Source: Desulfobulbaceae bacterium (lineage in GTDB: Bacteria > Desulfobacterota > Desulfobulbia > Desulfobulbales > SURF-16). Taken from it: a stretch of 64,000 nucleotides of DNA. Made by a program: the position numbers and the translations under genes. The stretch spans positions 1-64,000 of the forward strand of contig JAHLLM010000024.1 of assembly GCA_020444175.1 (NCBI GenBank). Reading direction: 5' to 3'. Shown one piece after another: positions 1 to 64,000 of this stretch (the stretch's first letter is position 1; each line of letters begins with the position of its first letter). The notes under the pieces are model-generated. The model did not search any database. It had not been told where the DNA came from and worked only from the letters and a program-made list of their open reading frames with translations.

Positions 1-86
1 CAAGAACAGAGGTTATTGGAAATTAACCCAACCTACAAATAACACCATAAATTAAAGAAGTAACAATCCGCAGTCAGGATAACATT

Positions 87-794
87 ATGGCAAACATTCA
101 AAATAATCTGCAGGCAATCAGGCAAAGGATCGACAACGCCGCCTTGCGGTGTGGTCGCAAACCCGGCGAGATACGTCTTGTTGCCGTGAGCAAAAGGATA
201 GGGCTTTCTGCCATTGAACAGGCAAATCGAGCCGGGCAAACCATATTCGGCGAAAATTATATGCAGGAGGCAAAAGAAAAAATCGAGCAGTTTCAGGGCA
301 CTGATGCCGAGTGGCACTTTATCGGCCATATTCAGTCAAACAAGGCAAGGGATGTGGCTGCACTTATTGACATGGTTCACACCGTGGACCGCATCAAGCT
401 TGCAAAGGCACTGAACAGGCACGCCGGGGAATATAACAGAAAAATTTCCGTCCTTGTCCAGGTGAATGTCGGCGAGGAAACTCAGAAAGCCGGAATACTC
501 CCCGGCAATGCCGAAGAGCTGGTACGCAGCCTCAGGGATTTTCCGCAACTTGAGGTAAAAGGCCTGATGACCATGCCTCCCTTTAAAAGCAATCCGGAAG
601 AGGTAAGACCCTATTTTCGCATTTTACGAAAACTGGCCGAGGATTTCTCAGCAAAAGGCCTCTTCAGGGACTCGAACAGATTCGAACTGTCCATGGGCAT
701 GTCCGGTGACTTTGAAGTTGCTGTTGAGGAGGGAGCAACCCTTGTTCGGGTCGGTACGGCGATTTTTGGGGAGCGGCCTGCTCTCTCGGTCTAA
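87..794 (+). CDS. yggS: YggS/PLPBP family pyridoxal-phosphate homeostasis protein
   Basis: 235 aa, the normal length for this single-domain alanine-racemase-like TIM-barrel family. The PLP lysine is K36 in the motif LVAVSKR. The family signatures FGENYMQEAKEK, WHFIGHIQSNK, VQVNVGEETQKAG, GLMTMPP and LSMGMSGDFEVAVEEGATLVRVGTAIFG are all present in order. Members of the family bind PLP and help balance B6 vitamers and amino/keto acid pools; no catalytic activity is established. The ATG is the first start in the open frame, but it is preceded by only a weak Shine-Dalgarno sequence. The 86 bases upstream contain no gene I can identify, so the gene may be the end of an operon that begins outside the window. 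Confidence 0.95.
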   Translation: MANIQNNLQAIRQRIDNAALRCGRKPGEIRLVAVSKRIGLSAIEQANRAGQTIFGENYMQEAKEKIEQFQGTDAEWHFIGHIQSNKARDVAALIDMVHTVDRIKLAKALNRHAGEYNRKISVLVQVNVGEETQKAGILPGNAEELVRSLRDFPQLEVKGLMTMPPFKSNPEEVRPYFRILRKLAEDFSAKGLFRDSNRFELSMGMSGDFEVAVEEGATLVRVGTAIFGERPALSV

Positions 795-832
795 CTGAGA
801 GGCATGAAATTTTCCCGCGCTCCCCTTCCCTT

Positions 833-1048
833 TCAGCCGATAAGTTTGACAATTTCTCCATCATCAGGAAAGCGCCCCAGGCTTTTCTTGGAAAAGAGCG
901 TTTTGCCATCCACCTCTATTTCGAATACTCCCCCCGAACTGGCAACAAGTTCGATATCGGCATCATACTTTTTTTTCAACTCCTCTTCCAAACTGGAAGC
1001 ACGTGGTTTGTAATTTCACTTTGCACAATAGGTAATTGTGATCTCCAT
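833..1048 (-). CDS. SelW/Rdx-family selenoprotein (CxxU), in-frame UGA at codon 11
   Basis: Read through TGA at 1016-1018 as selenocysteine, the minus strand gives a 71-residue protein beginning MEITITYCAKUNYKPRASS. It continues with a helix (LEEELKKKY) and the family core SGGVFEIEVDGKTLFSKK and GRFPDD. This is the Rdx/SelW/SelT/SelH family (CxxC or CxxU thioredoxin-like redox proteins): C8 and U11 form the redox motif, and the hydrophobic beta strand before it and the GVFEI(E)V strand are typical. The ATG has a strong Shine-Dalgarno sequence (AAAGGAG, 7 nt upstream). Conventional ORF calling misses the gene because the UGA leaves only 10 codons before it. A compact hairpin follows the UGA (985-999). 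Convergent with yggS. The function is presumed thiol/selenol redox; the substrate is unknown. Confidence 0.9.
985..999 (-). promoter_or_regulatory. Candidate bacterial SECIS hairpin of the SelW-like gene
   Basis: On the minus strand CTTCCA-GTT-TGGAAG is a perfect 6-bp stem with a 3-nt GUU loop; the loop begins 22 nt after the UGA. Known bacterial SECIS elements lie just 3' of the UGA with a G (often GU) at the start of a small apical loop. The same CCA-GTT-TGG tip is present after the UGA of fdhA and mvhD in this window. Confidence 0.8.
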
Positions 1049-1358
1049 TTTCCAACTCCTTTTTGATTTTTTTCAACTATTCTCTATTTACTGCTTACTC
1101 CATACTGTGATATTATACTAAAGTTAACTCTTTCTGCTTGAAATTACTGTTGTTTTCTTACAAAATAACACAAATAAAGCAAAGCGAGCTGACATATTTT
1201 ATTTTATTAAATCAAAGTGTTAGCAAGTGTCTCTTGCCGCATCAAAATATATATCACTGACTCAGGGAGATGAACCGGGAACAGATTTTTTTCCATTTGC
1301 CCGGGCTCCCGAGAAAAAATGCATAAAAAAATGGTAGCAAATATTAAGGTGAGCATCA
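1049..1358. other. Intergenic region between the SelW-like gene and the first PilZ gene
   Basis: About 310 bases, AT-rich in the first two thirds, with divergent genes on either side, so it should hold promoters for both. A GC-rich patch (around 1268-1315) sits shortly before the PilZ start. I see no ORF or RNA gene that I can defend. Confidence 0.5.
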
Positions 1359-1709
1359 ATGAAAGAGACCAAAAGTAAGATTATTCGCCATGTTTTTCGA
1401 CTGCCCATTGCTGAAGGTGACAATGTTTCAGCAACAATTGACGGTGCCACCTTTGAAGTCATTAATATTGCCCTTAACGGCATCGGTATCTTCATAGACC
1501 GTGAGGTCTCCTTTAAAACCGACCAGCAGTTCGACTCCATTAAATTGAACCTTGATGGTGTCATTCTTTACCTTAAAGGCCGTATTGTTCATATTTCTCC
1601 CCGTGAATTTCAGTTAATCAGCGGCATAGAATTCATTAATATGAGCAAAGAGGATGAGGAGACGATTCTCACCTTTTTACGTAAATACCGCGACACGCTG
1701 TTCACCTGA
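1359..1709 (+). CDS. PilZ-domain protein (putative c-di-GMP receptor)
   Basis: 116 aa, essentially a stand-alone PilZ domain. The two c-di-GMP contact motifs are visible in the expected order: an RxxxR element in IRHVFRLPI near the N-terminus, and a DxSxxG-like element in INIALNGIGI, where the usual Asp and Ser are Asn and Ala. The rest is beta-rich and ends in a helix (KEDEETILTFLRKY), as in the family. The substitution leaves ligand binding uncertain. The ATG is preceded by AAGGTGAG at good spacing. It heads a run of plus-strand genes that ends with a second PilZ protein, hinting at a surface or motility-related role (inference). Confidence 0.85.
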   Translation: MKETKSKIIRHVFRLPIAEGDNVSATIDGATFEVINIALNGIGIFIDREVSFKTDQQFDSIKLNLDGVILYLKGRIVHISPREFQLISGIEFINMSKEDEETILTFLRKYRDTLFT

Positions 1710-1764
1710 AAAACATTGTGATTTTAAATAATTAACATATTCTTTTCGTCTGCGGGAGCAAGAA

Positions 1765-2196
1765 ATGATACGCAGTGACAAAAAAAATAATGATGTTCTG
1801 GCAAATATTCTGCAAGGTTCACATTCCGAAGGATCGTCTGCTCCGGGTATTGAAGAACTGACAAGCGTCCTGGAGAAATACACAAAACCCCTCATAGCGG
1901 ATAACATACCGAAAAAGAGGAAAAAATCTCGACCACAGGCAGAAACAGTCTCACCAAAACCCAAAACCAGGAAAAAAGGGAAAAGAAAAACAACGCATTA
2001 CCTCACAAAAGAAGTTTTCCAGGAACTTGATCAGGCAAACAACTTTTTAAAAGGATTGCTTCCCACTGGCTCAAAACTCTTGTCAACAAAGTCAAAAATC
2101 GTCAACCAAGCTGTCAAAATGCTTCTTGAAGATTTTGAGTCAAAGGGAGAACAAAGTGAACTCGTGCAAAAACTTCTTAAAGATAACAAAGAATGA
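1765..2196 (+). CDS. Small basic protein, possible partition partner or ribbon-helix-helix-like DNA-binding protein
   Basis: 143 aa in two parts. The first ~75 residues are low-complexity and highly basic around 50-75 (PKKRKKSR, KTRKKGKRK). The second half is a compact segment starting THYLTKEVFQELDQANNFLK and ending in SKIVNQAVKMLLEDFES. A beta strand followed by two helices resembles the layout of RHH/CopG-type DNA-binding domains and of small ParB-like partners. Shine-Dalgarno GGGAG lies 6 nt before the ATG. Its place directly before a ParA-type ATPase supports a partner role. I do not recognise the family itself, so the function is inference from context. Confidence 0.6.
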   Translation: MIRSDKKNNDVLANILQGSHSEGSSAPGIEELTSVLEKYTKPLIADNIPKKRKKSRPQAETVSPKPKTRKKGKRKTTHYLTKEVFQELDQANNFLKGLLPTGSKLLSTKSKIVNQAVKMLLEDFESKGEQSELVQKLLKDNKE

Positions 2197-2287
2197 TCTC
2201 GATAAAGTTAAGTGAGGACGTCTTTGTTTCTATTAATCTTGGCAAGATATTCTTGTCTACAGGGAGCCCAGTTTTTGGGAGATTTAT

Positions 2288-3214
2288 ATGGTAATTACCT
2301 GCCCCCACTGTCGGAAAGAACATACTATCGATGAAAAGCGACTGCCTGCCAATGTAACCAAGGTTCGCTGTAAATATTGCAAGGAACAATTTTCTATTCA
2401 ACAGAATATGACATCCCCTTCAGGGCAGGCTTCTCCCCCTGGGAAAGAAAACGAGGAACCGAGAAAAATTGCCGTTACCCTCAGCAAAGGAGGCGTCGGC
2501 AAGACGACGACAGCGGTAAATCTCGCTTCCGGTCTGGCACTTGCCGGCTATAAAGTCCTTCTTGTTGATACCGATACCCAGGGACAATCGAGTTTCATGC
2601 TTGGGGTCAGGCCCACGGCAGGACTTACTGAATTCGTCAATGATGAACTCTCCCTTGACGAAACCATGATCCAGGCCAGGGACCGCCTTTGGCTTCTGGC
2701 CGGCGGGAAATCACTGGCCGGCTTGAAAAGGGTTATCGACAGAAAGGACTTTGGCGGCGAAATGACCCTCAAGGAAAAACTGAGCTCCATAGACAAGCAG
2801 TTCGATTACGTTATTGTTGACACTTCTCCAGGCTGGGATCCCTTGATCGTCAATGTCCTGTTTTATGTAAACGAGGTTCTTACTCCGGTGTCCCTGGAAG
2901 TTTTGACCCTCCAGGGACTGGTTGAGTTTCTGAAGAGTATGTCATCCATTCAGAAGTACAATAAGAACGTTGCTCTCAGATACATTCTGCCTACCTTTCA
3001 TGACAAAAGAGTAAAAAAATCAAACGGCATCCTGACGAAGCTGGAAGACCTTTACGGCAACCACGTCTGTACACCGATCCGCTATAACGTCAGGCTTTCC
3101 GAGGCACCAGCCTATGGACAGACCATTTACGAATTTGCTCCCGGTTCTCCTGGCGCCCAGGATTACAGGGATCTGATCAGAAAAGTTACCGATAACCCGA
3201 AACTATTTACTTGA
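2288..3214 (+). CDS. ParA/Soj-family ATPase with N-terminal zinc ribbon
   Basis: 308 aa. Residues 1-38 form an MJ0042-type zinc ribbon with C5, C8, C28 and C31 (CPHC...CKYC). After a short Ser/Pro linker comes a ParA-type deviant Walker ATPase: the P-loop SKGGVGKTTT (K67, K72), then VLLVDTDTQGQSS, then DYVIVDTSPGWDP. The C-terminal part (RLSEAPAYGQTIYEFAPGS) is typical of Soj/ParA. Such ATPases dimerise on nonspecific DNA and position chromosomes, plasmids or polar protein clusters. The ribbon is not part of ordinary ParA and may bind DNA or a partner. The upstream small basic protein is the likely partner. Shine-Dalgarno GGGAG lies 6 nt before the ATG. Confidence 0.9.
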   Translation: MVITCPHCRKEHTIDEKRLPANVTKVRCKYCKEQFSIQQNMTSPSGQASPPGKENEEPRKIAVTLSKGGVGKTTTAVNLASGLALAGYKVLLVDTDTQGQSSFMLGVRPTAGLTEFVNDELSLDETMIQARDRLWLLAGGKSLAGLKRVIDRKDFGGEMTLKEKLSSIDKQFDYVIVDTSPGWDPLIVNVLFYVNEVLTPVSLEVLTLQGLVEFLKSMSSIQKYNKNVALRYILPTFHDKRVKKSNGILTKLEDLYGNHVCTPIRYNVRLSEAPAYGQTIYEFAPGSPGAQDYRDLIRKVTDNPKLFT

Positions 3215-3224
3215 TAAACCAGAC

Positions 3225-4151
3225 ATGCAGGAATTTTCCGACAGGATAGTCATATTGTCCAATGATGCTTCGGCAGACCTGGGCCGCCGTATTGCCGGCA
3301 CATTGGATCTGCCCTTTACCAGGGTCGAAAAACGATTTTTCTCGGACGGAGAGATATATCACGCTTTTCCTGGAGAAATTGCCGGACGCCATGTGGTCCT
3401 CATCGGCTCAACCCATAATGACGAATCGCATCAGGAGCTGATTGATTTAATAGACGGATGCCACTACTATAGGGCTCGGACAGTCAATATTGTTATCCCC
3501 TATCTCGGCTACTCAACCATGGAACAGGCGAGACCGGATTTAAATGAAATACCAAAGGGAATCACACGTACTCGTCAGATTTTCAGAGCCAGACCTGATT
3601 TTGCAGCTTTTATCGATTTGCATTCTGAAGCTGTTCTCCATGCTCACAGAGGAGATGTTCTGACGCAACATATACATACAGATTCACTTATTGTTGAAAA
3701 AATAAAAAGTCTGAAGCTCGATAATTTCGTGCTCGTTTCTCCGGATTATGGTAGGAGCAAGTGGGTGGCCCGACTGGCAAGCCAAGTTGGCGCACCCCAT
3801 ACTGCCGCTGATAAGGACAGATATGCCATGGATAAAACAATGGTCAGTCAGGTGGCAAGTGTTGTTGAGGGAAAAACGGCAATTATCTGCGATGACATGA
3901 TCAGGACGGGAGGCTCCATTATACAGACAGCGCTTCGCTGTCGGGAAGCAGGAGCAGTGGACACAATTTTATTTGCTACCCACCTTGTTCTGTCCGGAAA
4001 TTCTCGCGAAAGATTTAAAGAAAATGGAATTCGTAAAATAATTGGTGCTGACACCTATCCCGGTGTTGAAAAAGATGATCTCCTGGATCCGTATACAGTG
4101 GCTCCTCTTGTTGCAGACGTCTTAAAGCGCCATTTAAAAACTGCTGTTTAA
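3225..4151 (+). CDS. prs: Ribose-phosphate pyrophosphokinase (PRPP synthetase), divergent
   Basis: 308 aa, the usual length for Prs, which makes PRPP from ribose-5-phosphate and ATP. Visible signatures: KRFFSDGEIYHAF in the N-terminal half, the ATP loop region DLNEIPKGITRTRQIF, VSPDYGRSKWVARLA, and the PRPP-binding loop ICDDMIRTGGSI (canonical VDDxxxTGGT). The metal/ribose motif reads DLHSEAVLH instead of the common DLHAxQIQGFF, so this is a divergent branch and may be a second copy rather than the housekeeping enzyme. It starts 10 nt after the ParA stop, which indicates co-transcription, although the Shine-Dalgarno sequence is weak. Confidence 0.85.
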   Translation: MQEFSDRIVILSNDASADLGRRIAGTLDLPFTRVEKRFFSDGEIYHAFPGEIAGRHVVLIGSTHNDESHQELIDLIDGCHYYRARTVNIVIPYLGYSTMEQARPDLNEIPKGITRTRQIFRARPDFAAFIDLHSEAVLHAHRGDVLTQHIHTDSLIVEKIKSLKLDNFVLVSPDYGRSKWVARLASQVGAPHTAADKDRYAMDKTMVSQVASVVEGKTAIICDDMIRTGGSIIQTALRCREAGAVDTILFATHLVLSGNSRERFKENGIRKIIGADTYPGVEKDDLLDPYTVAPLVADVLKRHLKTAV

Positions 4152-4166
4152 GGAAACCCTTTACAC

Positions 4167-4601
4167 ATGTCACAGGAAAAAAGAAGATTTGCACGATTTC
4201 AAACCGAGCTGCACGGCTTTCTCTATCTCTGCAAGGGTGACAGCCTCTGCAAGGGTGACAATGGTGACAAACTGACTCCTCCTGTCAGATGCCAGATATT
4301 CGATCTTTCCAAATACGGCGCCCGCATCATCACTTCTCAGGTTATAGTGGACCAGCACCACCTTTTTTTCTCTACACTGGAATCTGATGAGTTCACCCTT
4401 TTTCTTGAGGTCGAAGCGGCGGAGACAAGTGATGACGAGAAGACAGAAAAAGAACAACTGAATCAGCTCATCTTTCCAGTTCGTCCTATCTGGTTTGACC
4501 GCGTTCTTGATCAGGTGCAGAAACCCTTTAAAATCGGCTTTGAATTCAACGAGAAACTTTCTGATGAGATGGTGCGACTCATCAAGAAACAGTCCCATTG
4601 A
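4167..4601 (+). CDS. PilZ-domain protein
   Basis: 144 aa. It starts with the PilZ RxxxR motif in EKRRFARFQTELHG and carries the second motif as IFDLSKYGARI (D-x-S-x-x-G), so both c-di-GMP contact motifs are intact, unlike in the PilZ protein at 1359. An acidic insertion (about residues 90-110) separates strands. A short in-frame tandem duplication near the N-terminus repeats CKGD. It starts 15 nt after prs and has an AAGGA about 11 nt upstream of the ATG, so it is probably the last gene of the same transcription unit. Confidence 0.85.
   Translation: MSQEKRRFARFQTELHGFLYLCKGDSLCKGDNGDKLTPPVRCQIFDLSKYGARIITSQVIVDQHHLFFSTLESDEFTLFLEVEAAETSDDEKTEKEQLNQLIFPVRPIWFDRVLDQVQKPFKIGFEFNEKLSDEMVRLIKKQSH
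4227..4260 (+). repeat. 18-nt-period tandem duplication inside the PilZ gene
   Basis: CTCTGCAAGGGTGACA occurs at 4227-4242 and again at 4245-4260. It is in frame and duplicates six residues including CKGD in the loop after the first PilZ motif. Probably a recent slippage event, and it may vary between strains. Confidence 0.85.
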
Positions 4602-4637
4602 CGGGACTCCCTCCTCTCTGTTGCCATTATGGAAGAA

Positions 4638-5675
4638 TCAAACAACCAGATCAACTTCCTGCAGACTGCCCACTGAACCGTTCTCAAACAAAAAAATTGA
4701 TGTCGCCCTGATTTGCCCTGAAGGAGTATTGGCATCATTTGTCAGCAGAAAATCCGTTTTCCGGTTGTCCAGAAGCATGGCACCCACTCCTGACTCTTTC
4801 AAGCCGGCAAGATTGAAATTGCCTGCTCCGTCGACCATCCAGATTTTAAGCTGATTGAAAATCGGGTCATTTTCATCAAGCCATCCGTTGTTATCCAGAT
4901 CAAACCTGGCAAGCTCGGCAAAACCCCTGCCGCTTTGAGGCCCAAAAAGCTCCGAGCCGTTGTTGATGATGCCGTCACCATTGCTGTCAAGGGCAAGAAA
5001 CCCGCTCCCTGGAGATGTAAAGGACATTTTTTCAGCTTTCCCGTCGGAATCAAGATCAAAATCAACTTTATAGTCAGTAAGCTGCAGCGGCTTACCGCTC
5101 AAATTAACAACCAGGGGATCTGTCATCTGAGGAATTTCTTCAAATGACCCAAATGTCAGTTCCACTTCCCGGTGGAAATGACGGAACATTTCCAGATTCA
5201 GATTAAGGTCAATCTGTTCACCTGTTTGGGTGGTAACAATCCCTGACGCTTCAAACGTCGTGTTTTCCTGTTCATCATGGCTCAGGACGAGATTATGTTC
5301 AAACTGCATACTCAACGTGTCCGCCAGGGTAATCGACACCGAAAGCGGAGCGCTGCCGCCGAATGGCTGGCTGGATATATCGCTGTATTTCTGAGTAAAA
5401 TAAGAAACAGCAATTTTTTTCCCGGTCAGGGCTTCAAGCACAAGGCGCATGGCCCGGACAGCCGGGTCTTCCGAACCAATACCAGAAATATCATTCTCAG
5501 AGGCCTGTGGCTCTTGGCGCGAAGGAGCAGCTCTTTGGGAAAAAGAAATTCTGGGTGCAGCACGTCTTTTTTCAGATACTTCATTTGCAACCATCCGAAC
5601 TGACTCTGACAAGGTGTCAGTGCTGGAAAAGGTATGGCTTGACGACATATTGATGGCGGATGATAAAATTTTCAT
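4638..5675 (-). CDS. Protein with EF-hand-like calcium-binding loops
   Basis: 345 aa. No signal peptide or membrane segment is obvious. The first ~75 residues are Ser/Arg-rich and low complexity. A middle beta-rich segment contains SVSITLADTLSMQFEHN and the DLNLNLEMFRHF region. The C-terminal third carries Ca-binding loops: DLDSDGKAEKMSF, DSNGDGIINNGSELFG and DLDNNGWLDENDPIF, followed by LKIWMVDGAGN. This C-terminal module (FLALDSNGDG...NGSELFGP...GFAELARFD) is a recognisable hypothetical family of Gram-negative bacteria whose role I cannot name. Shine-Dalgarno AAGGAGG lies just upstream of the ATG. It is convergent with the PilZ gene. Confidence 0.8.
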   Translation of the reverse strand: MKILSSAINMSSSHTFSSTDTLSESVRMVANEVSEKRRAAPRISFSQRAAPSRQEPQASENDISGIGSEDPAVRAMRLVLEALTGKKIAVSYFTQKYSDISSQPFGGSAPLSVSITLADTLSMQFEHNLVLSHDEQENTTFEASGIVTTQTGEQIDLNLNLEMFRHFHREVELTFGSFEEIPQMTDPLVVNLSGKPLQLTDYKVDFDLDSDGKAEKMSFTSPGSGFLALDSNGDGIINNGSELFGPQSGRGFAELARFDLDNNGWLDENDPIFNQLKIWMVDGAGNFNLAGLKESGVGAMLLDNRKTDFLLTNDANTPSGQIRATSIFLFENGSVGSLQEVDLVV

Positions 5676-6075
5676 CTATTCCTCCTTTTCATTTCGTATG
5701 AAGTTCATATCGGTGAAACGGAGAAAAAAATGAATTTTTTATATGATTAACCAACGAATTTCAGCCAATGATATATTATTGGCTCATTAACAGGTTGATT
5801 TGTAGACATAAAATGCAAATGGTGTCATTTCGACCAACGGGAGAAATCTGTCACCACAGATATTAAGATTTCTCACATCCGTTCCGGTAAGCGAGCTTGT
5901 GAGACACCGAGATGACAGGAAAAACTAAGAACTCTCTTTGTGCTGGCTAAAAATGAGCAAATCGTTGGGTTTCGCTTTGTTTTTTATTTTTGGTGAAATG
6001 ATGGGGTGACAGGAAACAGCGAAACCCAACAATACTGGTTGCCATAATCCGCTCTACCCAACCTACGGCCAAGCC
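5676..6075. other. Intergenic region with palindromic repeats
   Basis: About 400 bases without a gene. It contains a 9-bp inverted repeat GAGAAATCT/AGATTTCTC (around 5840-5875) and the stronger pair listed at 5964-6030. No ORF or RNA gene is supportable. Confidence 0.6.
5964..6030. repeat. 13-bp perfect inverted repeat (REP-like)
   Basis: GTTGGGTTTCGCT at 5964-5976 is the exact reverse complement of AGCGAAACCCAAC at 6018-6030. The words CCCAACCTAC follow at about 6057 and recur at the start of the window (about 28-37), which suggests a dispersed intergenic palindromic family. Confidence 0.7.
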
Positions 6076-8676
6076 TTACCATGTCTGCGGATTAAAAAAC
6101 CTGAGTCGCAGGGCATTTGTTACCACGGAGACCGAACTCAGGGCCATTGCAGCTCCGGCAATCATCGGATTTAAGGTAGGGCCGCCGAAGATAAACAAAA
6201 GGCCGGCAGCAACAGGAATTCCGACAACATTGTAGGCAAAGGCCCAGAACAGATTCTGCTTGATGTTGCGCATGGTGGCCCGGCTCAGTTTCAATGCTGT
6301 CAGCACATGTATCAGGTTGCCTTTCATCAGGACAATATCACCGCTTTCAATAGCCACATCGATTCCTGTTCCCATGGCGATGCCGAGATCAGCGGTCGCC
6401 AGTGCAGGGGCATCGTTAATGCCGTCACCTACCATGGCGACTACCCTGCCCTTTTTCTGTATTTTTTCTATTTCCAGGGCTTTATTTTCCGGCAACACCT
6501 GGGCAATAACCGTGGAAATCCCAGCTTGTTCCGCAATAGCCCGGGCCGTTGTTTGATGGTCGCCTGTAAGCATGACCACATCAATTCCCATCCTGCCGAG
6601 TTGCCTTACGGTTTCAGCAGACTCTTTCTTTATCTGGTCTGCAATGGCATAAAGAGCGGCAAACTGGCCATCAATGGCGATATAGAGAGCTGTTTTTCCG
6701 GCTGATGACAATATTTCAGCTTCTTTTTTCTGCACATCAGATACGGAAATATTTTTATCTATCATTAGTTCCAGGTTGCCAATCAAAACTTCACTCTCCT
6801 GGCCGGCTGCTACCAAGGGATTTTTTACTGTCGTTGAAATACCTCTGCCCGGCAATGCTGCAAATGACAGCGACTCAGCAGGAGAAAGACCCTGGTCATG
6901 GGCCGCCAAAACAACGGCTTCTGACAGAGGATGTTCAGAGGCGCTTTCCGCACCAGCTACAAGGCTAAGAAGTTGATCTTCGTCCATATCCGAATAATTT
7001 ATGCAATCGGTCAAGGCGGGTTTGCCGTGGGTTAACGTTCCTGTTTTATCAAAAACTATTACTTCAACCTTCTGGGCCATTTCCAAGGCCTCACCGTTTT
7101 TTACAAGGACTCCGAGCTGTGCGCCCCGACCGGTTCCCACCATTATGGAGGTTGGGGTGGCAAGGCCCATGGCACACGGGCAGGCAATAACCATGACGGC
7201 AATAAAAATACGCAGGGCAAAGGTAAATTCAGCATGCCCGATAAAATACCAGGAAAGCCCGGCAACTGTGGCAATGGCCATCACGGAGGGAACGAAATAG
7301 AGGCTGATACGGTCCGCCAGGTTGGCAATAGGAGCTTTTGAGCCCTGTGCATCCTGAACCATTTTGATAATACGCGACAGCGTTGTGTCGGCGCCGACTT
7401 TTGTGGCACGGACATGCAGGGAACCGTTTTTATTCAAGGTTCCTCCCACAACCGTATCTCTCACCCCCTTATGAACAGGAAGACTTTCTCCAGTAAGCAT
7501 GGACTCATCAACAGCGGAATCGCCCTTTTCAATACTTCCGTCAATGGGAAGTCTGTCCCCGGGACGAATGAGAAGCAGATCGCCGACAAGTATCTCATCC
7601 ACCAGAATTTCCTGCGTTTTGTCGCCTTTGATCAGGAGCGCTTTGTCCGGGGCAAGCTGCATAAGCTGGCTGATGGCATCGGATGTACGGGACTTTGATC
7701 TGGTTTCTAAATATTTACCCAGAGAAACAAGGGCTATGAGCATGGCCGCGCTCTCGAAATAAAGATCATGGGCACGGGCCATGGCATCAATACCAAGCAT
7801 AATTTCGACGAGATTCCAGGTAGAATAAACAAAGGCCGCGCCGGTGCCCACAGCAATAAGAGAGTCCATATTGGGAACCCTGCGCAGAAGAGCGGGAAAA
7901 CCAATGATATAAAAATTGCGCCCCAGATAAAGTACGGGAAGGACTAATATAAACTGGATAAAAGCATAGTTGAACGGATTGACCATGGGGTTGACAATTT
8001 CCGGCATGGTCAATCCAACCATTTCTCCCATGGAAATAACCATGACTAGAAAAGCAAGAATAAAGGAAGGGACAAGGCTGCGCTTCATGTTCCGGAGCCT
8101 GGCGGCAATCTCTTCCTGCTGACTGGCAAGTGAGTGTGAAGAGGTGCTGACACTGTTTGCCTTAAAGCCCAATCCTTCAATTTTTTCCCGAAGCTCTCTT
8201 TGACTGATTTTATCCGGATCAATGTTAATTTTTGCTTCACCGGTGGCAAGATTCACCTGACAGCTTACTACTCCTTCCATATCACCGACTACCTTCTCTA
8301 TCCGGCTTGAGCAGGAGGCACAATGCATACCGCCGACGGCAAAATGGATCTCTTCTTCTGAGCGCGGCTGAACCAGTTCAAATCCAAGGCCGGCAATGCG
8401 GTCGGCAATTTCTTCAATGCTGACAAGACGACTCTCCCAGGAAAGATCGATTTGCTCTGTTGCCAGATTGACGGCAACTTTATTCACTCCTTCCATGCCG
8501 CCGACAACCTTTTCAATACGACTCGAACAGGATGCGCAATGCATTCCCTTTATAAATGCTTTCAAGTTTTCTTGGTGAGTCGACGCGTTTGTTGTCTGTT
8601 GATGTTGTCCTCGCAGATGATCTGTCGAAAGACGCTCGTCAAAATCATCACTATTTGCATTTTTTATAAAATTCAT
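6076..8676 (-). CDS. copA: Copper-exporting P1B-type ATPase with two HMA domains
   Basis: 866 aa from the chosen ATG. Order: two metal-binding HMA domains, each GMHCASCSSRIEKVVG (CxxC at about residues 47-50 and again about 75 residues later), transmembrane helices, the actuator motif TGESLPV, the ion-site helix with ACPCAMGLATPTS (CPC, which defines Cu(I) transporters), the phosphorylation site DKTGTLTHGK, and the hinge VAMVGDGINDAPALA. It exports cytoplasmic Cu(I)/Ag(I). An upstream TTG would add eight residues, but the ATG at 8676 is the more ordinary start. Divergent from the copZ-like gene, and likely controlled by the same intergenic region. Confidence 0.95.
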   Translation of the reverse strand: MNFIKNANSDDFDERLSTDHLRGQHQQTTNASTHQENLKAFIKGMHCASCSSRIEKVVGGMEGVNKVAVNLATEQIDLSWESRLVSIEEIADRIAGLGFELVQPRSEEEIHFAVGGMHCASCSSRIEKVVGDMEGVVSCQVNLATGEAKINIDPDKISQRELREKIEGLGFKANSVSTSSHSLASQQEEIAARLRNMKRSLVPSFILAFLVMVISMGEMVGLTMPEIVNPMVNPFNYAFIQFILVLPVLYLGRNFYIIGFPALLRRVPNMDSLIAVGTGAAFVYSTWNLVEIMLGIDAMARAHDLYFESAAMLIALVSLGKYLETRSKSRTSDAISQLMQLAPDKALLIKGDKTQEILVDEILVGDLLLIRPGDRLPIDGSIEKGDSAVDESMLTGESLPVHKGVRDTVVGGTLNKNGSLHVRATKVGADTTLSRIIKMVQDAQGSKAPIANLADRISLYFVPSVMAIATVAGLSWYFIGHAEFTFALRIFIAVMVIACPCAMGLATPTSIMVGTGRGAQLGVLVKNGEALEMAQKVEVIVFDKTGTLTHGKPALTDCINYSDMDEDQLLSLVAGAESASEHPLSEAVVLAAHDQGLSPAESLSFAALPGRGISTTVKNPLVAAGQESEVLIGNLELMIDKNISVSDVQKKEAEILSSAGKTALYIAIDGQFAALYAIADQIKKESAETVRQLGRMGIDVVMLTGDHQTTARAIAEQAGISTVIAQVLPENKALEIEKIQKKGRVVAMVGDGINDAPALATADLGIAMGTGIDVAIESGDIVLMKGNLIHVLTALKLSRATMRNIKQNLFWAFAYNVVGIPVAAGLLFIFGGPTLNPMIAGAAMALSSVSVVTNALRLRFFNPQTW

Positions 8677-8787
8677 GTTTATTCCTATGCCTGTAACCAA
8701 CGCAGAAGGTATGTGTTTTTATTATTATGAACATAACTATCATAATCATTGTCTAAAGACATAATCACTGAAAAGCCTTTCTGCCAG

Positions 8788-8815
8788 TCCGGACCTTTAA
8801 ATGATCATTTCCGGA
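8788..8815. promoter_or_regulatory. Candidate operator between copA and the copZ-like gene
   Basis: Two TCCGGA hexamers (8788-8793 and 8810-8815) flank the perfect 12-nt palindrome AAATGATCATTT (8799-8810). The nested symmetry lies in the divergent copper promoter region, about 45 nt before the copZ-like start, and is a reasonable repressor or activator site. It does not match the classical CopY box, so the regulator is unknown. Confidence 0.4.
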
Positions 8816-8861
8816 TTCATAATTATCTTCAGTGCTAAGATTAAAAATCAGGAGGGAACTT

Positions 8862-9062
8862 ATGGCAACTATTAAAATTACCGGCATGCGATGCGGACAT
8901 TGTTCCGGGGCTGTTACAAAAGCTCTGGAAGAAATCGATGGAATCAGCGATGTATCTGTTGACCTTGAAAAAGGTCAGGCAAGTTACTCGGAAACAGGTA
9001 CGGTTTCCCTGGCAACCATTAAAGACGCCATCAGTAAAATTGGCTTTGAGGTCGTTGAATAA
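8862..9062 (+). CDS. copZ: Heavy-metal-associated domain protein, CopZ-like copper chaperone
   Basis: 66 aa, a single HMA domain. The metal site is GMRCGHC (CxxC) near the N-terminus, then the fold residues AVTKALEEIDGISDVSVDLEKGQASY and IKDAISKIGFEVVE. Chosen start: the ATG with GGAGGG 5-6 nt upstream; a longer in-frame start 30 nt upstream would add ten residues outside the domain. CopZ proteins deliver Cu(I) to CopA; the divergent copA 185 nt away supports that partner. Mercury-binding MerP-like function is possible but less likely beside CopA. Confidence 0.9.
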   Translation: MATIKITGMRCGHCSGAVTKALEEIDGISDVSVDLEKGQASYSETGTVSLATIKDAISKIGFEVVE

Positions 9063-9086
9063 AAGAAGACACACGTAACGGCACTC

Positions 9087-9134
9087 TGCTTAAGAAGGAG
9101 GAAAATGTCATTTCAAATCCTTGCTTCTTAAGCA
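9087..9134. terminator. Inverted repeat after the copZ-like gene
   Basis: TGCTTAAGAAG (9087-9097) and CTTCTTAAGCA (9124-9134) are perfectly complementary, 25 nt after the stop codon. No clear T-run follows, so it is a terminator or mRNA-end hairpin only by position. The remaining bases up to 9337 hold nothing else I can support. Confidence 0.4.
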
Positions 9135-9337
9135 CGACCATGTCTGTTGAAAACTACGGCACCACCCTGCCAAACCCTATGAGTTTACGTGTTTTTTTTG
9201 TTTCTCCGGATCCATTTTCTCTGTTTAATTTTCTTGCCCCACAGAGTATAGTTTGTATGCACTGAAAATAAAATGCTCACTATCCATTATGAATAAATGT
9301 TATCCGACCACCATATAGATGCACTGCAAACTCTTAG

Positions 9338-10147
9338 ATGAATAAGCTGTTTAACAAAATATTTACTCTCCTTCTCCTGTTGATAGCAGTGTTGGCACCT
9401 ATTCGTTCGTTCTGCTCTCCACGCCAGTTTGATCTTTATTATTTTAATCCAGACTCCATACAATCAAATTTTTCACTATTAAACCGTGAAATTGACGTAT
9501 TCTACAAGCAGGCAGGCCTTACCGGACGCTTTCAGGCTTTTACCCAGAAAGTTGATTTCGACCGCATGGTCAAGGAAAAACAACCTTCCCTGGTCTTTAT
9601 ACCAGCCTGGTATTATCAGCAATATGGCAACTCTCTTGAACTGATTCCACTACTCGTGCCGTTGCACAACGGCAAACCGACGTATACCAAGGTACTTCTC
9701 ATGCGTCGTTCAGCATCCTTTTCCTCAAAGGATCTGGCTGGTCGGACGGTGGCCATGACTTCCATGGGACCCAATACAGAAAAAATGCTTACCTCACAGT
9801 TTTTTAAGGATTATGGCCTCGATTTTTCCGCAAGTAATATAATAACAACTCCTAAAGATGCAGATGCCCTTTTTGCCCTTGCCCTGGGGCAGGTTGATGC
9901 GGCCCTTGTGGGACAGGCCACCCTTGCTGCCGTGGCACACGCAAATCAACGCATTTCCGGTGTCGTAAAAGAACTGATTGCCTCATCTCCGGTTCCCATG
10001 CCCCTGCTCTGCGCAGTAAACGGAAATCTGAATGAAAGTGAAATAAATAAACTGAAACAGGTATTTATGGATGGAGGGAAACAGTCCTCTCTTCCGGCAT
10101 TTATGGAAATGCTGCAAATTAACGGTTGGCAAAATGCTCAAAAATAA
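9338..10147 (+). CDS. PhnD-like periplasmic substrate-binding protein (copy 1)
   Basis: 269 aa with an N-terminal signal segment (about 1-26, LLLLLIAVLAPIRSFCS). The body follows the PhnD/SBP type II layout: FDLYYFNPDS near the start, YTKVLLMRRSASFSSKDLAGRTVAMTSMG and LALGQVDAALVGQATL, where a phosphonate/phosphite-type binding protein places its hinge and DAA motifs. No permease or ATPase of an ABC transporter lies nearby, so import is unlikely to be its only job. A paralogous gene lies at 22929-23744 on the other strand, again followed by an ABC_sub_bind gene. The ligand is unknown. Confidence 0.8.
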   Translation: MNKLFNKIFTLLLLLIAVLAPIRSFCSPRQFDLYYFNPDSIQSNFSLLNREIDVFYKQAGLTGRFQAFTQKVDFDRMVKEKQPSLVFIPAWYYQQYGNSLELIPLLVPLHNGKPTYTKVLLMRRSASFSSKDLAGRTVAMTSMGPNTEKMLTSQFFKDYGLDFSASNIITTPKDADALFALALGQVDAALVGQATLAAVAHANQRISGVVKELIASSPVPMPLLCAVNGNLNESEINKLKQVFMDGGKQSSLPAFMEMLQINGWQNAQK

Positions 10148-11075
10148 GCTTGCACATATACTCTTCCTGCTGCTCATGTTATTGCCGACTGGAGCTCATG
10201 GACGCAACAACAATGACTGGATTGCCGTGCTGCTCAGTGACAGCGATCCTGTTTACGTAAGCCAGACTCTTGTTTTTGCCGACAGTGTTGACATGGAGGT
10301 GCGAACGTTTAATTTACATGGCGATATTCAAAAAGATCCTACCCTCAAAGAAAGACTTCTGGCCGACCACCCATCCCTCATCTTTGCCCTGGGGGCAAAA
10401 GCAGCCTTTACTGCTAAACTCTGGACGCGAAACCGCCAGGACATACCGGTTCTTTTTGCCATGGTAATCAACTGGCAGCAATACCACCTGCTTGAAGGAC
10501 AAACCAATCTTGCCGGAATAAGCTCCGAGGTAAATCCAGGCAATCAATTCCTCAGCCTCAGTATGCTTATTCCGGGGATCAACAAAGTCGGAGTAATAGT
10601 CGGGAAGGATTTTTCCGCCCATATTATAGACCAGGCAAGTCAGGCTGCAACCATGCTGGGGATTGAACTTATTGTACGGCGTATCGATTCAAGTCCGGAT
10701 TATCAACGCACCTACAGAGAACTGGCTGGACAGGTTGACAGCATCTGGGTTCTCAATGATCCCCTGACTTATACGATTGATAATCTGGATTGGCTTGAAG
10801 AGAGATGTATCAAGGACAAACAGGTCTGTTTCGGTCAGAGACGTAATCTTGCAGAACTTGGTTTTATGCTGTCGGTACAGGCAGACATGGGAAATATTGC
10901 CGCCCAGGCTGCCTCCATGGCTATAAATATCATTCAGCGCGGCCAACGCCCCGCAGATATCGGTATCATGGAACCACTTGGCGTAAAAATATCTGTTAAT
11001 CGGAGTACTGCTGAAAGCCTTGGTATCGAACTGAGCTCAGAGGCCTTGGCCCTGGCCACCGAAGTACTGGATTAA
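10134..11075 (+). CDS. ABC_sub_bind-family periplasmic binding protein (copy 1)
   Basis: 313 aa from the ATG that overlaps the end of the preceding gene by 14 nt, a typical translational-coupling arrangement; longer starts lie inside that gene. Signal peptide about 1-24 (LAHILFLLLMLLPTGAHG). The family (PF04392-like, TrpX/YtrF-type) is recognisable from IAVLLSDSDPVY, LIFALGAKAAFTAKLW, VLFAMVINW, IPGINKVGVIVGKDF, SIWVLNDPLTYT and IGIMEPLGVKISVNRSTAESLGIELS. A paralogue sits at 22004-22954. With the PhnD-like protein and the TonB receptors next door it looks like part of an envelope uptake or sensing module. Confidence 0.85.
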   Translation: MLKNKLAHILFLLLMLLPTGAHGRNNNDWIAVLLSDSDPVYVSQTLVFADSVDMEVRTFNLHGDIQKDPTLKERLLADHPSLIFALGAKAAFTAKLWTRNRQDIPVLFAMVINWQQYHLLEGQTNLAGISSEVNPGNQFLSLSMLIPGINKVGVIVGKDFSAHIIDQASQAATMLGIELIVRRIDSSPDYQRTYRELAGQVDSIWVLNDPLTYTIDNLDWLEERCIKDKQVCFGQRRNLAELGFMLSVQADMGNIAAQAASMAINIIQRGQRPADIGIMEPLGVKISVNRSTAESLGIELSSEALALATEVLD

Positions 11076-11611
11076 TTTTTAATATTTGTATGGCGAATCC
11101 GCCAAAGCCTATCACACAAAAGTGTCTTTTGTTCAACATGAAATATTCTCTAATCACCTGATATGTAAAGATATCATTTGTAATCATATCCACCTCAAAA
11201 TACATCTTGATTTTTAAATATTTCGTCACATATAATTAGTAAAGAGATAATCTCATTGTTTGCGGATATAAATCAGCTTGAACTTTGCAACATTTTTATT
11301 ACAACTTTTCTAATTTATTACATTTTTTTTGCCACACAGTGCCCAGCACAAATGAGAAGATAAGAACTAAAGTACAATTCTGCATAACAAATTACTCCAC
11401 TCGCTTGCAAGATATATAGATCAACGAGGACAACCTAACACACAGATTGCCATTTGTTTTTTGAGTTTATATAGATAAAACCGGAAGTTTGCTTGAGCAT
11501 TTTTCTCCGTATCTGCCCTGTTTTGCTTAATTTATTATCGAAACAACAGTAGCTCTAACCAGCCCAGGTAATTGATAATATAAATGTAATTTGAAAAATA
11601 AGGCTAACAAC
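11076..11611. other. Intergenic region upstream of the first TonB receptor
   Basis: About 535 AT-rich bases. Near the left end are two small hairpins: TGGCG-AATC-CGCCA (11091-11104) and ACAAAAG-TGT-CTTTTGT (11116-11132), which may end the preceding transcript. The rest should contain the promoter of the receptor, but I cannot place -35/-10 boxes with confidence. No ORF is supportable. Confidence 0.5.
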
Positions 11612-13711
11612 ATGACAAAACACTATCTGGCAGCACTGGCAACCCTGACTTTACTCTCTCCGCACTCTCTGCAGGCCATGGATGAAAACCAGGAGGAGAT
11701 CAGCGCCTTTGAGGAAATGTTCCCGGCTGATCAACCTTCTGAAGAGGATTTCTACCGGCAGGACCGATTGTTGCTCACTGCAACCGGCTCCTTGAAGCCT
11801 GTACGTCTGGCACCCTCGGTGGCAACTGTCGTCACCAAGGAAGACATTGAAGCTATTGGCGCCACAAGCCTGGATGAAATTTTAGAAACAGTTCCGGGTT
11901 TGCACGTGGTGCCATCCGGCAGTATTTGGTTCAGCTCCATCTGGTCGATTCGCGGTGTCCATACCAGTGTCAATCCCCAGGTACTGCTGCTGATTAATGG
12001 CGTCCCTTATTCAATGAATTATACTGGGAATCGTGGGAATAATTACCGGATGCCGGTGGCCATGATCTCCCGGGTGGAGGTAATCCGCGGTCCGGGTTCC
12101 GCCCTGCATGGCGCCGACGCCTACAGTGGGGTAATCAACGTCATTACCAAGGATAATTTTGAAATAGACGGCACGGAAATAGGCTTTCGGGCCGGTTCTT
12201 TCAGCTCCCTAGACGGTTGGCTGCAGCATGGTGGCCAGTACCGTGGTTGGGATGTGGCCATGGGACTGGAGTGGAAGAAGAGTGATGGAGATGATGACCG
12301 CATCGTTGACCAGGATCGTCTCCATGCCGTCGGCGCAGCAGCACTTTCCAATGCCCCGGGACCGCTGGATACCCAGTATGAGACAGTGGATGGAAACCTT
12401 GAGTTGCGTAAGGAAGATTGGGATTTGCATCTCTATGGCTCTTTGCAGGAGACTGCCACTGGGCCAGGGGGAGCCCAGGCCATAACCTATGGCAACGATA
12501 AGGACATTAAATCTCTGCTGGCTGATCTTACCTATCGAAACGATCATTTGCTCACCGATTGGGATCTGAGCTGTCGACTCTATTATTCTTATTTAGAAAA
12601 TGATGCTTATATCCAGTTTTTCCCACCCGCTTATCGAAACATGTTGGGCAATCCGATCTCCCTCTCAAAAGATGGCGGTGCCGAGCTTGTGGCCATCTAC
12701 GATGGATTCAGCGGACATAAGCTCCGTCTGGGGGCAGGCTGGAAGAACTACGAATATGAACCGGACCAGTACAAAAACTTCGGCCCCGCAGCAGCAGCCG
12801 ACCCGTTTGGTCAAATGGTTCATGTCACTGATTCGGATTATATCTTTAACAGCGACGCAAACCGTCATCTCTTCTATGGTCTGATCCAGGATGAATGGGC
12901 CTTGGCGCGAGGTTGGGAACTCACCGCCGGCGTGCGCTATGATGAGTACAGCGACTTTGGCTCCACGGTTAATCCCAGGGCGGCCCTGGTCTGGGAGACA
13001 CGCTACGACCTCATCACCAAACTGCTTTATGGCCGGGCCTTTCGCGCTCCGTCTTTTTCCGAGCAGTACGTGAAGAATAATCCTGTGGCTATCGGCAATC
13101 CCGATCTTACAGCGGAAGAAATTGAGACCATTGAGCTGGCCTTTGATTATCAGCCAACAGTGGATGTGCGGCTCAAACTGAATCTTTTCCACTATGAAGC
13201 GGATGACTTGATCGACTATACTGGTTCTACCTTTCCACAGATTGCCAACAACTACGCTAAGCAGGAAGGTGACGGAGTCGAGATCGAACTGGATTGGCAA
13301 CTGCATGAACAGCTGCGACTCCTCTCAAATTTTGCCTACCAGCGTTCTGAGAACAAAACAGAAGATACTGTAGTGCATGATGCCCCGGAAATACAGTTTT
13401 ATCTCAACCCCCACTGGGATTTCACCACGGACTGGTCCCTGGATGGTCAATACTATTGGATTGCTGACAGACACCGTGAAGATGGTGATCCCCGCGATGA
13501 CATTGACGATTACGACCTGGTGAACCTCACTCTCAAACGAAAAAATATCGACGACCATATGGACGTGGCCTTTTCCATACGAAATCTCTTTGATGAAGAT
13601 GCACGGGAACCAAGCCCCTATGACTCAGCATCACCGGCCGGGGCATATATTCCCCATGATTACCCCATGGAAAGCCGTGCCATCTGGGCGGAGGTCAGAG
13701 TGCGTTTTTAA
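11612..13711 (+). CDS. TonB-dependent outer-membrane receptor (copy 1)
   Basis: 699 aa from the ATG (an upstream TTG would add seven residues). Signal peptide about 1-22. After an acidic linker there is a TonB-box-like stretch (DRLLLTATG), then the plug domain: SVATVVTKEDIEAIGATSLDEILETVPGLHV, IRGV, LLLINGVPY and VEVIRGPGSALHGADAYSGVINVITK. The rest is a 22-strand type barrel ending in the terminal Phe signature AEVRVRF. Ligand unknown; typical cargo are siderophores, cobalamin, metals or glycans. It is nearly a duplicate of the next gene, and both lie beside periplasmic binding proteins. Confidence 0.93.
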   Translation: MTKHYLAALATLTLLSPHSLQAMDENQEEISAFEEMFPADQPSEEDFYRQDRLLLTATGSLKPVRLAPSVATVVTKEDIEAIGATSLDEILETVPGLHVVPSGSIWFSSIWSIRGVHTSVNPQVLLLINGVPYSMNYTGNRGNNYRMPVAMISRVEVIRGPGSALHGADAYSGVINVITKDNFEIDGTEIGFRAGSFSSLDGWLQHGGQYRGWDVAMGLEWKKSDGDDDRIVDQDRLHAVGAAALSNAPGPLDTQYETVDGNLELRKEDWDLHLYGSLQETATGPGGAQAITYGNDKDIKSLLADLTYRNDHLLTDWDLSCRLYYSYLENDAYIQFFPPAYRNMLGNPISLSKDGGAELVAIYDGFSGHKLRLGAGWKNYEYEPDQYKNFGPAAAADPFGQMVHVTDSDYIFNSDANRHLFYGLIQDEWALARGWELTAGVRYDEYSDFGSTVNPRAALVWETRYDLITKLLYGRAFRAPSFSEQYVKNNPVAIGNPDLTAEEIETIELAFDYQPTVDVRLKLNLFHYEADDLIDYTGSTFPQIANNYAKQEGDGVEIELDWQLHEQLRLLSNFAYQRSENKTEDTVVHDAPEIQFYLNPHWDFTTDWSLDGQYYWIADRHREDGDPRDDIDDYDLVNLTLKRKNIDDHMDVAFSIRNLFDEDAREPSPYDSASPAGAYIPHDYPMESRAIWAEVRVRF

Positions 13712-13762
13712 AACTCCTGCTTTACAAAAAAAACTTTTTGAGAAAACATTCTGCAACATTTT

Positions 13763-13792
13763 TTGACAAATGGTCAATTTAGGACGCATAAT
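13763..13792 (+). promoter_or_regulatory. Probable sigma-70 promoter of the second TonB receptor
   Basis: TTGACA at 13763-13768 and CATAAT at 13787-13792 are separated by 18 nt, about 48 nt before the start codon. The -35 box is part of an inverted repeat TTGAC-AAATG-GTCAA (13763-13777), which could be an operator. No similar arrangement is evident before copy 1. Confidence 0.55.
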
Positions 13793-13840
13793 AGACAGAT
13801 ATTATTTCATTTCTAAATTTTTTTTTCTGGAGTGATAAAA

Positions 13841-15937
13841 TTGAAAAAATATTATTGGGCAACATTTTTGGCTCTAGCAGTGACATTTCCACTCAATCTC
13901 CAGGCAGCCGATACGGATGATACTGATGTGGCAGCCTTTGAAAAGATGTTTGGCCAGGGTCCGCAGGAGGATGATATGATGCGGGCTGACCAGTTGCTGG
14001 TCAGCGCCACCGGCAGCCTGAAGCCCCTGCGTCTGGCTCCCTCGGTGGCAACAGTCGTTACCAAGGAGGACATTAAGGCCATTGGAGCGACAAGCCTGGA
14101 TGAAATTTTAGAGACCGTACCGGGCCTGCATGTAGTGCCATCCGGGAACGGTTGGTTCAGCTCTATATGGTCGATTCGCGGTGTCCACACCAGCATTAAT
14201 CCCCAGGTTCTGCTGCTGATTAATGGCGTCCCTTATTCAATGAATTATACCGGGAATCGTGGTTTTGGTTACAGGATGCCGGTGTCCATGATTTCCCGGG
14301 TGGAGGTGATCCGCGGTCCCGGTTCCGCCCTGCATGGTGCCGATGCCTATAGCGGGGTTATCAACGTCATTACCAAGGATAACTTTGAGATAGACGGTAC
14401 GGAAATGGGATTCCGGAAGGGTTCTTTTGACACTTATGACGGCTGGCTGCAGCATGGTGGCCAGTACCGTGGCTGGGATGTGTCCATGGGGGTGGAGTGG
14501 ACCAAAAGCGATGGTGATGACGACCGCATCGTTGAGCAAGATTATCTCCATGCCATCGGTGCAGCAGCACTTTCCAATGCCCCAGGGCCTCTGGATACAT
14601 ATTATGAGACAGTGGATACCCATCTTGGCTTACGCAAGGGGGATTGGGATTTGCATCTTTATGGCATGTTGTCTGAAGCTGCCCTAGGCCCGGGTGGTGG
14701 CCAGGCAATTACCTATGGCAATGATAATGACGGAAAATCACTCCTTGTTGATCTTACCTATAGAAACGATCATTTGCTCACGGATTGGGATCTGAGCTGT
14801 CGACTCTATTATTCGTATATACATTATGATTCCTTTCTCCAATTCTTCCCAAGCGATTTCTTGAACATGTTGGGCAACCCGATCTATACTTCTGAAGATG
14901 GAGGGACTGAGTTTGTTGCCATCTATGACGGATTCAGAAGTCATAAACTTCGTTTGGGGATAGGCTGGAAAAACTATGAATTTGAGCCGGACCAGTACAA
15001 AAACTTCGGACCCGCAGCCGCTGCCGATCCCTTTGGAAGTATGGTCCACATTACGGATCAGGATCTGATCTACATCAGTGATGCCAATCGGCACGTGTTC
15101 TATGGCCTGATTCAGGACGAATGGGCCATGGTCCGAGGTTGGGAACTCACTGCCGGCGTGCGCTATGATGAGTACAGCGATTTTGGCTCCACGGTTAATC
15201 CCAGGGCTGCTCTGGTATGGGAGACGCGCTACGACCTCATTACCAAACTGCTTTATGGCCAGGCCTTTCGCGCTCCGTCTTTTTCCGAGCAGTACGTGAA
15301 AAATAACCCTGTGTCTATCGGCAATGCCGATCTTACAGCGGAAGAAATTGAGACCCTTGAGCTGGCCTTTGATTACCAGCCAACTGTTGATGTGCGGATC
15401 AAACTGAATCTTTTTCACTATGAAGCAGATGACTTGATCGACTATACAGGTTCTACCTTACCACAGATTGCCAACAACTACGCTGAGCAAAAAGGTAACG
15501 GCGTCGAGATCGAACTGGATTGGCAACTGCATGAAGACTTGAGACTGCGCTCAAATTTTGCCTACCAGCGCTCTGAGAATAAAACACTGGACAACGTGGT
15601 GCATGATGCTCCCGAGATGCAGTTTTATCTCAACCCTCACTGGGATTTCACCACTGACTGGTCCCTGGATGGTCAATACTACTGGATTGCTGACAGAAAC
15701 CGGGAAGACGCTGATCCCCGCGATGATATTGACGACTACAATCTGGTGAACCTCACGCTCAGACGGAATAACATCGCTGATCACGTTGAATGTGCCGTTT
15801 CCGTACGCAATATCTTTGATGAGGATGCACGGGAACCAAGCCCCTATGACTCAGCATCACCGGCAGGAGCTTACATACCGAATGACTACCCCATGGAAGG
15901 CAGGGGCATCTGGGCTGAGGTGAGAATACGTTTTTAA
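13841..15937 (+). CDS. TonB-dependent outer-membrane receptor (copy 2)
   Basis: 698 aa starting from TTG at 13841, chosen because GGAG lies 8 nt upstream; the in-frame GTG nine bases earlier overlaps that Shine-Dalgarno sequence. Signal peptide about 1-22 (WATFLALAVTFPLNLQA). Plug and barrel are colinear with copy 1, with long blocks of identical residues (for example around AFRAPSFSEQYVKNNPV). The differences concentrate in the mature N-terminus and in some extracellular-loop segments. It ends AEVRIRF. A tandem duplication with loop divergence suggests two related ligands or phage-escape variation (inference). Confidence 0.93.
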   Translation: MKKYYWATFLALAVTFPLNLQAADTDDTDVAAFEKMFGQGPQEDDMMRADQLLVSATGSLKPLRLAPSVATVVTKEDIKAIGATSLDEILETVPGLHVVPSGNGWFSSIWSIRGVHTSINPQVLLLINGVPYSMNYTGNRGFGYRMPVSMISRVEVIRGPGSALHGADAYSGVINVITKDNFEIDGTEMGFRKGSFDTYDGWLQHGGQYRGWDVSMGVEWTKSDGDDDRIVEQDYLHAIGAAALSNAPGPLDTYYETVDTHLGLRKGDWDLHLYGMLSEAALGPGGGQAITYGNDNDGKSLLVDLTYRNDHLLTDWDLSCRLYYSYIHYDSFLQFFPSDFLNMLGNPIYTSEDGGTEFVAIYDGFRSHKLRLGIGWKNYEFEPDQYKNFGPAAAADPFGSMVHITDQDLIYISDANRHVFYGLIQDEWAMVRGWELTAGVRYDEYSDFGSTVNPRAALVWETRYDLITKLLYGQAFRAPSFSEQYVKNNPVSIGNADLTAEEIETLELAFDYQPTVDVRIKLNLFHYEADDLIDYTGSTLPQIANNYAEQKGNGVEIELDWQLHEDLRLRSNFAYQRSENKTLDNVVHDAPEMQFYLNPHWDFTTDWSLDGQYYWIADRNREDADPRDDIDDYNLVNLTLRRNNIADHVECAVSVRNIFDEDAREPSPYDSASPAGAYIPNDYPMEGRGIWAEVRIRF

Positions 15938-15980
15938 TGAAAAATTACCCAGCCTGTCAAATAATAATATTGGAATACAA

Positions 15981-16802
15981 ATGAACCAAAAACAGCCGAT
16001 AGTACGCAAACGAGATGAACAGTTTGCCACCCGAACCGTTACTCGGATCTGGGATGAAGAACCAAGTGCTGAAAACCCTTACCTGGCCCGAAGTTGTCGC
16101 TGTCACGGCTACGACATCCTTGAATTGGCCCGAAAACGCTCATTTGTAGACGTGCTTTTTTTAATTTTCCAAGGCGAATTGCCAAGCCCGAACAAGGCAA
16201 AACTGCTTGAAACATTGATGATCATTACGATGAACCTTGGTCCCCGTCACCCGGGAACCAGAGCCGCCATGAACGCCGGAGTAGGCAAAACAAACACAGC
16301 CCATATTCTGCCTATCTCTCTGTCAGTTATCAGCGGCAGTCATCTGGGAGGAGAAGAGGTCGTGGAAGCAATGCATTTTCTTCGCAAAAAACGCAAATTT
16401 TCTCCCAGAGAGATTGCTGACGACTTACAGAACAGTCCACGTCCTTTGAAAGGTGATTGGCACATTGTTCCAGGTTTTGGTAGCCGATTTGGTGATATTG
16501 ATCCAATGCCGCAGCAAACCGCCTCTTTACTTCTTGACTTACAAGGTGACTGGAAAACACTGCAGTGGGGAGATGATTTTAGTAAAGCGATCAAACCACA
16601 TAATTTGGGTTGGCTCAGCACCGGTGTGACTGCCGCTGTTCTCTGCGATCTTGGATTTCATCCCAGGGCAGGTGCCGGAATTTTCCAAATTCTTTCTGCG
16701 CCGGGCCTCTTTGCCCACGGCTTGGAAATGGCCAATAAACCATTAACAGCTATGCCGTTTCTTGATGAGGAGCATTATATCATTGAAAAAAAAGATCCAT
16801 AG
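15981..16802 (+). CDS. Citrate-synthase-like protein, subunit A of a tandem pair
   Basis: 273 aa, much shorter than citrate synthase (370-430 aa). Recognisable blocks: CHGYDILELARKRSFVDVLFLIFQGELP (start of the large domain), SGSHLGGEEVVEAM (matching the GxLHGGA block, His present), VPGFGSRFGDIDP (matching PGFGHRVYxxxDPR, but the catalytic His is Ser) and FAHGLEMA near the end (matching AHxxE). The usual NVDF-type Asp block reads PHNLGWLSTG, so Asp is missing. Two of three catalytic residues are therefore absent by eye. It is followed, with overlap, by a second citrate-synthase-like gene; the two may form a heteromer. Activity cannot be inferred. Confidence 0.75.
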   Translation: MNQKQPIVRKRDEQFATRTVTRIWDEEPSAENPYLARSCRCHGYDILELARKRSFVDVLFLIFQGELPSPNKAKLLETLMIITMNLGPRHPGTRAAMNAGVGKTNTAHILPISLSVISGSHLGGEEVVEAMHFLRKKRKFSPREIADDLQNSPRPLKGDWHIVPGFGSRFGDIDPMPQQTASLLLDLQGDWKTLQWGDDFSKAIKPHNLGWLSTGVTAAVLCDLGFHPRAGAGIFQILSAPGLFAHGLEMANKPLTAMPFLDEEHYIIEKKDP

Positions 16803-17619
16803 AAGTGACTTTTCATTCTGGGATACGCATCGTGGTACTATCCACAGCACAATAGGCGGTTGGATTATTGGCGAGGCGGTTTACTGTCATGGATATGACA
16901 TGATGGAAGAGCTCATCGGCAAGGCCTCTTATTTTCAAGTGCTTGTTCTGAATATCACTGGACGTCTTCCTGAACGACGTTTGGCAGAATGTATAGAAGC
17001 AATTTTTCTCTGTGTCAGTTATCCTGATTCTCGAATCTGGTGCAACCAAATTGGCAGCTTAGGGGGGACGCTCCGTTCTTCTCCAGTGGCAGCCGCCTGT
17101 GCCGGAATTCTTGCTTCTGATTCCCGAATGTATGGGGCTGGTACGTTACTTGCCGGCATTGAGTTGACTAAAAATGTTGTAAAACTAAAACGAAGTGGAA
17201 TGACTGTGGAGGACATTATCAAAAGCTACCAGCGCACCCCTAAATCCCCTCCTGTTATGATAGGCTTTTCCCGTCCTATTGCCAGCGGTGACGAAAGAAT
17301 TGAGACCTTGGACCAGACAACCAAACAACTCGGCTTTGAAAGAGGCGAACATCTTGCCCTTGCCTATGAAATTCAAGAGATACTGCTACAGAAGACAGGT
17401 GAAGGAATGAACCTTCTCGGCTATATCGCTCCTTTTTTTTGTGATCAGGGTTTCACGCCCCAGGAGATTTATCGCCTTGTCAGTATAATGGTAAATTCCG
17501 GTGTACTTGCCTGCTATGCCGAGGCAGCCGACAATCCTCCTGAGTCCTTCTTCCCCCTCCACTGTAATGATATTGACTATCAGGGACCTGCGTCGAGGCC
17601 TGTACCCGACAAAGAATAA
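16783..17619 (+). CDS. Citrate-synthase-like protein, subunit B of a tandem pair
   Basis: 278 aa from TTG at 16783, chosen for the GAGGAG 10 nt upstream; an ATG at 16765 is the alternative. It overlaps the end of subunit A. Blocks: IGEAVYCHGYDMMEELIGKASYFQ and LNITGRLPE (as in the N-terminal half of citrate synthase), YGAGTLLAGIELTKNVVKLK at the GxxHGGA position (His replaced), IGFSRPIASGDERIETL at the PGFGH...DPR position (His replaced), and GMNLLGYIAPFFCDQGF at the Asp position. All three canonical catalytic residues are changed, so it may be a structural or substrate-binding partner, or have another chemistry. Confidence 0.7.
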   Translation: MKKKIHRSDFSFWDTHRGTIHSTIGGWIIGEAVYCHGYDMMEELIGKASYFQVLVLNITGRLPERRLAECIEAIFLCVSYPDSRIWCNQIGSLGGTLRSSPVAAACAGILASDSRMYGAGTLLAGIELTKNVVKLKRSGMTVEDIIKSYQRTPKSPPVMIGFSRPIASGDERIETLDQTTKQLGFERGEHLALAYEIQEILLQKTGEGMNLLGYIAPFFCDQGFTPQEIYRLVSIMVNSGVLACYAEAADNPPESFFPLHCNDIDYQGPASRPVPDKE

Positions 17620-17713
17620 CCATTTTCTTCAAGTCAAGAACAGCGAAAAAAATCACCACAGGCATCTATTCGATATCCCAGAAATATTTTTAGGCACAGA
17701 GGGATTAAAAATT

Positions 17714-18436
17714 ATGAAAAAACGTGCGTTTGTAACCGGCGGCAATTCAGGAATCGGCTTTGCCACCGCACGATTGTTAAAAAAAAGAGGATATGACGTT
17801 ATCATATCCGGTCGCAATTATGAACGTCTTCAGAAGGCTGCTGATGACTTAGGAGTGGAGTCAGTCCAAGCCGACATATCCGACCTTGATGCATTGGCGG
17901 ATATGACTGCACCTTTTCTTGAAGGTGATGGACTTGATGTTTTGGTCAACAATGCTGCAATTGCCTCGTTTAAGCCTCTTACAGCACACACCGAGGATGA
18001 TTACAAATTGTTTTTTGATACAAATATTCGAGGGCCGCTGGAATTAATCCGGCTTTTGCTGCCTGCCTTGGAAAAGAGACAGGGCAGCATCTGCAATGTT
18101 TCTTCAGTTATTGTTAGTAAAGGTGTAGTCAACGCCAGTCTCTATGCTGCCTGCAAGGGAGCAATGGATGCCTTTACGCGTAGCCTGGCCCGGGAGTTTG
18201 CCCCAAAGAAGGTGCGCATCAATGCCGTTGCTCCTGGGGCAATTGAGACACCGATGTTTGAAAAGCTCGGTTTTTCCGAAGAGGAATTACATGTACTTCG
18301 CTGCCAACAAGAGGCCAATATTCCACTTAATAGATATGGCAGATCGGAAGAGGTAGCAGCAGTTATTGTCAGTCAACTGGAGGCTACCTATGTGACCGGA
18401 GCCATCTGGACAGTGGATGGCGGTGTAGGAGTGTAA
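17714..18436 (+). CDS. Short-chain dehydrogenase/reductase
   Basis: 240 aa, classical SDR length. NAD(P)-binding TGGNSGIG near the N-terminus, the VNNAA motif, catalytic Ser in CNVSSV, and YAACK (YxxxK), followed by APGAIETPMF and the C-terminal TYVTGAIWTVDGGVGV. The SGRN after strand 2 suggests NADPH rather than NADH. The start is the ATG at 17714 rather than an upstream in-frame codon that overlaps the preceding gene. It lies in line with the citrate-synthase-like pair and ahead of a ThDP enzyme, so it may act in the same unknown small-molecule pathway. The substrate cannot be told. Confidence 0.9.
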   Translation: MKKRAFVTGGNSGIGFATARLLKKRGYDVIISGRNYERLQKAADDLGVESVQADISDLDALADMTAPFLEGDGLDVLVNNAAIASFKPLTAHTEDDYKLFFDTNIRGPLELIRLLLPALEKRQGSICNVSSVIVSKGVVNASLYAACKGAMDAFTRSLAREFAPKKVRINAVAPGAIETPMFEKLGFSEEELHVLRCQQEANIPLNRYGRSEEVAAVIVSQLEATYVTGAIWTVDGGVGV

Positions 18437-18445
18437 TTCGTCGCG

Positions 18446-19552
18446 TTATGATTGCTGGTCTTCAATCCCATATTCCTCAAAAACAAAGGCAAAATCCTTA
18501 CTGATTCTCTCGTGGCTCAGACCGAAATCAGCCAGGTCCATAACCTGATGTTTTCTCTTGTAGGATTGCTGATTCTCAGCACGATGGGTCACTTTTTCCC
18601 GTAATTCGTCACTTACTTCGATGCCGCAGAAATCGACGATCTGCTTGAACGCCCTGACCAGATCGTTACGCAACAGATCATAGGGCATCACCATGACCCT
18701 GTCTATCGGCAGTTCATTATTTTTTTGCAGATCGTAAAAGTAGCGGTACAGGTCAATCATGGACTGGTAGCGTCTCTCGTTGTAACGCTGCAGGATATCT
18801 TTTGGGATTTGGGCCAGGCCCCAACGAAAATCGATACTCTTGTGGAGCAGTGAGAGAAAGGAAGGCACCACGTGATGTGGATTGCGGATAATGTAAACGA
18901 ACTTGGCATCCGGGTAGAATTCCAGCATGGTTTTCAGGCGGTGTGTTGAAAAATGGGTCTGGGCAATGATCTGCGACTTGCCGGTATAGTGTATCTGGCG
19001 CTGGAAACAGCCATTGAGAAAGCGAAGAGAGCGAAAGCGGTGGCTTTTGGGTTGCTGGTCATGGTGCTGCAGTTCGGGATATTGGCAGTCATCTAAGCCG
19101 AGAAGACCGGCAGGAACAAACTGGGTGTCATAGGTGTTGAGAAAGAGCATCTCCTCCTCTTCAACTTTATCTAGATCCATTTTATGACCGGTTTCTTCAG
19201 GCATCACCTCTGACTTGCCGGTTTTGATCAAACGATGGATGAGTGGTTTGAACAATTTACGGGCAGTAAGAGCTGGGAAAAGCAGATGCCAGCACTTGAA
19301 GGCGGCTGCTTCATTGGTCTGGGTCAGCAGGTGATGGAGAAAGGTGGTGCCACTCCTGGGGTGGCCGATAATGAAAAAGGGCTTTTTGACATGTACTTTC
19401 TTAAAGCCTGGGAAAAAAAGATGGTCCAGTGCCAGGGTGAAAAAGGTAAATAGGCGCATGAACGATTCTCCGAGCAACCAACCCATAAAAATTTTACCAG
19501 GCCCGTAAATTTTCCAGATGATACGGAGTGTGCGGAAATATATTCTGAACAT
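18446..19552 (-). CDS. Sulfotransferase-family protein
   Basis: 368 aa. The PAPS-binding 5'-phosphosulfate loop is FIIGHPRSGTTFLHHLL (about residues 58-74), and the 3'-phosphate site is YIIRNPHHVVPSFLSL. Between them HFSTHRL and the WGLAQIPKD region fit the sulfotransferase fold. The N-terminal ~50 residues contain hydrophobic segments (LFTFFTLALDHLFF), so membrane association is possible. Shine-Dalgarno AAAGGA precedes the ATG. It is convergent with the SDR gene and divergent from the ThDP enzyme. The acceptor is unknown; a lipid or a secreted small molecule are both possible. Confidence 0.87.
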   Translation of the reverse strand: MFRIYFRTLRIIWKIYGPGKIFMGWLLGESFMRLFTFFTLALDHLFFPGFKKVHVKKPFFIIGHPRSGTTFLHHLLTQTNEAAAFKCWHLLFPALTARKLFKPLIHRLIKTGKSEVMPEETGHKMDLDKVEEEEMLFLNTYDTQFVPAGLLGLDDCQYPELQHHDQQPKSHRFRSLRFLNGCFQRQIHYTGKSQIIAQTHFSTHRLKTMLEFYPDAKFVYIIRNPHHVVPSFLSLLHKSIDFRWGLAQIPKDILQRYNERRYQSMIDLYRYFYDLQKNNELPIDRVMVMPYDLLRNDLVRAFKQIVDFCGIEVSDELREKVTHRAENQQSYKRKHQVMDLADFGLSHERISKDFAFVFEEYGIEDQQS

Positions 19553-19762
19553 GGCAAACAGTCCTTTCTCTTGTTATTTTTTTGATATTGTTAAAAAAAA
19601 AGGCATTATCTTGACTCCTGCGCCTAAATTATTCACACTTAATACTGACAATATTTATTACAGCTGTCAATTTTTGCTGCATGTCTCTTACGAAAAATTG
19701 ATAAGAATGTCGAGGTCAATGATTGTCGGGTTGAATTTTCTATTACAAGGAGAACACACTTT

Positions 19763-21493
19763 ATGAATACTGCAGAAATGATTGTTTATGCATTGAATAA
19801 AATGGAGGTCAAGTACATTTTCGGTATTCCGGGCGGTGCCATTGAGGACCTGAACATAGCTATCTATAACAATGATAAACTTACCCCCATTGTCACCAAG
19901 CATGAGCAGGGCGCAGCCTTTATGGCTGACGGCTATGCACGTGTTTCAGGAGAACTTGGTGTCTGTTGCGCAACTTCAGGTCCCGGAGCCTCAAACCTGA
20001 TTACAGGCCTTGCTTCGGCCCATGCCGACTCCATTCCTGTTCTCGCTCTCACCGGGCAGGTCGCCACCTCGGTATTTGGCAAAGGGGCTCTCCAGGAATC
20101 AGGGGCCGAGGGTGTGAACATGGTTTCCATATTCCGCACCTTTACTAAATACTCGGGCATGCTGATTAATGAACAGCGAATCCACTACATGCTCCAAAAA
20201 GCCATCAGGGCTGCTATGTCCGGCCCCAGCGGTCCGGCTCACCTGAATCTTCCCATCAACATGATGAAAAAAGAGGTAGCGGATCAGGGTGTTTGTTGCC
20301 TGAAAACTAATATTCGCATGTTTGATGAAGAAGGCATCAAAAAAGCGGCCCAAAAATTACTGACAGCCAAGCATCCTGTCATTGTTGCAGGATGGGGTGT
20401 CAGTTTGTCGCGAGGAGCATACGAGTTGCTGGAGCTTGCTAAACTCCTGCAGATTCCGGTGGCCACTTCCCCAAAGGGAAAAGGCTGTTTCCCGGAACAC
20501 CATGAATTATCCTTAGGGGTCCTTGGCTTTGCCGGAAACCCCGAGGCCAAGCAATACATTATCGAGGAACAGGTAGATGTTATGCTGGCTGTTGGCACAT
20601 CATTTAATGAGATGATGACCTCCGGGTGGGATGATAAACTGATACCTGAATTTATGATCCATATTGATATCAACCCTGCCAGTATAGGCAAAAACTATTG
20701 CGCCAGCCTTGGTCTGGAGGGTGATGCCAGAATGACCTTAAAAGAACTCTGCAAATCTGTCATGGACGTCCGTTCAAAGATAGGCCTGAGGTCTGATTCC
20801 CGTTTAGTGCAGATTGTTGCCGACATAAAGAGAAAAGCAGCAGCTTCCGAAGAGCTTGTAGCACCTACCAGTGGTTTCTATCATCCGAGGAATCTTGTTG
20901 AAGACATACAGAAGAGTTGCCCTGATGACACTATCTTCTTTGCTGATATGGGCTGCATCATGGCCTGGGCCATTCGTTATATGAAATTTGATATTCCTTA
21001 CTGTTTTTATATGGGTATGGGATTCGGTTCCATGGGCTATGCAGTAGCTGCCCCGGTTGGAGCAAAACTTGCCACCATGGTTGAGAGGTTCGACCGGCCT
21101 GCGCGTCCCAACAGACCGGTGGTGACCATGGTAGGAGACGGCAGCTTTCAAATGAACGGCTTTGAGGTGGCCACGGCCGTCAACTACAATATTCCTGTGG
21201 TCTGGGTCGTGTTTAATAATGCCATGCTCGGCATGGTTTATCATGGCAGGAGACTGTTTAAAAATCCCATCCCTGACGGACTGACTCCTTATTTTAAACG
21301 CGTTGACTTTGCCCAGGTGGCAGAGGGTCTTGGAGCAAGAGGGATCAGGGTGGAAAAACCAGGCGAAATTACCCCTGCATTCATGGAAGATGTTTTGGCG
21401 ACCGGGAGACCAACGGTGATAGATGTGCTCATAGACGAGCAGGCTGTACCGCCAATCCATGCCAGAATCAAAACAGTAGACAAGTTAAGTTAG
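19763..21493 (+). CDS. Thiamine-diphosphate enzyme of the acetolactate-synthase family
   Basis: 576 aa, the normal length of ThDP-dependent AHAS, sulfoacetaldehyde acetyltransferase and relatives. Three domains: PYR domain with the cofactor-activating Glu in KHEQGAAFMADGYAR, a central domain with VIVAGWGVSLSRGA, and the PP domain with the ThDP/Mg motif GDGSFQMNGFEVATAVNYN through VFNNAMLGM. Shine-Dalgarno AAGGAG lies 11 nt before the ATG. No small regulatory AHAS subunit or other ilv gene adjoins it, so housekeeping branched-chain synthesis is less likely than a specialised carboligase or decarboxylase. Its exact reaction cannot be told from sequence alone. Confidence 0.85.
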   Translation: MNTAEMIVYALNKMEVKYIFGIPGGAIEDLNIAIYNNDKLTPIVTKHEQGAAFMADGYARVSGELGVCCATSGPGASNLITGLASAHADSIPVLALTGQVATSVFGKGALQESGAEGVNMVSIFRTFTKYSGMLINEQRIHYMLQKAIRAAMSGPSGPAHLNLPINMMKKEVADQGVCCLKTNIRMFDEEGIKKAAQKLLTAKHPVIVAGWGVSLSRGAYELLELAKLLQIPVATSPKGKGCFPEHHELSLGVLGFAGNPEAKQYIIEEQVDVMLAVGTSFNEMMTSGWDDKLIPEFMIHIDINPASIGKNYCASLGLEGDARMTLKELCKSVMDVRSKIGLRSDSRLVQIVADIKRKAAASEELVAPTSGFYHPRNLVEDIQKSCPDDTIFFADMGCIMAWAIRYMKFDIPYCFYMGMGFGSMGYAVAAPVGAKLATMVERFDRPARPNRPVVTMVGDGSFQMNGFEVATAVNYNIPVVWVVFNNAMLGMVYHGRRLFKNPIPDGLTPYFKRVDFAQVAEGLGARGIRVEKPGEITPAFMEDVLATGRPTVIDVLIDEQAVPPIHARIKTVDKLS

Positions 21494-21739
21494 GCCTTGG
21501 CGGGCTTGAGCATTATTGAAATAACTTTCAAATCTACCCCCAAATCCATGCAGAACCGCAACAAAAGGAGGAGATTCGTACGGACCTGATCGTACTACGT
21601 ACGAATCGGGAAGCACACGGATTTCGTGGGGCACAGGTAAATAATTATTATTTATGTAATTACCACTGAAACTCAGCCAGTTTTGCAGCAGGTACTGTAC
21701 TACATTAATAATTCAAAAAATACTGTCTAAACAGAAGTC

Positions 21740-21805
21740 ATTCCCGCGAAAGCGGGAATCCAGAGTCGTTGGCTCGTCCGCCTAGATTCCCGCCTTCGCG
21801 GGAAT
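21740..21805. repeat. Pair of ATTCCCGC...GCGGGAAT palindromes
   Basis: Two palindromes, 21740-21759 and 21786-21805, each with 8-bp arms ATTCCCGC/GCGGGAAT around a 4-nt loop. This is a widespread REP-like intergenic palindrome; two copies sit 26 nt apart and can pair with each other as well. Confidence 0.75.
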
Positions 21806-21849
21806 GGCGTATATAAAGGCTGAAGATGGGTGGGAATCATAATTATTTA

Positions 21850-22002
21850 GTATCTATTCAGCGAAGGCTCGAAATGGGCCTCAACTCCAGGCCGTAACTA
21901 TTCAGATGTGCCTTAGATTTGGACAAGCAGGCCTGCGAGGCTATAGCCCGTCTATGTGAGCAGGCCTGATCGTTCAAAGATGAGGTGCAGCTGAATAGTT
22001 AC
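21850..22002. repeat. MITE-like element, copy 1 (153 bp, terminal inverted repeats)
   Basis: It begins GTATCTATTCAGC and ends GCTGAATAGTTAC, an imperfect terminal inverted repeat. Its interior is close to the reverse complement of 31659-31805 over nearly the full length, including the words GATGTGCCTTAGATTTGGAC and GCAGGCCTGATCGTTCAAAG. A more divergent third copy is at 55992-56166. No coding capacity. Confidence 0.8.
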
Positions 22003-22003
22003 A

Positions 22004-22954
22004 TTATTTAATTACCTTGGTGGCCATACTCATAGCCTGAGAGCTAAACTGAAGACCGATACGTTCGGCGGTTCGCTGATTGACCAGAACATGGGTACCG
22101 AGAGGCTCCATGACTCCAATTTTGCGAGGTGATTCCCCTTGAAAAATGATACTCTTGGCCATTGATGCCGCCTGACTGCCGATGTTGGTCATATCCGGCA
22201 ACACGGACAGGAGCATCCCGACCTCGGTGAGATGCCTTGTCTGGCCCAGGCAAACCAGATTGTCTTTGGCACAGCGGTCTTCCACCCAGGCCATGTTGTC
22301 CAGGGTATATGTTAGTGGGTCATTAAGAATCCACAGTCCATCAATCTCCCGGATGAGTTCCCGATAGGTGCGCTTGAAATCTTTGCTGGAGGAAATTTGC
22401 CTTTCCACAAGCTCAATGCCGAGAAGTGCAGCGGCCTCTTCTGCTTTCTTCACGATCAACTCAGAGTAGGCAGCGCTATATATAACTCCAATTTTCTTAG
22501 CTGAGGGGGCAAACATAGTCAAATTGATAAACTGTACCCCCGGAGAAATCTCAGAGGCAATACCTGCCATATTAGACTGCCCGTTCAGGAGGTTATACTT
22601 CTGCCAGTTGTATACCATTGCAAATATAACAGGTATATCCTGATGCTCAATAGTCCACAGTTTGGCGGCATAAGCAGCTTTTGCCCCCAGAGCAAAGATC
22701 AATTTGGGTTTGACACTTAATAATCTGTCCTGCAACTGGGGATCATGACGAATATCTCCATGCAGATTATAAGTACGTATCTCCATATCAATTTCATCGA
22801 CAAATGCGGATATTGGCGAGGCATAAGACTTCACCGTGTCACTAAGCAGAATAGCTATGTGATCTGCTTCCCGGGCGGACGCATCTAACTGCAACGCCTG
22901 GAGCAATATCAGGAATGTTAAGAATATGTTAGTTAGTAATCTTCTGCCAACCAT
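22004..22954 (-). CDS. ABC_sub_bind-family periplasmic binding protein (copy 2)
   Basis: 316 aa with a signal peptide (about 1-26, IFLTFLILLQALQLDASA). It is colinear with the gene at 10134-11075: IAILLSDTVKSY, IRTYNLHGDIRHD, LIFALGAKAAYAAKLW, IGVIYSAAYSELIVKK, GLWILNDPLTYTLDN and IGVMEPLGTHVLVNQRTAERIGLQFS. The ATG lies inside the end of the upstream PhnD-like gene (26-nt overlap), repeating the coupled arrangement of copy 1. The stop codon abuts the MITE-like element. Confidence 0.85.
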   Translation of the reverse strand: MVGRRLLTNIFLTFLILLQALQLDASAREADHIAILLSDTVKSYASPISAFVDEIDMEIRTYNLHGDIRHDPQLQDRLLSVKPKLIFALGAKAAYAAKLWTIEHQDIPVIFAMVYNWQKYNLLNGQSNMAGIASEISPGVQFINLTMFAPSAKKIGVIYSAAYSELIVKKAEEAAALLGIELVERQISSSKDFKRTYRELIREIDGLWILNDPLTYTLDNMAWVEDRCAKDNLVCLGQTRHLTEVGMLLSVLPDMTNIGSQAASMAKSIIFQGESPRKIGVMEPLGTHVLVNQRTAERIGLQFSSQAMSMATKVIK

Positions 22955-23744
22955 CTATCTGCAGTATCTCCATTATCTCAGGAAGGGCTGAATGCCGCCC
23001 CTGTTCAAATAAGTGTTGCGTTACACGTTTAACATCCTCTCCATTCATATCCCCTCTTCTTACACAAAGCAAAGGCAATGGAATAGGAGAAGACTGACTG
23101 AGTGATTTAAGGGTGTCTGTCAGTTTTTTGTTCATCTGAGACATCATTTTCAAGGTATCGGTTCCGATCAGGGCAGCATCGACCTGACCAAGAGCCACGG
23201 AAAAGAGAGCGTCTGCATCCTTGCCGACATTCAAAATATGGCAGGATGAAAAGTCAACATTCTTGCCGGCAAACAATTCCTTGTTCAGATACTCTACAGT
23301 ATGAGGCCCCATAGGCGTCATTGCTATGGTCAATCCTGAGAGGTTGTCAAGGGTGTAGGGTGATTTTTTCCGAACAAGCAGCACCTTGGTATAATCGGAA
23401 CGTCCATCACGTATCGGGGTAAGGACCGGCGTTAAATCAAGCTCCTTCCCGTAAGATCGGTAGTACCACTCAGGGAGTAAAACAAGGGCCGGACGGGTGA
23501 TCTTCACCATACGATCAAAATCAACCTTATGATGAAAAGGCTGAAACTGCACTGTGTCGGTCCCTTCACGCAACAGCATGTCCATATTGTATTTTAATCG
23601 CGAAAGATTGGTCAGCGTGGAATCCGGGTAGTAAAAGTAGAAATCGGTTTTATGAGAAGCACGACCAGCAGGAACTGTGGGAGCAAGCGAAAAATAAAAG
23701 AATGCGCTTAAAAACAGCGTGGCAAGGAGAAAACGACGGTTCAT
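22929..23744 (-). CDS. PhnD-like periplasmic substrate-binding protein (copy 2)
   Basis: 271 aa with a signal peptide (about 1-26). It is a paralogue of the protein at 9338-10147: FYFYYPDSTLTNLSRL, FQPFHHKVDFDRMVK, LVLLPEWYYRSYG, YTKVLLVRKKSPYTLDNL, TIAMTPMGPHT and VALGQVDAALIGTDTLKMM. The last residues (MEILQIDGWQK) match copy 1 (MEMLQINGWQN). Transcribed away from the histidine kinase at 24150, with which it shares an intergenic region. Confidence 0.8.
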   Translation of the reverse strand: MNRRFLLATLFLSAFFYFSLAPTVPAGRASHKTDFYFYYPDSTLTNLSRLKYNMDMLLREGTDTVQFQPFHHKVDFDRMVKITRPALVLLPEWYYRSYGKELDLTPVLTPIRDGRSDYTKVLLVRKKSPYTLDNLSGLTIAMTPMGPHTVEYLNKELFAGKNVDFSSCHILNVGKDADALFSVALGQVDAALIGTDTLKMMSQMNKKLTDTLKSLSQSSPIPLPLLCVRRGDMNGEDVKRVTQHLFEQGRHSALPEIMEILQIDGWQKITN

Positions 23745-24149
23745 CTTTCCATGACTCCCATCGTTTCGGGGAAAAAAAGAATATTCATCTTTTGTTTTTT
23801 ATTTAATCGATTTGTCATATCCATAAAACAAATTTATTTATATCATAGCAGCTTTGCGACTGCAAAGAAAACCGTCCATCTATTCACTATTAAGTTAAAG
23901 GCAAAAAATGCTCACCTTCGATATTTTTTGATGATGTTAACATAAGTTGACAAAATTCTTTTTATTACGCCATACTAATTCTAGATCAGAATTAAAAAAA
24001 ATGATAAAAAATATGTATCTTGCCTTCCCTTTTCTCAAATTGAGTTAACATTGCAACCTACTGATTTGTTTACCTTCATTTATTGAAACAATTGGAAATT
24101 AAAGCGGTGATTCTTTGCCGTTTTCCAGTGTCCATAATATGCGCTTTTC
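23745..24149. other. AT-rich divergent promoter region
   Basis: About 405 bases between the divergently transcribed PhnD-like gene and the histidine kinase. Strongly AT-rich with several A/T tracts. No ORF, RNA gene or convincing palindrome was found, and promoter boxes cannot be assigned reliably. Confidence 0.5.
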
Positions 24150-25997
24150 ATGTATTCAGAGGACATAGTTTCCCCTTTAAATATGCCTGATTCAGAAACC
24201 CACAGCCACCTCCACCAGCGTCCTCCACGGCTGCTGATACCCATCAGGGTTTATTTTGTACTGATGAATACGGTGCTTCTTTGCCTCCTCTTTCCCACCA
24301 TCAGTTATTATTTCTTTCATAAAACAACAACTTTTCGAGATACTCAGCTTGAACGGGCAGTGGCGGACCGGACAGCAGCGCTGGAAGCAAGGGCTGCTCA
24401 TCTTGTCCAATCCTTGTCCCACAGCGGTACCCAGGCCATTTCCGGATACAATTTCACCTTTTTAAACAACCTGATCAGGGAAGCAGTGGAAAGTGATGCT
24501 GAACTGATTGGTTGTCAATTTATAGATGAAGCTGAGCTCGGAGCCGTTACAGCCGGCTTTGGTCCTGAAGGAATCGATCTGTATGAGGCTTTTGTGGGCA
24601 GCGGCGAACAAGAAAAATTGAAATTCGCCCCTTCCCATACTCCAGGCTCTCCTCTGCCGATTGTCAATATTTCCAGACAGACCTTTCCATGGTCCGGCAA
24701 CTATCCGGTTCTGCAGGTCGTCGCTCCTGTTTATGTAGGTGCATCGTTATGGGGGACAGTGCATGCTGCTTTCTCCCTGAAACTGTTGCAGAAAGATATA
24801 GAGAATCTTAAAGAGGAATGGGCAGGGCAAATGCGCCAATACAAAATCTCCCTGTTGACCATCACTGCCATTTTCTTCTGTCTGGGAGTTGGCTCGGCCC
24901 TGTTGTTCACCCGTCCTCTGATTCGCACTATTTACGGTCTGCGTGACGGTGTCGAGCAGGTTGCCGGAGGGGATCTAACCCAAAAAATTATCTTAAATAA
25001 AATAGTGGCCTGCGCGGAGTTTGTCAGTCTGTCCCGTTCATTTAATCATATGACGGATAATCTCCGCAGCTCAAAAAGACAGCTCGACGAATACTCAAAA
25101 TCCCTTGAAGAAAAGGTTGAAGAACGAACCCGTGAACTCAGAGAGGCGCAGGCTGAGCTTGTAAGCCAGGCCCATGAGGCAGGTATGGCGGAAATGGCGG
25201 TCGGCGTGCTGCACAATATTGGCAATGCCATTACCCCGGTTAAGGTAACTATTTCCATGATGTCAGAAAGATTGCGAAAAAGCGCTTTACGCACCAGAAT
25301 CGGAGAGGCTCTTAAAAAATTCCCCGCTGCCATTGAATCTGCTCAGAATCTTTCTGACCAAGAGAAAGAACGTCTCATACGAATTACGGAACTTATTCCA
25401 GGCACCATTGAGGAAGAATTTAAAAGAGCACTTGAAGATGTGGAGTCACTCAGGAAAAAAAATATCTATATTGAGGAAATTATCCGTTTGCAGATGCATT
25501 ATGCAAAACTTGAGGCAACTAAGGAACAGGTAGACATTAACCGGATTGCCAAAGATGCGCTAAAGATGCTGGAGGATATTATCCGGCGGAACAGCATCGT
25601 CGTGGAAACCTCTTTTTCCAAGGTGCCTCACGTGCAGGTTGAAGAAAGTAAACTTCTGCAGATCTTGCTCAACCTTGTAAAAAACGCCTGTGAGGCAATG
25701 ACCGGCAGCAAAAATCCTGAAAAAAAATTAACAATATCAACATTTCAGGATGACGTTGATAGCTCTAAAGTGATAATATCAATAAAAGACACCGGATGTG
25801 GATTTATCCAGAAAGACACAAATCAACTCTTTACATTCGGTTATTCCACCAAAAAACGCGGCTCAGGCTTTGGACTGCATTCCTGTGCCAATTACCTCAT
25901 TGCCAACAATGGCACTATTGAGGCCAGGAGTGATGGCCCTGGACATGGAGCGGAATTTATTATTAGATTACCTGTTAGTACGAAGGCAAATGATTAG
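24150..25997 (+). CDS. Membrane sensor histidine kinase
   Basis: 615 aa. One transmembrane helix near residues 28-52, a periplasmic sensor segment of about 175 residues, a second helix around 230-250 (ISLLTITAIFFCLGVGSALLF), then HAMP, a coiled coil (SLEEKVEERTRELREAQAELV), a dimerisation/H-box with MAVGVLHNIGNAITP (the HNxxN-type phosphoacceptor His) and a HATPase domain with NLVKNACEAM (N box), DTGCGF (G1) and KRGSGFGLHSCANYL (G2). The HNIGN box is typical of a class of complex kinases. It is followed by a REC-HK-REC protein and adjoins two periplasmic binding proteins that could feed it a signal (inference). Another ATG is available at 24183. Confidence 0.88.
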   Translation: MYSEDIVSPLNMPDSETHSHLHQRPPRLLIPIRVYFVLMNTVLLCLLFPTISYYFFHKTTTFRDTQLERAVADRTAALEARAAHLVQSLSHSGTQAISGYNFTFLNNLIREAVESDAELIGCQFIDEAELGAVTAGFGPEGIDLYEAFVGSGEQEKLKFAPSHTPGSPLPIVNISRQTFPWSGNYPVLQVVAPVYVGASLWGTVHAAFSLKLLQKDIENLKEEWAGQMRQYKISLLTITAIFFCLGVGSALLFTRPLIRTIYGLRDGVEQVAGGDLTQKIILNKIVACAEFVSLSRSFNHMTDNLRSSKRQLDEYSKSLEEKVEERTRELREAQAELVSQAHEAGMAEMAVGVLHNIGNAITPVKVTISMMSERLRKSALRTRIGEALKKFPAAIESAQNLSDQEKERLIRITELIPGTIEEEFKRALEDVESLRKKNIYIEEIIRLQMHYAKLEATKEQVDINRIAKDALKMLEDIIRRNSIVVETSFSKVPHVQVEESKLLQILLNLVKNACEAMTGSKNPEKKLTISTFQDDVDSSKVIISIKDTGCGFIQKDTNQLFTFGYSTKKRGSGFGLHSCANYLIANNGTIEARSDGPGHGAEFIIRLPVSTKAND

Positions 25998-26116
25998 GTA
26001 ACACAAATTGCCGAAGTTCATGATACCAAAAGCGGCCCCAACATACATTCATCCATTGGTTAGTCAAATGACCAATTGTACTTAACAGACCGTCAGCAGA
26101 AAAATACGAACAATTT

Positions 26117-27856
26117 ATGGTACCCACAAACAAACGCATTCTTATCATCGATGACGACCAGGAGATCTGGAAGGCATACCAAAATGTTTTATTGCCTGTA
26201 TCGGCCTCAGCCGGTCCGGCAACAAGCGATCTCGACAACGAACTGGACGCCATGCTGGGAAAGGATTCGGTTACCGAGACTCCCTTTGAAGTCTCTTTCG
26301 CGCCCCAGGGACAGGAAGGATATGCTTTAGCTGAAACTTTCCTGAAAAAAAATGAACCTTTTTCCCTGGCTTTTGTTGATATTCGTATGCCTCCCGGCTG
26401 GGACGGCATGGAGACAGCGAAAAGATTACATAAACTTGACCCAAATCTGGAAATAATCATTGTCACCGCCTATTCTGACCGTTCCTGCGCAGAGATTGTC
26501 GAATGTGTAGGTGCTCCACACAAACTCCTTTTTTTCCATAAACCATTTGATCCCGAGGAACTTCGGCAACTGGCCATTGCCTTAACCGACAAGTGGAGAA
26601 TTGCCAGACAGGAAGAATTTCAGTGTATGGAATTGTCCCGTCTAAACAGTAAGCTGAAAACCCAAATGGCCGAAATGGAGCAGATGCAGACCAGACAGCT
26701 GGAACTTGAACGCATGCTGCACCAGGCGCAAAAGATGGAAGCCATTGGCCTAATGGCTGGTGGAGTGGCTCATGATCTGAATAATATCCTCTCCGGGCTG
26801 GTCAGTTATCCTGAACTGCTGCTAATGGAAATTCCCAAGGAGAGTCATCTCCGTAAATTCGTTAAAGTAATTCGCGAATCAGGCCATCGCGCAGCCGCAG
26901 TAGTAGCTGATTTGCTCACCGTGACCCGTGGAGCTGCCTCGGGGCGTGAAATTGCCGATCTCAACACACTTATCAGCGAATACCTGCAGTCACCGGAGGG
27001 AGAAAAACTTAAATCTCTTTATCCTGATGTAAAAATTACAACAAATTATGCGTCCGGTGGGACAAATATCAACTGTTCCCCTGTCCACATCAAAAAAAGT
27101 TTGATGAATCTGCTCACCAATGCGGCGGAGGCCATTGAAACAAGTGGCACCATAACCATTGCCACAAATCACATAATAATTGCTGAAACTGATTCAGAGA
27201 GTGCTCATCTTGCCCCTGGTGAATATGTCCAGCTTACAGTGACTGACACGGGCCCGGGTATTTCCCCTGAGGACAGGGATCGAATTTTTGAGCCGTTTTA
27301 CACCAAAAAAGTTATGGGCCGAAGCGGAACAGGGCTTGGTCTTGCTGTGGTCTGGAATACCATGGAGGATCACAAGGGGCAGGTAACGGTAGAGAGCAGC
27401 GATCAGGGCACGACATTCACTCTCCTCTTCCAGTCTACATCTGAAATTGTGGCAGACAAGGAGGAACCGCTTGATATCATGAACCTCAAGGGCAACGGAA
27501 CACTCCTGGTTGTTGATGACGATGCATTGCAAAGCGATCTGGCCAGGGAGATGCTCACTAAATTCGGTTATAATGTGCATACAGTCAGCAGCGGGGAAAA
27601 GGCCGTTGATTACCTGCAGACCAACAAGGTCGACCTTGTGCTTCTTGATATGATTATGGAACCAGGGATGGACGGCTGCCAGACCTACGAAAAGATAATT
27701 GCCCTTCATCCCGGCCAGAAGGCCATAATCGTCAGTGGTTTTTCAGACAGCCATATGATAGACAAGGCACATGCCCTTGGGGTCAAAGGTTACGTCAGTA
27801 AACCTTTTTCCATGGAACAGATCGCTCTTGCCGTACAAAAAGTGCTTCGTGGTTAG
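26117..27856 (+). CDS. Cytoplasmic hybrid histidine kinase (REC-HK-REC)
   Basis: 579 aa, no transmembrane segment. Receiver 1 with IIDDDQE and phosphoacceptor Asp in FVDIRMPPGWDG (about residues 1-160, with an insertion), a coiled coil, HisKA with AGGVAHDLNNILSG, HATPase with NLLTNAAEAI, DTGPGIS and GTGLGLAVV, then receiver 2 with VVDDDALQ and phosphoacceptor VLLDMIMEPGMDG and Lys in YVSKPFS. It lacks an output domain, so it must pass phosphate on to another regulator or HPt protein not seen here. 119 nt after the membrane kinase, which is its most likely partner. Confidence 0.9.
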   Translation: MVPTNKRILIIDDDQEIWKAYQNVLLPVSASAGPATSDLDNELDAMLGKDSVTETPFEVSFAPQGQEGYALAETFLKKNEPFSLAFVDIRMPPGWDGMETAKRLHKLDPNLEIIIVTAYSDRSCAEIVECVGAPHKLLFFHKPFDPEELRQLAIALTDKWRIARQEEFQCMELSRLNSKLKTQMAEMEQMQTRQLELERMLHQAQKMEAIGLMAGGVAHDLNNILSGLVSYPELLLMEIPKESHLRKFVKVIRESGHRAAAVVADLLTVTRGAASGREIADLNTLISEYLQSPEGEKLKSLYPDVKITTNYASGGTNINCSPVHIKKSLMNLLTNAAEAIETSGTITIATNHIIIAETDSESAHLAPGEYVQLTVTDTGPGISPEDRDRIFEPFYTKKVMGRSGTGLGLAVVWNTMEDHKGQVTVESSDQGTTFTLLFQSTSEIVADKEEPLDIMNLKGNGTLLVVDDDALQSDLAREMLTKFGYNVHTVSSGEKAVDYLQTNKVDLVLLDMIMEPGMDGCQTYEKIIALHPGQKAIIVSGFSDSHMIDKAHALGVKGYVSKPFSMEQIALAVQKVLRG

Positions 27857-27992
27857 TAGCTGTTTGCCTTTCGAGGCAAAGCGGATAAATTTGAGGATAA
27901 ACCGCCTCAGAAACGAGTGTCTGCAGTTTCTTTTAACAAAACGATACGGTGCCCTTTTGTCGTCCCCTTCCCTCTTTTTTCAAAAAAACATC

Positions 27993-28026
27993 GTAACTGC
28001 TCGCTCGGTACCCTGTGAGCAGTTAC
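27993..28026. terminator. Bidirectional terminator-like hairpin
   Basis: GTAACTGCTC (27993-28002) and GAGCAGTTAC (28017-28026) form a perfect 10-bp stem between the convergent hybrid kinase and SYLF genes. An A-run precedes it (T-run for the minus strand) at 27982-27988. Position and symmetry suit termination in both directions. Confidence 0.55.
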
Positions 28027-28037
28027 AAAACATCATC

Positions 28038-28721
28038 TCATTGCGTATAATCAACAATCGTTTTATGAAAATCCTGTGCCTCAACCGGTATTTTTTTCAA
28101 ATCCATTCTGTTTAACAGATCATAGGCAGAGGATGAATAGATAGACCAGGTTGAATCATGATCAATCTGCAGAGCGGCTCCCTCAAGGGCAATACCGGCA
28201 AAGAGACCACGACTTCTGGAGTAGGAGTAGATTTCTGATTCCAGTTTCGCATCAGTACCGGCCTCGGCATGCCGCCCCACCGGCCCGGCAGCAACAGATG
28301 CGTTGCCACCCAGAGTAAATTGACCTTTACTTAAGGCGTCTACGCTTTTTAAATTCTTAAAAACCAGGATAATGTCCGTAGACTGGGCGCCAATCTGCCA
28401 ACCGATACTGCCGCCGGTAAGAGTGACGATGACAGGATAATGCCAGACACCGTCCTTGTCGCGAACCGACATAACACCTGTTCCATACCTTCCACCGACT
28501 ATGAAACCGGCTTTCAGCAGGTTGGGGACAACAACCACAGCATGAGCCCTTGACAAAAGAGAAGGCGGAATTGCCTGTTCAGGAATAGCGATTATCTCCT
28601 GAAGAACCTTTGTTGCCTCACTGATTTTATTGACGCTGATCTTCCCCTGTTCTGCAAAACTCTGTGAAACAAAAAATATGGAAAAAATAAGAACAAGAGC
28701 AGCAACTTTCTGTCGGAACAT
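28038..28721 (-). CDS. SYLF/YSC84-family lipid-binding protein
   Basis: 227 aa with a signal peptide (about 1-24, LVLIFSIFFVSQSFA). The SYLF domain is recognisable: IPPSLLSRAHAVVVVPNLLKAGFIVGGRYGTGVMSVRDKDG, then IVTLTGGSIGWQIGAQSTDIILVFKN, then LGGNASVAAGPVGRHAEAGTD and EIYSYSRSRGLFAGIALEGA. The domain binds membrane lipids, and bacterial secreted members are of unclear role. It starts 3 nt after the stop of the preceding kinase gene, so the two are probably co-translated. Confidence 0.9.
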   Translation of the reverse strand: MFRQKVAALVLIFSIFFVSQSFAEQGKISVNKISEATKVLQEIIAIPEQAIPPSLLSRAHAVVVVPNLLKAGFIVGGRYGTGVMSVRDKDGVWHYPVIVTLTGGSIGWQIGAQSTDIILVFKNLKSVDALSKGQFTLGGNASVAAGPVGRHAEAGTDAKLESEIYSYSRSRGLFAGIALEGAALQIDHDSTWSIYSSSAYDLLNRMDLKKIPVEAQDFHKTIVDYTQ

Positions 28722-28724
28722 GAA

Positions 28725-29891
28725 TTATTCTCCTGATATTTGCTTGATGGGCTGATGTTTCAACGGAAGAATTACGATAAATTCAGCTCCCTTGCCACAT
28801 GCGGAACGTGCTGAAATTGATCCGCCATGCCGTTCAACTATCTTTTTACAGATAGCAAGCCCAATGCCGGTTCCATTGTATTCATCTCTGCCATGCAGAC
28901 GCTGGAACATGCCGAATATCTGATCCTGAAAGCATGAATCAAACCCAATTCCATTATCCTTGACAACAATACGACAGACTGGTTCGGCACTTTCTTTTTT
29001 CTGGCATTCAGAATCAATTTCAATATATGGCGCTTCATTGCCTGATGAATATTTCAAGGCGTTAGAAATCAAATTTTGAAAGAGCTGGCGCATTTGTATA
29101 GGGTCGGCATCAATTAAACCAAGATCAGCAATCTTGAATAGAGCGCCAAGTCGATCAACTCGAACTTCAAGATCAGAGATAACCTCCTGCACCACCAGAC
29201 TTAAATCCACAGGGACAAACTCCTGGGCCTGGGTGGTTAAACGTGAATACTGTAAAAGTCCGTCGATCAGGCTCTGCATTCTTGAAGCTGCAACTTTTAT
29301 GCGTTCAAGATAGAGTTCTCCCTGATCGTCCAGCACGGAATGAGATTTTGTGTTGATTCTCTCGGCAAAAGCATGGATAAGATGCAAAGGTTCCTGGAGG
29401 TCATGGGAAACCACATAAGTAAAATCTTGAAGTTCCCGATTGGTCTGCTCAAGACGATTGGTAAAATTTGTGAGCTCTACCCTGTCCCTTCGTATCTGTA
29501 TAAGAGAATTTGCCCGGGAATGGAGGAGCTGCCAGTGGATGGGTTCACGGATATACTCATCAGCCCCGGCTGCAAATGCCTGTTCTATTACCTCGTCATC
29601 TTCAGGCCCGAACAACATAACCATTGCAGGTTGTTTTTTAAAAAGGTTCTTCTGGAGTTTTTCGCAAACCCTTAAGCCGTCACAGTACTGATTCTCAACG
29701 GACATCAATATCAAATCAGGGAAATAGTATGCCGCAAGATTGATAATATCATGGCAGGATTCGGCATTTACAACAGTGTAAAACTGGGAAAGAAAATATT
29801 GCAGTTCGTTGCAGGAAACCGAGCCGCTGCAGGAAATAAGCACCACAGGGGTTTTCTGATTTTCTTCGGCTGCGGGAAATGAACTCTGCAT
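28725..29891 (-). CDS. Histidine kinase with degenerate N-terminal receiver
   Basis: 388 aa. Residues about 15-130 fold as a receiver, but the phosphoacceptor position reads DLILMSVENQYCDG (Ser in place of Asp) and the N-terminal acidic pocket is lost, so it should not be phosphorylated. It then carries HisKA with DFTYVVSHDLQEPLHLIHAF and HATPase with NLISNALKYS, KDNGIGF and GTGIGLAICKKI. The layout resembles cytoplasmic phytochrome-type or Hik kinases that take input through another protein. Gap of 2 nt after the GYF/AIM24 gene and 3 nt before the SYLF gene: one operon of four minus-strand genes. Confidence 0.88.
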   Translation of the reverse strand: MQSSFPAAEENQKTPVVLISCSGSVSCNELQYFLSQFYTVVNAESCHDIINLAAYYFPDLILMSVENQYCDGLRVCEKLQKNLFKKQPAMVMLFGPEDDEVIEQAFAAGADEYIREPIHWQLLHSRANSLIQIRRDRVELTNFTNRLEQTNRELQDFTYVVSHDLQEPLHLIHAFAERINTKSHSVLDDQGELYLERIKVAASRMQSLIDGLLQYSRLTTQAQEFVPVDLSLVVQEVISDLEVRVDRLGALFKIADLGLIDADPIQMRQLFQNLISNALKYSSGNEAPYIEIDSECQKKESAEPVCRIVVKDNGIGFDSCFQDQIFGMFQRLHGRDEYNGTGIGLAICKKIVERHGGSISARSACGKGAEFIVILPLKHQPIKQISGE

Positions 29892-29893
29892 GA

Positions 29894-30910
29894 TTAATCC
29901 TGAAACAATTTACCCAGGCCTCCAATAACGGAGCCCTCACCCTGGGATTGTGTACCTGTCTGAGGAGCTGCTTGATGGATCTTTCCAGCAAGACGGGAAA
30001 AGGGCAGAGACTGTAACCAGACATGACCCGGACCTTTTAAAGAGGCAAAAAAGAAGCCCTCCCCGCCAAAAATTCCTGATTTTATACCGCGAACGGTTTG
30101 AATGTCGTATTGAACCGAAGAAGTTAAAGCAACCAGACAACCGGTATCTACCTTCAGGGCCTCACCTGCCTTTAACTCTTTTTCGATGATAGTACCACCT
30201 GCGTGAACAAATGCAAGTCCGTCTCCTTCGAGTTTCTGCATAATAAAACCCTCACCACCAAAAAGGGCCACACCTATCCTCTTCTGGAAATGTACTCCAA
30301 TGCTGACACCTTTGGCAGCGCAGAGAAACGCATCTTTCTGGCAGATAATCATACCCCCGTAACTTTTCAAGTCAAGAGGAACAATCTTGCCAGGATAGGG
30401 AGCGGCAAAAGCCACCCTTTTTTTGCCAGGTACAAGACTCGTAAAAACAGTACAGAATAAACTTTCACCGGTGATCAATCTTTTGCCGGCTCCAAGAAAT
30501 TTATCCATCAAAGATGTTGATCCGCTTTCGCTGGCATCACCAAATACCGTTTCCATTTCAATACCATCATCCATGTACATCATGGCCCCGGCTTCCGCCA
30601 CAGCGCTTTCGTTCTGGTCAAGCTCAATTTCAACAAACTGCATTTCATGGCCGAATACTTCATAGTCTATTTCATGCGCCTTTTGTCGTGCCGTGTTGGC
30701 ATGTTGACCAGGAGGAGCAGGCATGTCCTGGGTTCCTTTACTTCCCTGTCTGAATTCCGGAACTTCCCCAAGCGGCTGCCAGTTTTCGTACCCATCTTTC
30801 CAAACCATTGTTTGCGGAGTATAAAGACCTGCGTGCAGACCTTCCACGATCTGAGTATGACTAAAAGGTCCCCTCGAATTTCCATCAACGGCGACAAACC
30901 AGCTGCTCAT
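29894..30910 (-). CDS. GYF_2 domain plus AIM24 (TIGR00266-like) protein
   Basis: 338 aa from the ATG at 30910, chosen because GGAGG lies 8 nt upstream. Residues about 1-45 ([25 protein letters not shown] and [18 protein letters not shown]) are a GYF_2 domain, a protein-protein interaction module. After a linker, the AIM24-like region shows [70 protein letters not shown] and [27 protein letters not shown], the tryptophan-RNA-binding-attenuator-like repeat fold. The function is unknown. Co-transcribed with the kinase and SYLF genes. Confidence 0.87.
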
Positions 30911-30943
30911 AATTTTTTCCTCCACTCTTTCATGACTGATGCA

Positions 30944-31267
30944 TTATTTGTAAAGCTTATGACATTCCTCTGTAAGCCTGTTTACTTCGACGACTAACTT
31001 ACGGGCAGATGTAAAATCCCCTTCCCTGGCAAAGCAGAGACATTTTTTCACATGCCTGCAGCATTCTCTCCACAGACCGGCCCATTGCCGGTGGGAATAA
31101 AGATTATAATCTTCACATTTATCCAGAAGTTCTTTGCAAAAAAACGCAGAAGGAACAACATCCGCTTCAATTGACTCAGCCGCCTCTTTCCAGAGACGGC
31201 TGATATCCTTTTTCAGATGCTTGCCTCCTGAGGCCCTGAATCGTTTGTTATGATTTTTATTTTCCAT
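30944..31267 (-). CDS. Small Cys-rich helical protein of unknown function
   Basis: 107 aa from the ATG at 31267; a start 69 nt upstream would add a hydrophobic stretch but has no better ribosome site. The N-terminus is basic (NKNHNKRFRASGGKHLKK). The body is helical with seven cysteines, for example FFCKELLDKC, WRECCRHVKKCLCFAREG and LTEECHKLYK. I recognise no domain. The Cys spacing does not match a standard zinc finger or ferredoxin; it could be a helical bundle or copper/haem-site protein. It is first in the minus-strand unit that continues with the GYF/AIM24 gene. Confidence 0.6.
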   Translation of the reverse strand: MENKNHNKRFRASGGKHLKKDISRLWKEAAESIEADVVPSAFFCKELLDKCEDYNLYSHRQWAGLWRECCRHVKKCLCFAREGDFTSARKLVVEVNRLTEECHKLYK

Positions 31268-31404
31268 TGCTTGAACCTGACCTTTGCATGTCAGAATAAC
31301 AAATATAATATCACAAAAAATATTAAAAAAGCTCACTTTAGAGAAAAAATCAGCAATGTCCGCTTAGAATTTTGCTGCAGTATCTCAGGAGTTTAAACTT
31401 CTGG

Positions 31405-31484
31405 TTCCCATGGTCTCCGTGGGAGCCTATACATGAATTTCCAGGGGCAAATTGATATGCATTCCCACGGTGGACCGTGGGAAT
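31405..31484. repeat. Two palindromes of the ATTCCCACGG family
   Basis: 31461-31484 is a perfect hairpin: 11-nt arms ATTCCCACGGT and ACCGTGGGAAT around GG. 31405-31425 is a shorter and imperfect member (TTCCCATGG...CCGTGGGAG). They are 35 nt apart and resemble dispersed REP-like palindromes. Confidence 0.7.
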
Positions 31485-31658
31485 GAGGGGCAGTATGCCA
31501 CAGGAAGGTCACATTTCTTAATGCAATTTCTTAACCGGACACGAGTGAGAAAAAATGATTGGTCATCATTTCTCCTATTCATGGGCCATAAATACGAGGT
31601 TTGCTGGGTTTTGTATTCAAAATAAAGTCTCTATACCGAAAAAAGCTGTCACATATAT

Positions 31659-31805
31659 GCAACTATTCAACTACACCTCATCTTTGAACGATCAGGCCTG
31701 CTCGGAGTCTCCACTTCGTTGCGCTTACCTGTCCAAATCTAAGGCACATCTGAACAGTTACGGCCCGGAGTTGAGGCCCATTTCGAGCCCTCGCTGAATA
31801 GATAC
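31659..31805. repeat. MITE-like element, copy 2 (147 bp)
   Basis: Runs from GCAACTATTCAACT to GCTGAATAGATAC and is the inverted copy of the element at 21850-22002, with a different central segment (GAGTCTCCACTTCGTTGCGC in place of the first copy's centre). It lies next to the stop codon of hyuA, as copy 1 lies next to a stop codon. Confidence 0.8.
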
Positions 31806-31812
31806 ACAAATA

Positions 31813-33801
31813 TTACATTTTCCGAATGACCAAATTCAGGAAAGGATCAACACTAAGGGAGAATTGGGGAGGGAGCAAAACAGTGGTGTAATCGTCGACA
31901 ATAAGAAGAGGCCCGGTTAAACACTGGCCATAATCCAAATGGCGGCGCAGGAAAATATCAAGAGTTTGAATTCCGTGGTCAAAGATAACCCGGCTTTTAC
32001 CGGCAGTTTGCGGAGCTTTACCGGTTGCTTTCAAAACTCTGGGCAAAGACTGTGGTGGTTGATTCACAGTGACGGTACAGCGAATAGAAACGGTTTCAAG
32101 GGGGGCATCAGGAAGGCTGTAGCCAAAATAATGTTCATGCATTTTATGGAACTGCTTCTGGTAATTTCTACTGTAAGGCACAGTTATTTCAAATGACTGG
32201 CCCTGATAACGCAGATCGATAAATTTCTCTATGGAAATATCTGAAAGAGTGGAAAAACTTTCCATTTCCTTCATTTTGTTAAAAACAAGAATTGAAAATG
32301 CCTCATCAAGGGCTTTATCAATAATTTCTTCACCCCGCAAAAAAAGGGCCTGGCTTGCACTGAGGCTGGTTTTGGCCATTACCATGCCCTGAGCGGAAAG
32401 GATTCCTGCCCTGGCAGGAACAACTATTTCCTCAATACCAAGTTGGGAAGCAAGCTCGCAGCAATGCAGTCCGGAAGCCCCGCCAAAAGAAAAAAGACTA
32501 AATTCCTTTGGATCATAACCCCGCTCCAGGGAGACTGCCCGAATAGCCTTGGCCATGCCGGTATTAACGAGTCGTATAATACCAAGGGCTGCAGCAGCAG
32601 GAAGCAGTCCAAGTTTTCTGGCCAGAATTTTAAATTGTTTTGTCACCCTTTTGGGATGGAGACTCATCTTGCCGCCCAGAAACCTGTCAGCCTGCAGCCT
32701 GCCAAGAAAAAGATTGGCATCTGTGACGGTTAAACGGTCACCGATGCCATAGCATACCGGTCCGGGTTGGGCACCGGCACTTTCCGGGCCGACGTGGAGA
32801 AGTCCGCCCGGATCAATTGAAGCAATGGATCCCCCACCGGCACCAACGGTATGGATATCCATGACTGGAATACGAATGGGATAGGTGTCTATCTGATAAT
32901 CTCTGGTCAGAGAGGGGGTATTCTCACAAAGACTCACGTCAGTTGAGGTTCCGCCCATGTCAAAGGTGATAATCTTCTTCAGACCCATCCGGCAGGCAAT
33001 ATCATATGCTCCATGCACTCCGCCGGCAGGACCGGACAACACCGTATGCACGGCACGTTTTCCAATTGTGTTTGCCGGCAGAATTCCTCCATCTGATTGC
33101 TGGATGGAAAGTGGATGTGAATGAAGACTGGTGGTCAGCTTGTCTATATAGGATGAGATGACAGGAGCGAGATAAGCATTTATCAAAGTTGTGGTAAGCC
33201 GTTCATACTCACGGAATTCAGGGAGAACTTCCGAAGAAATACTTATTGGAATGTTAAGAGATTTCAGTTCATCGGCTAGACCTTTTTCATGCACCGGGTT
33301 TGCATAGGAATGGAGCAGACAGATGGCTACTGATTCTATTGACAACTTCCGACACATTCTTCTGAGACGAGCACCAACTGTTTTACCAAGAGGTGTTTGG
33401 ATTGTGCCGTCATAAAGAACCCTCTCCTTAACCCCAACACAGTAACTTCTGGGGATTATTTCAGCAGGACGTGTTATTTCAAGGTCATAAAGCAGTGTCC
33501 TGTTCTGGCGGCCAATGGCAAGGATATCTTCAAAGCCATGGGTTGCAACAAGAAGGGTTTTCGCCCCTTTTCTTTGCAGGAAGGCATTGGTGCCGACTGT
33601 TGTACCATGGACTATTTCAAGATTGGCAGGGAGTTGAAAACTATTTTGTTTGAAGGGGTGCGGGAATAAATATAAAAGGCCGTCCAATATTGCACGGCCT
33701 GGATCATCCGGAGTTGATGCAACTTTATAAGTATTGATCCCCTCATTTGAGATCAAAATAAAATCTGTAAAGGTGCCGCCGGTGTCAATACCAAGTTTCA
33801 T
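31813..33801 (-). CDS. hyuA: Hydantoinase A / oxoprolinase-family protein (HyuA)
   Basis: 662 aa, the normal length of HyuA. N-terminal ASKHA-type fold with GIDTGGTFTDFILIS; EIVHGTTVGTNAFLQRKGAKT; VLSGPAGGVHGAYDIA; ITFDMGGTSTDVSL; SFGGASGLHCCELASQLGI. The family hydrolyses hydantoins or 5-oxoproline with ATP, usually together with HyuB; acetone carboxylase is related. No hyuB lies in the window, so it may be an orphan or act with a distant partner. The start has no recognisable Shine-Dalgarno sequence. Last gene in the direction of the selenoprotein operon, 132 nt after mvhD. Confidence 0.92.
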   Translation of the reverse strand: MKLGIDTGGTFTDFILISNEGINTYKVASTPDDPGRAILDGLLYLFPHPFKQNSFQLPANLEIVHGTTVGTNAFLQRKGAKTLLVATHGFEDILAIGRQNRTLLYDLEITRPAEIIPRSYCVGVKERVLYDGTIQTPLGKTVGARLRRMCRKLSIESVAICLLHSYANPVHEKGLADELKSLNIPISISSEVLPEFREYERLTTTLINAYLAPVISSYIDKLTTSLHSHPLSIQQSDGGILPANTIGKRAVHTVLSGPAGGVHGAYDIACRMGLKKIITFDMGGTSTDVSLCENTPSLTRDYQIDTYPIRIPVMDIHTVGAGGGSIASIDPGGLLHVGPESAGAQPGPVCYGIGDRLTVTDANLFLGRLQADRFLGGKMSLHPKRVTKQFKILARKLGLLPAAAALGIIRLVNTGMAKAIRAVSLERGYDPKEFSLFSFGGASGLHCCELASQLGIEEIVVPARAGILSAQGMVMAKTSLSASQALFLRGEEIIDKALDEAFSILVFNKMKEMESFSTLSDISIEKFIDLRYQGQSFEITVPYSRNYQKQFHKMHEHYFGYSLPDAPLETVSIRCTVTVNQPPQSLPRVLKATGKAPQTAGKSRVIFDHGIQTLDIFLRRHLDYGQCLTGPLLIVDDYTTVLLPPQFSLSVDPFLNLVIRKM

Positions 33802-33809
33802 GTCAGGAA

Positions 33810-33913
33810 AAAGTGTGGAGTACTCAGTAACGGGTTTGGAGTAACAGAGCTTATCTTATTTTGAATAATAACCTGCCTTAAAACAACACGTCAAACTCGG
33901 AACTCCACACTTT
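33810..33913. repeat. 12-bp inverted repeat in the hyuA-mvhD gap
   Basis: AAAGTGTGGAGT (33810-33821) is the exact reverse complement of ACTCCACACTTT (33902-33913). The ends span almost the whole gap. It could be a mobile-element footprint or a long hairpin; no T-run indicates a terminator. Confidence 0.5.
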
Positions 33914-33933
33914 GACCGTTTCGTAAAAAAAAC

Positions 33934-34533
33934 CTAGAAAGCGGCTGAAATCGCTTTGCTCAGTTTGCTGTCAATAATTTCTTTCAAATGTTCATCTGAA
34001 TAATCATTGTCTTTGCGCAATGTTTTGGTAGTTGCACCGAAAGTCATACGAACCTTCTTGCTTTGTACAACTTCGAGGGCTTTATCGATCCTCTTCTTCA
34101 TCTCTTCCGGATCAATACCTTCCGCCTGACCAAGGGGACCAAGCTCTTTAATTTTTGCCGTAAACTCTGTGATAAGTTTGACAAAGCGAGGAGCTTCGGC
34201 TGCTGATGCCCATTTCAGGTTGTAGCGATCAGGATTAATTCCAATCTCACCGAGCACTTTCTGGACAAGAGCATTTACTCCCAATGCATCGAAATTACCA
34301 AACTGGTAATGGCATTCACCGAGTTGTCATCCACCTGTAAATATTCCTGCGGCACCTTCAGCAAATCCACGCAGGATAAAAGATGGGTCAATGCGCCCCG
34401 TACACATCACACGAATCGTGCGAAGGTTCGGAGGATATTGGTAACGTGACACTCCTGCTGCATCAGCAGCAGCATAACAGCACCAGTTACAGAGAAACCC
34501 CAGAATTTTAGGGTTGTATTCTTCTTGAGTCAT
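33934..34533 (-). CDS. mvhD: MvhD-type iron-sulfur subunit, selenoprotein (U69)
   Basis: 199 aa when TGA at 34327-34329 is read as selenocysteine; an ORF search splits it in two. MvhD family features: LGFLCNWCCYAAADAAG, IRVMCTGRIDPSFIL, then GGUQLGECHYQFGN, which matches the canonical GCHxGDCHYxxGN with Cys replaced by Sec. The reading frame continues without change to EHLKEIIDSKLSK at the end. MvhD carries a [2Fe-2S] cluster and passes electrons between a hydrogenase or formate dehydrogenase and HdrA. The hdrA gene is immediately upstream (135-nt gap), and a GTT-loop hairpin follows the UGA. Shine-Dalgarno AGAGGT lies about 8 nt before the ATG. Confidence 0.93.
34294..34310 (-). promoter_or_regulatory. 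Candidate SECIS hairpin of mvhD
   Basis: Minus strand ATTACCA-GTT-TGGTAAT: perfect 7-bp stem, GUU loop beginning 24 nt after the UGA. Shares the CCAGTTTGG tip with the SelW-like gene and fdhA. Confidence 0.82.
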
Positions 34534-34594
34534 TCTATTACCTCTTTATATTTGACGGTCCCACATTTCCAGTTTTTGTCTCATAAACGCTTAA

Positions 34595-34638
34595 CCGCCT
34601 CCGACCACATGTATAAATGAATGTTATTACGTCGGCGG
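34595..34638 (-). other. Weak stem-loop in the hdrA-mvhD gap
   Basis: CCGCC-GAC at 34631-34638 and GTC-GGA-GGCGG at 34595-34605 (minus-strand reading) can pair with one 3-nt bulge. It may stabilise or process the intercistronic RNA. No T-run, so termination is doubtful. Confidence 0.3.
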
Positions 34639-34668
34639 ATGGACAGGTTCACGACCTTTACAAACGTA

Positions 34669-37600
34669 TCATATTTCGCCAAAAGCTGTAATCTGGGCTT
34701 CGATCTGTTCAGCTGTAAAACCACCCATGGAGATTGCAAATGTTGGGCAACGTGATGCGCAGATTCCGCAACCCTTACAGGAAGCAGCAATGGTCTCCGC
34801 CTTTCTGGCCTTGCCTATCTTTAACATCTGAATAGCCTGATAAGGACAGAGGCTTGCACATATACCGCAGCCGATGCATATATCTTTATCTATGCTTGAA
34901 ACAATTGGAGCAACAGTAACATATCCCTTGACTAGAGGAATGGAAGCCTTTGCAGCAGCAGCCTGGGCCTGAACGATTATCTCATCAAGCGGTTTGGGCG
35001 AATGGGCAAGTCCGCAGACATACACACCGTCAACTGCCAGTTCCACCGGACGCAGTTTCACATGGGCTTCAAGATAAAACTTATCATCGTTGATGGTCAG
35101 TTTCAGCATCTTGCTGAGATCTTCCGTGTCTTCGGGAACAATGCCGACACTTAAGGTAATAAGGTCAGGGTCCATGACAACATTTTCCTGAAGTATCGGA
35201 TCAAAGAAAGAGACGACAACCTTATTGCCCTTCTTGATTACTTCAGGTTTTTTATCGACATCATATGGAATAAAGACGATGCCTTTTTCACGTGCTTCCT
35301 GATATGCGTCTTCCGCATACCCGTAGGTCCGCATGTCACGATACAGAACTATTACTTGAGATTTCGGATTTATCTCTTTGATCTTAAGTGCATTTTTAAC
35401 TGCAGAGTTACAACACACCTTGCTGCAGTAATTCAGATCATCACCACGGGAACCGGCACACTGAATCATGACCACGGAGTCGGGAGCACGATTTTTACCC
35501 TTACCGGCAAGTCTGGTCTCAAGCTCCTGCTGGGTGACAACCTTCTTTACCTTCCCGAGCATGTACTTGTCGGGACGATACTCCTTGCCGCCGGTGGCTA
35601 TAATAATCACACCATGATCAATGGTCTGTTCTGTCTCTTTTTTCCCCTTCCTTGTCTTGATAACAGAAGAGAAGTTGCCGACAAAACCATTGACTGTGCT
35701 TATCTCACTGCTTGTGAGTACATCTATTTTTTTATGTTTTTCAACCCTTTTTACCAGCTCTTTCAGCATGGTTGCGGTGTTCTCACCTTTCAGGGTATTT
35801 TTCATATTTGCCAAATGACCGCCAACCTTATCATTCTTGTCAATCAAATAGCAGTGAAATCCCTGATTAGCAAGATTTTCGGCGGCAGTAAGACCGGCAA
35901 CGCCCCCACCAACGATAAGGGCCTGTGGTATTACAGGAACGGTCTGCTCGGTCAACGGCTGTATGTGCCTGGCCTTCGCAATCCCCATACGAACCAGATC
36001 CTTGGATTTGTCCGTGGCTGCCTCAGGTTCGTTGGCATGAACCCATGAACATTGATCCCGGATGTTTACCATTTCAAAAAGGGAACGGTTCAATCCAGCA
36101 TCTTTTAGAGTCTCCTGAAAGAGCGGCTCATGGGTACGTGGAGAACAGGCAGCCATGACGACTCTATTCAGCTTATGCTCTTTGATCTTTTCCTTGATGA
36201 CTTCCTGTGCATCCTGAGAGCAACTGTAAAGACTGTCGCTGAAATAGACAACATTCTTCATATCTCCTACGGATTCGACAACACCAGGAACATCTACAGT
36301 ACCGGAAATGTTAATACCGCAGTGGCATACCCAGACGCCGATACGAACCTCGTCATCCGCTGCAACAGCCTGCTCATCCGGGTATGATTTATGGACAATC
36401 CCCTTACCGCGCTGCTTTTTGATAAGTGCGGAGGCAATTCCGGCTGCTGCGCTTGACTGTGTAACGCTTTCAGGAATATCTTTTGGTCCCTGGAATGCAC
36501 CGGCGACAAAGACCCCATCCCTGCTTGAGCTCAAGGGGGTAAAAGTATTGGTATTACAGAAATCATACTTGTTCAGCTCAAAATCCGCTATTTTAGCCAG
36601 ATCCTGGGCGCTCTTGGGGGAATCAAGACCAACGGAAAGGACAACCATGTCAAAGGCATCAAAATGATGGCTTTCCTCAAGCGTTGCATAGGTCAGTTTG
36701 AGTTGTTTGCCCCAAGGCATAACGTCTGCTACTTTGGCGCGGACAAATTTGATACCAAACTGCTCTTCGGCGCGAATCCGAGTTGCATCAAAATCCTTAC
36801 CCTGTGTACGCATATCCATATAAAAAATGGTAATTTCGCACTCAGGATCATGCTCTTTGGCCACCATGGCCTCTTTAATGGCATACATGCAGCATACGGA
36901 AGAGCAGTAGCCGTTATCACAGCCTATATCGCGGGAACCGACACACTGGATAAAGGCGATCCTTTTCGGATGACGCTTATCGGAAAGACAGCGAACCTCT
37001 CCTTCAAAGGGACCTGATGGATTGAGTAGTCTTTCAAACTCAAGACTGGTGACGATATCAGGATGTTTACCGTAATTATACTTTGTCAAAGCCTCATCAG
37101 GGACCTTGCCGAAACCAGGGGACATGATGACTGCGCCGACATGCAAATCCCGCTCAACAGCTTTCTGTTTGAAATCAATGGCATGCGAACGACAGACAGG
37201 CACACAGATTTGACAGGTATCATGCTTTAAATGCAGACAGGCTGACGGATCGATAAAATAGGATGCAGGAACAGCCTGGGGATAATCAATGTGAATCGGC
37301 CTGGTAATTGCCAGTCCTTCATTATACTGATCAACCATATGACGCGGGCAGTACTGTGTACACAGTCCACAGGCAGTACACTTATCAGCGTCGATATAGC
37401 GAGGGTTCAGTTTAACTTTTGCTGTAAAATCACCTGGTTTTCCATCAAGGGAAAGAAAATCAGCGTTGCTTAAAATCTCTATATTTGGAGACCGACCGGC
37501 CTCAACTAGCTTAGGCGCCAGGATTCAGAGAGAACAGTCGTTGGTTGGAAACGTCTTGTCAAGCTGAGCCATGGCTCCACCCACAGCGGCTGATTTTTCA

Positions 37601-37713
37601 ACCAGGTAGACATAATAGCCAAGCTCGGTTAAATCGAGAGCTGCCTGAACACCGGCGACACCTCCGCCGACGACCATCACCGCTCCAGACTTATTATCAT
37701 CTGTGTGACCCAT
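34669..37713 (-). CDS. hdrA: HdrA-like FAD/iron-sulfur protein with two HdrA modules, selenoprotein (U63)
   Basis: 1014 aa when TGA at 37525-37527 is selenocysteine. The frame is conserved from [20 protein letters not shown] through the ferredoxin site [11 protein letters not shown]. Module 1 (about 1-415): [20 protein letters not shown] and CIGC-type clusters, [12 protein letters not shown]. Module 2 (about 416-1014): [32 protein letters not shown] and two C-terminal 4Fe-4S sites ([24 protein letters not shown]). HdrA bifurcates or confurcates electrons at FAD. HdrB/HdrC are absent here; the neighbours fdhA and mvhD suggest a formate-Fd-NAD(P) or heterodisulfide-like electron route. Shine-Dalgarno GGAGTG. 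Confidence 0.93.
37499..37516 (-). promoter_or_regulatory. Candidate SECIS hairpin of hdrA
   Basis: Minus strand GCCTAA-GCTAG-TTGAGGC: 6-bp stem with one bulged G and a 5-nt loop, starting 8 nt after the UGA; loop begins 15 nt after it. It differs from the other three SECIS candidates (no GTT tip), so confidence is lower. Confidence 0.55.
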
Positions 37714-37737
37714 GCTTCACTCCGTTTTAGGATTTCT

Positions 37738-37780
37738 GATGAACGTCTTGTTCCCTTGATCTTCAAGGGAGACGCTCATC
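37738..37780 (-). other. Strong intercistronic hairpin between fdhA and hdrA
   Basis: Outer arms GATGAACGTCT (37738-37748) and AGACGCTCATC (37770-37780) pair with one mismatch; the inner arms CCCTTGA (37753-37759) and TCAAGGG (37763-37769) pair perfectly around a TCT loop. No T-run, so it is likely an mRNA-processing or stability element rather than a terminator. Confidence 0.6.
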
Positions 37781-37850
37781 GTATTTGCTCTTTTATACTA
37801 TCACGGCCCATCCGGATCAAAATACATTGATAAGGGATGCGCACTTTAAA

Positions 37851-40800
37851 TTAAATTGGATCGACTACCGCAACCTTGATCGCACATAGTTTATATTCAG
37901 GGGTTCTGGAAAGACGGTCAAGGGCATCAAGGGTAAGCAGATTCACAAGCGACTCGATGTGGTTATATGTTGCGAATATAGTGCCCGGCTGACTGCGGTC
38001 GGTAATGGTTGCGCGCAATGTGACACTTCCTCTCCGTGAAGTAAGTCGAAGGGTGTCTTTCTCTTTGATGCCAAGCCGTTCGGCGTCTTCAGGATTAACC
38101 TCGGCAAAACACTCGGGGCTGATATCATCTATTTCACGGGTTTTCCCTGTCATGCTGCTGAAGTTATAACGGGCCAGATCACGACCGGTTGTAAACTGCA
38201 TAGGATACTCATCGTCGGCAAGCTCAACAGGCGGCATGTAGTCTTCCGGAATGAAAAGTCCCCTGCCCCGAGTAAAAGATTCCGTATGAAGTACTGCTGT
38301 GCCGGGATGATCCTCGTTCGGGACAGGCCACTGCAGACCTTGAATATCCAGACGTTTGTAGGTAATCCCGGCATATTGAGGCAGCAAAAGGCGAATCTCT
38401 TCAAAAATCTCTTCCGCAGAGCTGTAATTCATGTCATAGCCCATTTTTTTGGAGAGATTACAGAAGATCTGCCAGTCAGGTTTGGCTTCACCAGGAGGAT
38501 CGACAGCTTTGCGTATACGCTGGACACGACGCTCGGTGCAGGTAAAAGTACCGTCTTTTTCTGCGTAGCAGGCAGCTGGAAGAACAACATCAGCCATTTC
38601 AGCGGTTTTAGTTAAAAAGATATCCTGAACCACGACGAAATCCGCCTTTTCCAAAGCACTCTGAACATGGGAGATATTGGGATCCGCTACGGCAGGATCT
38701 TCACCAAAGATGTAAAGGCCGCGAATATCGCCGGTCATGACGTTATCCCAAACCTCGGTTGCAGGTTTACCGGGGCGACGAGGCAGTTTTACATTCCAGA
38801 GTTTTTCATATTTAGCAAAAAGATCGACGTTATCAAGGGAACCATAACCGGGCAGCGAGTTGAAAAGTGCGCCAACATCGCAGGCACCCTGAACGTTGTT
38901 CTGGCCTCGCAAGGGGTTGCAACCGCCGCCCTCAACTCCGACTTTGCCGCAAAGCATAGCCAGGTTGGCAATGCTTTTGACCCGATCAGTCCCAGTTACA
39001 TAATGGGTAATACCCATGCCATGGAATGTTGCGTGACGTCCCGGTGCGGCATACATCCGGGCAGCCTGTCGTATCTGATCGGCAGGTAGTCCTGTTATTT
39101 TTTCTACCATTTCCGGTGGATACTTCTTGGCAACCCGCTCCATCTCGTCGAAGTCTTCAGTGCGGTCCTCGACAAACTTCTTATCCCAGAGGTCCTCCTC
39201 CAGAATAACATGCATCATGGAATTGAGCAGAGCAACGTCTGTCCCCGGATTGATCCTTAACCAGAGATCAGCTCGCTCAGCGAGTTTTGTTTTACGGGGG
39301 TCTACAACTATAAGTTTTGCACCCCGGTCAACTGCCTGATGTACACGTAAACCGATAGTGGGATGACTGGTATCAGGATTGCTGCCCACCATAAAAAAGA
39401 GGTCTGTTTTTTTGGAATCCGCAATGGAATTTGTCATTGCGCCGCTGCCGAATGTAAGGGCCAAACTGGCCACAGTCGGAGCGTGTCAGAGTCGAGCACA
39501 GTGTTCGATGTTATTCGTCCCGATCACTGTTCTCATAAATTTCTGCATCAGAAAATTTTCTTCATTACTTGCTCTGGCGCATGAAAATCCCGAAATTGAA
39601 TCCGGCCCATACATGGCTTTCAAATCAAATAAATTTCTGGCAACAATTTCAAGTGCATCTTCCCAGGTTGTCTCGACGAGTTGTCCGTTGCGTCTAACCA
39701 GAGGTTTTTTAAGGCGGTTTTTATGACCGACAAAGTCATGGGCAAAGCGGCCCTTGACACAGAGTGCGCCATAGTTCGGGGCAAGATGCTCCTCAGCACC
39801 GCACACTTCCATAATCGTGTTGCCTTTGACTTTGAAAATAAGCTGACAGCCGGCACCGCAATAGGGACAGGTGGTTCGTACCTCTTTCACCTCTTCATGA
39901 ACAATGGGAACATAAGCGGCTTTTTTCTGTAACGCACCGGTTGTGCAACTTTCGGCACATTTCCCGCAATTGACACATTTGTCATTAAAGGACAGTTTTA
40001 AACCTTGGGCAGTGCCATTGTCATCAACCCGGGCAGCGGTTACTTCAAGGGCATCATATTCACAGCTGTTCATACAGGTCTGACAAAAGATACACTTATT
40101 TAAATCAACACGGATAACAGGGTGCGAATTATCTTTTTGATAAACAGGTTTCACACCCATTCCGGTTTTGTTGATATTAACATTGTATTCAATATCAAGT
40201 CGCTTCAAATCACATGAATCAAAGGCTGAACAACCACACTCAAGGCATCGCTCTGCTTCACGTCTCGCCATCTGCTCGTTAAAACCGAGTTTCACCTCAT
40301 CAAAATCCTGCGTGCAGGTTTCCGGGGGTCTTTCAGGCATCTTTTCACGCAGTTTGATATTAATACCATCAAAATTACTGAGATTAACCTGATCAAAAGA
40401 TTTACCTCGGGTGAAATTAAAACGGTTATCAGCCGGAGCTTTATCAACATCCATGATTTGCGCATGAATGTTTTCTGCTGCCCTTCTTGCGGCAACAACG
40501 GATTGTATGACTGTTCGTGTACCATTAACAGCATCACCAGCGGCATAGACTCCCAGTATTGAAGTCGTAAAATCACGGGGTGAAGCCTTAATGGTATTCT
40601 TTGGTGTAATTTCGATCGCTTCTTCGAGCTTTCCACCTTTGAACCCCTCGTAACAGGCCATTTGACCCAATGATGAGACAAGGGTATCAACATGTATGAT
40701 ATTGCTGGTGCCGGGAATAGCCTCAGGTTGTCTGTTTCCCCTTGCATCAGGCTCGCCGAGCTTCATTCTGACAAGTTCTACTGTCAGACCGGCGTCTCCA

Positions 40801-42002
40801 GGTTTACAGGCACTTGCATTGGTTCCGTCTGATTCACAAATCTGGACAGGTGAATACATAAGAAGGAACTGTACTCCTTCCTTTTCAGCTTCACGGATAA
40901 TACGCTGGTTAGCTGGCATTTCCTCCTGACTTCGAGGATAAATGATGGTCACTTCGTCGACATTTTGACGCAGCAGGGAGCGGGCAACCTCCATGGCAAT
41001 ATTATTGCCGCCGATTACAGCAGCGCGATGGCCGTAATCTCTTTTTTTGCCAACAGCGACATCTTTCAGAAAATTAGCTGCACTCAGAACCTGGGGCAGC
41101 CTGCCGCCCGGTATTTCAAGGGGCTTGTCAATACCTGCTCCGGTTGCGAGCATGATAGCGTCATAGCCTTGATCTTTGAGATCCTGAAGCGTAAAATCAA
41201 TACCCCATTTCTGGCTCAGACGTACGGAAATACCCATCCGCAAAATCATGTTCATTTCAAAATCAAGAACATCGCGTGGTATTTTATAATCAGGCAGCCC
41301 GTAGCGTAGCATTCCTCCAAGTTTCGGATTTGCCTCGAAAATGGTGACATTGTGGCCCTTTCGTGCCAAATAGAATGCTGTGGTGAGACCGGTTGGACCA
41401 CCTCCAATAACGGCTACCCTTTTTCCTGTCAGTTTTTCTCGGGGTATCTTGAGGTCAACATTATTTAACATGCACCAGTCAGCCACAAACCGTTTCAGAT
41501 GGTTGATGGAAACCGGTTCATCAACAAGAATACGACGACAGCGTGTTTCACAGAAACGTGGACATACGCGGCCAACGGAAAACGGCAAAGGGTTGCGCTC
41601 CATGACAAGGCGAAGGGCCTCTTCATACTGCCCTTTGCTTATATGAGCAATATACCCCTGTACGTTAATTTGACCTGGACAAGTGAGATTACACGGAGCC
41701 TTACAGTCGCCAAAGTGAGTTGAGGATATCAGGGCCAGTTTTTCCTGACGTACTTTTTTCAAGTCAGCAGTGTCAGTCTGGATTTTCATGCCATCCTTGG
41801 CAAGGGCAACACAGGAACGGACAGGTTCATCCATTCCATCAATTGCCACGACACACAAGCCACAAGGAACTTCACTGTTCTTGTCTTTAACTGCGCAAAG
41901 GGTAGGTATATGTATCTCTGCGCGTTTGGCAACATCAAGGATTGTCAGCCCCTGTTCGGCGACAATTTCCATGCCGTTAATTTCTAAATTTATAGTCGAC
42001 AT
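37851..42002 (-). CDS. fdhA: Selenocysteine formate dehydrogenase with fused 2Fe-2S/GltD-like domains (U839)
   Basis: 1383 aa when TGA at 39486-39488 is selenocysteine; the site reads NNIEHCARL-U-HAPTVASLA, the expected active-site position of FdhA (RxUHxxSVAGL type). Order: [2Fe-2S] domain (about 1-75), GltD-like NAD(P)H/FAD oxidoreductase (about 100-540; GGGPTGLTTAFYLARKG, GGNNIAMEVARSLL), two 4Fe-4S ferredoxin sites (about 635-690; CIFCQTCMNSC, CVNCGKC), then the molybdopterin part with CPYCGAGC (712-719) and MGITHYVTGTDRV, GQNNVQGACDVG and NYSSAEEIF. It reduces CO2 to or oxidises formate, and the fused domain suggests NAD(P)H as partner. Neighbouring hdrA/mvhD suggest a shared complex. 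No Shine-Dalgarno sequence is visible before the ATG. Confidence 0.95.
39459..39471 (-). promoter_or_regulatory. Candidate SECIS hairpin of fdhA
   Basis: Minus strand GGCCA-GTT-TGGCC: perfect 5-bp stem, GUU loop beginning 20 nt after the UGA. It shares the CCAGTTTGG tip with the SelW-like and mvhD elements. Confidence 0.82.
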
Positions 42003-42011
42003 TACAAATCA

Positions 42012-42187
42012 GTTTTATTGGTTCTATTGGTTCTATTGATTCTATTGGTTTAGAGGTTCTATTGGTTCAATTAGTTCTATTTGTTTAATTGGTTTATTGG
42101 TTTATTGGTTAGTTGAGTTTAACAGGTTCATTCGCATTGAACAAATGAACCAATTCAACCAACAAAACCAATTCAACCAATCAAACT
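42012..42187. repeat. Degenerate 9-nt tandem repeat and complementary arm
   Basis: From about 42012 to 42110 the unit GTTCTATTG recurs with variants (GTTTTATTG, ATTCTATTG, GTTCAATTA, GTTTAATTG). From about 42139 to 42187 the complementary words GAACCAATT, CAACCAA and AAACCAATT follow. The 192-nt gap between acsC and fdhA can thus form a long imperfect hairpin, which leaves fdhA without a visible Shine-Dalgarno sequence. Not a CRISPR. Confidence 0.75.
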
Positions 42188-42194
42188 AAATAAA

Positions 42195-43547
42195 CTAGTT
42201 TGACGGCTTCCACTCTTTCAGAAAAGCTGGTAAATGACCGGCTTCACGCGGACCAATGGTAATAGTCCAATCCGGTAATTCCTCTTCGAGTTCGCCTTTA
42301 ATACTTGCCAGATATCCAGGTATGATTAAATCGCGGTGTTTCACCTTATCAAGTATCCCGGACTTATTAATAAACTGCGCTATAAGGTCAGCACCAAATT
42401 TACCGGCTGCCCATGCTGTGAGGACAGAAAGTCCTTCAGTATCCTTGATAAGCAGCCAGGATGGAACCTTGCTTCCTTCAATTTCACCGGACACAATAAA
42501 ATAGGTCAGCGAGAAGTTACAGGTAATGAGCACGGGTGAATTCTCATCCGGACCATTAATATTGTAAATATCTTCCTGGACAACCATAGGTCTTTGAGGA
42601 TCAGTAAAGATATTAAGCTGCTCCAGTAAAAGCGGGAAGAGGATGTCTCCCTGAAGATCGGAAAGAACGACAATTCCGGCATATTTTGCAATAAGCACGG
42701 AAGCAATCATTGCCTCCATCATTGGATCATCGGTCATTTCACAGGGAAATGTGATGGTAGGAAATCCGAGCGGCTTAAACTTTGTCTTGATGGCGGCACG
42801 ACGGGATACGACATGATCTTCAAGAGCAGCACGTAATGTCCGCGCACCTGAATCAATGACAAGATCCTTAAGACCGGCAGCCTGAAGTTTCTCAGACAAC
42901 TCAACAGTGCCGTCAAGATTTGTACCTCGAAGCCCCAGAACGCATCCGGACTCTTTGGCAACAGATGCCATATCATCGGCATTGTCCATGGTGGCGCCAT
43001 AAAGCAGCGGCTTGCGATCACCACAGGTCTTTGCGCCGGCAGCAAGGTTGTCTGCCTTATCACTCATAAGAATGATGTTAGCATCGCAATTGTCCAGAAC
43101 CTTTTGAATAAGAGCTGTAAATTTGCCCTGATCACCTGCACTGTCTTTGATGGCAATGAAATCAGCCTGCATCATCACGCCAACACGTTCATAACGAAGA
43201 GTCTTAAAGCGTTCGATACGGCCATCGACATCAGCATCAGACATTTCAGTAGTGGTCAATACGGCTAAACCGGTGGGATTCTCAAATCTTTTTTCATGAC
43301 GGAAAAGACAGGTTTCACCACCAGTTGTAAACTGTGTGTCACCAGCACCGATTTTGATAGTTCTAATTGGCGGAGCGGATGCTTCACCTATTGTTGCCTT
43401 GGCCTCATCAGTTACATAAGGACATTTTTCAATCTCAGCCTGACCGGCAGCAACTTTCATGGCAAAGGCAAGGCAAGTGGGAATCCCGCACTCCCCGCAA
43501 TTCTTTTTGGGAAGCATCTTTAGGATTTGTATACCAGTGAGAGCCAT
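42195..43547 (-). CDS. acsC: Corrinoid/iron-sulfur protein large subunit (CFeSP gamma)
   Basis: 450 aa, the normal length. N-terminal 4Fe-4S motif NCGECGIPTCLAFAMKV with C17, C20, C25 and C42. Then a TIM-barrel-like body (IIKIGAGDTQFTTGGE region, VLNLRGTNLDG and SGARTLRAALE) and the C-terminal B12-interaction region with IVPGYLASIKGELEEELPDWTITIGPREA. With AcsD it carries the methyl group from methyl-THF to acetyl-CoA synthase on a corrinoid. It begins 53 nt after acsB; Shine-Dalgarno AGAGGAG. The usual methyltransferase AcsE is not in the window. Confidence 0.95.
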   Translation of the reverse strand: MALTGIQILKMLPKKNCGECGIPTCLAFAMKVAAGQAEIEKCPYVTDEAKATIGEASAPPIRTIKIGAGDTQFTTGGETCLFRHEKRFENPTGLAVLTTTEMSDADVDGRIERFKTLRYERVGVMMQADFIAIKDSAGDQGKFTALIQKVLDNCDANIILMSDKADNLAAGAKTCGDRKPLLYGATMDNADDMASVAKESGCVLGLRGTNLDGTVELSEKLQAAGLKDLVIDSGARTLRAALEDHVVSRRAAIKTKFKPLGFPTITFPCEMTDDPMMEAMIASVLIAKYAGIVVLSDLQGDILFPLLLEQLNIFTDPQRPMVVQEDIYNINGPDENSPVLITCNFSLTYFIVSGEIEGSKVPSWLLIKDTEGLSVLTAWAAGKFGADLIAQFINKSGILDKVKHRDLIIPGYLASIKGELEEELPDWTITIGPREAGHLPAFLKEWKPSN

Positions 43548-43600
43548 TGTTTATCTCCTCTTAAGCATATATAAAAAAATGTAGATAGCCGAGCAAGTGG

Positions 43601-45805
43601 CTACATAGCTGTTTCCATTTCAAGGGCGGGATGACCTTTTTCTTTCAAGAATGCAAGGACTTCCTCTTCAGTGGTGCCCACTTCCTCATCTGCAATCATA
43701 TCGAAAAGTTCCGGCATCCCGATTGCTTCACAACGAGCCATCAATTTTTCCTTGAGCTCCTCTTTCAGCATCTTGGGAAGCCATACAACCCTTTTCAAAC
43801 CACCTTCAGCCATAAAAAGCTTGGCACTGGTCAGAAAATGTTTACTGACCCCCATAAATCCAGGTGTTTGAGCACCACCGCCTGCCATACCGGCAAGAGA
43901 GGTGAATTTCATTCCACTTGGGGTCATTCCCATATAATCACGATTAACAACCATGATTCCGTTACACTGGGGCAGCATGGCAGCAATTGCCTCAAAGCAG
44001 CCACAGGCAGTCATCGGGTTTGTCATTAGCGAATAACAGCTCACCTCCGGAACAGCACCCCGGGATGCCTGATTGACAAATTCATTAATACCGGCAAAAT
44101 CTCCCAAAATTTCGTCAAGGCACTCGCCCTTTTCAATTGGCTGATTCGGGCCGGTTGGATTTATCTGAAATGATGCTTTTCCATCAAGCCAGTTATATGC
44201 ACCGCACATGCCGACCCGTTCCGGGGTGATAACGCAAACATGGCTGGGAGCAAAAGACTGGCACAGGGTACAGGAGTAGAAAACCTCTTCCGTTTCGTCG
44301 GTCATGCTGCCGAGACGTTTGTCACGTTCCTCATAAACGTCTCTTGCAAGTGCCTGTACTTCTTCTACTTTTTCCTGGATTGTATAAATCTTGACCTGAA
44401 CTTTATCGAGAATGGCACCAAACTCCTGATGCAGCTTACCGTGCAGAACTTTACCGATATGCTTGAAGGAAAATCCTTTTTCAACAGCCGCCTTACCGAT
44501 ACGGACCCACATGATATTACGCTGACCGATATGCATGATACCCTGAATATAGTTGATCAGATGGTGAAATTGGCGCTCAAGAATCGGTTCGAAATCAGAC
44601 TGCATCTCTCGGCCCGCAACCTCGACAAGAATGGCAATGGGCAGGTTCTCACCTTGTTCGATATCGCAGATATCTTTACCCTCGAGAATAACTTCTCCAT
44701 CAGTGACTTCAGTCATGTCTTTGGAGACAAGCACCTCGACGCCGCTTGTGCGGCCACCGCCACATTCCATAAAGAGATCGTCTTTCCTGATACGCTCACC
44801 CTCAAAGGCAGGTCCAAAAGACATGGGAATATCAATTTTTGCAATATTGACTTTCAAGCCGCGAACCTCAATGGCTTTCTGGACAATTTCCTCATGGGGC
44901 ACGTTACTCACAACATGTTCATAGGTACAGATACCAGTGGGAAGCACTTCCGGAATATCATAATCAGATATGGTCGGGAAACCCCAGTTAATAGCTCCGG
45001 CTGCATTGGCGTACCACTCGTCGCTTACCGGCCCGAAAGCCATGACGAAGGCAAAGGTTCTGTCTTTGTTGTAAATGAGATTTCCTTTATAATCACCAGG
45101 CTTAATGCCACCAAAGGCCATGGCGACACGACAGGCAAAACCAATGGCAAATACTGCGGTGGTATAGCTGTTACCAAAGGGAACAAGACGGGTATTCCAC
45201 CCTACCTGAACATTGTTGCTGACGAGCTGATCAGGCATGGTGGTGCCATTTGACTGGTCATGCATGAAGATATAAAGATTTTTTTCCTGCAGTTCCAGGG
45301 CAATCTTGCTGGCCATTTCCTTATCCTGGGGAGAGCCCATGATGGCTGCAAATCCAGGTGCTGTTCCGTCAACGAACTCAACGCCACGTTTACGGAAGAT
45401 GACATCATCTGCAGCGCCAAGCCACAAATTGGAATCTGTAGGATCTTCAGTTTTGGTATAATATTCAGGCTGCTCCAAATAACGAATGACCTCGTACATT
45501 TCCTCTGCAAAGAAAGTAGCCATTCCAGCATCAAGGGCAGGAGCAAGATAGGGAAGCCATACATTATCAGATACGATTTCCGGCAGCAGTTTTCTGCATT
45601 CCTGAAAAATATCCTTCATGTCCCCTATTTTTTCGACCTTGGCACCCAGCATGCTGTAAATAACCGGTAAAAAATAGGCAGTATTGGGAAAGGCTACTTC
45701 CTGCTCAGCGCCATATTTTTTTAACGCCGCCTCATATTTTTCTTCAGCCATATCCACGATTTTATGAGCACCCCGGATAGCAGCTGAACATATTATTTTA
45801 GACAT
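43601..45805 (-). CDS. acsB: Acetyl-CoA synthase (alpha subunit, A-cluster)
   Basis: 734 aa, typical of the bacterial enzyme. The A-cluster ligands are all present: C512, C515, C524 and C534 (CTLCQSFAPSHVC ... GMCGAYNW) hold the cubane, and C601-G602-C603 in MTACGCFEAI the distal Ni site; this is the Moorella ligand set shifted by six residues. It condenses CO, a methyl group from CFeSP and CoA to acetyl-CoA, or does the reverse. Shine-Dalgarno AAGGAGA. Placed between the metF-acsD fusion and acsC. Confidence 0.97.
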   Translation of the reverse strand: MSKIICSAAIRGAHKIVDMAEEKYEAALKKYGAEQEVAFPNTAYFLPVIYSMLGAKVEKIGDMKDIFQECRKLLPEIVSDNVWLPYLAPALDAGMATFFAEEMYEVIRYLEQPEYYTKTEDPTDSNLWLGAADDVIFRKRGVEFVDGTAPGFAAIMGSPQDKEMASKIALELQEKNLYIFMHDQSNGTTMPDQLVSNNVQVGWNTRLVPFGNSYTTAVFAIGFACRVAMAFGGIKPGDYKGNLIYNKDRTFAFVMAFGPVSDEWYANAAGAINWGFPTISDYDIPEVLPTGICTYEHVVSNVPHEEIVQKAIEVRGLKVNIAKIDIPMSFGPAFEGERIRKDDLFMECGGGRTSGVEVLVSKDMTEVTDGEVILEGKDICDIEQGENLPIAILVEVAGREMQSDFEPILERQFHHLINYIQGIMHIGQRNIMWVRIGKAAVEKGFSFKHIGKVLHGKLHQEFGAILDKVQVKIYTIQEKVEEVQALARDVYEERDKRLGSMTDETEEVFYSCTLCQSFAPSHVCVITPERVGMCGAYNWLDGKASFQINPTGPNQPIEKGECLDEILGDFAGINEFVNQASRGAVPEVSCYSLMTNPMTACGCFEAIAAMLPQCNGIMVVNRDYMGMTPSGMKFTSLAGMAGGGAQTPGFMGVSKHFLTSAKLFMAEGGLKRVVWLPKMLKEELKEKLMARCEAIGMPELFDMIADEEVGTTEEEVLAFLKEKGHPALEMETAM

Positions 45806-45845
45806 TTATTTCGCTCTCCTTGTCTGATTAACTGAGTAAAGATCA

Positions 45846-48506
45846 TTAGGCCATCAGGCTTTTGATAAGAGATTTCGCAAGATTTATTGCTTTGGGATGT
45901 CTCATAATCATAACCTCACCACCTGCAAGAAGCATACATGTTGCAGTAATGGCCTCCATCATGACTCCACGTCGTTCCTGATCTCCAATCAAGGCATCAG
46001 AAGGGAGCCGACATTCCTTGGCTTTCCAGACTTCACGGCCAAGGTTACAAATAATCGGAACCTGAAGTTTTTCGTCCTGCTGGGTAAGCGCTGCTATGCG
46101 AATACGTTCCATAACGGAATATGTATACTCAATACCATATCCCAATGCTCCGATAGATGGATCCATCATCACTGAATCAAGGGAAACACCCAGGTTTTCC
46201 AGAAGAATATTAAGCTGTTTTGCCAGGTTGACATCAATTGGCGAAGCCGCAACCATAGGATGCTGGAAAGCCATGGCCGTAGCACCGAGAGAACGGTAAT
46301 TTCCGTCGGAAAGGGGTGCCAGACATACTTTTTTATCCCCAACAAGCGAGGTTACTTCCCTTAATGTTTCCGTATCCTTTTCAGCATTACCACAGCCCCA
46401 GAGAATAACCGGCACATCTATATTATTTACAACATCGGCCGCAGTTTTTGCCGCCTCAGCTGCAGCACGGTTTAAACCATTGGGGTCGGTGCTTACCAGA
46501 GAAATGCAGATTGCCTCTGCCTGGTAGTCATTAATACATTTCTGAGCCCAGGCCACAGGATTATCCATAACACCTTCAAAATGACGGGTCAGAGTCTCGG
46601 GCCATTCATCTGGAACGATATCAAGGATATCCATGGCAATGACGGGTTTATTGGGCATTGCACCTTCAAAGAGGTAGAAAGGAAGCGATTCTTCACCACC
46701 TACGGTGAGTGCCGTATCACCACTGCCAAGCACTGTCTCTTTAATGGAACCGCTATATTTTACGCTGTATGAATCAGCAGGTACTTTCGTTGCACGCTCA
46801 GCCAGTGGAGTTTTCTCAACCGCGAGATCGGCGGCGGCAAGATCGCCGGCTGGGGCTGCTGCCGGAGCAGCTTTTGGGGCCTCTTCTGCAGCCTTAGCTT
46901 CAGCGGCCTTTTTGGCTTCTTCGGCGACCTTAGCTTCAGCAGCTTTTTTAGCTTCCTCGGCGGCCTTTGCTTCAGCTACCTTTTTGGCTTCTTCAGCGGC
47001 CTTTTTGGCCTCCTCGGCGGCCTTAGCTTCAGCGGCTTTTTGGGCTTCTTCAGCAGTCTTTGCTTCAGCGGCCTTTTTGGCCTCTTCGGCAGCCTTAGCT
47101 TCAGCGGCTTTTTTGGTTTCCTCAGCAGCGCTGTCTGAAGGAGCAGGAGTTACCGGTGCAGCAGCAGCGGGTGCTGGTGTTGCGGATGAAGGTGCCTGCT
47201 CTGGTGGTTGACGTTTCAAGACCGCTTCAGCACCAGCAAAATTTGCAAGCGCTTCAAATTGATCATCGGTCAGATTAAAAGCCTTTCTCAGGGCATCAAG
47301 TCCCATTTGCACAGACTGCAAGGCTATCTGGCGTTCTTTTTCGTTCATCTCATGCTCTCCTGCATCATCATTATCTGTTGCTAAGCCGGCTGTAGTTGAA
47401 GGAGCAGATTCAGACCGCATCTTTTCAACCTCAGCACGGGCTGCGGCAATAATTTTTTCCGCCTCTGCTTTCGCTTCTGCCAGAAGCTTATCAGCATCCG
47501 TACGATCTCCAGCTTCGACTCTTTTTTCGGTTGCAGGTGTTGCAACTTCGATTACCTCATCGGCAACCTCAACTTTACTATCATCATCAAGAACCGGACG
47601 ATCGGAAAGGCCGGCACGCTTCACTATTTCAGCGACAGCTTCCTCCCATTCGATTGCCATGATATGAACACCGGCAACGCCTTCGATTTCTTTTACCCGG
47701 TTGATGACATCGACACAAATGTTAATACCTTCGTCCTGTTTATCAGTGGCATCTTTCATTCGTTGAATAACATCATCTGTCACATCCATGCCCGGCACGA
47801 ATTTTTTCATATAACGGGCCATGCCGAGAGATTTCGGAGGAGTAACACCTGCGAGAATGTATGCATTTTCGTGGATACCGAGATCCCTGACCATTTCCAT
47901 AAATTTTGCAAATTTATCTACGTTGTAAATGATCTGGGTTTGAACAAAATCGGCTCCATTTGCTATTTTTTTGGCAAGTCTGGGAGCACGAAACTCAAAG
48001 GGGTTGGCAAAGGGGTTGGCAGCACAGCCTAGAAAAAGTTTTGGCTCAGCCGATTTTATAGATTCACCACACTGGAAGACCTTATCATCCCGCATCGCAC
48101 GAACCATGCCGAGGAGCTGTATGGAATCCATGTCAAAAACCCCCTTTGATCCAGGGTGATTACCGAACTTCTGGTGATCACCCGTAAGGCACAGGAGATT
48201 TTTCAGTCCTAGAGCTGAGGCTCCAAGTATATCGCTTTGCATCCCTATCCTGTTTCTATCACGACAGGTCATCTGGATAACAGGCTCAACGCCTTCCTGC
48301 AAAGTAATAAGACCGGCAGCTATACTTGACATTCGAACAATAGCAGTCTGGCAGTCAGTAATATTGACAGCATCGACATGGCCTTTCAATATTTTTGCTT
48401 TCTTCCTGACTACTTCCGGATCACTGTTTTTAGGCGGTCCCAGCTCACCGGTTACCGCAAATTTTCCGGAGGCCAGAATTCTTTCTAAACGACTTCCCGA
48501 TTTCAT
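45846..48506 (-). CDS. MetF-AcsD fusion: methylene-THF reductase plus CFeSP small subunit
   Basis: 886 aa. Residues about 1-300 are a MetF-type TIM barrel: FAVTGELGPPKNSDPEVV, LLCLTGDHQKFGNHPGSKGVFDMDS, FVQTQIIYNVDKF and AGVTPPKSLGMARYM. A linker (about 300-460) follows, with helices and Pro/Ala stretches. Residues 461-543 are an AEEAKKAAEAKA-type repeat. Residues about 575-886 are AcsD, the CFeSP beta subunit: YSVKYSGSIKETVLGSG, VIAMDILDIVPDEWPETL, VILWGCGNAEKD, VMMDPSIGALGYGIEYTYSVMERIRI and GDQERRGVMMEAITATCMLLAGG. Neither half looks truncated, so it could pass the methyl branch product directly into the corrinoid step. No stop or start separates the domains. Confidence 0.93.
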   Translation of the reverse strand: MKSGSRLERILASGKFAVTGELGPPKNSDPEVVRKKAKILKGHVDAVNITDCQTAIVRMSSIAAGLITLQEGVEPVIQMTCRDRNRIGMQSDILGASALGLKNLLCLTGDHQKFGNHPGSKGVFDMDSIQLLGMVRAMRDDKVFQCGESIKSAEPKLFLGCAANPFANPFEFRAPRLAKKIANGADFVQTQIIYNVDKFAKFMEMVRDLGIHENAYILAGVTPPKSLGMARYMKKFVPGMDVTDDVIQRMKDATDKQDEGINICVDVINRVKEIEGVAGVHIMAIEWEEAVAEIVKRAGLSDRPVLDDDSKVEVADEVIEVATPATEKRVEAGDRTDADKLLAEAKAEAEKIIAAARAEVEKMRSESAPSTTAGLATDNDDAGEHEMNEKERQIALQSVQMGLDALRKAFNLTDDQFEALANFAGAEAVLKRQPPEQAPSSATPAPAAAAPVTPAPSDSAAEETKKAAEAKAAEEAKKAAEAKTAEEAQKAAEAKAAEEAKKAAEEAKKVAEAKAAEEAKKAAEAKVAEEAKKAAEAKAAEEAPKAAPAAAPAGDLAAADLAVEKTPLAERATKVPADSYSVKYSGSIKETVLGSGDTALTVGGEESLPFYLFEGAMPNKPVIAMDILDIVPDEWPETLTRHFEGVMDNPVAWAQKCINDYQAEAICISLVSTDPNGLNRAAAEAAKTAADVVNNIDVPVILWGCGNAEKDTETLREVTSLVGDKKVCLAPLSDGNYRSLGATAMAFQHPMVAASPIDVNLAKQLNILLENLGVSLDSVMMDPSIGALGYGIEYTYSVMERIRIAALTQQDEKLQVPIICNLGREVWKAKECRLPSDALIGDQERRGVMMEAITATCMLLAGGEVMIMRHPKAINLAKSLIKSLMA
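46878..47126 (-). repeat. Ala/Lys/Glu heptad-like repeat linker within metF-acsD
   Basis: About 83 residues made of near-perfect repeats of KKAAEAKAAEEA, coding for a long helical, TolA-like rod between the two domains. DNA repeats are equally strong and copy number may vary between strains. The AT/GC balance is unlike the flanking domains. Confidence 0.85.
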
Positions 48507-48568
48507 TCGGATTTATCCTTTGTGAATAGTATCAATAGTTACTTTTTATTAGCTTTACATAAAAGTTG

Positions 48569-50560
48569 TTATTTGGCAGGTCCGGCGCAGCCGACATCAT
48601 GAAGGCCGCCCCCACCGAGATCACGACGCATCTCCATATCAAAGAGCACCCTTTCACGTTTTTTATCAATGCCAAGCTCTGCTCTTTTCTTGTCAATATG
48701 AGCAATCATTTTCTGGGCAAGTTTGACTGGATCTTCTTCAATATCCCAGCGACCGCCATAGATATCTTCCATTTCTTCCATCATGAACTTGGAAAATTTC
48801 TTGGAACCGGTCATTGGCAGGTTCTGAAAAACAACGTAGGCACCGCTTGAAACAAAGTACTGGCCAATGGCCACAGCCTTCTCACTCATCCACAAAGGGG
48901 CTGTCCCGGCCAGAGGCAGGTCGGAAATATCATCTCCGAGTCCACCTTCTTTGACCATTGCCGTAGCTGCAATGAGAAGACGGCTGTTGTCAACGCAGGA
49001 GCCGCAATGGAGGACAGGAGGCATACCGACGGTTTCACATACTTCAGCAAGTCCGGGCCCGGCATATTGAACTGCTTCAGGACGCAGAAGGCCTACACGA
49101 CCAAGTCCTGTGGCGGCGCAACCTGTGGCAAGGACGAGTACATCATTCTTAATGAGCTCGCGGGCAATGATCTCATGATGGTTATCCGGCATTTTGTAAT
49201 TGTCACAACCGACTATTGCCGCCACACCTCTTATCCTGCCGTTAATGATATTATCATTGAGTGGACGATAACTACCACGGAAACGACCACCAAGCATATA
49301 GTTAATAGTTTCATGACTGAAACCGACAACCACATCAAACTTTGTTTCCTCGGGAATAAAGAAATCACCTCGTTTTTTATAATTGGCAATGGCCTTTTTC
49401 AAGATTTCCTTGGCGCTTTCCAGCGGTGTTTCTTCTTCAAACTGAATATGAACGGCATCGGGCATCTTGGCTCGATAGTTTGTTGTAATAATATCAGTAT
49501 GGAATGACTTGGCAACTTCAGCAACAGACTGCATGACACACTGGACATCTACAACCATGGCCTCGATGGCGCCTGTGGCTAAGGCCATTTCCTGCTGAAC
49601 GAAACCGGCCGCAACAGGAATGCCGCGACGCATAAGAATTTCGTTACCCGTACAACACACACCGGCGAGGTTAATTCCTTTGGCACCGACCTTCTTGGCC
49701 AAAGCAAGAATTTCCTCGTCCTGGGCGGCAAGGCAAAGTGCCTCTGCAAGCAGTGGCTCATGGCCATGAACGGTGACATTGACCTGATCATGTTTCAACA
49801 CACCAAGATCGACAATTGCTCTTCTGGGAACAGGTGTACCGAACATGATATCGGTAAGATCTGTGGAAAGCATGGATGAACCCCATCCATCACCAAGGGC
49901 ACAACGTGCACCTTGTAGCATGATATTGTGATATTCCTGATCAACGCCCATATGGGTACGATGCATCATCTCAACAACTTCTCGGTCAATACCACGTGGC
50001 TCAACCCCGAGTCGTTTCCAGAGCTCCTGGCGTTTCTTCGGAGCCCGTTTGAGCATGGTCACAGGTGTGTCATCCTGCTTGCCGAAATCAGCCAGAGCCA
50101 ACTCACCGATCTCCAGGGCGATCTCGTTTTTATCTTTGCCTTCCGTATCAACGCCAAATATCTCAGCAAGTTCCATGAGCTTGTTTTCATCTTTAATCTC
50201 ATGGGGGCCGTGACCTTTTGCCGTTTCAATAAACCCTTTTACCATTTCACGGGCATGATCTGTATGTGCTGCAGAACCGCTTGCAATAGTGCGGGCGAAA
50301 TTACGTGCAGCAACCGTATCAGCTGTGGCGCCGCAAATACCGATCATTTCGTCCACGCCATCGATAATCTGGCACGGACCCATATTACAGTTGCGGCAGC
50401 ATGTACCTGTTGACCCAAAAAGACAGGCTGACATACCCCTTGCTTTTACGCGATCATAGGCAGTAATAACTGTTTTTGCCAGATCCTTGGAAAGGACATC
50501 CTTGGTGGATGTACAGGTAATTTCAGTGCAGCCTTCACATCCGTTTCTTGAGATTGCCAT
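48569..50560 (-). CDS. cooS: Ni-dependent CO dehydrogenase catalytic subunit
   Basis: 663 aa, AcsA/CooS family. N-terminal metal motifs CEGCTEITC and CLFGSTGTCCRNCNMGPCQI supply the B- and D-type clusters. The C-cluster region contains HGHEPLLAEAL, GVCCTGNEIL, IVGCDNYK, CAATGLGRVG, HCGSCVDNSRLL and the C-terminal FMMEEMEDIYGGRWDIEEDPV. It oxidises CO or reduces CO2, and together with AcsB makes acetyl-CoA. Shine-Dalgarno GGGAG. No cooC accessory gene is within the window. Confidence 0.96.
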   Translation of the reverse strand: MAISRNGCEGCTEITCTSTKDVLSKDLAKTVITAYDRVKARGMSACLFGSTGTCCRNCNMGPCQIIDGVDEMIGICGATADTVAARNFARTIASGSAAHTDHAREMVKGFIETAKGHGPHEIKDENKLMELAEIFGVDTEGKDKNEIALEIGELALADFGKQDDTPVTMLKRAPKKRQELWKRLGVEPRGIDREVVEMMHRTHMGVDQEYHNIMLQGARCALGDGWGSSMLSTDLTDIMFGTPVPRRAIVDLGVLKHDQVNVTVHGHEPLLAEALCLAAQDEEILALAKKVGAKGINLAGVCCTGNEILMRRGIPVAAGFVQQEMALATGAIEAMVVDVQCVMQSVAEVAKSFHTDIITTNYRAKMPDAVHIQFEEETPLESAKEILKKAIANYKKRGDFFIPEETKFDVVVGFSHETINYMLGGRFRGSYRPLNDNIINGRIRGVAAIVGCDNYKMPDNHHEIIARELIKNDVLVLATGCAATGLGRVGLLRPEAVQYAGPGLAEVCETVGMPPVLHCGSCVDNSRLLIAATAMVKEGGLGDDISDLPLAGTAPLWMSEKAVAIGQYFVSSGAYVVFQNLPMTGSKKFSKFMMEEMEDIYGGRWDIEEDPVKLAQKMIAHIDKKRAELGIDKKRERVLFDMEMRRDLGGGGLHDVGCAGPAK

Positions 50561-50579
50561 ATTCTTTCTCCCTCAAGTT

Positions 50580-51467
50580 TTATATGAGACCGGCAGCCTG
50601 TTTTGCAGCCTGCACGGTGTTTTTCATTAACATGGTGATCGTCATGGGACCAACTCCACCAGGAACAGGTGTAATGGCCGCTGCTTTATCTTTAACTGAA
50701 TCAAAATCAACATCACCAGCCAGAATTGCCTTGCCGCTTTCACTCATGCCGATACGATTCACACCAACATCAATAACAACAACGCCGTCTTTAACCATAT
50801 CAGCGGTGATCATCTTCGGCACACCTGCAGCAGCAATGATAATATCTGCGCGCTTGGTATGAGCTGTCATATCTTTTGTGCGTGTATGACAGATTGTGAC
50901 GGTTGAGTTACCCGCTTCACGTTTCTGAAGCATGAGATTAACCATGGGTTTACCAACGATATTACTGCGCCCAACAACGACGACCTCAGCACCACTTGTC
51001 TCAACTCCAGCGCGGATCAGAAGCTCAAGGACGCCATGGGGAGTACAGGGAAGGAAGCACTGCTCGCCAAGAACCATTTTCCCGACATTAACCGGATGAA
51101 ACCCATCAACGTCTTTTCCAGGATCAATAGCATAAAGCACTTTCCCCTCATCAATATGTTTCGGCAGAGGCAACTGAACAAGAATACCGTTAATCTTGTC
51201 ATCCTTGTTGTACTTGTCAATCATTGCCAGAAGGTCTTTTTCACTTGTATCAGCATCAAGAGTGACCTGCTCGGAGTGGATACCCAGTGCATGGGCTGTT
51301 TTATTTTTTGCACTGACATAAGATTGGGAAGCAGGATCTTCACCGACAAGAATGGTGACCAGTCCCGGCACAACATTATGTTTTTCCTTTAACTCGGCAA
51401 CTTCTACTTTGAGTTCTTCACGAATGGCTTTAGCGGTTTCGGTGCCGCTGATGATTTTTGCTGTCAT
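50580..51467 (-). CDS. folD: FolD: methylene-THF dehydrogenase / methenyl-THF cyclohydrolase
   Basis: 295 aa. YVSAKNKTAHALGI contains the catalytic Tyr/Lys pair (YxxxK); GILVQLPLPKHID; PCTPHGVLELL; the Rossmann motif VVVGRSNIVGKPM; DVGVNRI near the end. It serves two steps of the methyl branch, between Fhs and MetF. The ATG at 51467 is preceded by GGAG 5 nt upstream; a GTG six bases earlier is inferior. 19 nt before cooS. Confidence 0.96.
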   Translation of the reverse strand: MTAKIISGTETAKAIREELKVEVAELKEKHNVVPGLVTILVGEDPASQSYVSAKNKTAHALGIHSEQVTLDADTSEKDLLAMIDKYNKDDKINGILVQLPLPKHIDEGKVLYAIDPGKDVDGFHPVNVGKMVLGEQCFLPCTPHGVLELLIRAGVETSGAEVVVVGRSNIVGKPMVNLMLQKREAGNSTVTICHTRTKDMTAHTKRADIIIAAAGVPKMITADMVKDGVVVIDVGVNRIGMSESGKAILAGDVDFDSVKDKAAAITPVPGGVGPMTITMLMKNTVQAAKQAAGLI

Positions 51468-51582
51468 TATCACTCCTTATGCAATAAAATACGTAAGTGA
51501 ATTGAGGTGAATATAGATAAAGTATTGTGTTCGCTGAGACTTGCTGGGAAAGAGCAAATGAAAAAGCAAAACTGAACTAAAT

Positions 51583-51611
51583 AACATAGTGAATTAGAAC
51601 TCAATTTGCAA
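51583..51611 (-). promoter_or_regulatory. Possible sigma-70 promoter of the folD-acs operon
   Basis: On the minus strand TTGCAA (51606-51611) and TATGTT (51583-51588) are 17 nt apart, about 115 nt before the folD start. Box quality is moderate; no -10 extension was found. Confidence 0.35.
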
Positions 51612-51669
51612 GAATTTTCTAGAAAATGAAAAAAGAAATCGGAAAAGAAAGAGATATAATAACAGAAGG

Positions 51670-51687
51670 TTAGGTAGTATTACCTAA
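51670..51687 (-). terminator. Small hairpin after the PilB-like gene
   Basis: TTAGGTA-ATAC-TACCTAA (minus reading), perfect 7-bp stem that starts 6 nt after the stop codon. The following T-run is weak, so it is a moderate terminator candidate separating the ATPase gene from folD. Confidence 0.45.
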
Positions 51688-51693
51688 GAACAT

Positions 51694-53910
51694 TTACCGA
51701 GATCGACTCTCCGCAAGTTTCACAATAATATCATTTGCCTGTCCAAGTCGGCTGACAAGGGTGGCAAAAAAATGTTTCGCAACATTAGGATGTTTTTCGA
51801 TAATCTCCATAATCTTATCGCCCGGGTAGCGTTTGACAGTAGAGCGTCCCTTGGAAAGAATGGAGGCTGAACGCGGTACACCGGATATAGCTGACATTTC
51901 GCCGAAATACTCGTAAGGCTCCGTTATTTCGGCAATTTTCTTACCATCCTTAACAACCATCAAGCCGCCCTGAATAAGCTGAAAAAAATCAATATCCTTA
52001 TTGCCCTGACGTATGATGACATCCCCGTCCTCATACTTTTCAACATCAGGATTAACCAGGTAGGCCGGGAGACTTTCTTCGGTTACAACAGTTCTGCGCA
52101 TCACCTCGTCAAGGCTTGTTATGCCTTGTATCGCCTTCTTGATGGCAGCATTGCGCAAAGGCACCATACCTTCCTGGATTGCCACTTTACGCAACTGGTC
52201 TTCAGGAACCTCGGCACCGATAGCCTTGGCAACCTCATCGGTCACCTCCATGAGCTCAAAGAAACCAACCCTGCCCTTATAGCCGCCACCGCGACAGACA
52301 GGACACCCTTTGGGACCATAAAGCTCAAGACCTTCAATCTGTTCTTCGCTAAACCCAAGTCCCAGCAACTCGCGCGCTTCAGGAACATCGACCTTGAGTT
52401 TACACTCAGGACACAGCCGTCTTCCCAGGCGCTGCGATTGAATCATAGTCACCGAAGAGGCAAGCATATACGGCGGTATACCAATATCAGTTAGACGCCC
52501 TATTGTCGCAGGGCAGTCATTGGTATGTAGGGTTGAGAAAACAAGATGACCGGTCATGGCTGCCTTAATGGCAATTTCCGCGGTTTCCATATCACGAATC
52601 TCACCAACCATGATAATATCCGGATCCTGACGCAGAAAGGCTTTCAAAGCAGCGGCAAAGGTCATGCCCACTTCCTGGTGCACGTTGACCTGGTTTATAC
52701 CTTTAAAGTTAAACTCCACGGGATCTTCAGCAGTAAGAATCTTGGTATCTTCACTGTTTAATGAGTTCAGTGCGGAATAAAGGGTAACCGTTTTACCACT
52801 ACCCGTGGGACCGGTGACAAGAACAAGCCCCTGGGGAAGTTTCAGGCAACGCTGCAAAGCGGCAAAGGTCTCAGGCTCAAAACCAAGCTTGGTAAGGTCG
52901 ACATTTAAAGAAGCTTTATCAAGAATACGCAGAACAATACTTTCACCAAACAGGGTCGGCAAACTGGAAACACGAAAATCGACAACCTTGTTTCGACCTA
53001 TACGCATTTTAATCCTGCCGTCTTGAGGGACGCGACGCTCAGTAATATCAAGACTGGCAAGAATCTTCACCCTGGAGTTCAGCGCATTTTTGATGCTGAG
53101 CGGCAGATTCATGGATTTAAAGAGAGAACCGTCCAGACGATAGCGCACCTGCAATGATTTTTCATAGGGTTCTATATGAATATCACTGACGCCATCCTTG
53201 ACCGCCTTTATCAGGATACCGTTAACAAGCTTGATAATAGGCGCGTCGGAGGCGGAAAACTCCTCAGGACTGTCCATTGAATCCGTCTCGATGGCCATTT
53301 CATCAGCAGCTTCGGAAGCAAGAGAACCAAAATCGTCAATACTGGTTACCTCTTCTTCTTCTTCGTATTCCTGCTCTACGGCACCTGTCAGTTCTTTGTA
53401 TTCCTCATCACTGATTTGATAATATTTTTTATAGGCCTCATAAATATCCTTTTCCGTTGAAACACAGATAGACAGGACCATTTTCAGTTCAGCCTGCAAT
53501 TCCTCAACGGCCATGGTATCCGTAGGCTCGGCCATGGTAATCTGCAGGGTATTGCCTGTCATGCGCAGAGGAAGAGCGCAATATTTTTTGACTTTATCAA
53601 AAGGAATGGTTTTAAAAACTTCGAGATTAGGTGGTTCCTGTTTAATATCAACGGGTGGGAAGTTATGAATGCGGCTTAAGACATTGATAATTGTCGTGTC
53701 TTCAATAAAACCGAGCTTAAGGAGGATAGAGCTGAGCCTTTGACCGGATTTCTTCTGTATGGAGACCGCTTCTTCAAGCTGACTATTAAGTAAATGCCCT
53801 TCTTTCCTGAGAATTTCTCCAATCTTAACTTTGCCGGCACCGGACTGATCTTTGACCGTGGACCTTAATGAGGATTTTTTATCTGCAATTTTTTTCGCTG
53901 CAAAGGCCAT
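51694..53910 (-). CDS. PilB/GspE-type ATPase with C-terminal cyclic-nucleotide-binding domain
   Basis: 738 aa. Two MshEN-like N-terminal domains (about 26-165), an acidic linker (about 175-215), secretion ATPase core with Walker A GPTGSGKT (367-374), Asp box ILTAEDPVEF, Walker B DIIMVGEIRD, His box LHTND, and the C4 zinc site CPEC (500-503) with CPVC. It then has an unusual extension, about 622-715, that is a cNMP-binding beta barrel: DVIIRQGNKDIDFFQLIQGGLMVV and the phosphate-binding cassette FGEMSAISGVPRSAS, which is intact. It could link pilus or secretion motor activity to a cyclic nucleotide. No other pilus gene lies nearby. Confidence 0.92.
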   Translation of the reverse strand: MAFAAKKIADKKSSLRSTVKDQSGAGKVKIGEILRKEGHLLNSQLEEAVSIQKKSGQRLSSILLKLGFIEDTTIINVLSRIHNFPPVDIKQEPPNLEVFKTIPFDKVKKYCALPLRMTGNTLQITMAEPTDTMAVEELQAELKMVLSICVSTEKDIYEAYKKYYQISDEEYKELTGAVEQEYEEEEEVTSIDDFGSLASEAADEMAIETDSMDSPEEFSASDAPIIKLVNGILIKAVKDGVSDIHIEPYEKSLQVRYRLDGSLFKSMNLPLSIKNALNSRVKILASLDITERRVPQDGRIKMRIGRNKVVDFRVSSLPTLFGESIVLRILDKASLNVDLTKLGFEPETFAALQRCLKLPQGLVLVTGPTGSGKTVTLYSALNSLNSEDTKILTAEDPVEFNFKGINQVNVHQEVGMTFAAALKAFLRQDPDIIMVGEIRDMETAEIAIKAAMTGHLVFSTLHTNDCPATIGRLTDIGIPPYMLASSVTMIQSQRLGRRLCPECKLKVDVPEARELLGLGFSEEQIEGLELYGPKGCPVCRGGGYKGRVGFFELMEVTDEVAKAIGAEVPEDQLRKVAIQEGMVPLRNAAIKKAIQGITSLDEVMRRTVVTEESLPAYLVNPDVEKYEDGDVIIRQGNKDIDFFQLIQGGLMVVKDGKKIAEITEPYEYFGEMSAISGVPRSASILSKGRSTVKRYPGDKIMEIIEKHPNVAKHFFATLVSRLGQANDIIVKLAESRSR

Positions 53911-54002
53911 AGAGGGGATTTCTAATGTATTGGGGGGTTAAAATTCTTTAATTTTAAATAATAACAAGGAATATCATATCAAATTATATCTCACAACAAA
54001 AT

Positions 54003-54046
54003 AAAAAAAAGCGACAGCAGAGAGAGAAAAAGCTCCCCGCTGTCGC
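54003..54046 (-). terminator. Rho-independent terminator of fhs
   Basis: On the minus strand GCGACAGC (54039-54046) and GCTGTCGC (54011-54018) form a perfect 8-bp GC-rich stem with a 20-nt loop, directly followed by eight T (54003-54010). It begins 29 nt after the fhs stop and separates fhs from the PilB-like gene. Confidence 0.9.
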
Positions 54047-54074
54047 CTTGAAAACGTGCTGAAAAGGAATTTAT

Positions 54075-55838
54075 TTAGAAAACGCCTTTTACTTTACCTG
54101 TTTCAACGTCGACATCCACCCGGCGGTACGCAGGATCAGAAGCCGTACCAGGCATCAGACTGATCGCCCCGGCAACGGGAACAACAAAACCGGCACCTTT
54201 ATAGGTGAGAATATCACTGATCGGCAGAGTCCATCCTTTGGGTGTGCCTTTCAGTTTAGGATCGTGGGACAGTGAGAGATGTGTTTTCACCATACAGGTC
54301 CCCATCTCTTTCATTTCCGGATCAGCTTCCATGCGTTTCAGTTTGGCCTGAGCGTCTGGAGTGTAGCTGACACCGTCTGCGCCATAAACCTCTTTGGCGA
54401 TAAGATCAATGCGTTCGTTGAGAGGTGTATCCAGGTCATAGAGGAATTTGAAATCGTTTTCTTCTTCACAGGCATCAACAACAGCATCTGCAAACTCAAG
54501 AGCACCGTCCCCACCATGCTCCCAGTGACGGGACAGGGCAACCCTGGCACCTGCAGATTCGCCAAGGCGACGGACAGCTGCAATCTCTGCGTCCGTATCA
54601 GTATAAAAAGCATTGATACAAACAACAGGATTGATACCGGCCTTTTTAACTGTTTCAATGTGATGAATGAGGTTTTTACAGCCTTCTTCAACCCAACCGA
54701 CATTTTCTTTACCATACTCTTCAGGCATTGGTTTTCCTGGTACGGGAATGGGTGCACCGCCATGACATTTAAGAGCACGGATGGTGGCAACAACAACCGC
54801 ACAGTTTGGTTTGAGCTTGCTGTAACGGCATTTGAGATTCCAGAATTTTTCAAAACCGATATCAGCACCGAAACCACTCTCGGTTACGTTATAGTCTGCT
54901 ATTTTCAGGGCAACACGGTCAGCAATAACTGATGACTGACCAATGGCGATATTGGCGAAAGGACCGGCATGAACAACAACAGGCTGTCCTTCAAGGGTCT
55001 GCATGAGGTTTGGATTCAAGGCCTCAACCATCCAGGCGGTCATGGCGCCGTCGACTTCCAGATCGGCGGTGGTAATCGGCCGATCCTGCTTGTCATAAGC
55101 GACCACAATTTTACCGATACGTTCACGCATATCTCTTAAGTCGGTGGCAATGGAAAGAATAGCCATGATTTCGGAGCTAACTGCGATGGCAAACTTGGAC
55201 TGCATTGTGTATCCGTCCATTTTGCCACCAATGCCGATGGTGATATTACGCAGTGCCTGGGCACAGAAATCGATGATCCAACCGAACTCAACTTTTTTCG
55301 GGTGGATGTCAAGACGTTTAAGATTTCTCTTTGCCAGCTGTTCGTCAGTGTAGTTGTTTTCATGCTGCATACGGGAAGTAAGAGCAACCATACCCAGGTT
55401 GTGGGCATTCATGATGGCGTTAATGTCACCGGTAAGTCCCAGAGAGAAAGGGGTAAGTGGAATGCACTGGGCCAGACCGCCGCCAGCAGCACTTCCCTTG
55501 ATGTTCATTGTAGGACCACCGGAAGGCTGGCGAATGGCACCGACGACACTTTTATTCCTTTTGCCAAGTCCCTGAACAAGACCCATGGCGCAGGTACTTT
55601 TTCCCTCGCCAAGGGGCGTTGGAGAAATAGCGGTCACATCGACATATTTTCCATCAGGCCTGTCTTTTAACCGATCAAGAATTTTACGGTAGTCGAGTTT
55701 GGCAACGTAGTGGCCATGGGGCAGGAGCTCTTCCTTGTCAAGGCCGAGCTTCTCACCGAGCTCATATACCGTTTTCATGTTTTTTTCAGCGTCTTCAGCA
55801 ATTTCCCAATCAGCATGTTTGGTTGGATCAAGAGCCAT
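54075..55838 (-). CDS. fhs: Formate-tetrahydrofolate ligase
   Basis: 587 aa, slightly longer than the common ~557 because of an N-terminal addition. ATP/phosphate-binding loop [15 protein letters not shown], followed by [52 protein letters not shown] and [15 protein letters not shown]. It converts formate to 10-formyl-THF, the step between FdhA and FolD. It is its own transcription unit as judged by the strong terminator downstream. Shine-Dalgarno AAGGAG. Confidence 0.97.
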
Positions 55839-55991
55839 TATTTTCTCCTTACTCAGAACTTTTTAATGAAATGAGGTAGTTTCGCAAAAAAGCAAGCGAC
55901 CTCGGGAAGTGCGGAGCAAATTCTAGATTTTTTTGCGCACTACTCCACTGGTCGAAAGATTTTTACGAGACCGTAAATTATGTAAAGCAAT

Positions 55992-56166
55992 GTAACTATT
56001 CAGCCTAGAGCCGAAATTAGCTAAAACGAATAATTCGTAACTGTTCAGCAGTGCCCCAGATGGAGTGAAACACAAGGCTTGTAAAAAAAGGAGCCAGCGA
56101 GACTCCTGCGACCTGCCTATCTGAACGAAACTGATCGGACACAGCTGAGATGGAGCTGAATAGTTA
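55992..56166. repeat. MITE-like element, copy 3 (175 bp, diverged)
   Basis: Starts GTAACTATTCAGC and ends GCTGAATAGTTA, with terminal inverted repeats matching those of copies 1 and 2. The interior is mostly different, but a second TAACTGTTCAGC word is present. It may share only its ends with the other two. Confidence 0.65.
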
Positions 56167-56309
56167 AAAAAGAACAAAGAAAATGTAACGAGTTACATTA
56201 GGTGACGAACAAAAGCATGTAGTCAATACACTATTCTGCTGGTTAAAGCAATCCGCAAGAATACCTAGGAGCCTGTCCGACAATGCCCTTTTTCCCCGAC
56301 ACTTCGTTA

Positions 56310-56366
56310 TTTTGAAAAAATAATGCTCGTAATATCATACATATGACTGCGCTTATTTTTTCAAAA
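56310..56366 (-). terminator. Inverted repeat downstream of thyX
   Basis: TTTTGAAAAAATAA (56310-56323) is the exact reverse complement of TTATTTTTTCAAAA (56353-56366). It lies 42 nt beyond the thyX stop codon and is AT-rich, a moderate terminator candidate. Confidence 0.45.
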
Positions 56367-56407
56367 TGCCTCGATTTGAGAAAAAATTTCTATTCTCGGA
56401 CAATCTG

Positions 56408-57361
56408 CTACTTTTCAACAGTAAGGTGTGCAAAAACCGCAGGAAAAAGTTTCTTAAAATCGTCAAGAAGAGGAATCATCACTTCACGCATTGAAGGATC
56501 AGCTCCCTTTGAAGTTCGCAGCTTAAACATATGAAGCCACTGGAGAAGATTGGCATAGACAATAAGCTCTGTCTTACAGGAGTTTGGCAGAACCGTTCGG
56601 GCTGCCTGGGCAGTGGAAGTCTCAAGAAGCTGCGTATAGAGCTTTTCCATCTCCAACATAGCTTTTTCCCATATTTTGTACTCGTTGCTTCCCTCTTCGT
56701 AAAAAAGCGGTTTTATAAAAGTTACCTGACTGCCGAATTTTGAATCGCTGTACCTGCAGTACCTCTGACTTTCCTGCAGAAATCCGCATGGCCGATGCCG
56801 AACCATCTCATGGGCAACCGCCCTGTTGACGGTAAATTTTACAGCAATATACCTGTGCTTGGCCAGCAAATCGCTGCTAAAGGTTTCTACTTCGGAAAGC
56901 GGAATTTTTTCAACGAACACTCCCTCTTGGGGCAAGAGTCTCCGTGAGGGAAGTATATCCTCAAAAAATAACGGATGCCTATCACCAAGATACTGGGTGA
57001 TTCCTTTTACAATTTTGAGGTTACCATGCCCTAGAAAAAGTTCCCTGAAGGCACGCACAGAACCACTGATCAAGAGTGTTTTTTTCTCGACTTTATCAAT
57101 GTGCAGATATTTAGGAAGTGCTGAAAAAAGCTGAGCAACAAGCGATTCGCTATCAACATCAATCTTCAACGTCAAAACAGCCATTTCAGCAACATAGCTT
57201 TTGTTTTCTTTAAATATCCTACCAATAAAAAAAGAAGTTGACTCTTTAGAAGTCACGCTTTCACTTTTATGGCAGAGACTGTAACAATTTTCGATACGTA
57301 CTGCCAAATTCTGTTTATCCAGCCTCACCAAAATATCATAAGATTGAGGTATTACTATCAT
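56408..57361 (-). CDS. thyX: Flavin-dependent thymidylate synthase (ThyX)
   Basis: 317 aa, longer than most ThyX (about 220-250 aa). The signature RHRX7S is present as RHRPCGFLQES (R188-S198), followed by QRYCRYSD, and the C-terminal active region is LRTSKGADPSMREVMIPLL, where ARELRHFLxLR is usual. N-terminal part: VRIENCYSLCHKSE and AVLTLKIDV, equivalent to GHxSPLEHxxFTF. It makes dTMP from dUMP with methylene-THF and NADPH via FAD. The next genes upstream include a second ThyX, so this one may be the housekeeping copy. It starts outside the AT-rich cassette. Confidence 0.85.
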   Translation of the reverse strand: MIVIPQSYDILVRLDKQNLAVRIENCYSLCHKSESVTSKESTSFFIGRIFKENKSYVAEMAVLTLKIDVDSESLVAQLFSALPKYLHIDKVEKKTLLISGSVRAFRELFLGHGNLKIVKGITQYLGDRHPLFFEDILPSRRLLPQEGVFVEKIPLSEVETFSSDLLAKHRYIAVKFTVNRAVAHEMVRHRPCGFLQESQRYCRYSDSKFGSQVTFIKPLFYEEGSNEYKIWEKAMLEMEKLYTQLLETSTAQAARTVLPNSCKTELIVYANLLQWLHMFKLRTSKGADPSMREVMIPLLDDFKKLFPAVFAHLTVEK

Positions 57362-57490
57362 AAGTATTTATTTAAAATAAAGTTTGCCGCAGAAAATATA
57401 TTTATATTTCATATAAAAAAATTTAACATAATTCAAAGAATTTTTAATCACTGACACTTATTAAGTAAATTTTATTACAAAATGACCCCT
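57362..57490. other. AT-rich spacer between thyX and the four-gene cassette
   Basis: About 130 bases, very AT-rich. No gene; nothing recognisable except the nine codons beyond the stop of the NTP pyrophosphohydrolase gene (57464-57490). Confidence 0.5.
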
Positions 57491-57754
57491 TCAATCTTTT
57501 TTTTTCATTTTTGCAACCAATATTTCTTCCCAAGAATAATTATTTACACTTATAATAGACTCTATGACTTCTAGAATATCAGCAAGTTCTTCAACACTTT
57601 CACTATCAATAAACTCTTTAACTTCTTCAATCAATTTATCAATTAAGCATTTTTTCATTTCATCATCTGAAAGTAACCTAAAAGAACATTTTTCATTATT
57701 TAATTGAATAATATTAGGGATATTGTCTCTTACAAGCTTATTATAGTATCGCAT
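57491..57754 (-). pseudogene. MazG-like NTP pyrophosphohydrolase, C-terminus cut by UGA
   Basis: 87 codons. The family opener YNKLVRDNIPNII and the metal motif LIEEVKEFIDSESVEELADILEVIESII (ExxE, ExxD) are intact, so the chain may be folded. In the family a conserved C-terminal RGGF motif follows; here the frame after TGA (57491-57493) reads RGHFVIKFT before TAA, as if the stop split the motif from the body. Truncated or with an unusual decoding, so it is marked as a probable broken gene. Last gene of the AT-rich cassette, 40 nt after the HIT gene. Function of the family: hydrolysis of noncanonical or surplus NTPs. Confidence 0.55.
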
Positions 57755-57794
57755 AATTACATATAATTATATATTATTACCATATCCTCTAAGT

Positions 57795-58469
57795 TTAAAT
57801 ATGTAAGTCAATAAAAACATCACTAAAATCAGAAATAGTTTTTATGATGTTTGCTTCAAACAAATTCTCTCTCCAATCCCATTTATCAGGAATTCCGTTT
57901 TTTTCTGCGATTATTTTTCTTATCATTTGAGAAGGTATTCTATCTGCCGTAATCATATACATTCTATTAGATTGAGATTGGTAAAACAAATATGGCTTAT
58001 CATTTTTCACTGATTCTGACAGAGAAGAAAAAGTAAATATTTCATCTATTTGAAATTTTCTAATTTGAAATGACGATAACAAATTACCATTATATGGAAC
58101 AACATGAATATGTGCATGATCACAGCATGCGCCTCCAAGATAATTAGCAGAAACTGCACCATGCTCAAAGGCAATGACATTTGAAAAATATTTTTCTTGA
58201 ATTATTTCTTTAACGTTTCCTAACAATTTACACAACGATTGATAATACTCGTTAGGCATAGAACCTACAGAAACAAAATGCTTCTTAGGCAAAATCAATA
58301 AATATCCAGGGCATAATGACCCTAAAGTCGGAATAACAACAAAGTCATTATTTTTAAAAAGTATTCTGCTCTGTAATGACTTGTTAGCACCGACTAACTC
58401 ATAAAATAAATTATAAAATTTATCTGAAGTAAACTCAGCACAGAAACTACATTTTTTTATGACATTCAT
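57795..58469 (-). CDS. HIT-family nucleotide hydrolase/transferase-like protein
   Basis: 224 aa. The HIT motif is HAHIHVVP (HxHxHxx form) at about residues 120-127, preceded by a zinc-type Cys pair at the N-terminus (CSFCAEF). Upstream is LLILPKKHF, equivalent to HxLVxPKxH. The C-terminal ~90 residues (MYMITADRIPSQMIRKIIAEKNGI, WDWRENL) are not typical HIT; they may be a second small domain. HIT enzymes hydrolyse or transfer nucleotide phosphates. The AT-rich codon use is like the rest of the cassette, and unlike the nif or acs genes. Confidence 0.8.
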   Translation of the reverse strand: MNVIKKCSFCAEFTSDKFYNLFYELVGANKSLQSRILFKNNDFVVIPTLGSLCPGYLLILPKKHFVSVGSMPNEYYQSLCKLLGNVKEIIQEKYFSNVIAFEHGAVSANYLGGACCDHAHIHVVPYNGNLLSSFQIRKFQIDEIFTFSSLSESVKNDKPYLFYQSQSNRMYMITADRIPSQMIRKIIAEKNGIPDKWDWRENLFEANIIKTISDFSDVFIDLHI

Positions 58470-58530
58470 TAAAAACTTTCTACAGATTAAAGTAAAAAAT
58501 ACATCAAAAATAGATTAGCTTTATCTAAAT

Positions 58531-59430
58531 TCAAGTTTCAACTAAATATCGTAAAGATTCTTCATCAAATTTAAGAACAGGAAAAACTTTTACATTATGT
58601 GAGCTTAGTTCTACAAATGCATTTTTATCTGTTCTTAACACTAACGTAAAAAGACCTATTACATTTTTCCCAGTCAAATTATACAAATCTTCAACAATTT
58701 GTTTCCCTGTCACTGTAACATCATGTATAATTACTACGTTATCAAACCTATTAAAAGACCCATCCCAAGGTTTGTTTTCTTGGATTCTTCCCTCATTCCT
58801 CATAAACACAACAGGAACATTTAATGCCTTTGAAACCTCATATCCAAACAAAAAATTTCCTCGTCTGGGGACAACAATACAAAATTTATTAATGTCTAAT
58901 AATTTTTTCAATTCGTCTTTAATATGATTAGCCATTAACTGAGAAATATTTGAACGCCATAATCCATGACTCATGATATCAAAAAAATTCAAAAAATATT
59001 TAACTTCTTTATAGGTTAAATTATCTTTACCATTAGTGTTTATGCATATTAACTTGTTCTTGCAGTATGATCGTAGTGCGTTTTCCCTTTCTTCTTTAGT
59101 ATCAATTGGAGATCTAGACAATTTTCTAAGTTCTTTTTCAACTAACCTTTTCTGCGATGGATGAAGATTCAATTGTTTCAATAACAAGTCAATTCTCCAT
59201 GCTTCATTTTCTTTCAAAAATTCATATTCATTATCATAAATTTCCTGAAGATAATTTTTAATTCTGTCTTTTTCAGAATTAAATTTAAATTTTGAATATT
59301 TAGGAACTTTAATACCTTGAGAATCAAGAAAATTGAGTATACTTAATACGGCAATAATAAATACTAATATAGGTGTAGATAAATCCGACATCCCGGACAA
59401 AAATTGCTTAAAACTGTCGAAATCAATCAT
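58531..59430 (-). CDS. Membrane-anchored phosphoribosyltransferase-like protein
   Basis: 299 aa. A transmembrane helix at about 15-37 (LSTPILVFIIAVLSILNFL), a coiled helical segment, and a PRTase domain from about 145: VPRRGNFLFGYEVSKAL and the PRPP-binding loop VVIIHDVTVTGKQIVE (canonical VDDVxxTGxT). The fold is type I PRTase (orotate/adenine type). The membrane anchor is unusual for that class. No recognised substrate hood is evident. 25 nt after the tandem ThyX gene and 61 nt before the HIT gene. Confidence 0.75.
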   Translation of the reverse strand: MIDFDSFKQFLSGMSDLSTPILVFIIAVLSILNFLDSQGIKVPKYSKFKFNSEKDRIKNYLQEIYDNEYEFLKENEAWRIDLLLKQLNLHPSQKRLVEKELRKLSRSPIDTKEERENALRSYCKNKLICINTNGKDNLTYKEVKYFLNFFDIMSHGLWRSNISQLMANHIKDELKKLLDINKFCIVVPRRGNFLFGYEVSKALNVPVVFMRNEGRIQENKPWDGSFNRFDNVVIIHDVTVTGKQIVEDLYNLTGKNVIGLFTLVLRTDKNAFVELSSHNVKVFPVLKFDEESLRYLVET

Positions 59431-59455
59431 TAAAACACCTCGCTAATTAAATCGA

Positions 59456-60883
59456 TCAATTCAACGAACCTGCAAAATATTTTTTTACTTCCTTGCCTTT
59501 TCCGCAACTAAATTTTCCTTCAGGACATTTTCCTTTCAAAAAACAACTAGGACCAACATTTGAAAAAACTAAAGGTGCAACTTGCCTAACATGCCTCAAC
59601 ATTTCAATTGCGACATCTTTAACTTCCCACTGTGCTCTATTACAGGACCTTAAACGGATGAAATGTAACAACTCACGGCCATTCATTGTTGTGATAATAT
59701 TTATTAAATTTCCACTAATCAAAAAATAAACTAAATACTCCTCAGGAACCCCCATCATTTTAAAATGATGATAGGTTTCATAATTTATATCCATTACTTC
59801 ACGAAACTTATTAGAAATTTTTTTGTTAGATTTAATTGATTTAGGAAATACATAATTTTTTGATTTTTCTAAACCCAATAAAGATGGCACAATAATTGAT
59901 TGAATTCGGTGTCTCACAATATGGGTCAGGGTGGACAATGAAATTCCTTTAATACTAAAAGTAAAATTAATCTGCTCTAGTTCACGTTTTCTTTTATCTT
60001 TAAATAAGATATTAATAATTTCTGATTTTTTTAAACTGTTATTTGAAATCAACTCCTCAATATTTTCCATTTTCAATGCAGTGTTTCCTGCTAAGCCACA
60101 CAAAAAAACATGACTATCTGGTTCAGGTGTATAGGACAATAAAGAAACATGACATATCATTTCCAAGAAGTTTTTATCTGGTTTTATATATTTTTTTAAT
60201 ATATTATTTAATTCTTCCTCTTTGTCCTCATCACCTTTCTCTTGTTCGATAAGTGTATCAAAAACATCTGGAAAATATTTTTTTGCTTGTTCGAGTAATG
60301 ATTCACCTAAACTTTTAAGCTCTAAAGACTTACTACCTCTTCCAAAAATCATTGAATAAATTATATGAGCAAGTTCTCTTGTATTTACAGTGCAATAAAA
60401 ATTACTTCTAAAACTATATGGAAGGACAAAACGAGCATCCTCTTTTGGTATGCCAAGATTGATTAGTTCATCATAAAATGAAAATAGCATATCCATATGT
60501 TGATCGTATAATGAATCTATTTTTTCAACATCTGTTGTATCAAAATTATTACCCATTTTAAATTTTGGCTTAACGCAACCCATCTTGCTAAAATTCACAT
60601 ATCTTCTTGATTTAATTGTGAAAGAAGCTAACCGAAACTCTATAAGAAATTGTTCTACAAAAACAGAAACATTCTCAAAAGCTATATTAAAATTTGCATG
60701 CTCAATAAATGTTGTATGCCCCATAGACAAAACTTTGTTGATCAATTTCGCGTTATTTCCTGATGTTGATTTTTTATAAATTTCTGAGGAAGTCCCTAAG
60801 GTAGTAGAAATTTTAGCAGCAGATGCACAAATCCTCTCAGGTTCAGGGGAACATGCCAAAATAATAGCTCTTGATTTATCCAT
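59456..60883 (-). CDS. Tandem-domain ThyX-like protein
   Basis: 475 aa, with two ThyX modules. The first (about 1-215): GHTTFIEHANFNIAFENVS, FRLASFTIKSRRY (the RHRX7S motif altered to E-F-R...S at 82-92) and VNTRELAHI. The second (about 240-475): IKGISLSTLTHIVRHRIQSIIVPS (RHRX7S at 324-334 intact), MNGRELLHFIRLRSCNRAQWEVKDVAIEMLR and a Cys-rich end (CFLKGKCPEGKFSC). The second half alone keeps the canonical signature, so the first may be a regulatory or structural partner. Its G+C is clearly lower than that of neighbouring genes. It is the first gene of the four-gene cassette. Confidence 0.8.
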   Translation of the reverse strand: MDKSRAIILACSPEPERICASAAKISTTLGTSSEIYKKSTSGNNAKLINKVLSMGHTTFIEHANFNIAFENVSVFVEQFLIEFRLASFTIKSRRYVNFSKMGCVKPKFKMGNNFDTTDVEKIDSLYDQHMDMLFSFYDELINLGIPKEDARFVLPYSFRSNFYCTVNTRELAHIIYSMIFGRGSKSLELKSLGESLLEQAKKYFPDVFDTLIEQEKGDEDKEEELNNILKKYIKPDKNFLEMICHVSLLSYTPEPDSHVFLCGLAGNTALKMENIEELISNNSLKKSEIINILFKDKRKRELEQINFTFSIKGISLSTLTHIVRHRIQSIIVPSLLGLEKSKNYVFPKSIKSNKKISNKFREVMDINYETYHHFKMMGVPEEYLVYFLISGNLINIITTMNGRELLHFIRLRSCNRAQWEVKDVAIEMLRHVRQVAPLVFSNVGPSCFLKGKCPEGKFSCGKGKEVKKYFAGSLN

Positions 60884-60983
60884 ATCAATTCACACTTTTT
60901 TTTAGTTACGGTAGATTCTTAGCTAGTATATGTAGAATACACAAAAAGCAAATTACAAAAAGTCAATGAAAGGCTAACCAACA

Positions 60984-62168
60984 TTACCTATTATGCCAAA
61001 ATGGAGACATCTCACGGAGATTTGCAATGATGCCGGGCATTTTCTCCAAAACAAAATCTATCTCATCTTCATTATTATACACGCTGAGGCTGAAGCGTAT
61101 TGAGCCATGGGCGGCGGTAAACGGTACTCCCATAGCACGCAAGACATGGGAAGGTTCAAGTGAACCGGATGTACAGGCCGAACCGGAGGAAGCACAGATA
61201 TTAAATCTGTCCATATGCAGAAGAATAGCCTCTCCCTCAACATATTCAAAACTTATATTGGCCGTATTGGGGAGCCTCTGGGTTTTATGGCCATTCAAGA
61301 TTGCATTGGGAATAGTTTTTAGAAGCCCATTTTCTAGTTTGTCCCGCAATGCCCTGACAGTTGTATTTTCTTTTTTTATATGTCGAGTCGCCAATTCACA
61401 GGCTTTGCCCAGCCCGATAATGGAAGTGACATTTTCAGTTCCGCCTCTGCGGCCATGTTCCTGGTGGCCACCGATAACAAAAGGGGCATAGGGTGTTCCT
61501 TTTCTCACATAGAGGACGCCCACACCTTTAGGAGCATGGAGTTTATGACCGGAAAGCGACAGAAAATCAATACCTGTGGCCTTTGAGAGGTCGATGGGAA
61601 TTTTGCCTACGGCCTGCACGGCATCCGTATGAAAAAGGATTCCCCTGCTTTTTGCTATTTCAGCCATTTCTTCAACAGGGAAAATAACTCCTGTTTCATT
61701 GTTGGCCCACATAACGCTGACGATTGCCGTGTCATCCTGAAGACTGTCCTCAAAGCGCTTGAGGTCGATTGTACCGTCACTTTCAACATGAAGCTGGGTG
61801 ACCCGATGTTTATGACCTGTAAGTGAATCAAGGCTTTCACATAAATTTTTCACGGCCGGATGTTCAACCCGTGTGGTGACAATATGCCTCTTGTCTGACT
61901 GGGCCTGGAGTGCTGACAGAATAGCGGTAGAATCGCTTTCAGTGCCGCAGCTTGTGAAAATTATTTCCGAGGGATCAGCGCAAAGCAGTTCCGCAACACG
62001 TTGCCGGGCAGTGGCAACCTCCTTGCCGACCTGGCCGCCAAATGTATGCATACTGGAGGGATTGCCATAAAGCTCGGAGAAATAGGGCATCATGGTTTCG
62101 ACAACTTCAGGGGCAACCATGGTGGTAGCGTTGTTATCCATATAAATTACATCATCAGACTTAATCAT
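60984..62168 (-). CDS. nifS: Cysteine desulfurase, NifS/IscS class
   Basis: 394 aa, the normal length. YMDNNATTMVAPEV opens the chain, then the PLP His region, the PLP lysine in SLSGHKLHAPKG, and the catalytic Cys loop CASSGSACTSGSLEPSHVLRAMG. It removes sulfur from Cys for iron-sulfur cluster assembly. It overlaps the end of nifU by 4 nt, so the pair is translationally coupled. No nif structural genes are visible, so it may serve general iron-sulfur supply, which is heavy in this organism. Confidence 0.95.
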   Translation of the reverse strand: MIKSDDVIYMDNNATTMVAPEVVETMMPYFSELYGNPSSMHTFGGQVGKEVATARQRVAELLCADPSEIIFTSCGTESDSTAILSALQAQSDKRHIVTTRVEHPAVKNLCESLDSLTGHKHRVTQLHVESDGTIDLKRFEDSLQDDTAIVSVMWANNETGVIFPVEEMAEIAKSRGILFHTDAVQAVGKIPIDLSKATGIDFLSLSGHKLHAPKGVGVLYVRKGTPYAPFVIGGHQEHGRRGGTENVTSIIGLGKACELATRHIKKENTTVRALRDKLENGLLKTIPNAILNGHKTQRLPNTANISFEYVEGEAILLHMDRFNICASSGSACTSGSLEPSHVLRAMGVPFTAAHGSIRFSLSVYNNEDEIDFVLEKMPGIIANLREMSPFWHNR

Positions 62169-63007
62169 GCCTTACTCTCCTCAACTATCAATGTCTCAAG
62201 CACCTGCTCCCTGAGTTTTTTCTCAACATATTCTTTTAAAGTGGTCTGTGATTTGGCACAGCTGCCGCACGCTCCTCTCAGGGAGACGATGACAAAATCG
62301 CCATCCACGTCAATCAGCTCAATATCACCGCCATCTTTTTTCAATGTTGGCCTGACCTCCCTTTCTAGAACATCTTCAATCTTCTTGATTTTCTGGATGT
62401 TTGTCATCCTTTTCGGACCACTCATGGGAATAGGTTTCGGTCGGTCGGCATGTCTTACTTCATCAATAAGCTCCTGCAGGCGGTCTTCGCACTTGCCGCA
62501 GCCTCCGCCGGCCTTGGTGAAGTTTGTTACCTCTTCAACAGTGCGAAGATGGCTTTCTTCGATGGCACGCTTAATCTCAAGATCCGTTACCCCGAAACAC
62601 TCGCAAACCACCTCGCCTTCGGCCATGGGGAGTGTAACACCTCTGTAGTTGGCGATTGCAGCCTCCAGGGCCTCACGCCCCATAACCGAGCAGTGCATCT
62701 TTTCCTTGGGTAGATCACCTAGAAAATCCGCAATATCTTCGTTGGTTACTTTTTCAGCCTCATCAAGGGTAAGGCCTTTAATCATCTCGGTTAAGGCCGA
62801 AGACGAGGCAATGGCACTGGCGCAACCAAAAGTCTGAAATTTGGCATCAACAATTCTCTCCTTTGCCTCATCAAGCTTCAGGAAAAGCTTCAGGGCGTCT
62901 CCACAGGCAAGGGACCCCACTTCGCCAACGCCGTCAGGGTTATCGATTTTGCCGACATTTCTCGGATTTAGAAAATGATCTTTTACTTTGTCACTATATT
63001 CCCACAT
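62165..63007 (-). CDS. nifU: NifU iron-sulfur scaffold
   Basis: 280 aa with the three-domain NifU layout. IscU-like N-domain with C35 (SLACGD), then TFGCASAIAS and MHCSVMG; the central BFD-type [2Fe-2S] domain with CECFGVTD and AGGGCGKC; and the C-terminal Nfu domain with ACGSCAKSQTTLKEYVEKKL (CxxC). It receives sulfur from NifS and passes clusters to targets. First gene of the coupled nifUS pair. Confidence 0.95.
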   Translation of the reverse strand: MWEYSDKVKDHFLNPRNVGKIDNPDGVGEVGSLACGDALKLFLKLDEAKERIVDAKFQTFGCASAIASSSALTEMIKGLTLDEAEKVTNEDIADFLGDLPKEKMHCSVMGREALEAAIANYRGVTLPMAEGEVVCECFGVTDLEIKRAIEESHLRTVEEVTNFTKAGGGCGKCEDRLQELIDEVRHADRPKPIPMSGPKRMTNIQKIKKIEDVLEREVRPTLKKDGGDIELIDVDGDFVIVSLRGACGSCAKSQTTLKEYVEKKLREQVLETLIVEESKA

Positions 63008-63108
63008 GATTTACCGTGTCCTTGGATTACTAATGTTAAAATGGCACACTACTATTGTTTAAAATAAAAAAAATAAACATAGTGATTTGCCATTCAAAAT
63101 GCAACAAC

Positions 63109-64000
63109 TCATCCACCTTGATGAAAAAAATATTGTATATTCCGGGCAAGCTCCTGCCCTATTCCCGGGATTTTGGCAAGCTCAGAAACTGATGCATTTT
63201 TCACTTCTTTTAAACTGCCGAAATACCGAAGCAACTTCTTTTTCCTCCCTGGCCCTACGCCGGGAATCATATCAAGCTCAGAAGCAAAAGAGGATTTATG
63301 CCTCAATTTACGATGAAAAGTAACGCCATAGCGATGGGACTCATCCCTGATTCTCATAAGTAAGAGCAATACAGAAGAATGGCGGGGCAAAATGATTGGA
63401 TTTTTACGGCCGGGCCTGTAGAGTTTTTCACCTTCCTCCCCCCTTTCCTTGGCAATGCCTACCAGCTCAACCTTGTGTTCAAGCCCAAATTGCCTGAATT
63501 GGTTTAAGGCAACATTGAGTTGTCCCTTGCCGCCATCCACCATGAACAGATCGGGCAAGTTGTCTTCTTTAATGCCCCGCCTCACTCTTCGCTCAATAAC
63601 CTCGGCCATCATTCTGTAGTCATCCGGACCTGCAACTGTTTTAATCTTGAAATGGCGATAATTCTTTGATGATTTTTCACCATCCATAAAACAAACAAGT
63701 GACCCCACAGCCTGCTTGCCGCTTATGTTTGATATATCGAGACATTCGATGCGATGCGGTATGCCTGTTAAAGCAAGTTTTTTTACCAGGGTCAGGGAAA
63801 GTTCCTGCCAATTTTTTTCTCTTTTTTCCCTTTCTGCAAAAGCCTGTCGTGCATTGGCTTCCGCCATATCAATGAGCCGACGTTTATTGCCCCTCTCCGG
63901 CACCTTGAAGATGACACTCGCTTGCCTGATTTCAGAAAGCCACTGAACGAGCAAGGCACTGTCATCCGGTAAAAATGAAAATATGACTTCCCGTGCCTGT
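63109..64000 (-). CDS. uvrC: UvrC, C-terminal part (5' end beyond the window)
   Basis: The frame is open from 63109 through the window end; the upstream residues (REVIFSFLPDDSALLVQWL) show that no start is needed near 63954. RNase-H-like endonuclease domain with the catalytic region CLDISNISGKQAVGSLVCF and LPDLFMVDGGKGQLNVAL, ARSPxDE-like RIRDESHRYGVTFHRKLR, and the C-terminal HhH pair (IPGVGPGRKKKLLRYFGSL and IPGIGQELARNI). UvrC makes both incisions in nucleotide excision repair. Confidence 0.95.
   Translation of the reverse strand, partial: QAREVIFSFLPDDSALLVQWLSEIRQASVIFKVPERGNKRRLIDMAEANARQAFAEREKREKNWQELSLTLVKKLALTGIPHRIECLDISNISGKQAVGSLVCFMDGEKSSKNYRHFKIKTVAGPDDYRMMAEVIERRVRRGIKEDNLPDLFMVDGGKGQLNVALNQFRQFGLEHKVELVGIAKERGEEGEKLYRPGRKNPIILPRHSSVLLLLMRIRDESHRYGVTFHRKLRHKSSFASELDMIPGVGPGRKKKLLRYFGSLKEVKNASVSELAKIPGIGQELARNIQYFFHQGG

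Follow-up and report, generated by a model that had tools for sequence, protein, structure and literature searches.

Why an enzyme that produces methyl-THF and the small subunit of CFeSP should be encoded as a single polypeptide, and whether the two are always made together, are the questions raised by the metF-acsD fusion gene at 45846..48506 (-) of the window, the 64,000-nucleotide stretch of Desulfobulbaceae DNA analyzed here. The gene begins with ATG and runs without an internal stop codon to encode a long product of 886 aa and 94.6 kDa, comprising a MetF domain (residues 1-305, 47592..48506 (-)), a linker (residues 306-579, 46770..47591 (-)) and the CFeSP small subunit AcsD (residues 580-886, 45849..46769 (-)). 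That both domains reside in one polypeptide, as a sequence-only reading had proposed, is confirmed by this open reading frame and by Pfam and AlphaFold fold matches for each of them.

The two enzymes and their pathway

The N-terminal domain is an MTHFR. PF02219 matches residues 6-299 (E 7e-40, 137.6 bits against a cut-off of 24) over profile positions 1-287 of 287, that is, the whole domain. In the AlphaFold model of the fusion, which has a mean pLDDT of 80.6 with both barrels mostly above 90, the MetF part is a TIM barrel resembling Thermus MTHFR 8eac (TM 0.82) and other structures. The residues of the MTHFR active-site motifs (the Glu of ExxPPK, the Asp of GD and the Gln of TQ) correspond to Glu21, Asp110 and Gln191, which are invariant in 60 aligned fusions and align to Thermus MTHFR; we take their catalytic roles to be those of the E. 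coli enzyme. The C-terminal domain matches the CdhD/AcsD family PF03599 at residues 591-831 (E 2e-44, 152 bits, far above the cut-off) and the NCBIfam model PRK04452.1-2 with 375.8 bits (cut-off 280); its score against the WLP_AcsD model is 313, under the cut-off of 430. Its modeled structure is close to the CFeSP small subunit 2h9a_B (TM 0.95 by target).

Both halves have known counterparts. The MetF of acetogens and sulfate reducers, as found in MetFV and MetFV-HdrABC-MvhD, shares its family and active-site motifs with the fused MetF, but those described are separate proteins, whereas here MetF is the N-terminal part of AcsD. In relatives, the fusion MetF is encoded directly behind hdrA-hdrC-mvhD-metV. 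Likewise, the AcsD proteins of PDB entries 2h9a, 4djd and 9fzy have approximately 40% identity to the fused AcsD (TM 0.89-0.95), but are only about 310-323 aa long, whereas the fused AcsD is preceded by MetF and a 274-aa linker.

The surroundings of the gene are those of the Wood-Ljungdahl pathway. In the window, the fusion lies between cooS/acsA, encoding CO dehydrogenase (48569..50560 (-)), and acsB, encoding acetyl-CoA synthase (43601..45805 (-)), followed by acsC, which encodes the CFeSP large subunit that partners AcsD (42195..43547 (-)), and formate dehydrogenase. Upstream are fhs, encoding formate-THF ligase (54075..55838 (-)), and folD (50580..51473 (-)). The first three neighbors were assigned by profile matches and the last two by Pfam; the partners AcsC, acetyl-CoA synthase and CO dehydrogenase are all encoded together with the fusion. 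The formate dehydrogenase region (37851-42002 (-)) consists of two ORFs that form one gene through an in-frame TGA (ARL-U-HAPTV), which is probably a selenocysteine codon, and adjoins an HdrA-like flavin/iron-sulfur protein (34669-37338 (-)), HdrC, MvhD and MetV being encoded on another contig. Between folD and fhs lies an ORF (51694-53910 (-)) that resembles a type II secretion/pilus ATPase and has a cyclic-nucleotide-binding-like C-terminus; a relative of it adjoins folD in 16 other loci.

A search of the genome found no second AcsD besides the fusion, which consequently must supply the CFeSP. Two further MTHFR genes are present, one of which is a bifunctional homocysteine methyltransferase/MTHFR, and the fused MetF therefore probably serves the Wood-Ljungdahl pathway alone. 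The sequence-only reading saw neither MetV nor AcsE, which holds within the window but not for the genome. A whole-genome search located MetV, the partner of a MetFV-type reductase, behind HdrC and MvhD on contig C90, and AcsE, which is required between MetF and CFeSP, together with the CFeSP activator AcsV on contig C20, apart from the fusion; absence of MetV and AcsE from the organism is thereby ruled out. In other lineages metV adjoins the fusion. The usual order outside the window's clade is cooS-hdrA-hdrC-mvhD-metV-[metF-acsD]-acsB-acsC-acsE-fdh, whereas in the clade it is folD-cooS-[metF-acsD]-acsB-acsC-fdh, indicating that metV and acsE moved away in this clade.

Distribution and origin of the fusion

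The domain-order search that the sequence-only reading had suggested recovered both domains, in the same order and within a single open frame, in at least 39 genomes out of 395 from the phylum, representing 14 families (counted from the match table); within the window's order, every genome that yielded the protein, 10 in total, has the fusion. A second collection comprises 79 named loci, from Desulfobulbaceae, Desulfurivibrio, Desulfocapsa, Thermodesulfatator, Thermosulfurimonas and similar groups. Altogether, 78 distinct complete fused proteins were extracted, many from independent assemblies. The repetitive linker DNA is hard to assemble, and two loci (L069 and L072) are gapped there, which could suggest that assembly artificially joined two genes. 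The apparent frame splits in these two loci are not real, as they coincide with runs of N in the linker, and the intact fusions include those of one-contig genomes such as G195, G204 and G128. Given their number and distribution, an assembly artefact as the source of the fusion is ruled out, with a probability so small as to be negligible.

In FastTree phylogenies, fused AcsD domains group together as a single clade apart from the unfused ones (support 1.0). The fused MetF domains do likewise (0.94), and their sister is the unfused MetF of family f53 (0.99), in the tree that leaves out distant paralogues; a paralogue-rooted tree nested unfused MetF inside the fused, but this rooting was deemed unreliable. 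Because the fused AcsD and MetF are each monophyletic, a single fusion event is likely, most simply one between neighboring genes of a Wood-Ljungdahl operon. Family f53 has the same gene order, metV-metF-acsD-acsB-acsC-acsE, with metF and acsD as separate adjacent genes. At L127:7019-9118 (+), metF and acsD are separate, adjacent genes that share a reading frame but are divided by stop codons, an arrangement that possibly pictures the pre-fusion state. At L124:10126-12564 (+), AcsC and the methyltransferase AcsE are themselves fused in one 812-aa ORF beside a MetF-AcsD fusion. The shortest fusion (L125 and L126) has a 761-aa frame with a 118-aa linker and no convincing internal start; in these loci, an ORF with weak CooS and HdrC matches lies upstream of metV.

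Both domain families are already known, as are in-frame internal starts, but no earlier description of a MetF-AcsD fusion was found in the open literature searched. This agrees with the initial impression that the fusion is not a standard arrangement. A paper on the evolution of the pathway in Desulfobacterota treats AcsD without mentioning a fusion (PMC12827605). In the Thermosulfurimonas dismutans genome, TDIS_1006 is listed as an MTHFR, with AcsE (TDIS_1009) three genes and formate dehydrogenase four genes further on (PMC4911364); this is the position expected of the fusion, and we infer that TDIS_1006 is one. For Candidatus Desulfobulbus rimicarensis DR15, two metF genes and no metV are listed and the fusion is unmentioned (PMC7117923), yet the DR15 record contains it (L073).

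The linker and its predicted internal start

The 274 residues of the linker comprise a helix (residues 336-366), a hairpin (389-431), a proline/alanine stretch, an A/K/E rod (463-534) and a short segment leading into AcsD. The repetitive helical linker of about 83 residues initially described is real as an A/K/E stretch, but is only part of this three-part linker. The first helix (AEAKAEAEKIIAAARAEVEKM; 47409..47501 (-)) is predicted as such and is likely to form a coiled coil. The rod (46905..47120 (-)), approximately 72 residues predicted as a single helix, is encoded by 36-bp tandem repeats; at 1.5 angstroms per residue, a helical rod of 72 residues spans about 110 angstroms. The helical hairpin (47214..47342 (-)) shows the strongest conservation within the linker, being recognizable even in fusions with otherwise quite different linkers, and is predicted with a pLDDT of about 94-96 when modeled alone. 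It is known only from MetF-AcsD fusions: across the 198 genomes searched, every occurrence lay within a fusion, with a single copy per genome, and a Pfam search yielded no confident name for it. Linker length varies between 223 and 360 aa in the window's clade, and linker composition varies beyond it, with TPR repeats in some other fusions and Val/Lys/Glu or Pro/Glu/Lys repeats in those of the Thermodesulfobacteria type.

Rods are not restricted to the fusions. Unfused AcsD proteins of several Desulfobacteria families (L177-L181, L192-L198) have a C-terminal extension of approximately 200 aa, consisting of a P/A stretch, an A/K/E rod and a short conserved tail. As in the fusion, a charged A/K/E-rich rod is thus attached to AcsD, but at the opposite, C-terminal end, and it finishes in the conserved tail instead of MetF. 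Such rods seem to recur as an accessory to AcsD, and MetF to be just one of the elements attached to them. These long unfused proteins (520-590 aa) were rejected as an ancestor of hairpin-rod-AcsD, because they are extended at the C-terminus and have no hairpin.

Immediately ahead of the hairpin, the sequence is GCA GGA GAG CAT GAG ATG AAC GAA, which places a Shine-Dalgarno site, AGGAGAG (47355..47361 (-), within codons Ala382-Gly383-Glu384, anti-SD pairing -7.4 kcal/mol), ahead of an in-frame ATG at Met387 (47346..47348 (-)). Translation from this codon is predicted to yield a short product, hairpin-rod-AcsD, of 500 aa and 52.8 kDa (45846..47348 (-)). The motif Gly-(Glu/Asp)-x-x-Met is found at this site in all 51 fusions of the window's clade, with an invariant Met, a set that was itself chosen by this motif but is monophyletic without any other fusion inside it (1.0 in the AcsD tree, 0.967 in the MetF tree), so that no sampled member of the clade lacks it.

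The conservation extends to codon choice. Gly383 is encoded by GGA in 51/51, although GGA accounts for 15% of the Gly codons in these genes; the next most uniform of 41 conserved Gly columns in the same alignment has 63% of one codon, and the next best of 135 conserved four-fold columns reaches 86%, with the preferred GCC. The Ala382 codon is GCA or GCG in 44/44, versus 33% elsewhere. In the control genes AcsB, CooS and AcsC of the same genomes, no Gly column exceeds 81%. Four-fold third-position identity between sequence pairs averages 37%, and among 40 representatives no pair reaches 55%; synonymous sites are thus close to saturated, and common ancestry fails to account for the codon pattern. 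The Shine-Dalgarno site and start codon are therefore conserved beyond what the protein sequence requires. Around the Met387 ATG, GC3 drops from 0.57 to 0.25-0.38 and the mRNA is almost unfolded (-4.2 versus -11.3 kcal/mol). Anti-SD pairing of -7.0 kcal/mol or stronger is found at 98% of Met387-type sites versus 2.7% of 1511 other internal Met codons, and the main start pairs with a strength similar to that of the internal site. SD-like strings are common in Glu/Ala-rich linkers, but without such codon-level conservation. These marks at Met387 strongly support a predicted translation start, and from their conservation in the linker some AcsD would be expected to lack MetF. Very probably, then, two proteins arise from the gene, a MetF-AcsD of 95 kDa and a hairpin-rod-AcsD of 53 kDa.

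Some Thermodesulfobacteria-type and TPR-type fusions also have an SD-like site before an in-frame ATG, but the signal is weak, and it is absent in some, indicating that an internal start is not needed for every fusion. The candidate starts of the TPR type (GAGGAGGC..ATG near residue 375) are suggestive only, as Glu-Glu codons easily yield SD-like strings. In bacteria and phages, in-frame internal starts are known to produce two proteins with a common C-terminus from one gene, and the two products of one phage endolysin assemble 1:5 (PMC11005335, PMC9430671). The fusion differs from these cases in that the enzyme belongs to central carbon fixation and the part omitted is a whole second enzyme.

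A proposed tethering arm and its alternatives

We consider it probable that the fusion arose once and is read from two starts, that CFeSP exists in two forms, and that these assemble via the hairpin, with the arm serving as a tether. Translation from the first ATG would produce MetF-hairpin-rod-AcsD, and translation from the linker ATG with its own Shine-Dalgarno site would, in the window's clade, produce hairpin-rod-AcsD alone. As AcsD and AcsC together form CFeSP, one kind of CFeSP would bear a reductase on a long helical arm and the other would not. The hairpin, which would be common to both products, is an obvious candidate for joining them; long and short products may thus enter mixed assemblies, with assembly through the hairpin itself being our guess. 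It is plausible that the linker tethers the reductase to CFeSP. Such an arm would keep the producer of methyl-THF near CFeSP, AcsE and acetyl-CoA synthase. Where relatives carry hdr, mvhD and metV genes ahead of the fusion, the arm would additionally connect the complex with the electron-bifurcating reductase. A kinetic benefit of the fusion is again a guess. The idea of the sequence-only reading that a tether could channel methyl groups is more speculative than tethering as such; the methyltransferase AcsE, a protein of its own in this genome and no part of the fusion, has to act between the two domains.

Other readings of the same features have to be considered. Intragenic SD-like sites have been proposed as ribosome pause sites, and the one in the linker could be a programmed pause that gives MetF time to fold ahead of linker and AcsD synthesis, with one product only. 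Its location about 80 residues past MetF, when that domain would already be out of the ribosome, suits this idea. A pause, however, requires neither a start-spaced ATG nor a two-sided GC3 dip nor unfolded mRNA, all of which are present, and the Met is invariant in the clade, although the same hairpin occurs in TPR-type fusions without it. We hold a pause to be improbable. Cleavage of the long protein in the linker, releasing separate MetF and AcsD after synthesis, is more doubtful still, to the point of being very unlikely: the AlphaFold model contains extended low-confidence linker stretches that might accommodate it, but the linker showed no conserved cleavage motif, its conserved elements being the hairpin and the translation start.

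It is quite possible, even if we lean against it, that the fusion has a purely structural or dosage role, fixing the ratio of the two enzymes or co-localizing them at synthesis, with the linker merely spacing two unrelated and uncoupled barrels. The long and variable linker of the clade, the separate location of AcsE and the rod on AcsD of other groups that lack MetF are all consistent with this notion, and an internal start would itself suggest dosage control. Conversely, a conserved hairpin unique to the fusions and the retention of the fusion in 14 families suggest more than dosage. The tethering arm may also be extended to a broader proposal, which we offer tentatively as falling a little short of even: the internal start would give a set fraction of CFeSP its own reductase on a helical arm via the fusion-specific hairpin, the resulting flexible methyl-branch assembly would link the MetFV-Hdr electron-bifurcating reductase to acetyl-CoA synthase, and A/K/E rods at either end of AcsD would be a general tethering device in the phylum.

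If the two-start, tethered fusion is real, a single protein would tie the methyl branch of the Wood-Ljungdahl pathway to its carbonyl branch, in bacteria many of which subsist on carbon dioxide close to the limit of available energy. Ordinary annotation cannot show the second product predicted from the gene, and the fusion may be named as one enzyme only, so that AcsD or MetF may seem to be missing or duplicated. Several groups of sulfur-cycling bacteria carry, in one protein, the enzyme that makes the methyl group and the subunit that carries it onward.
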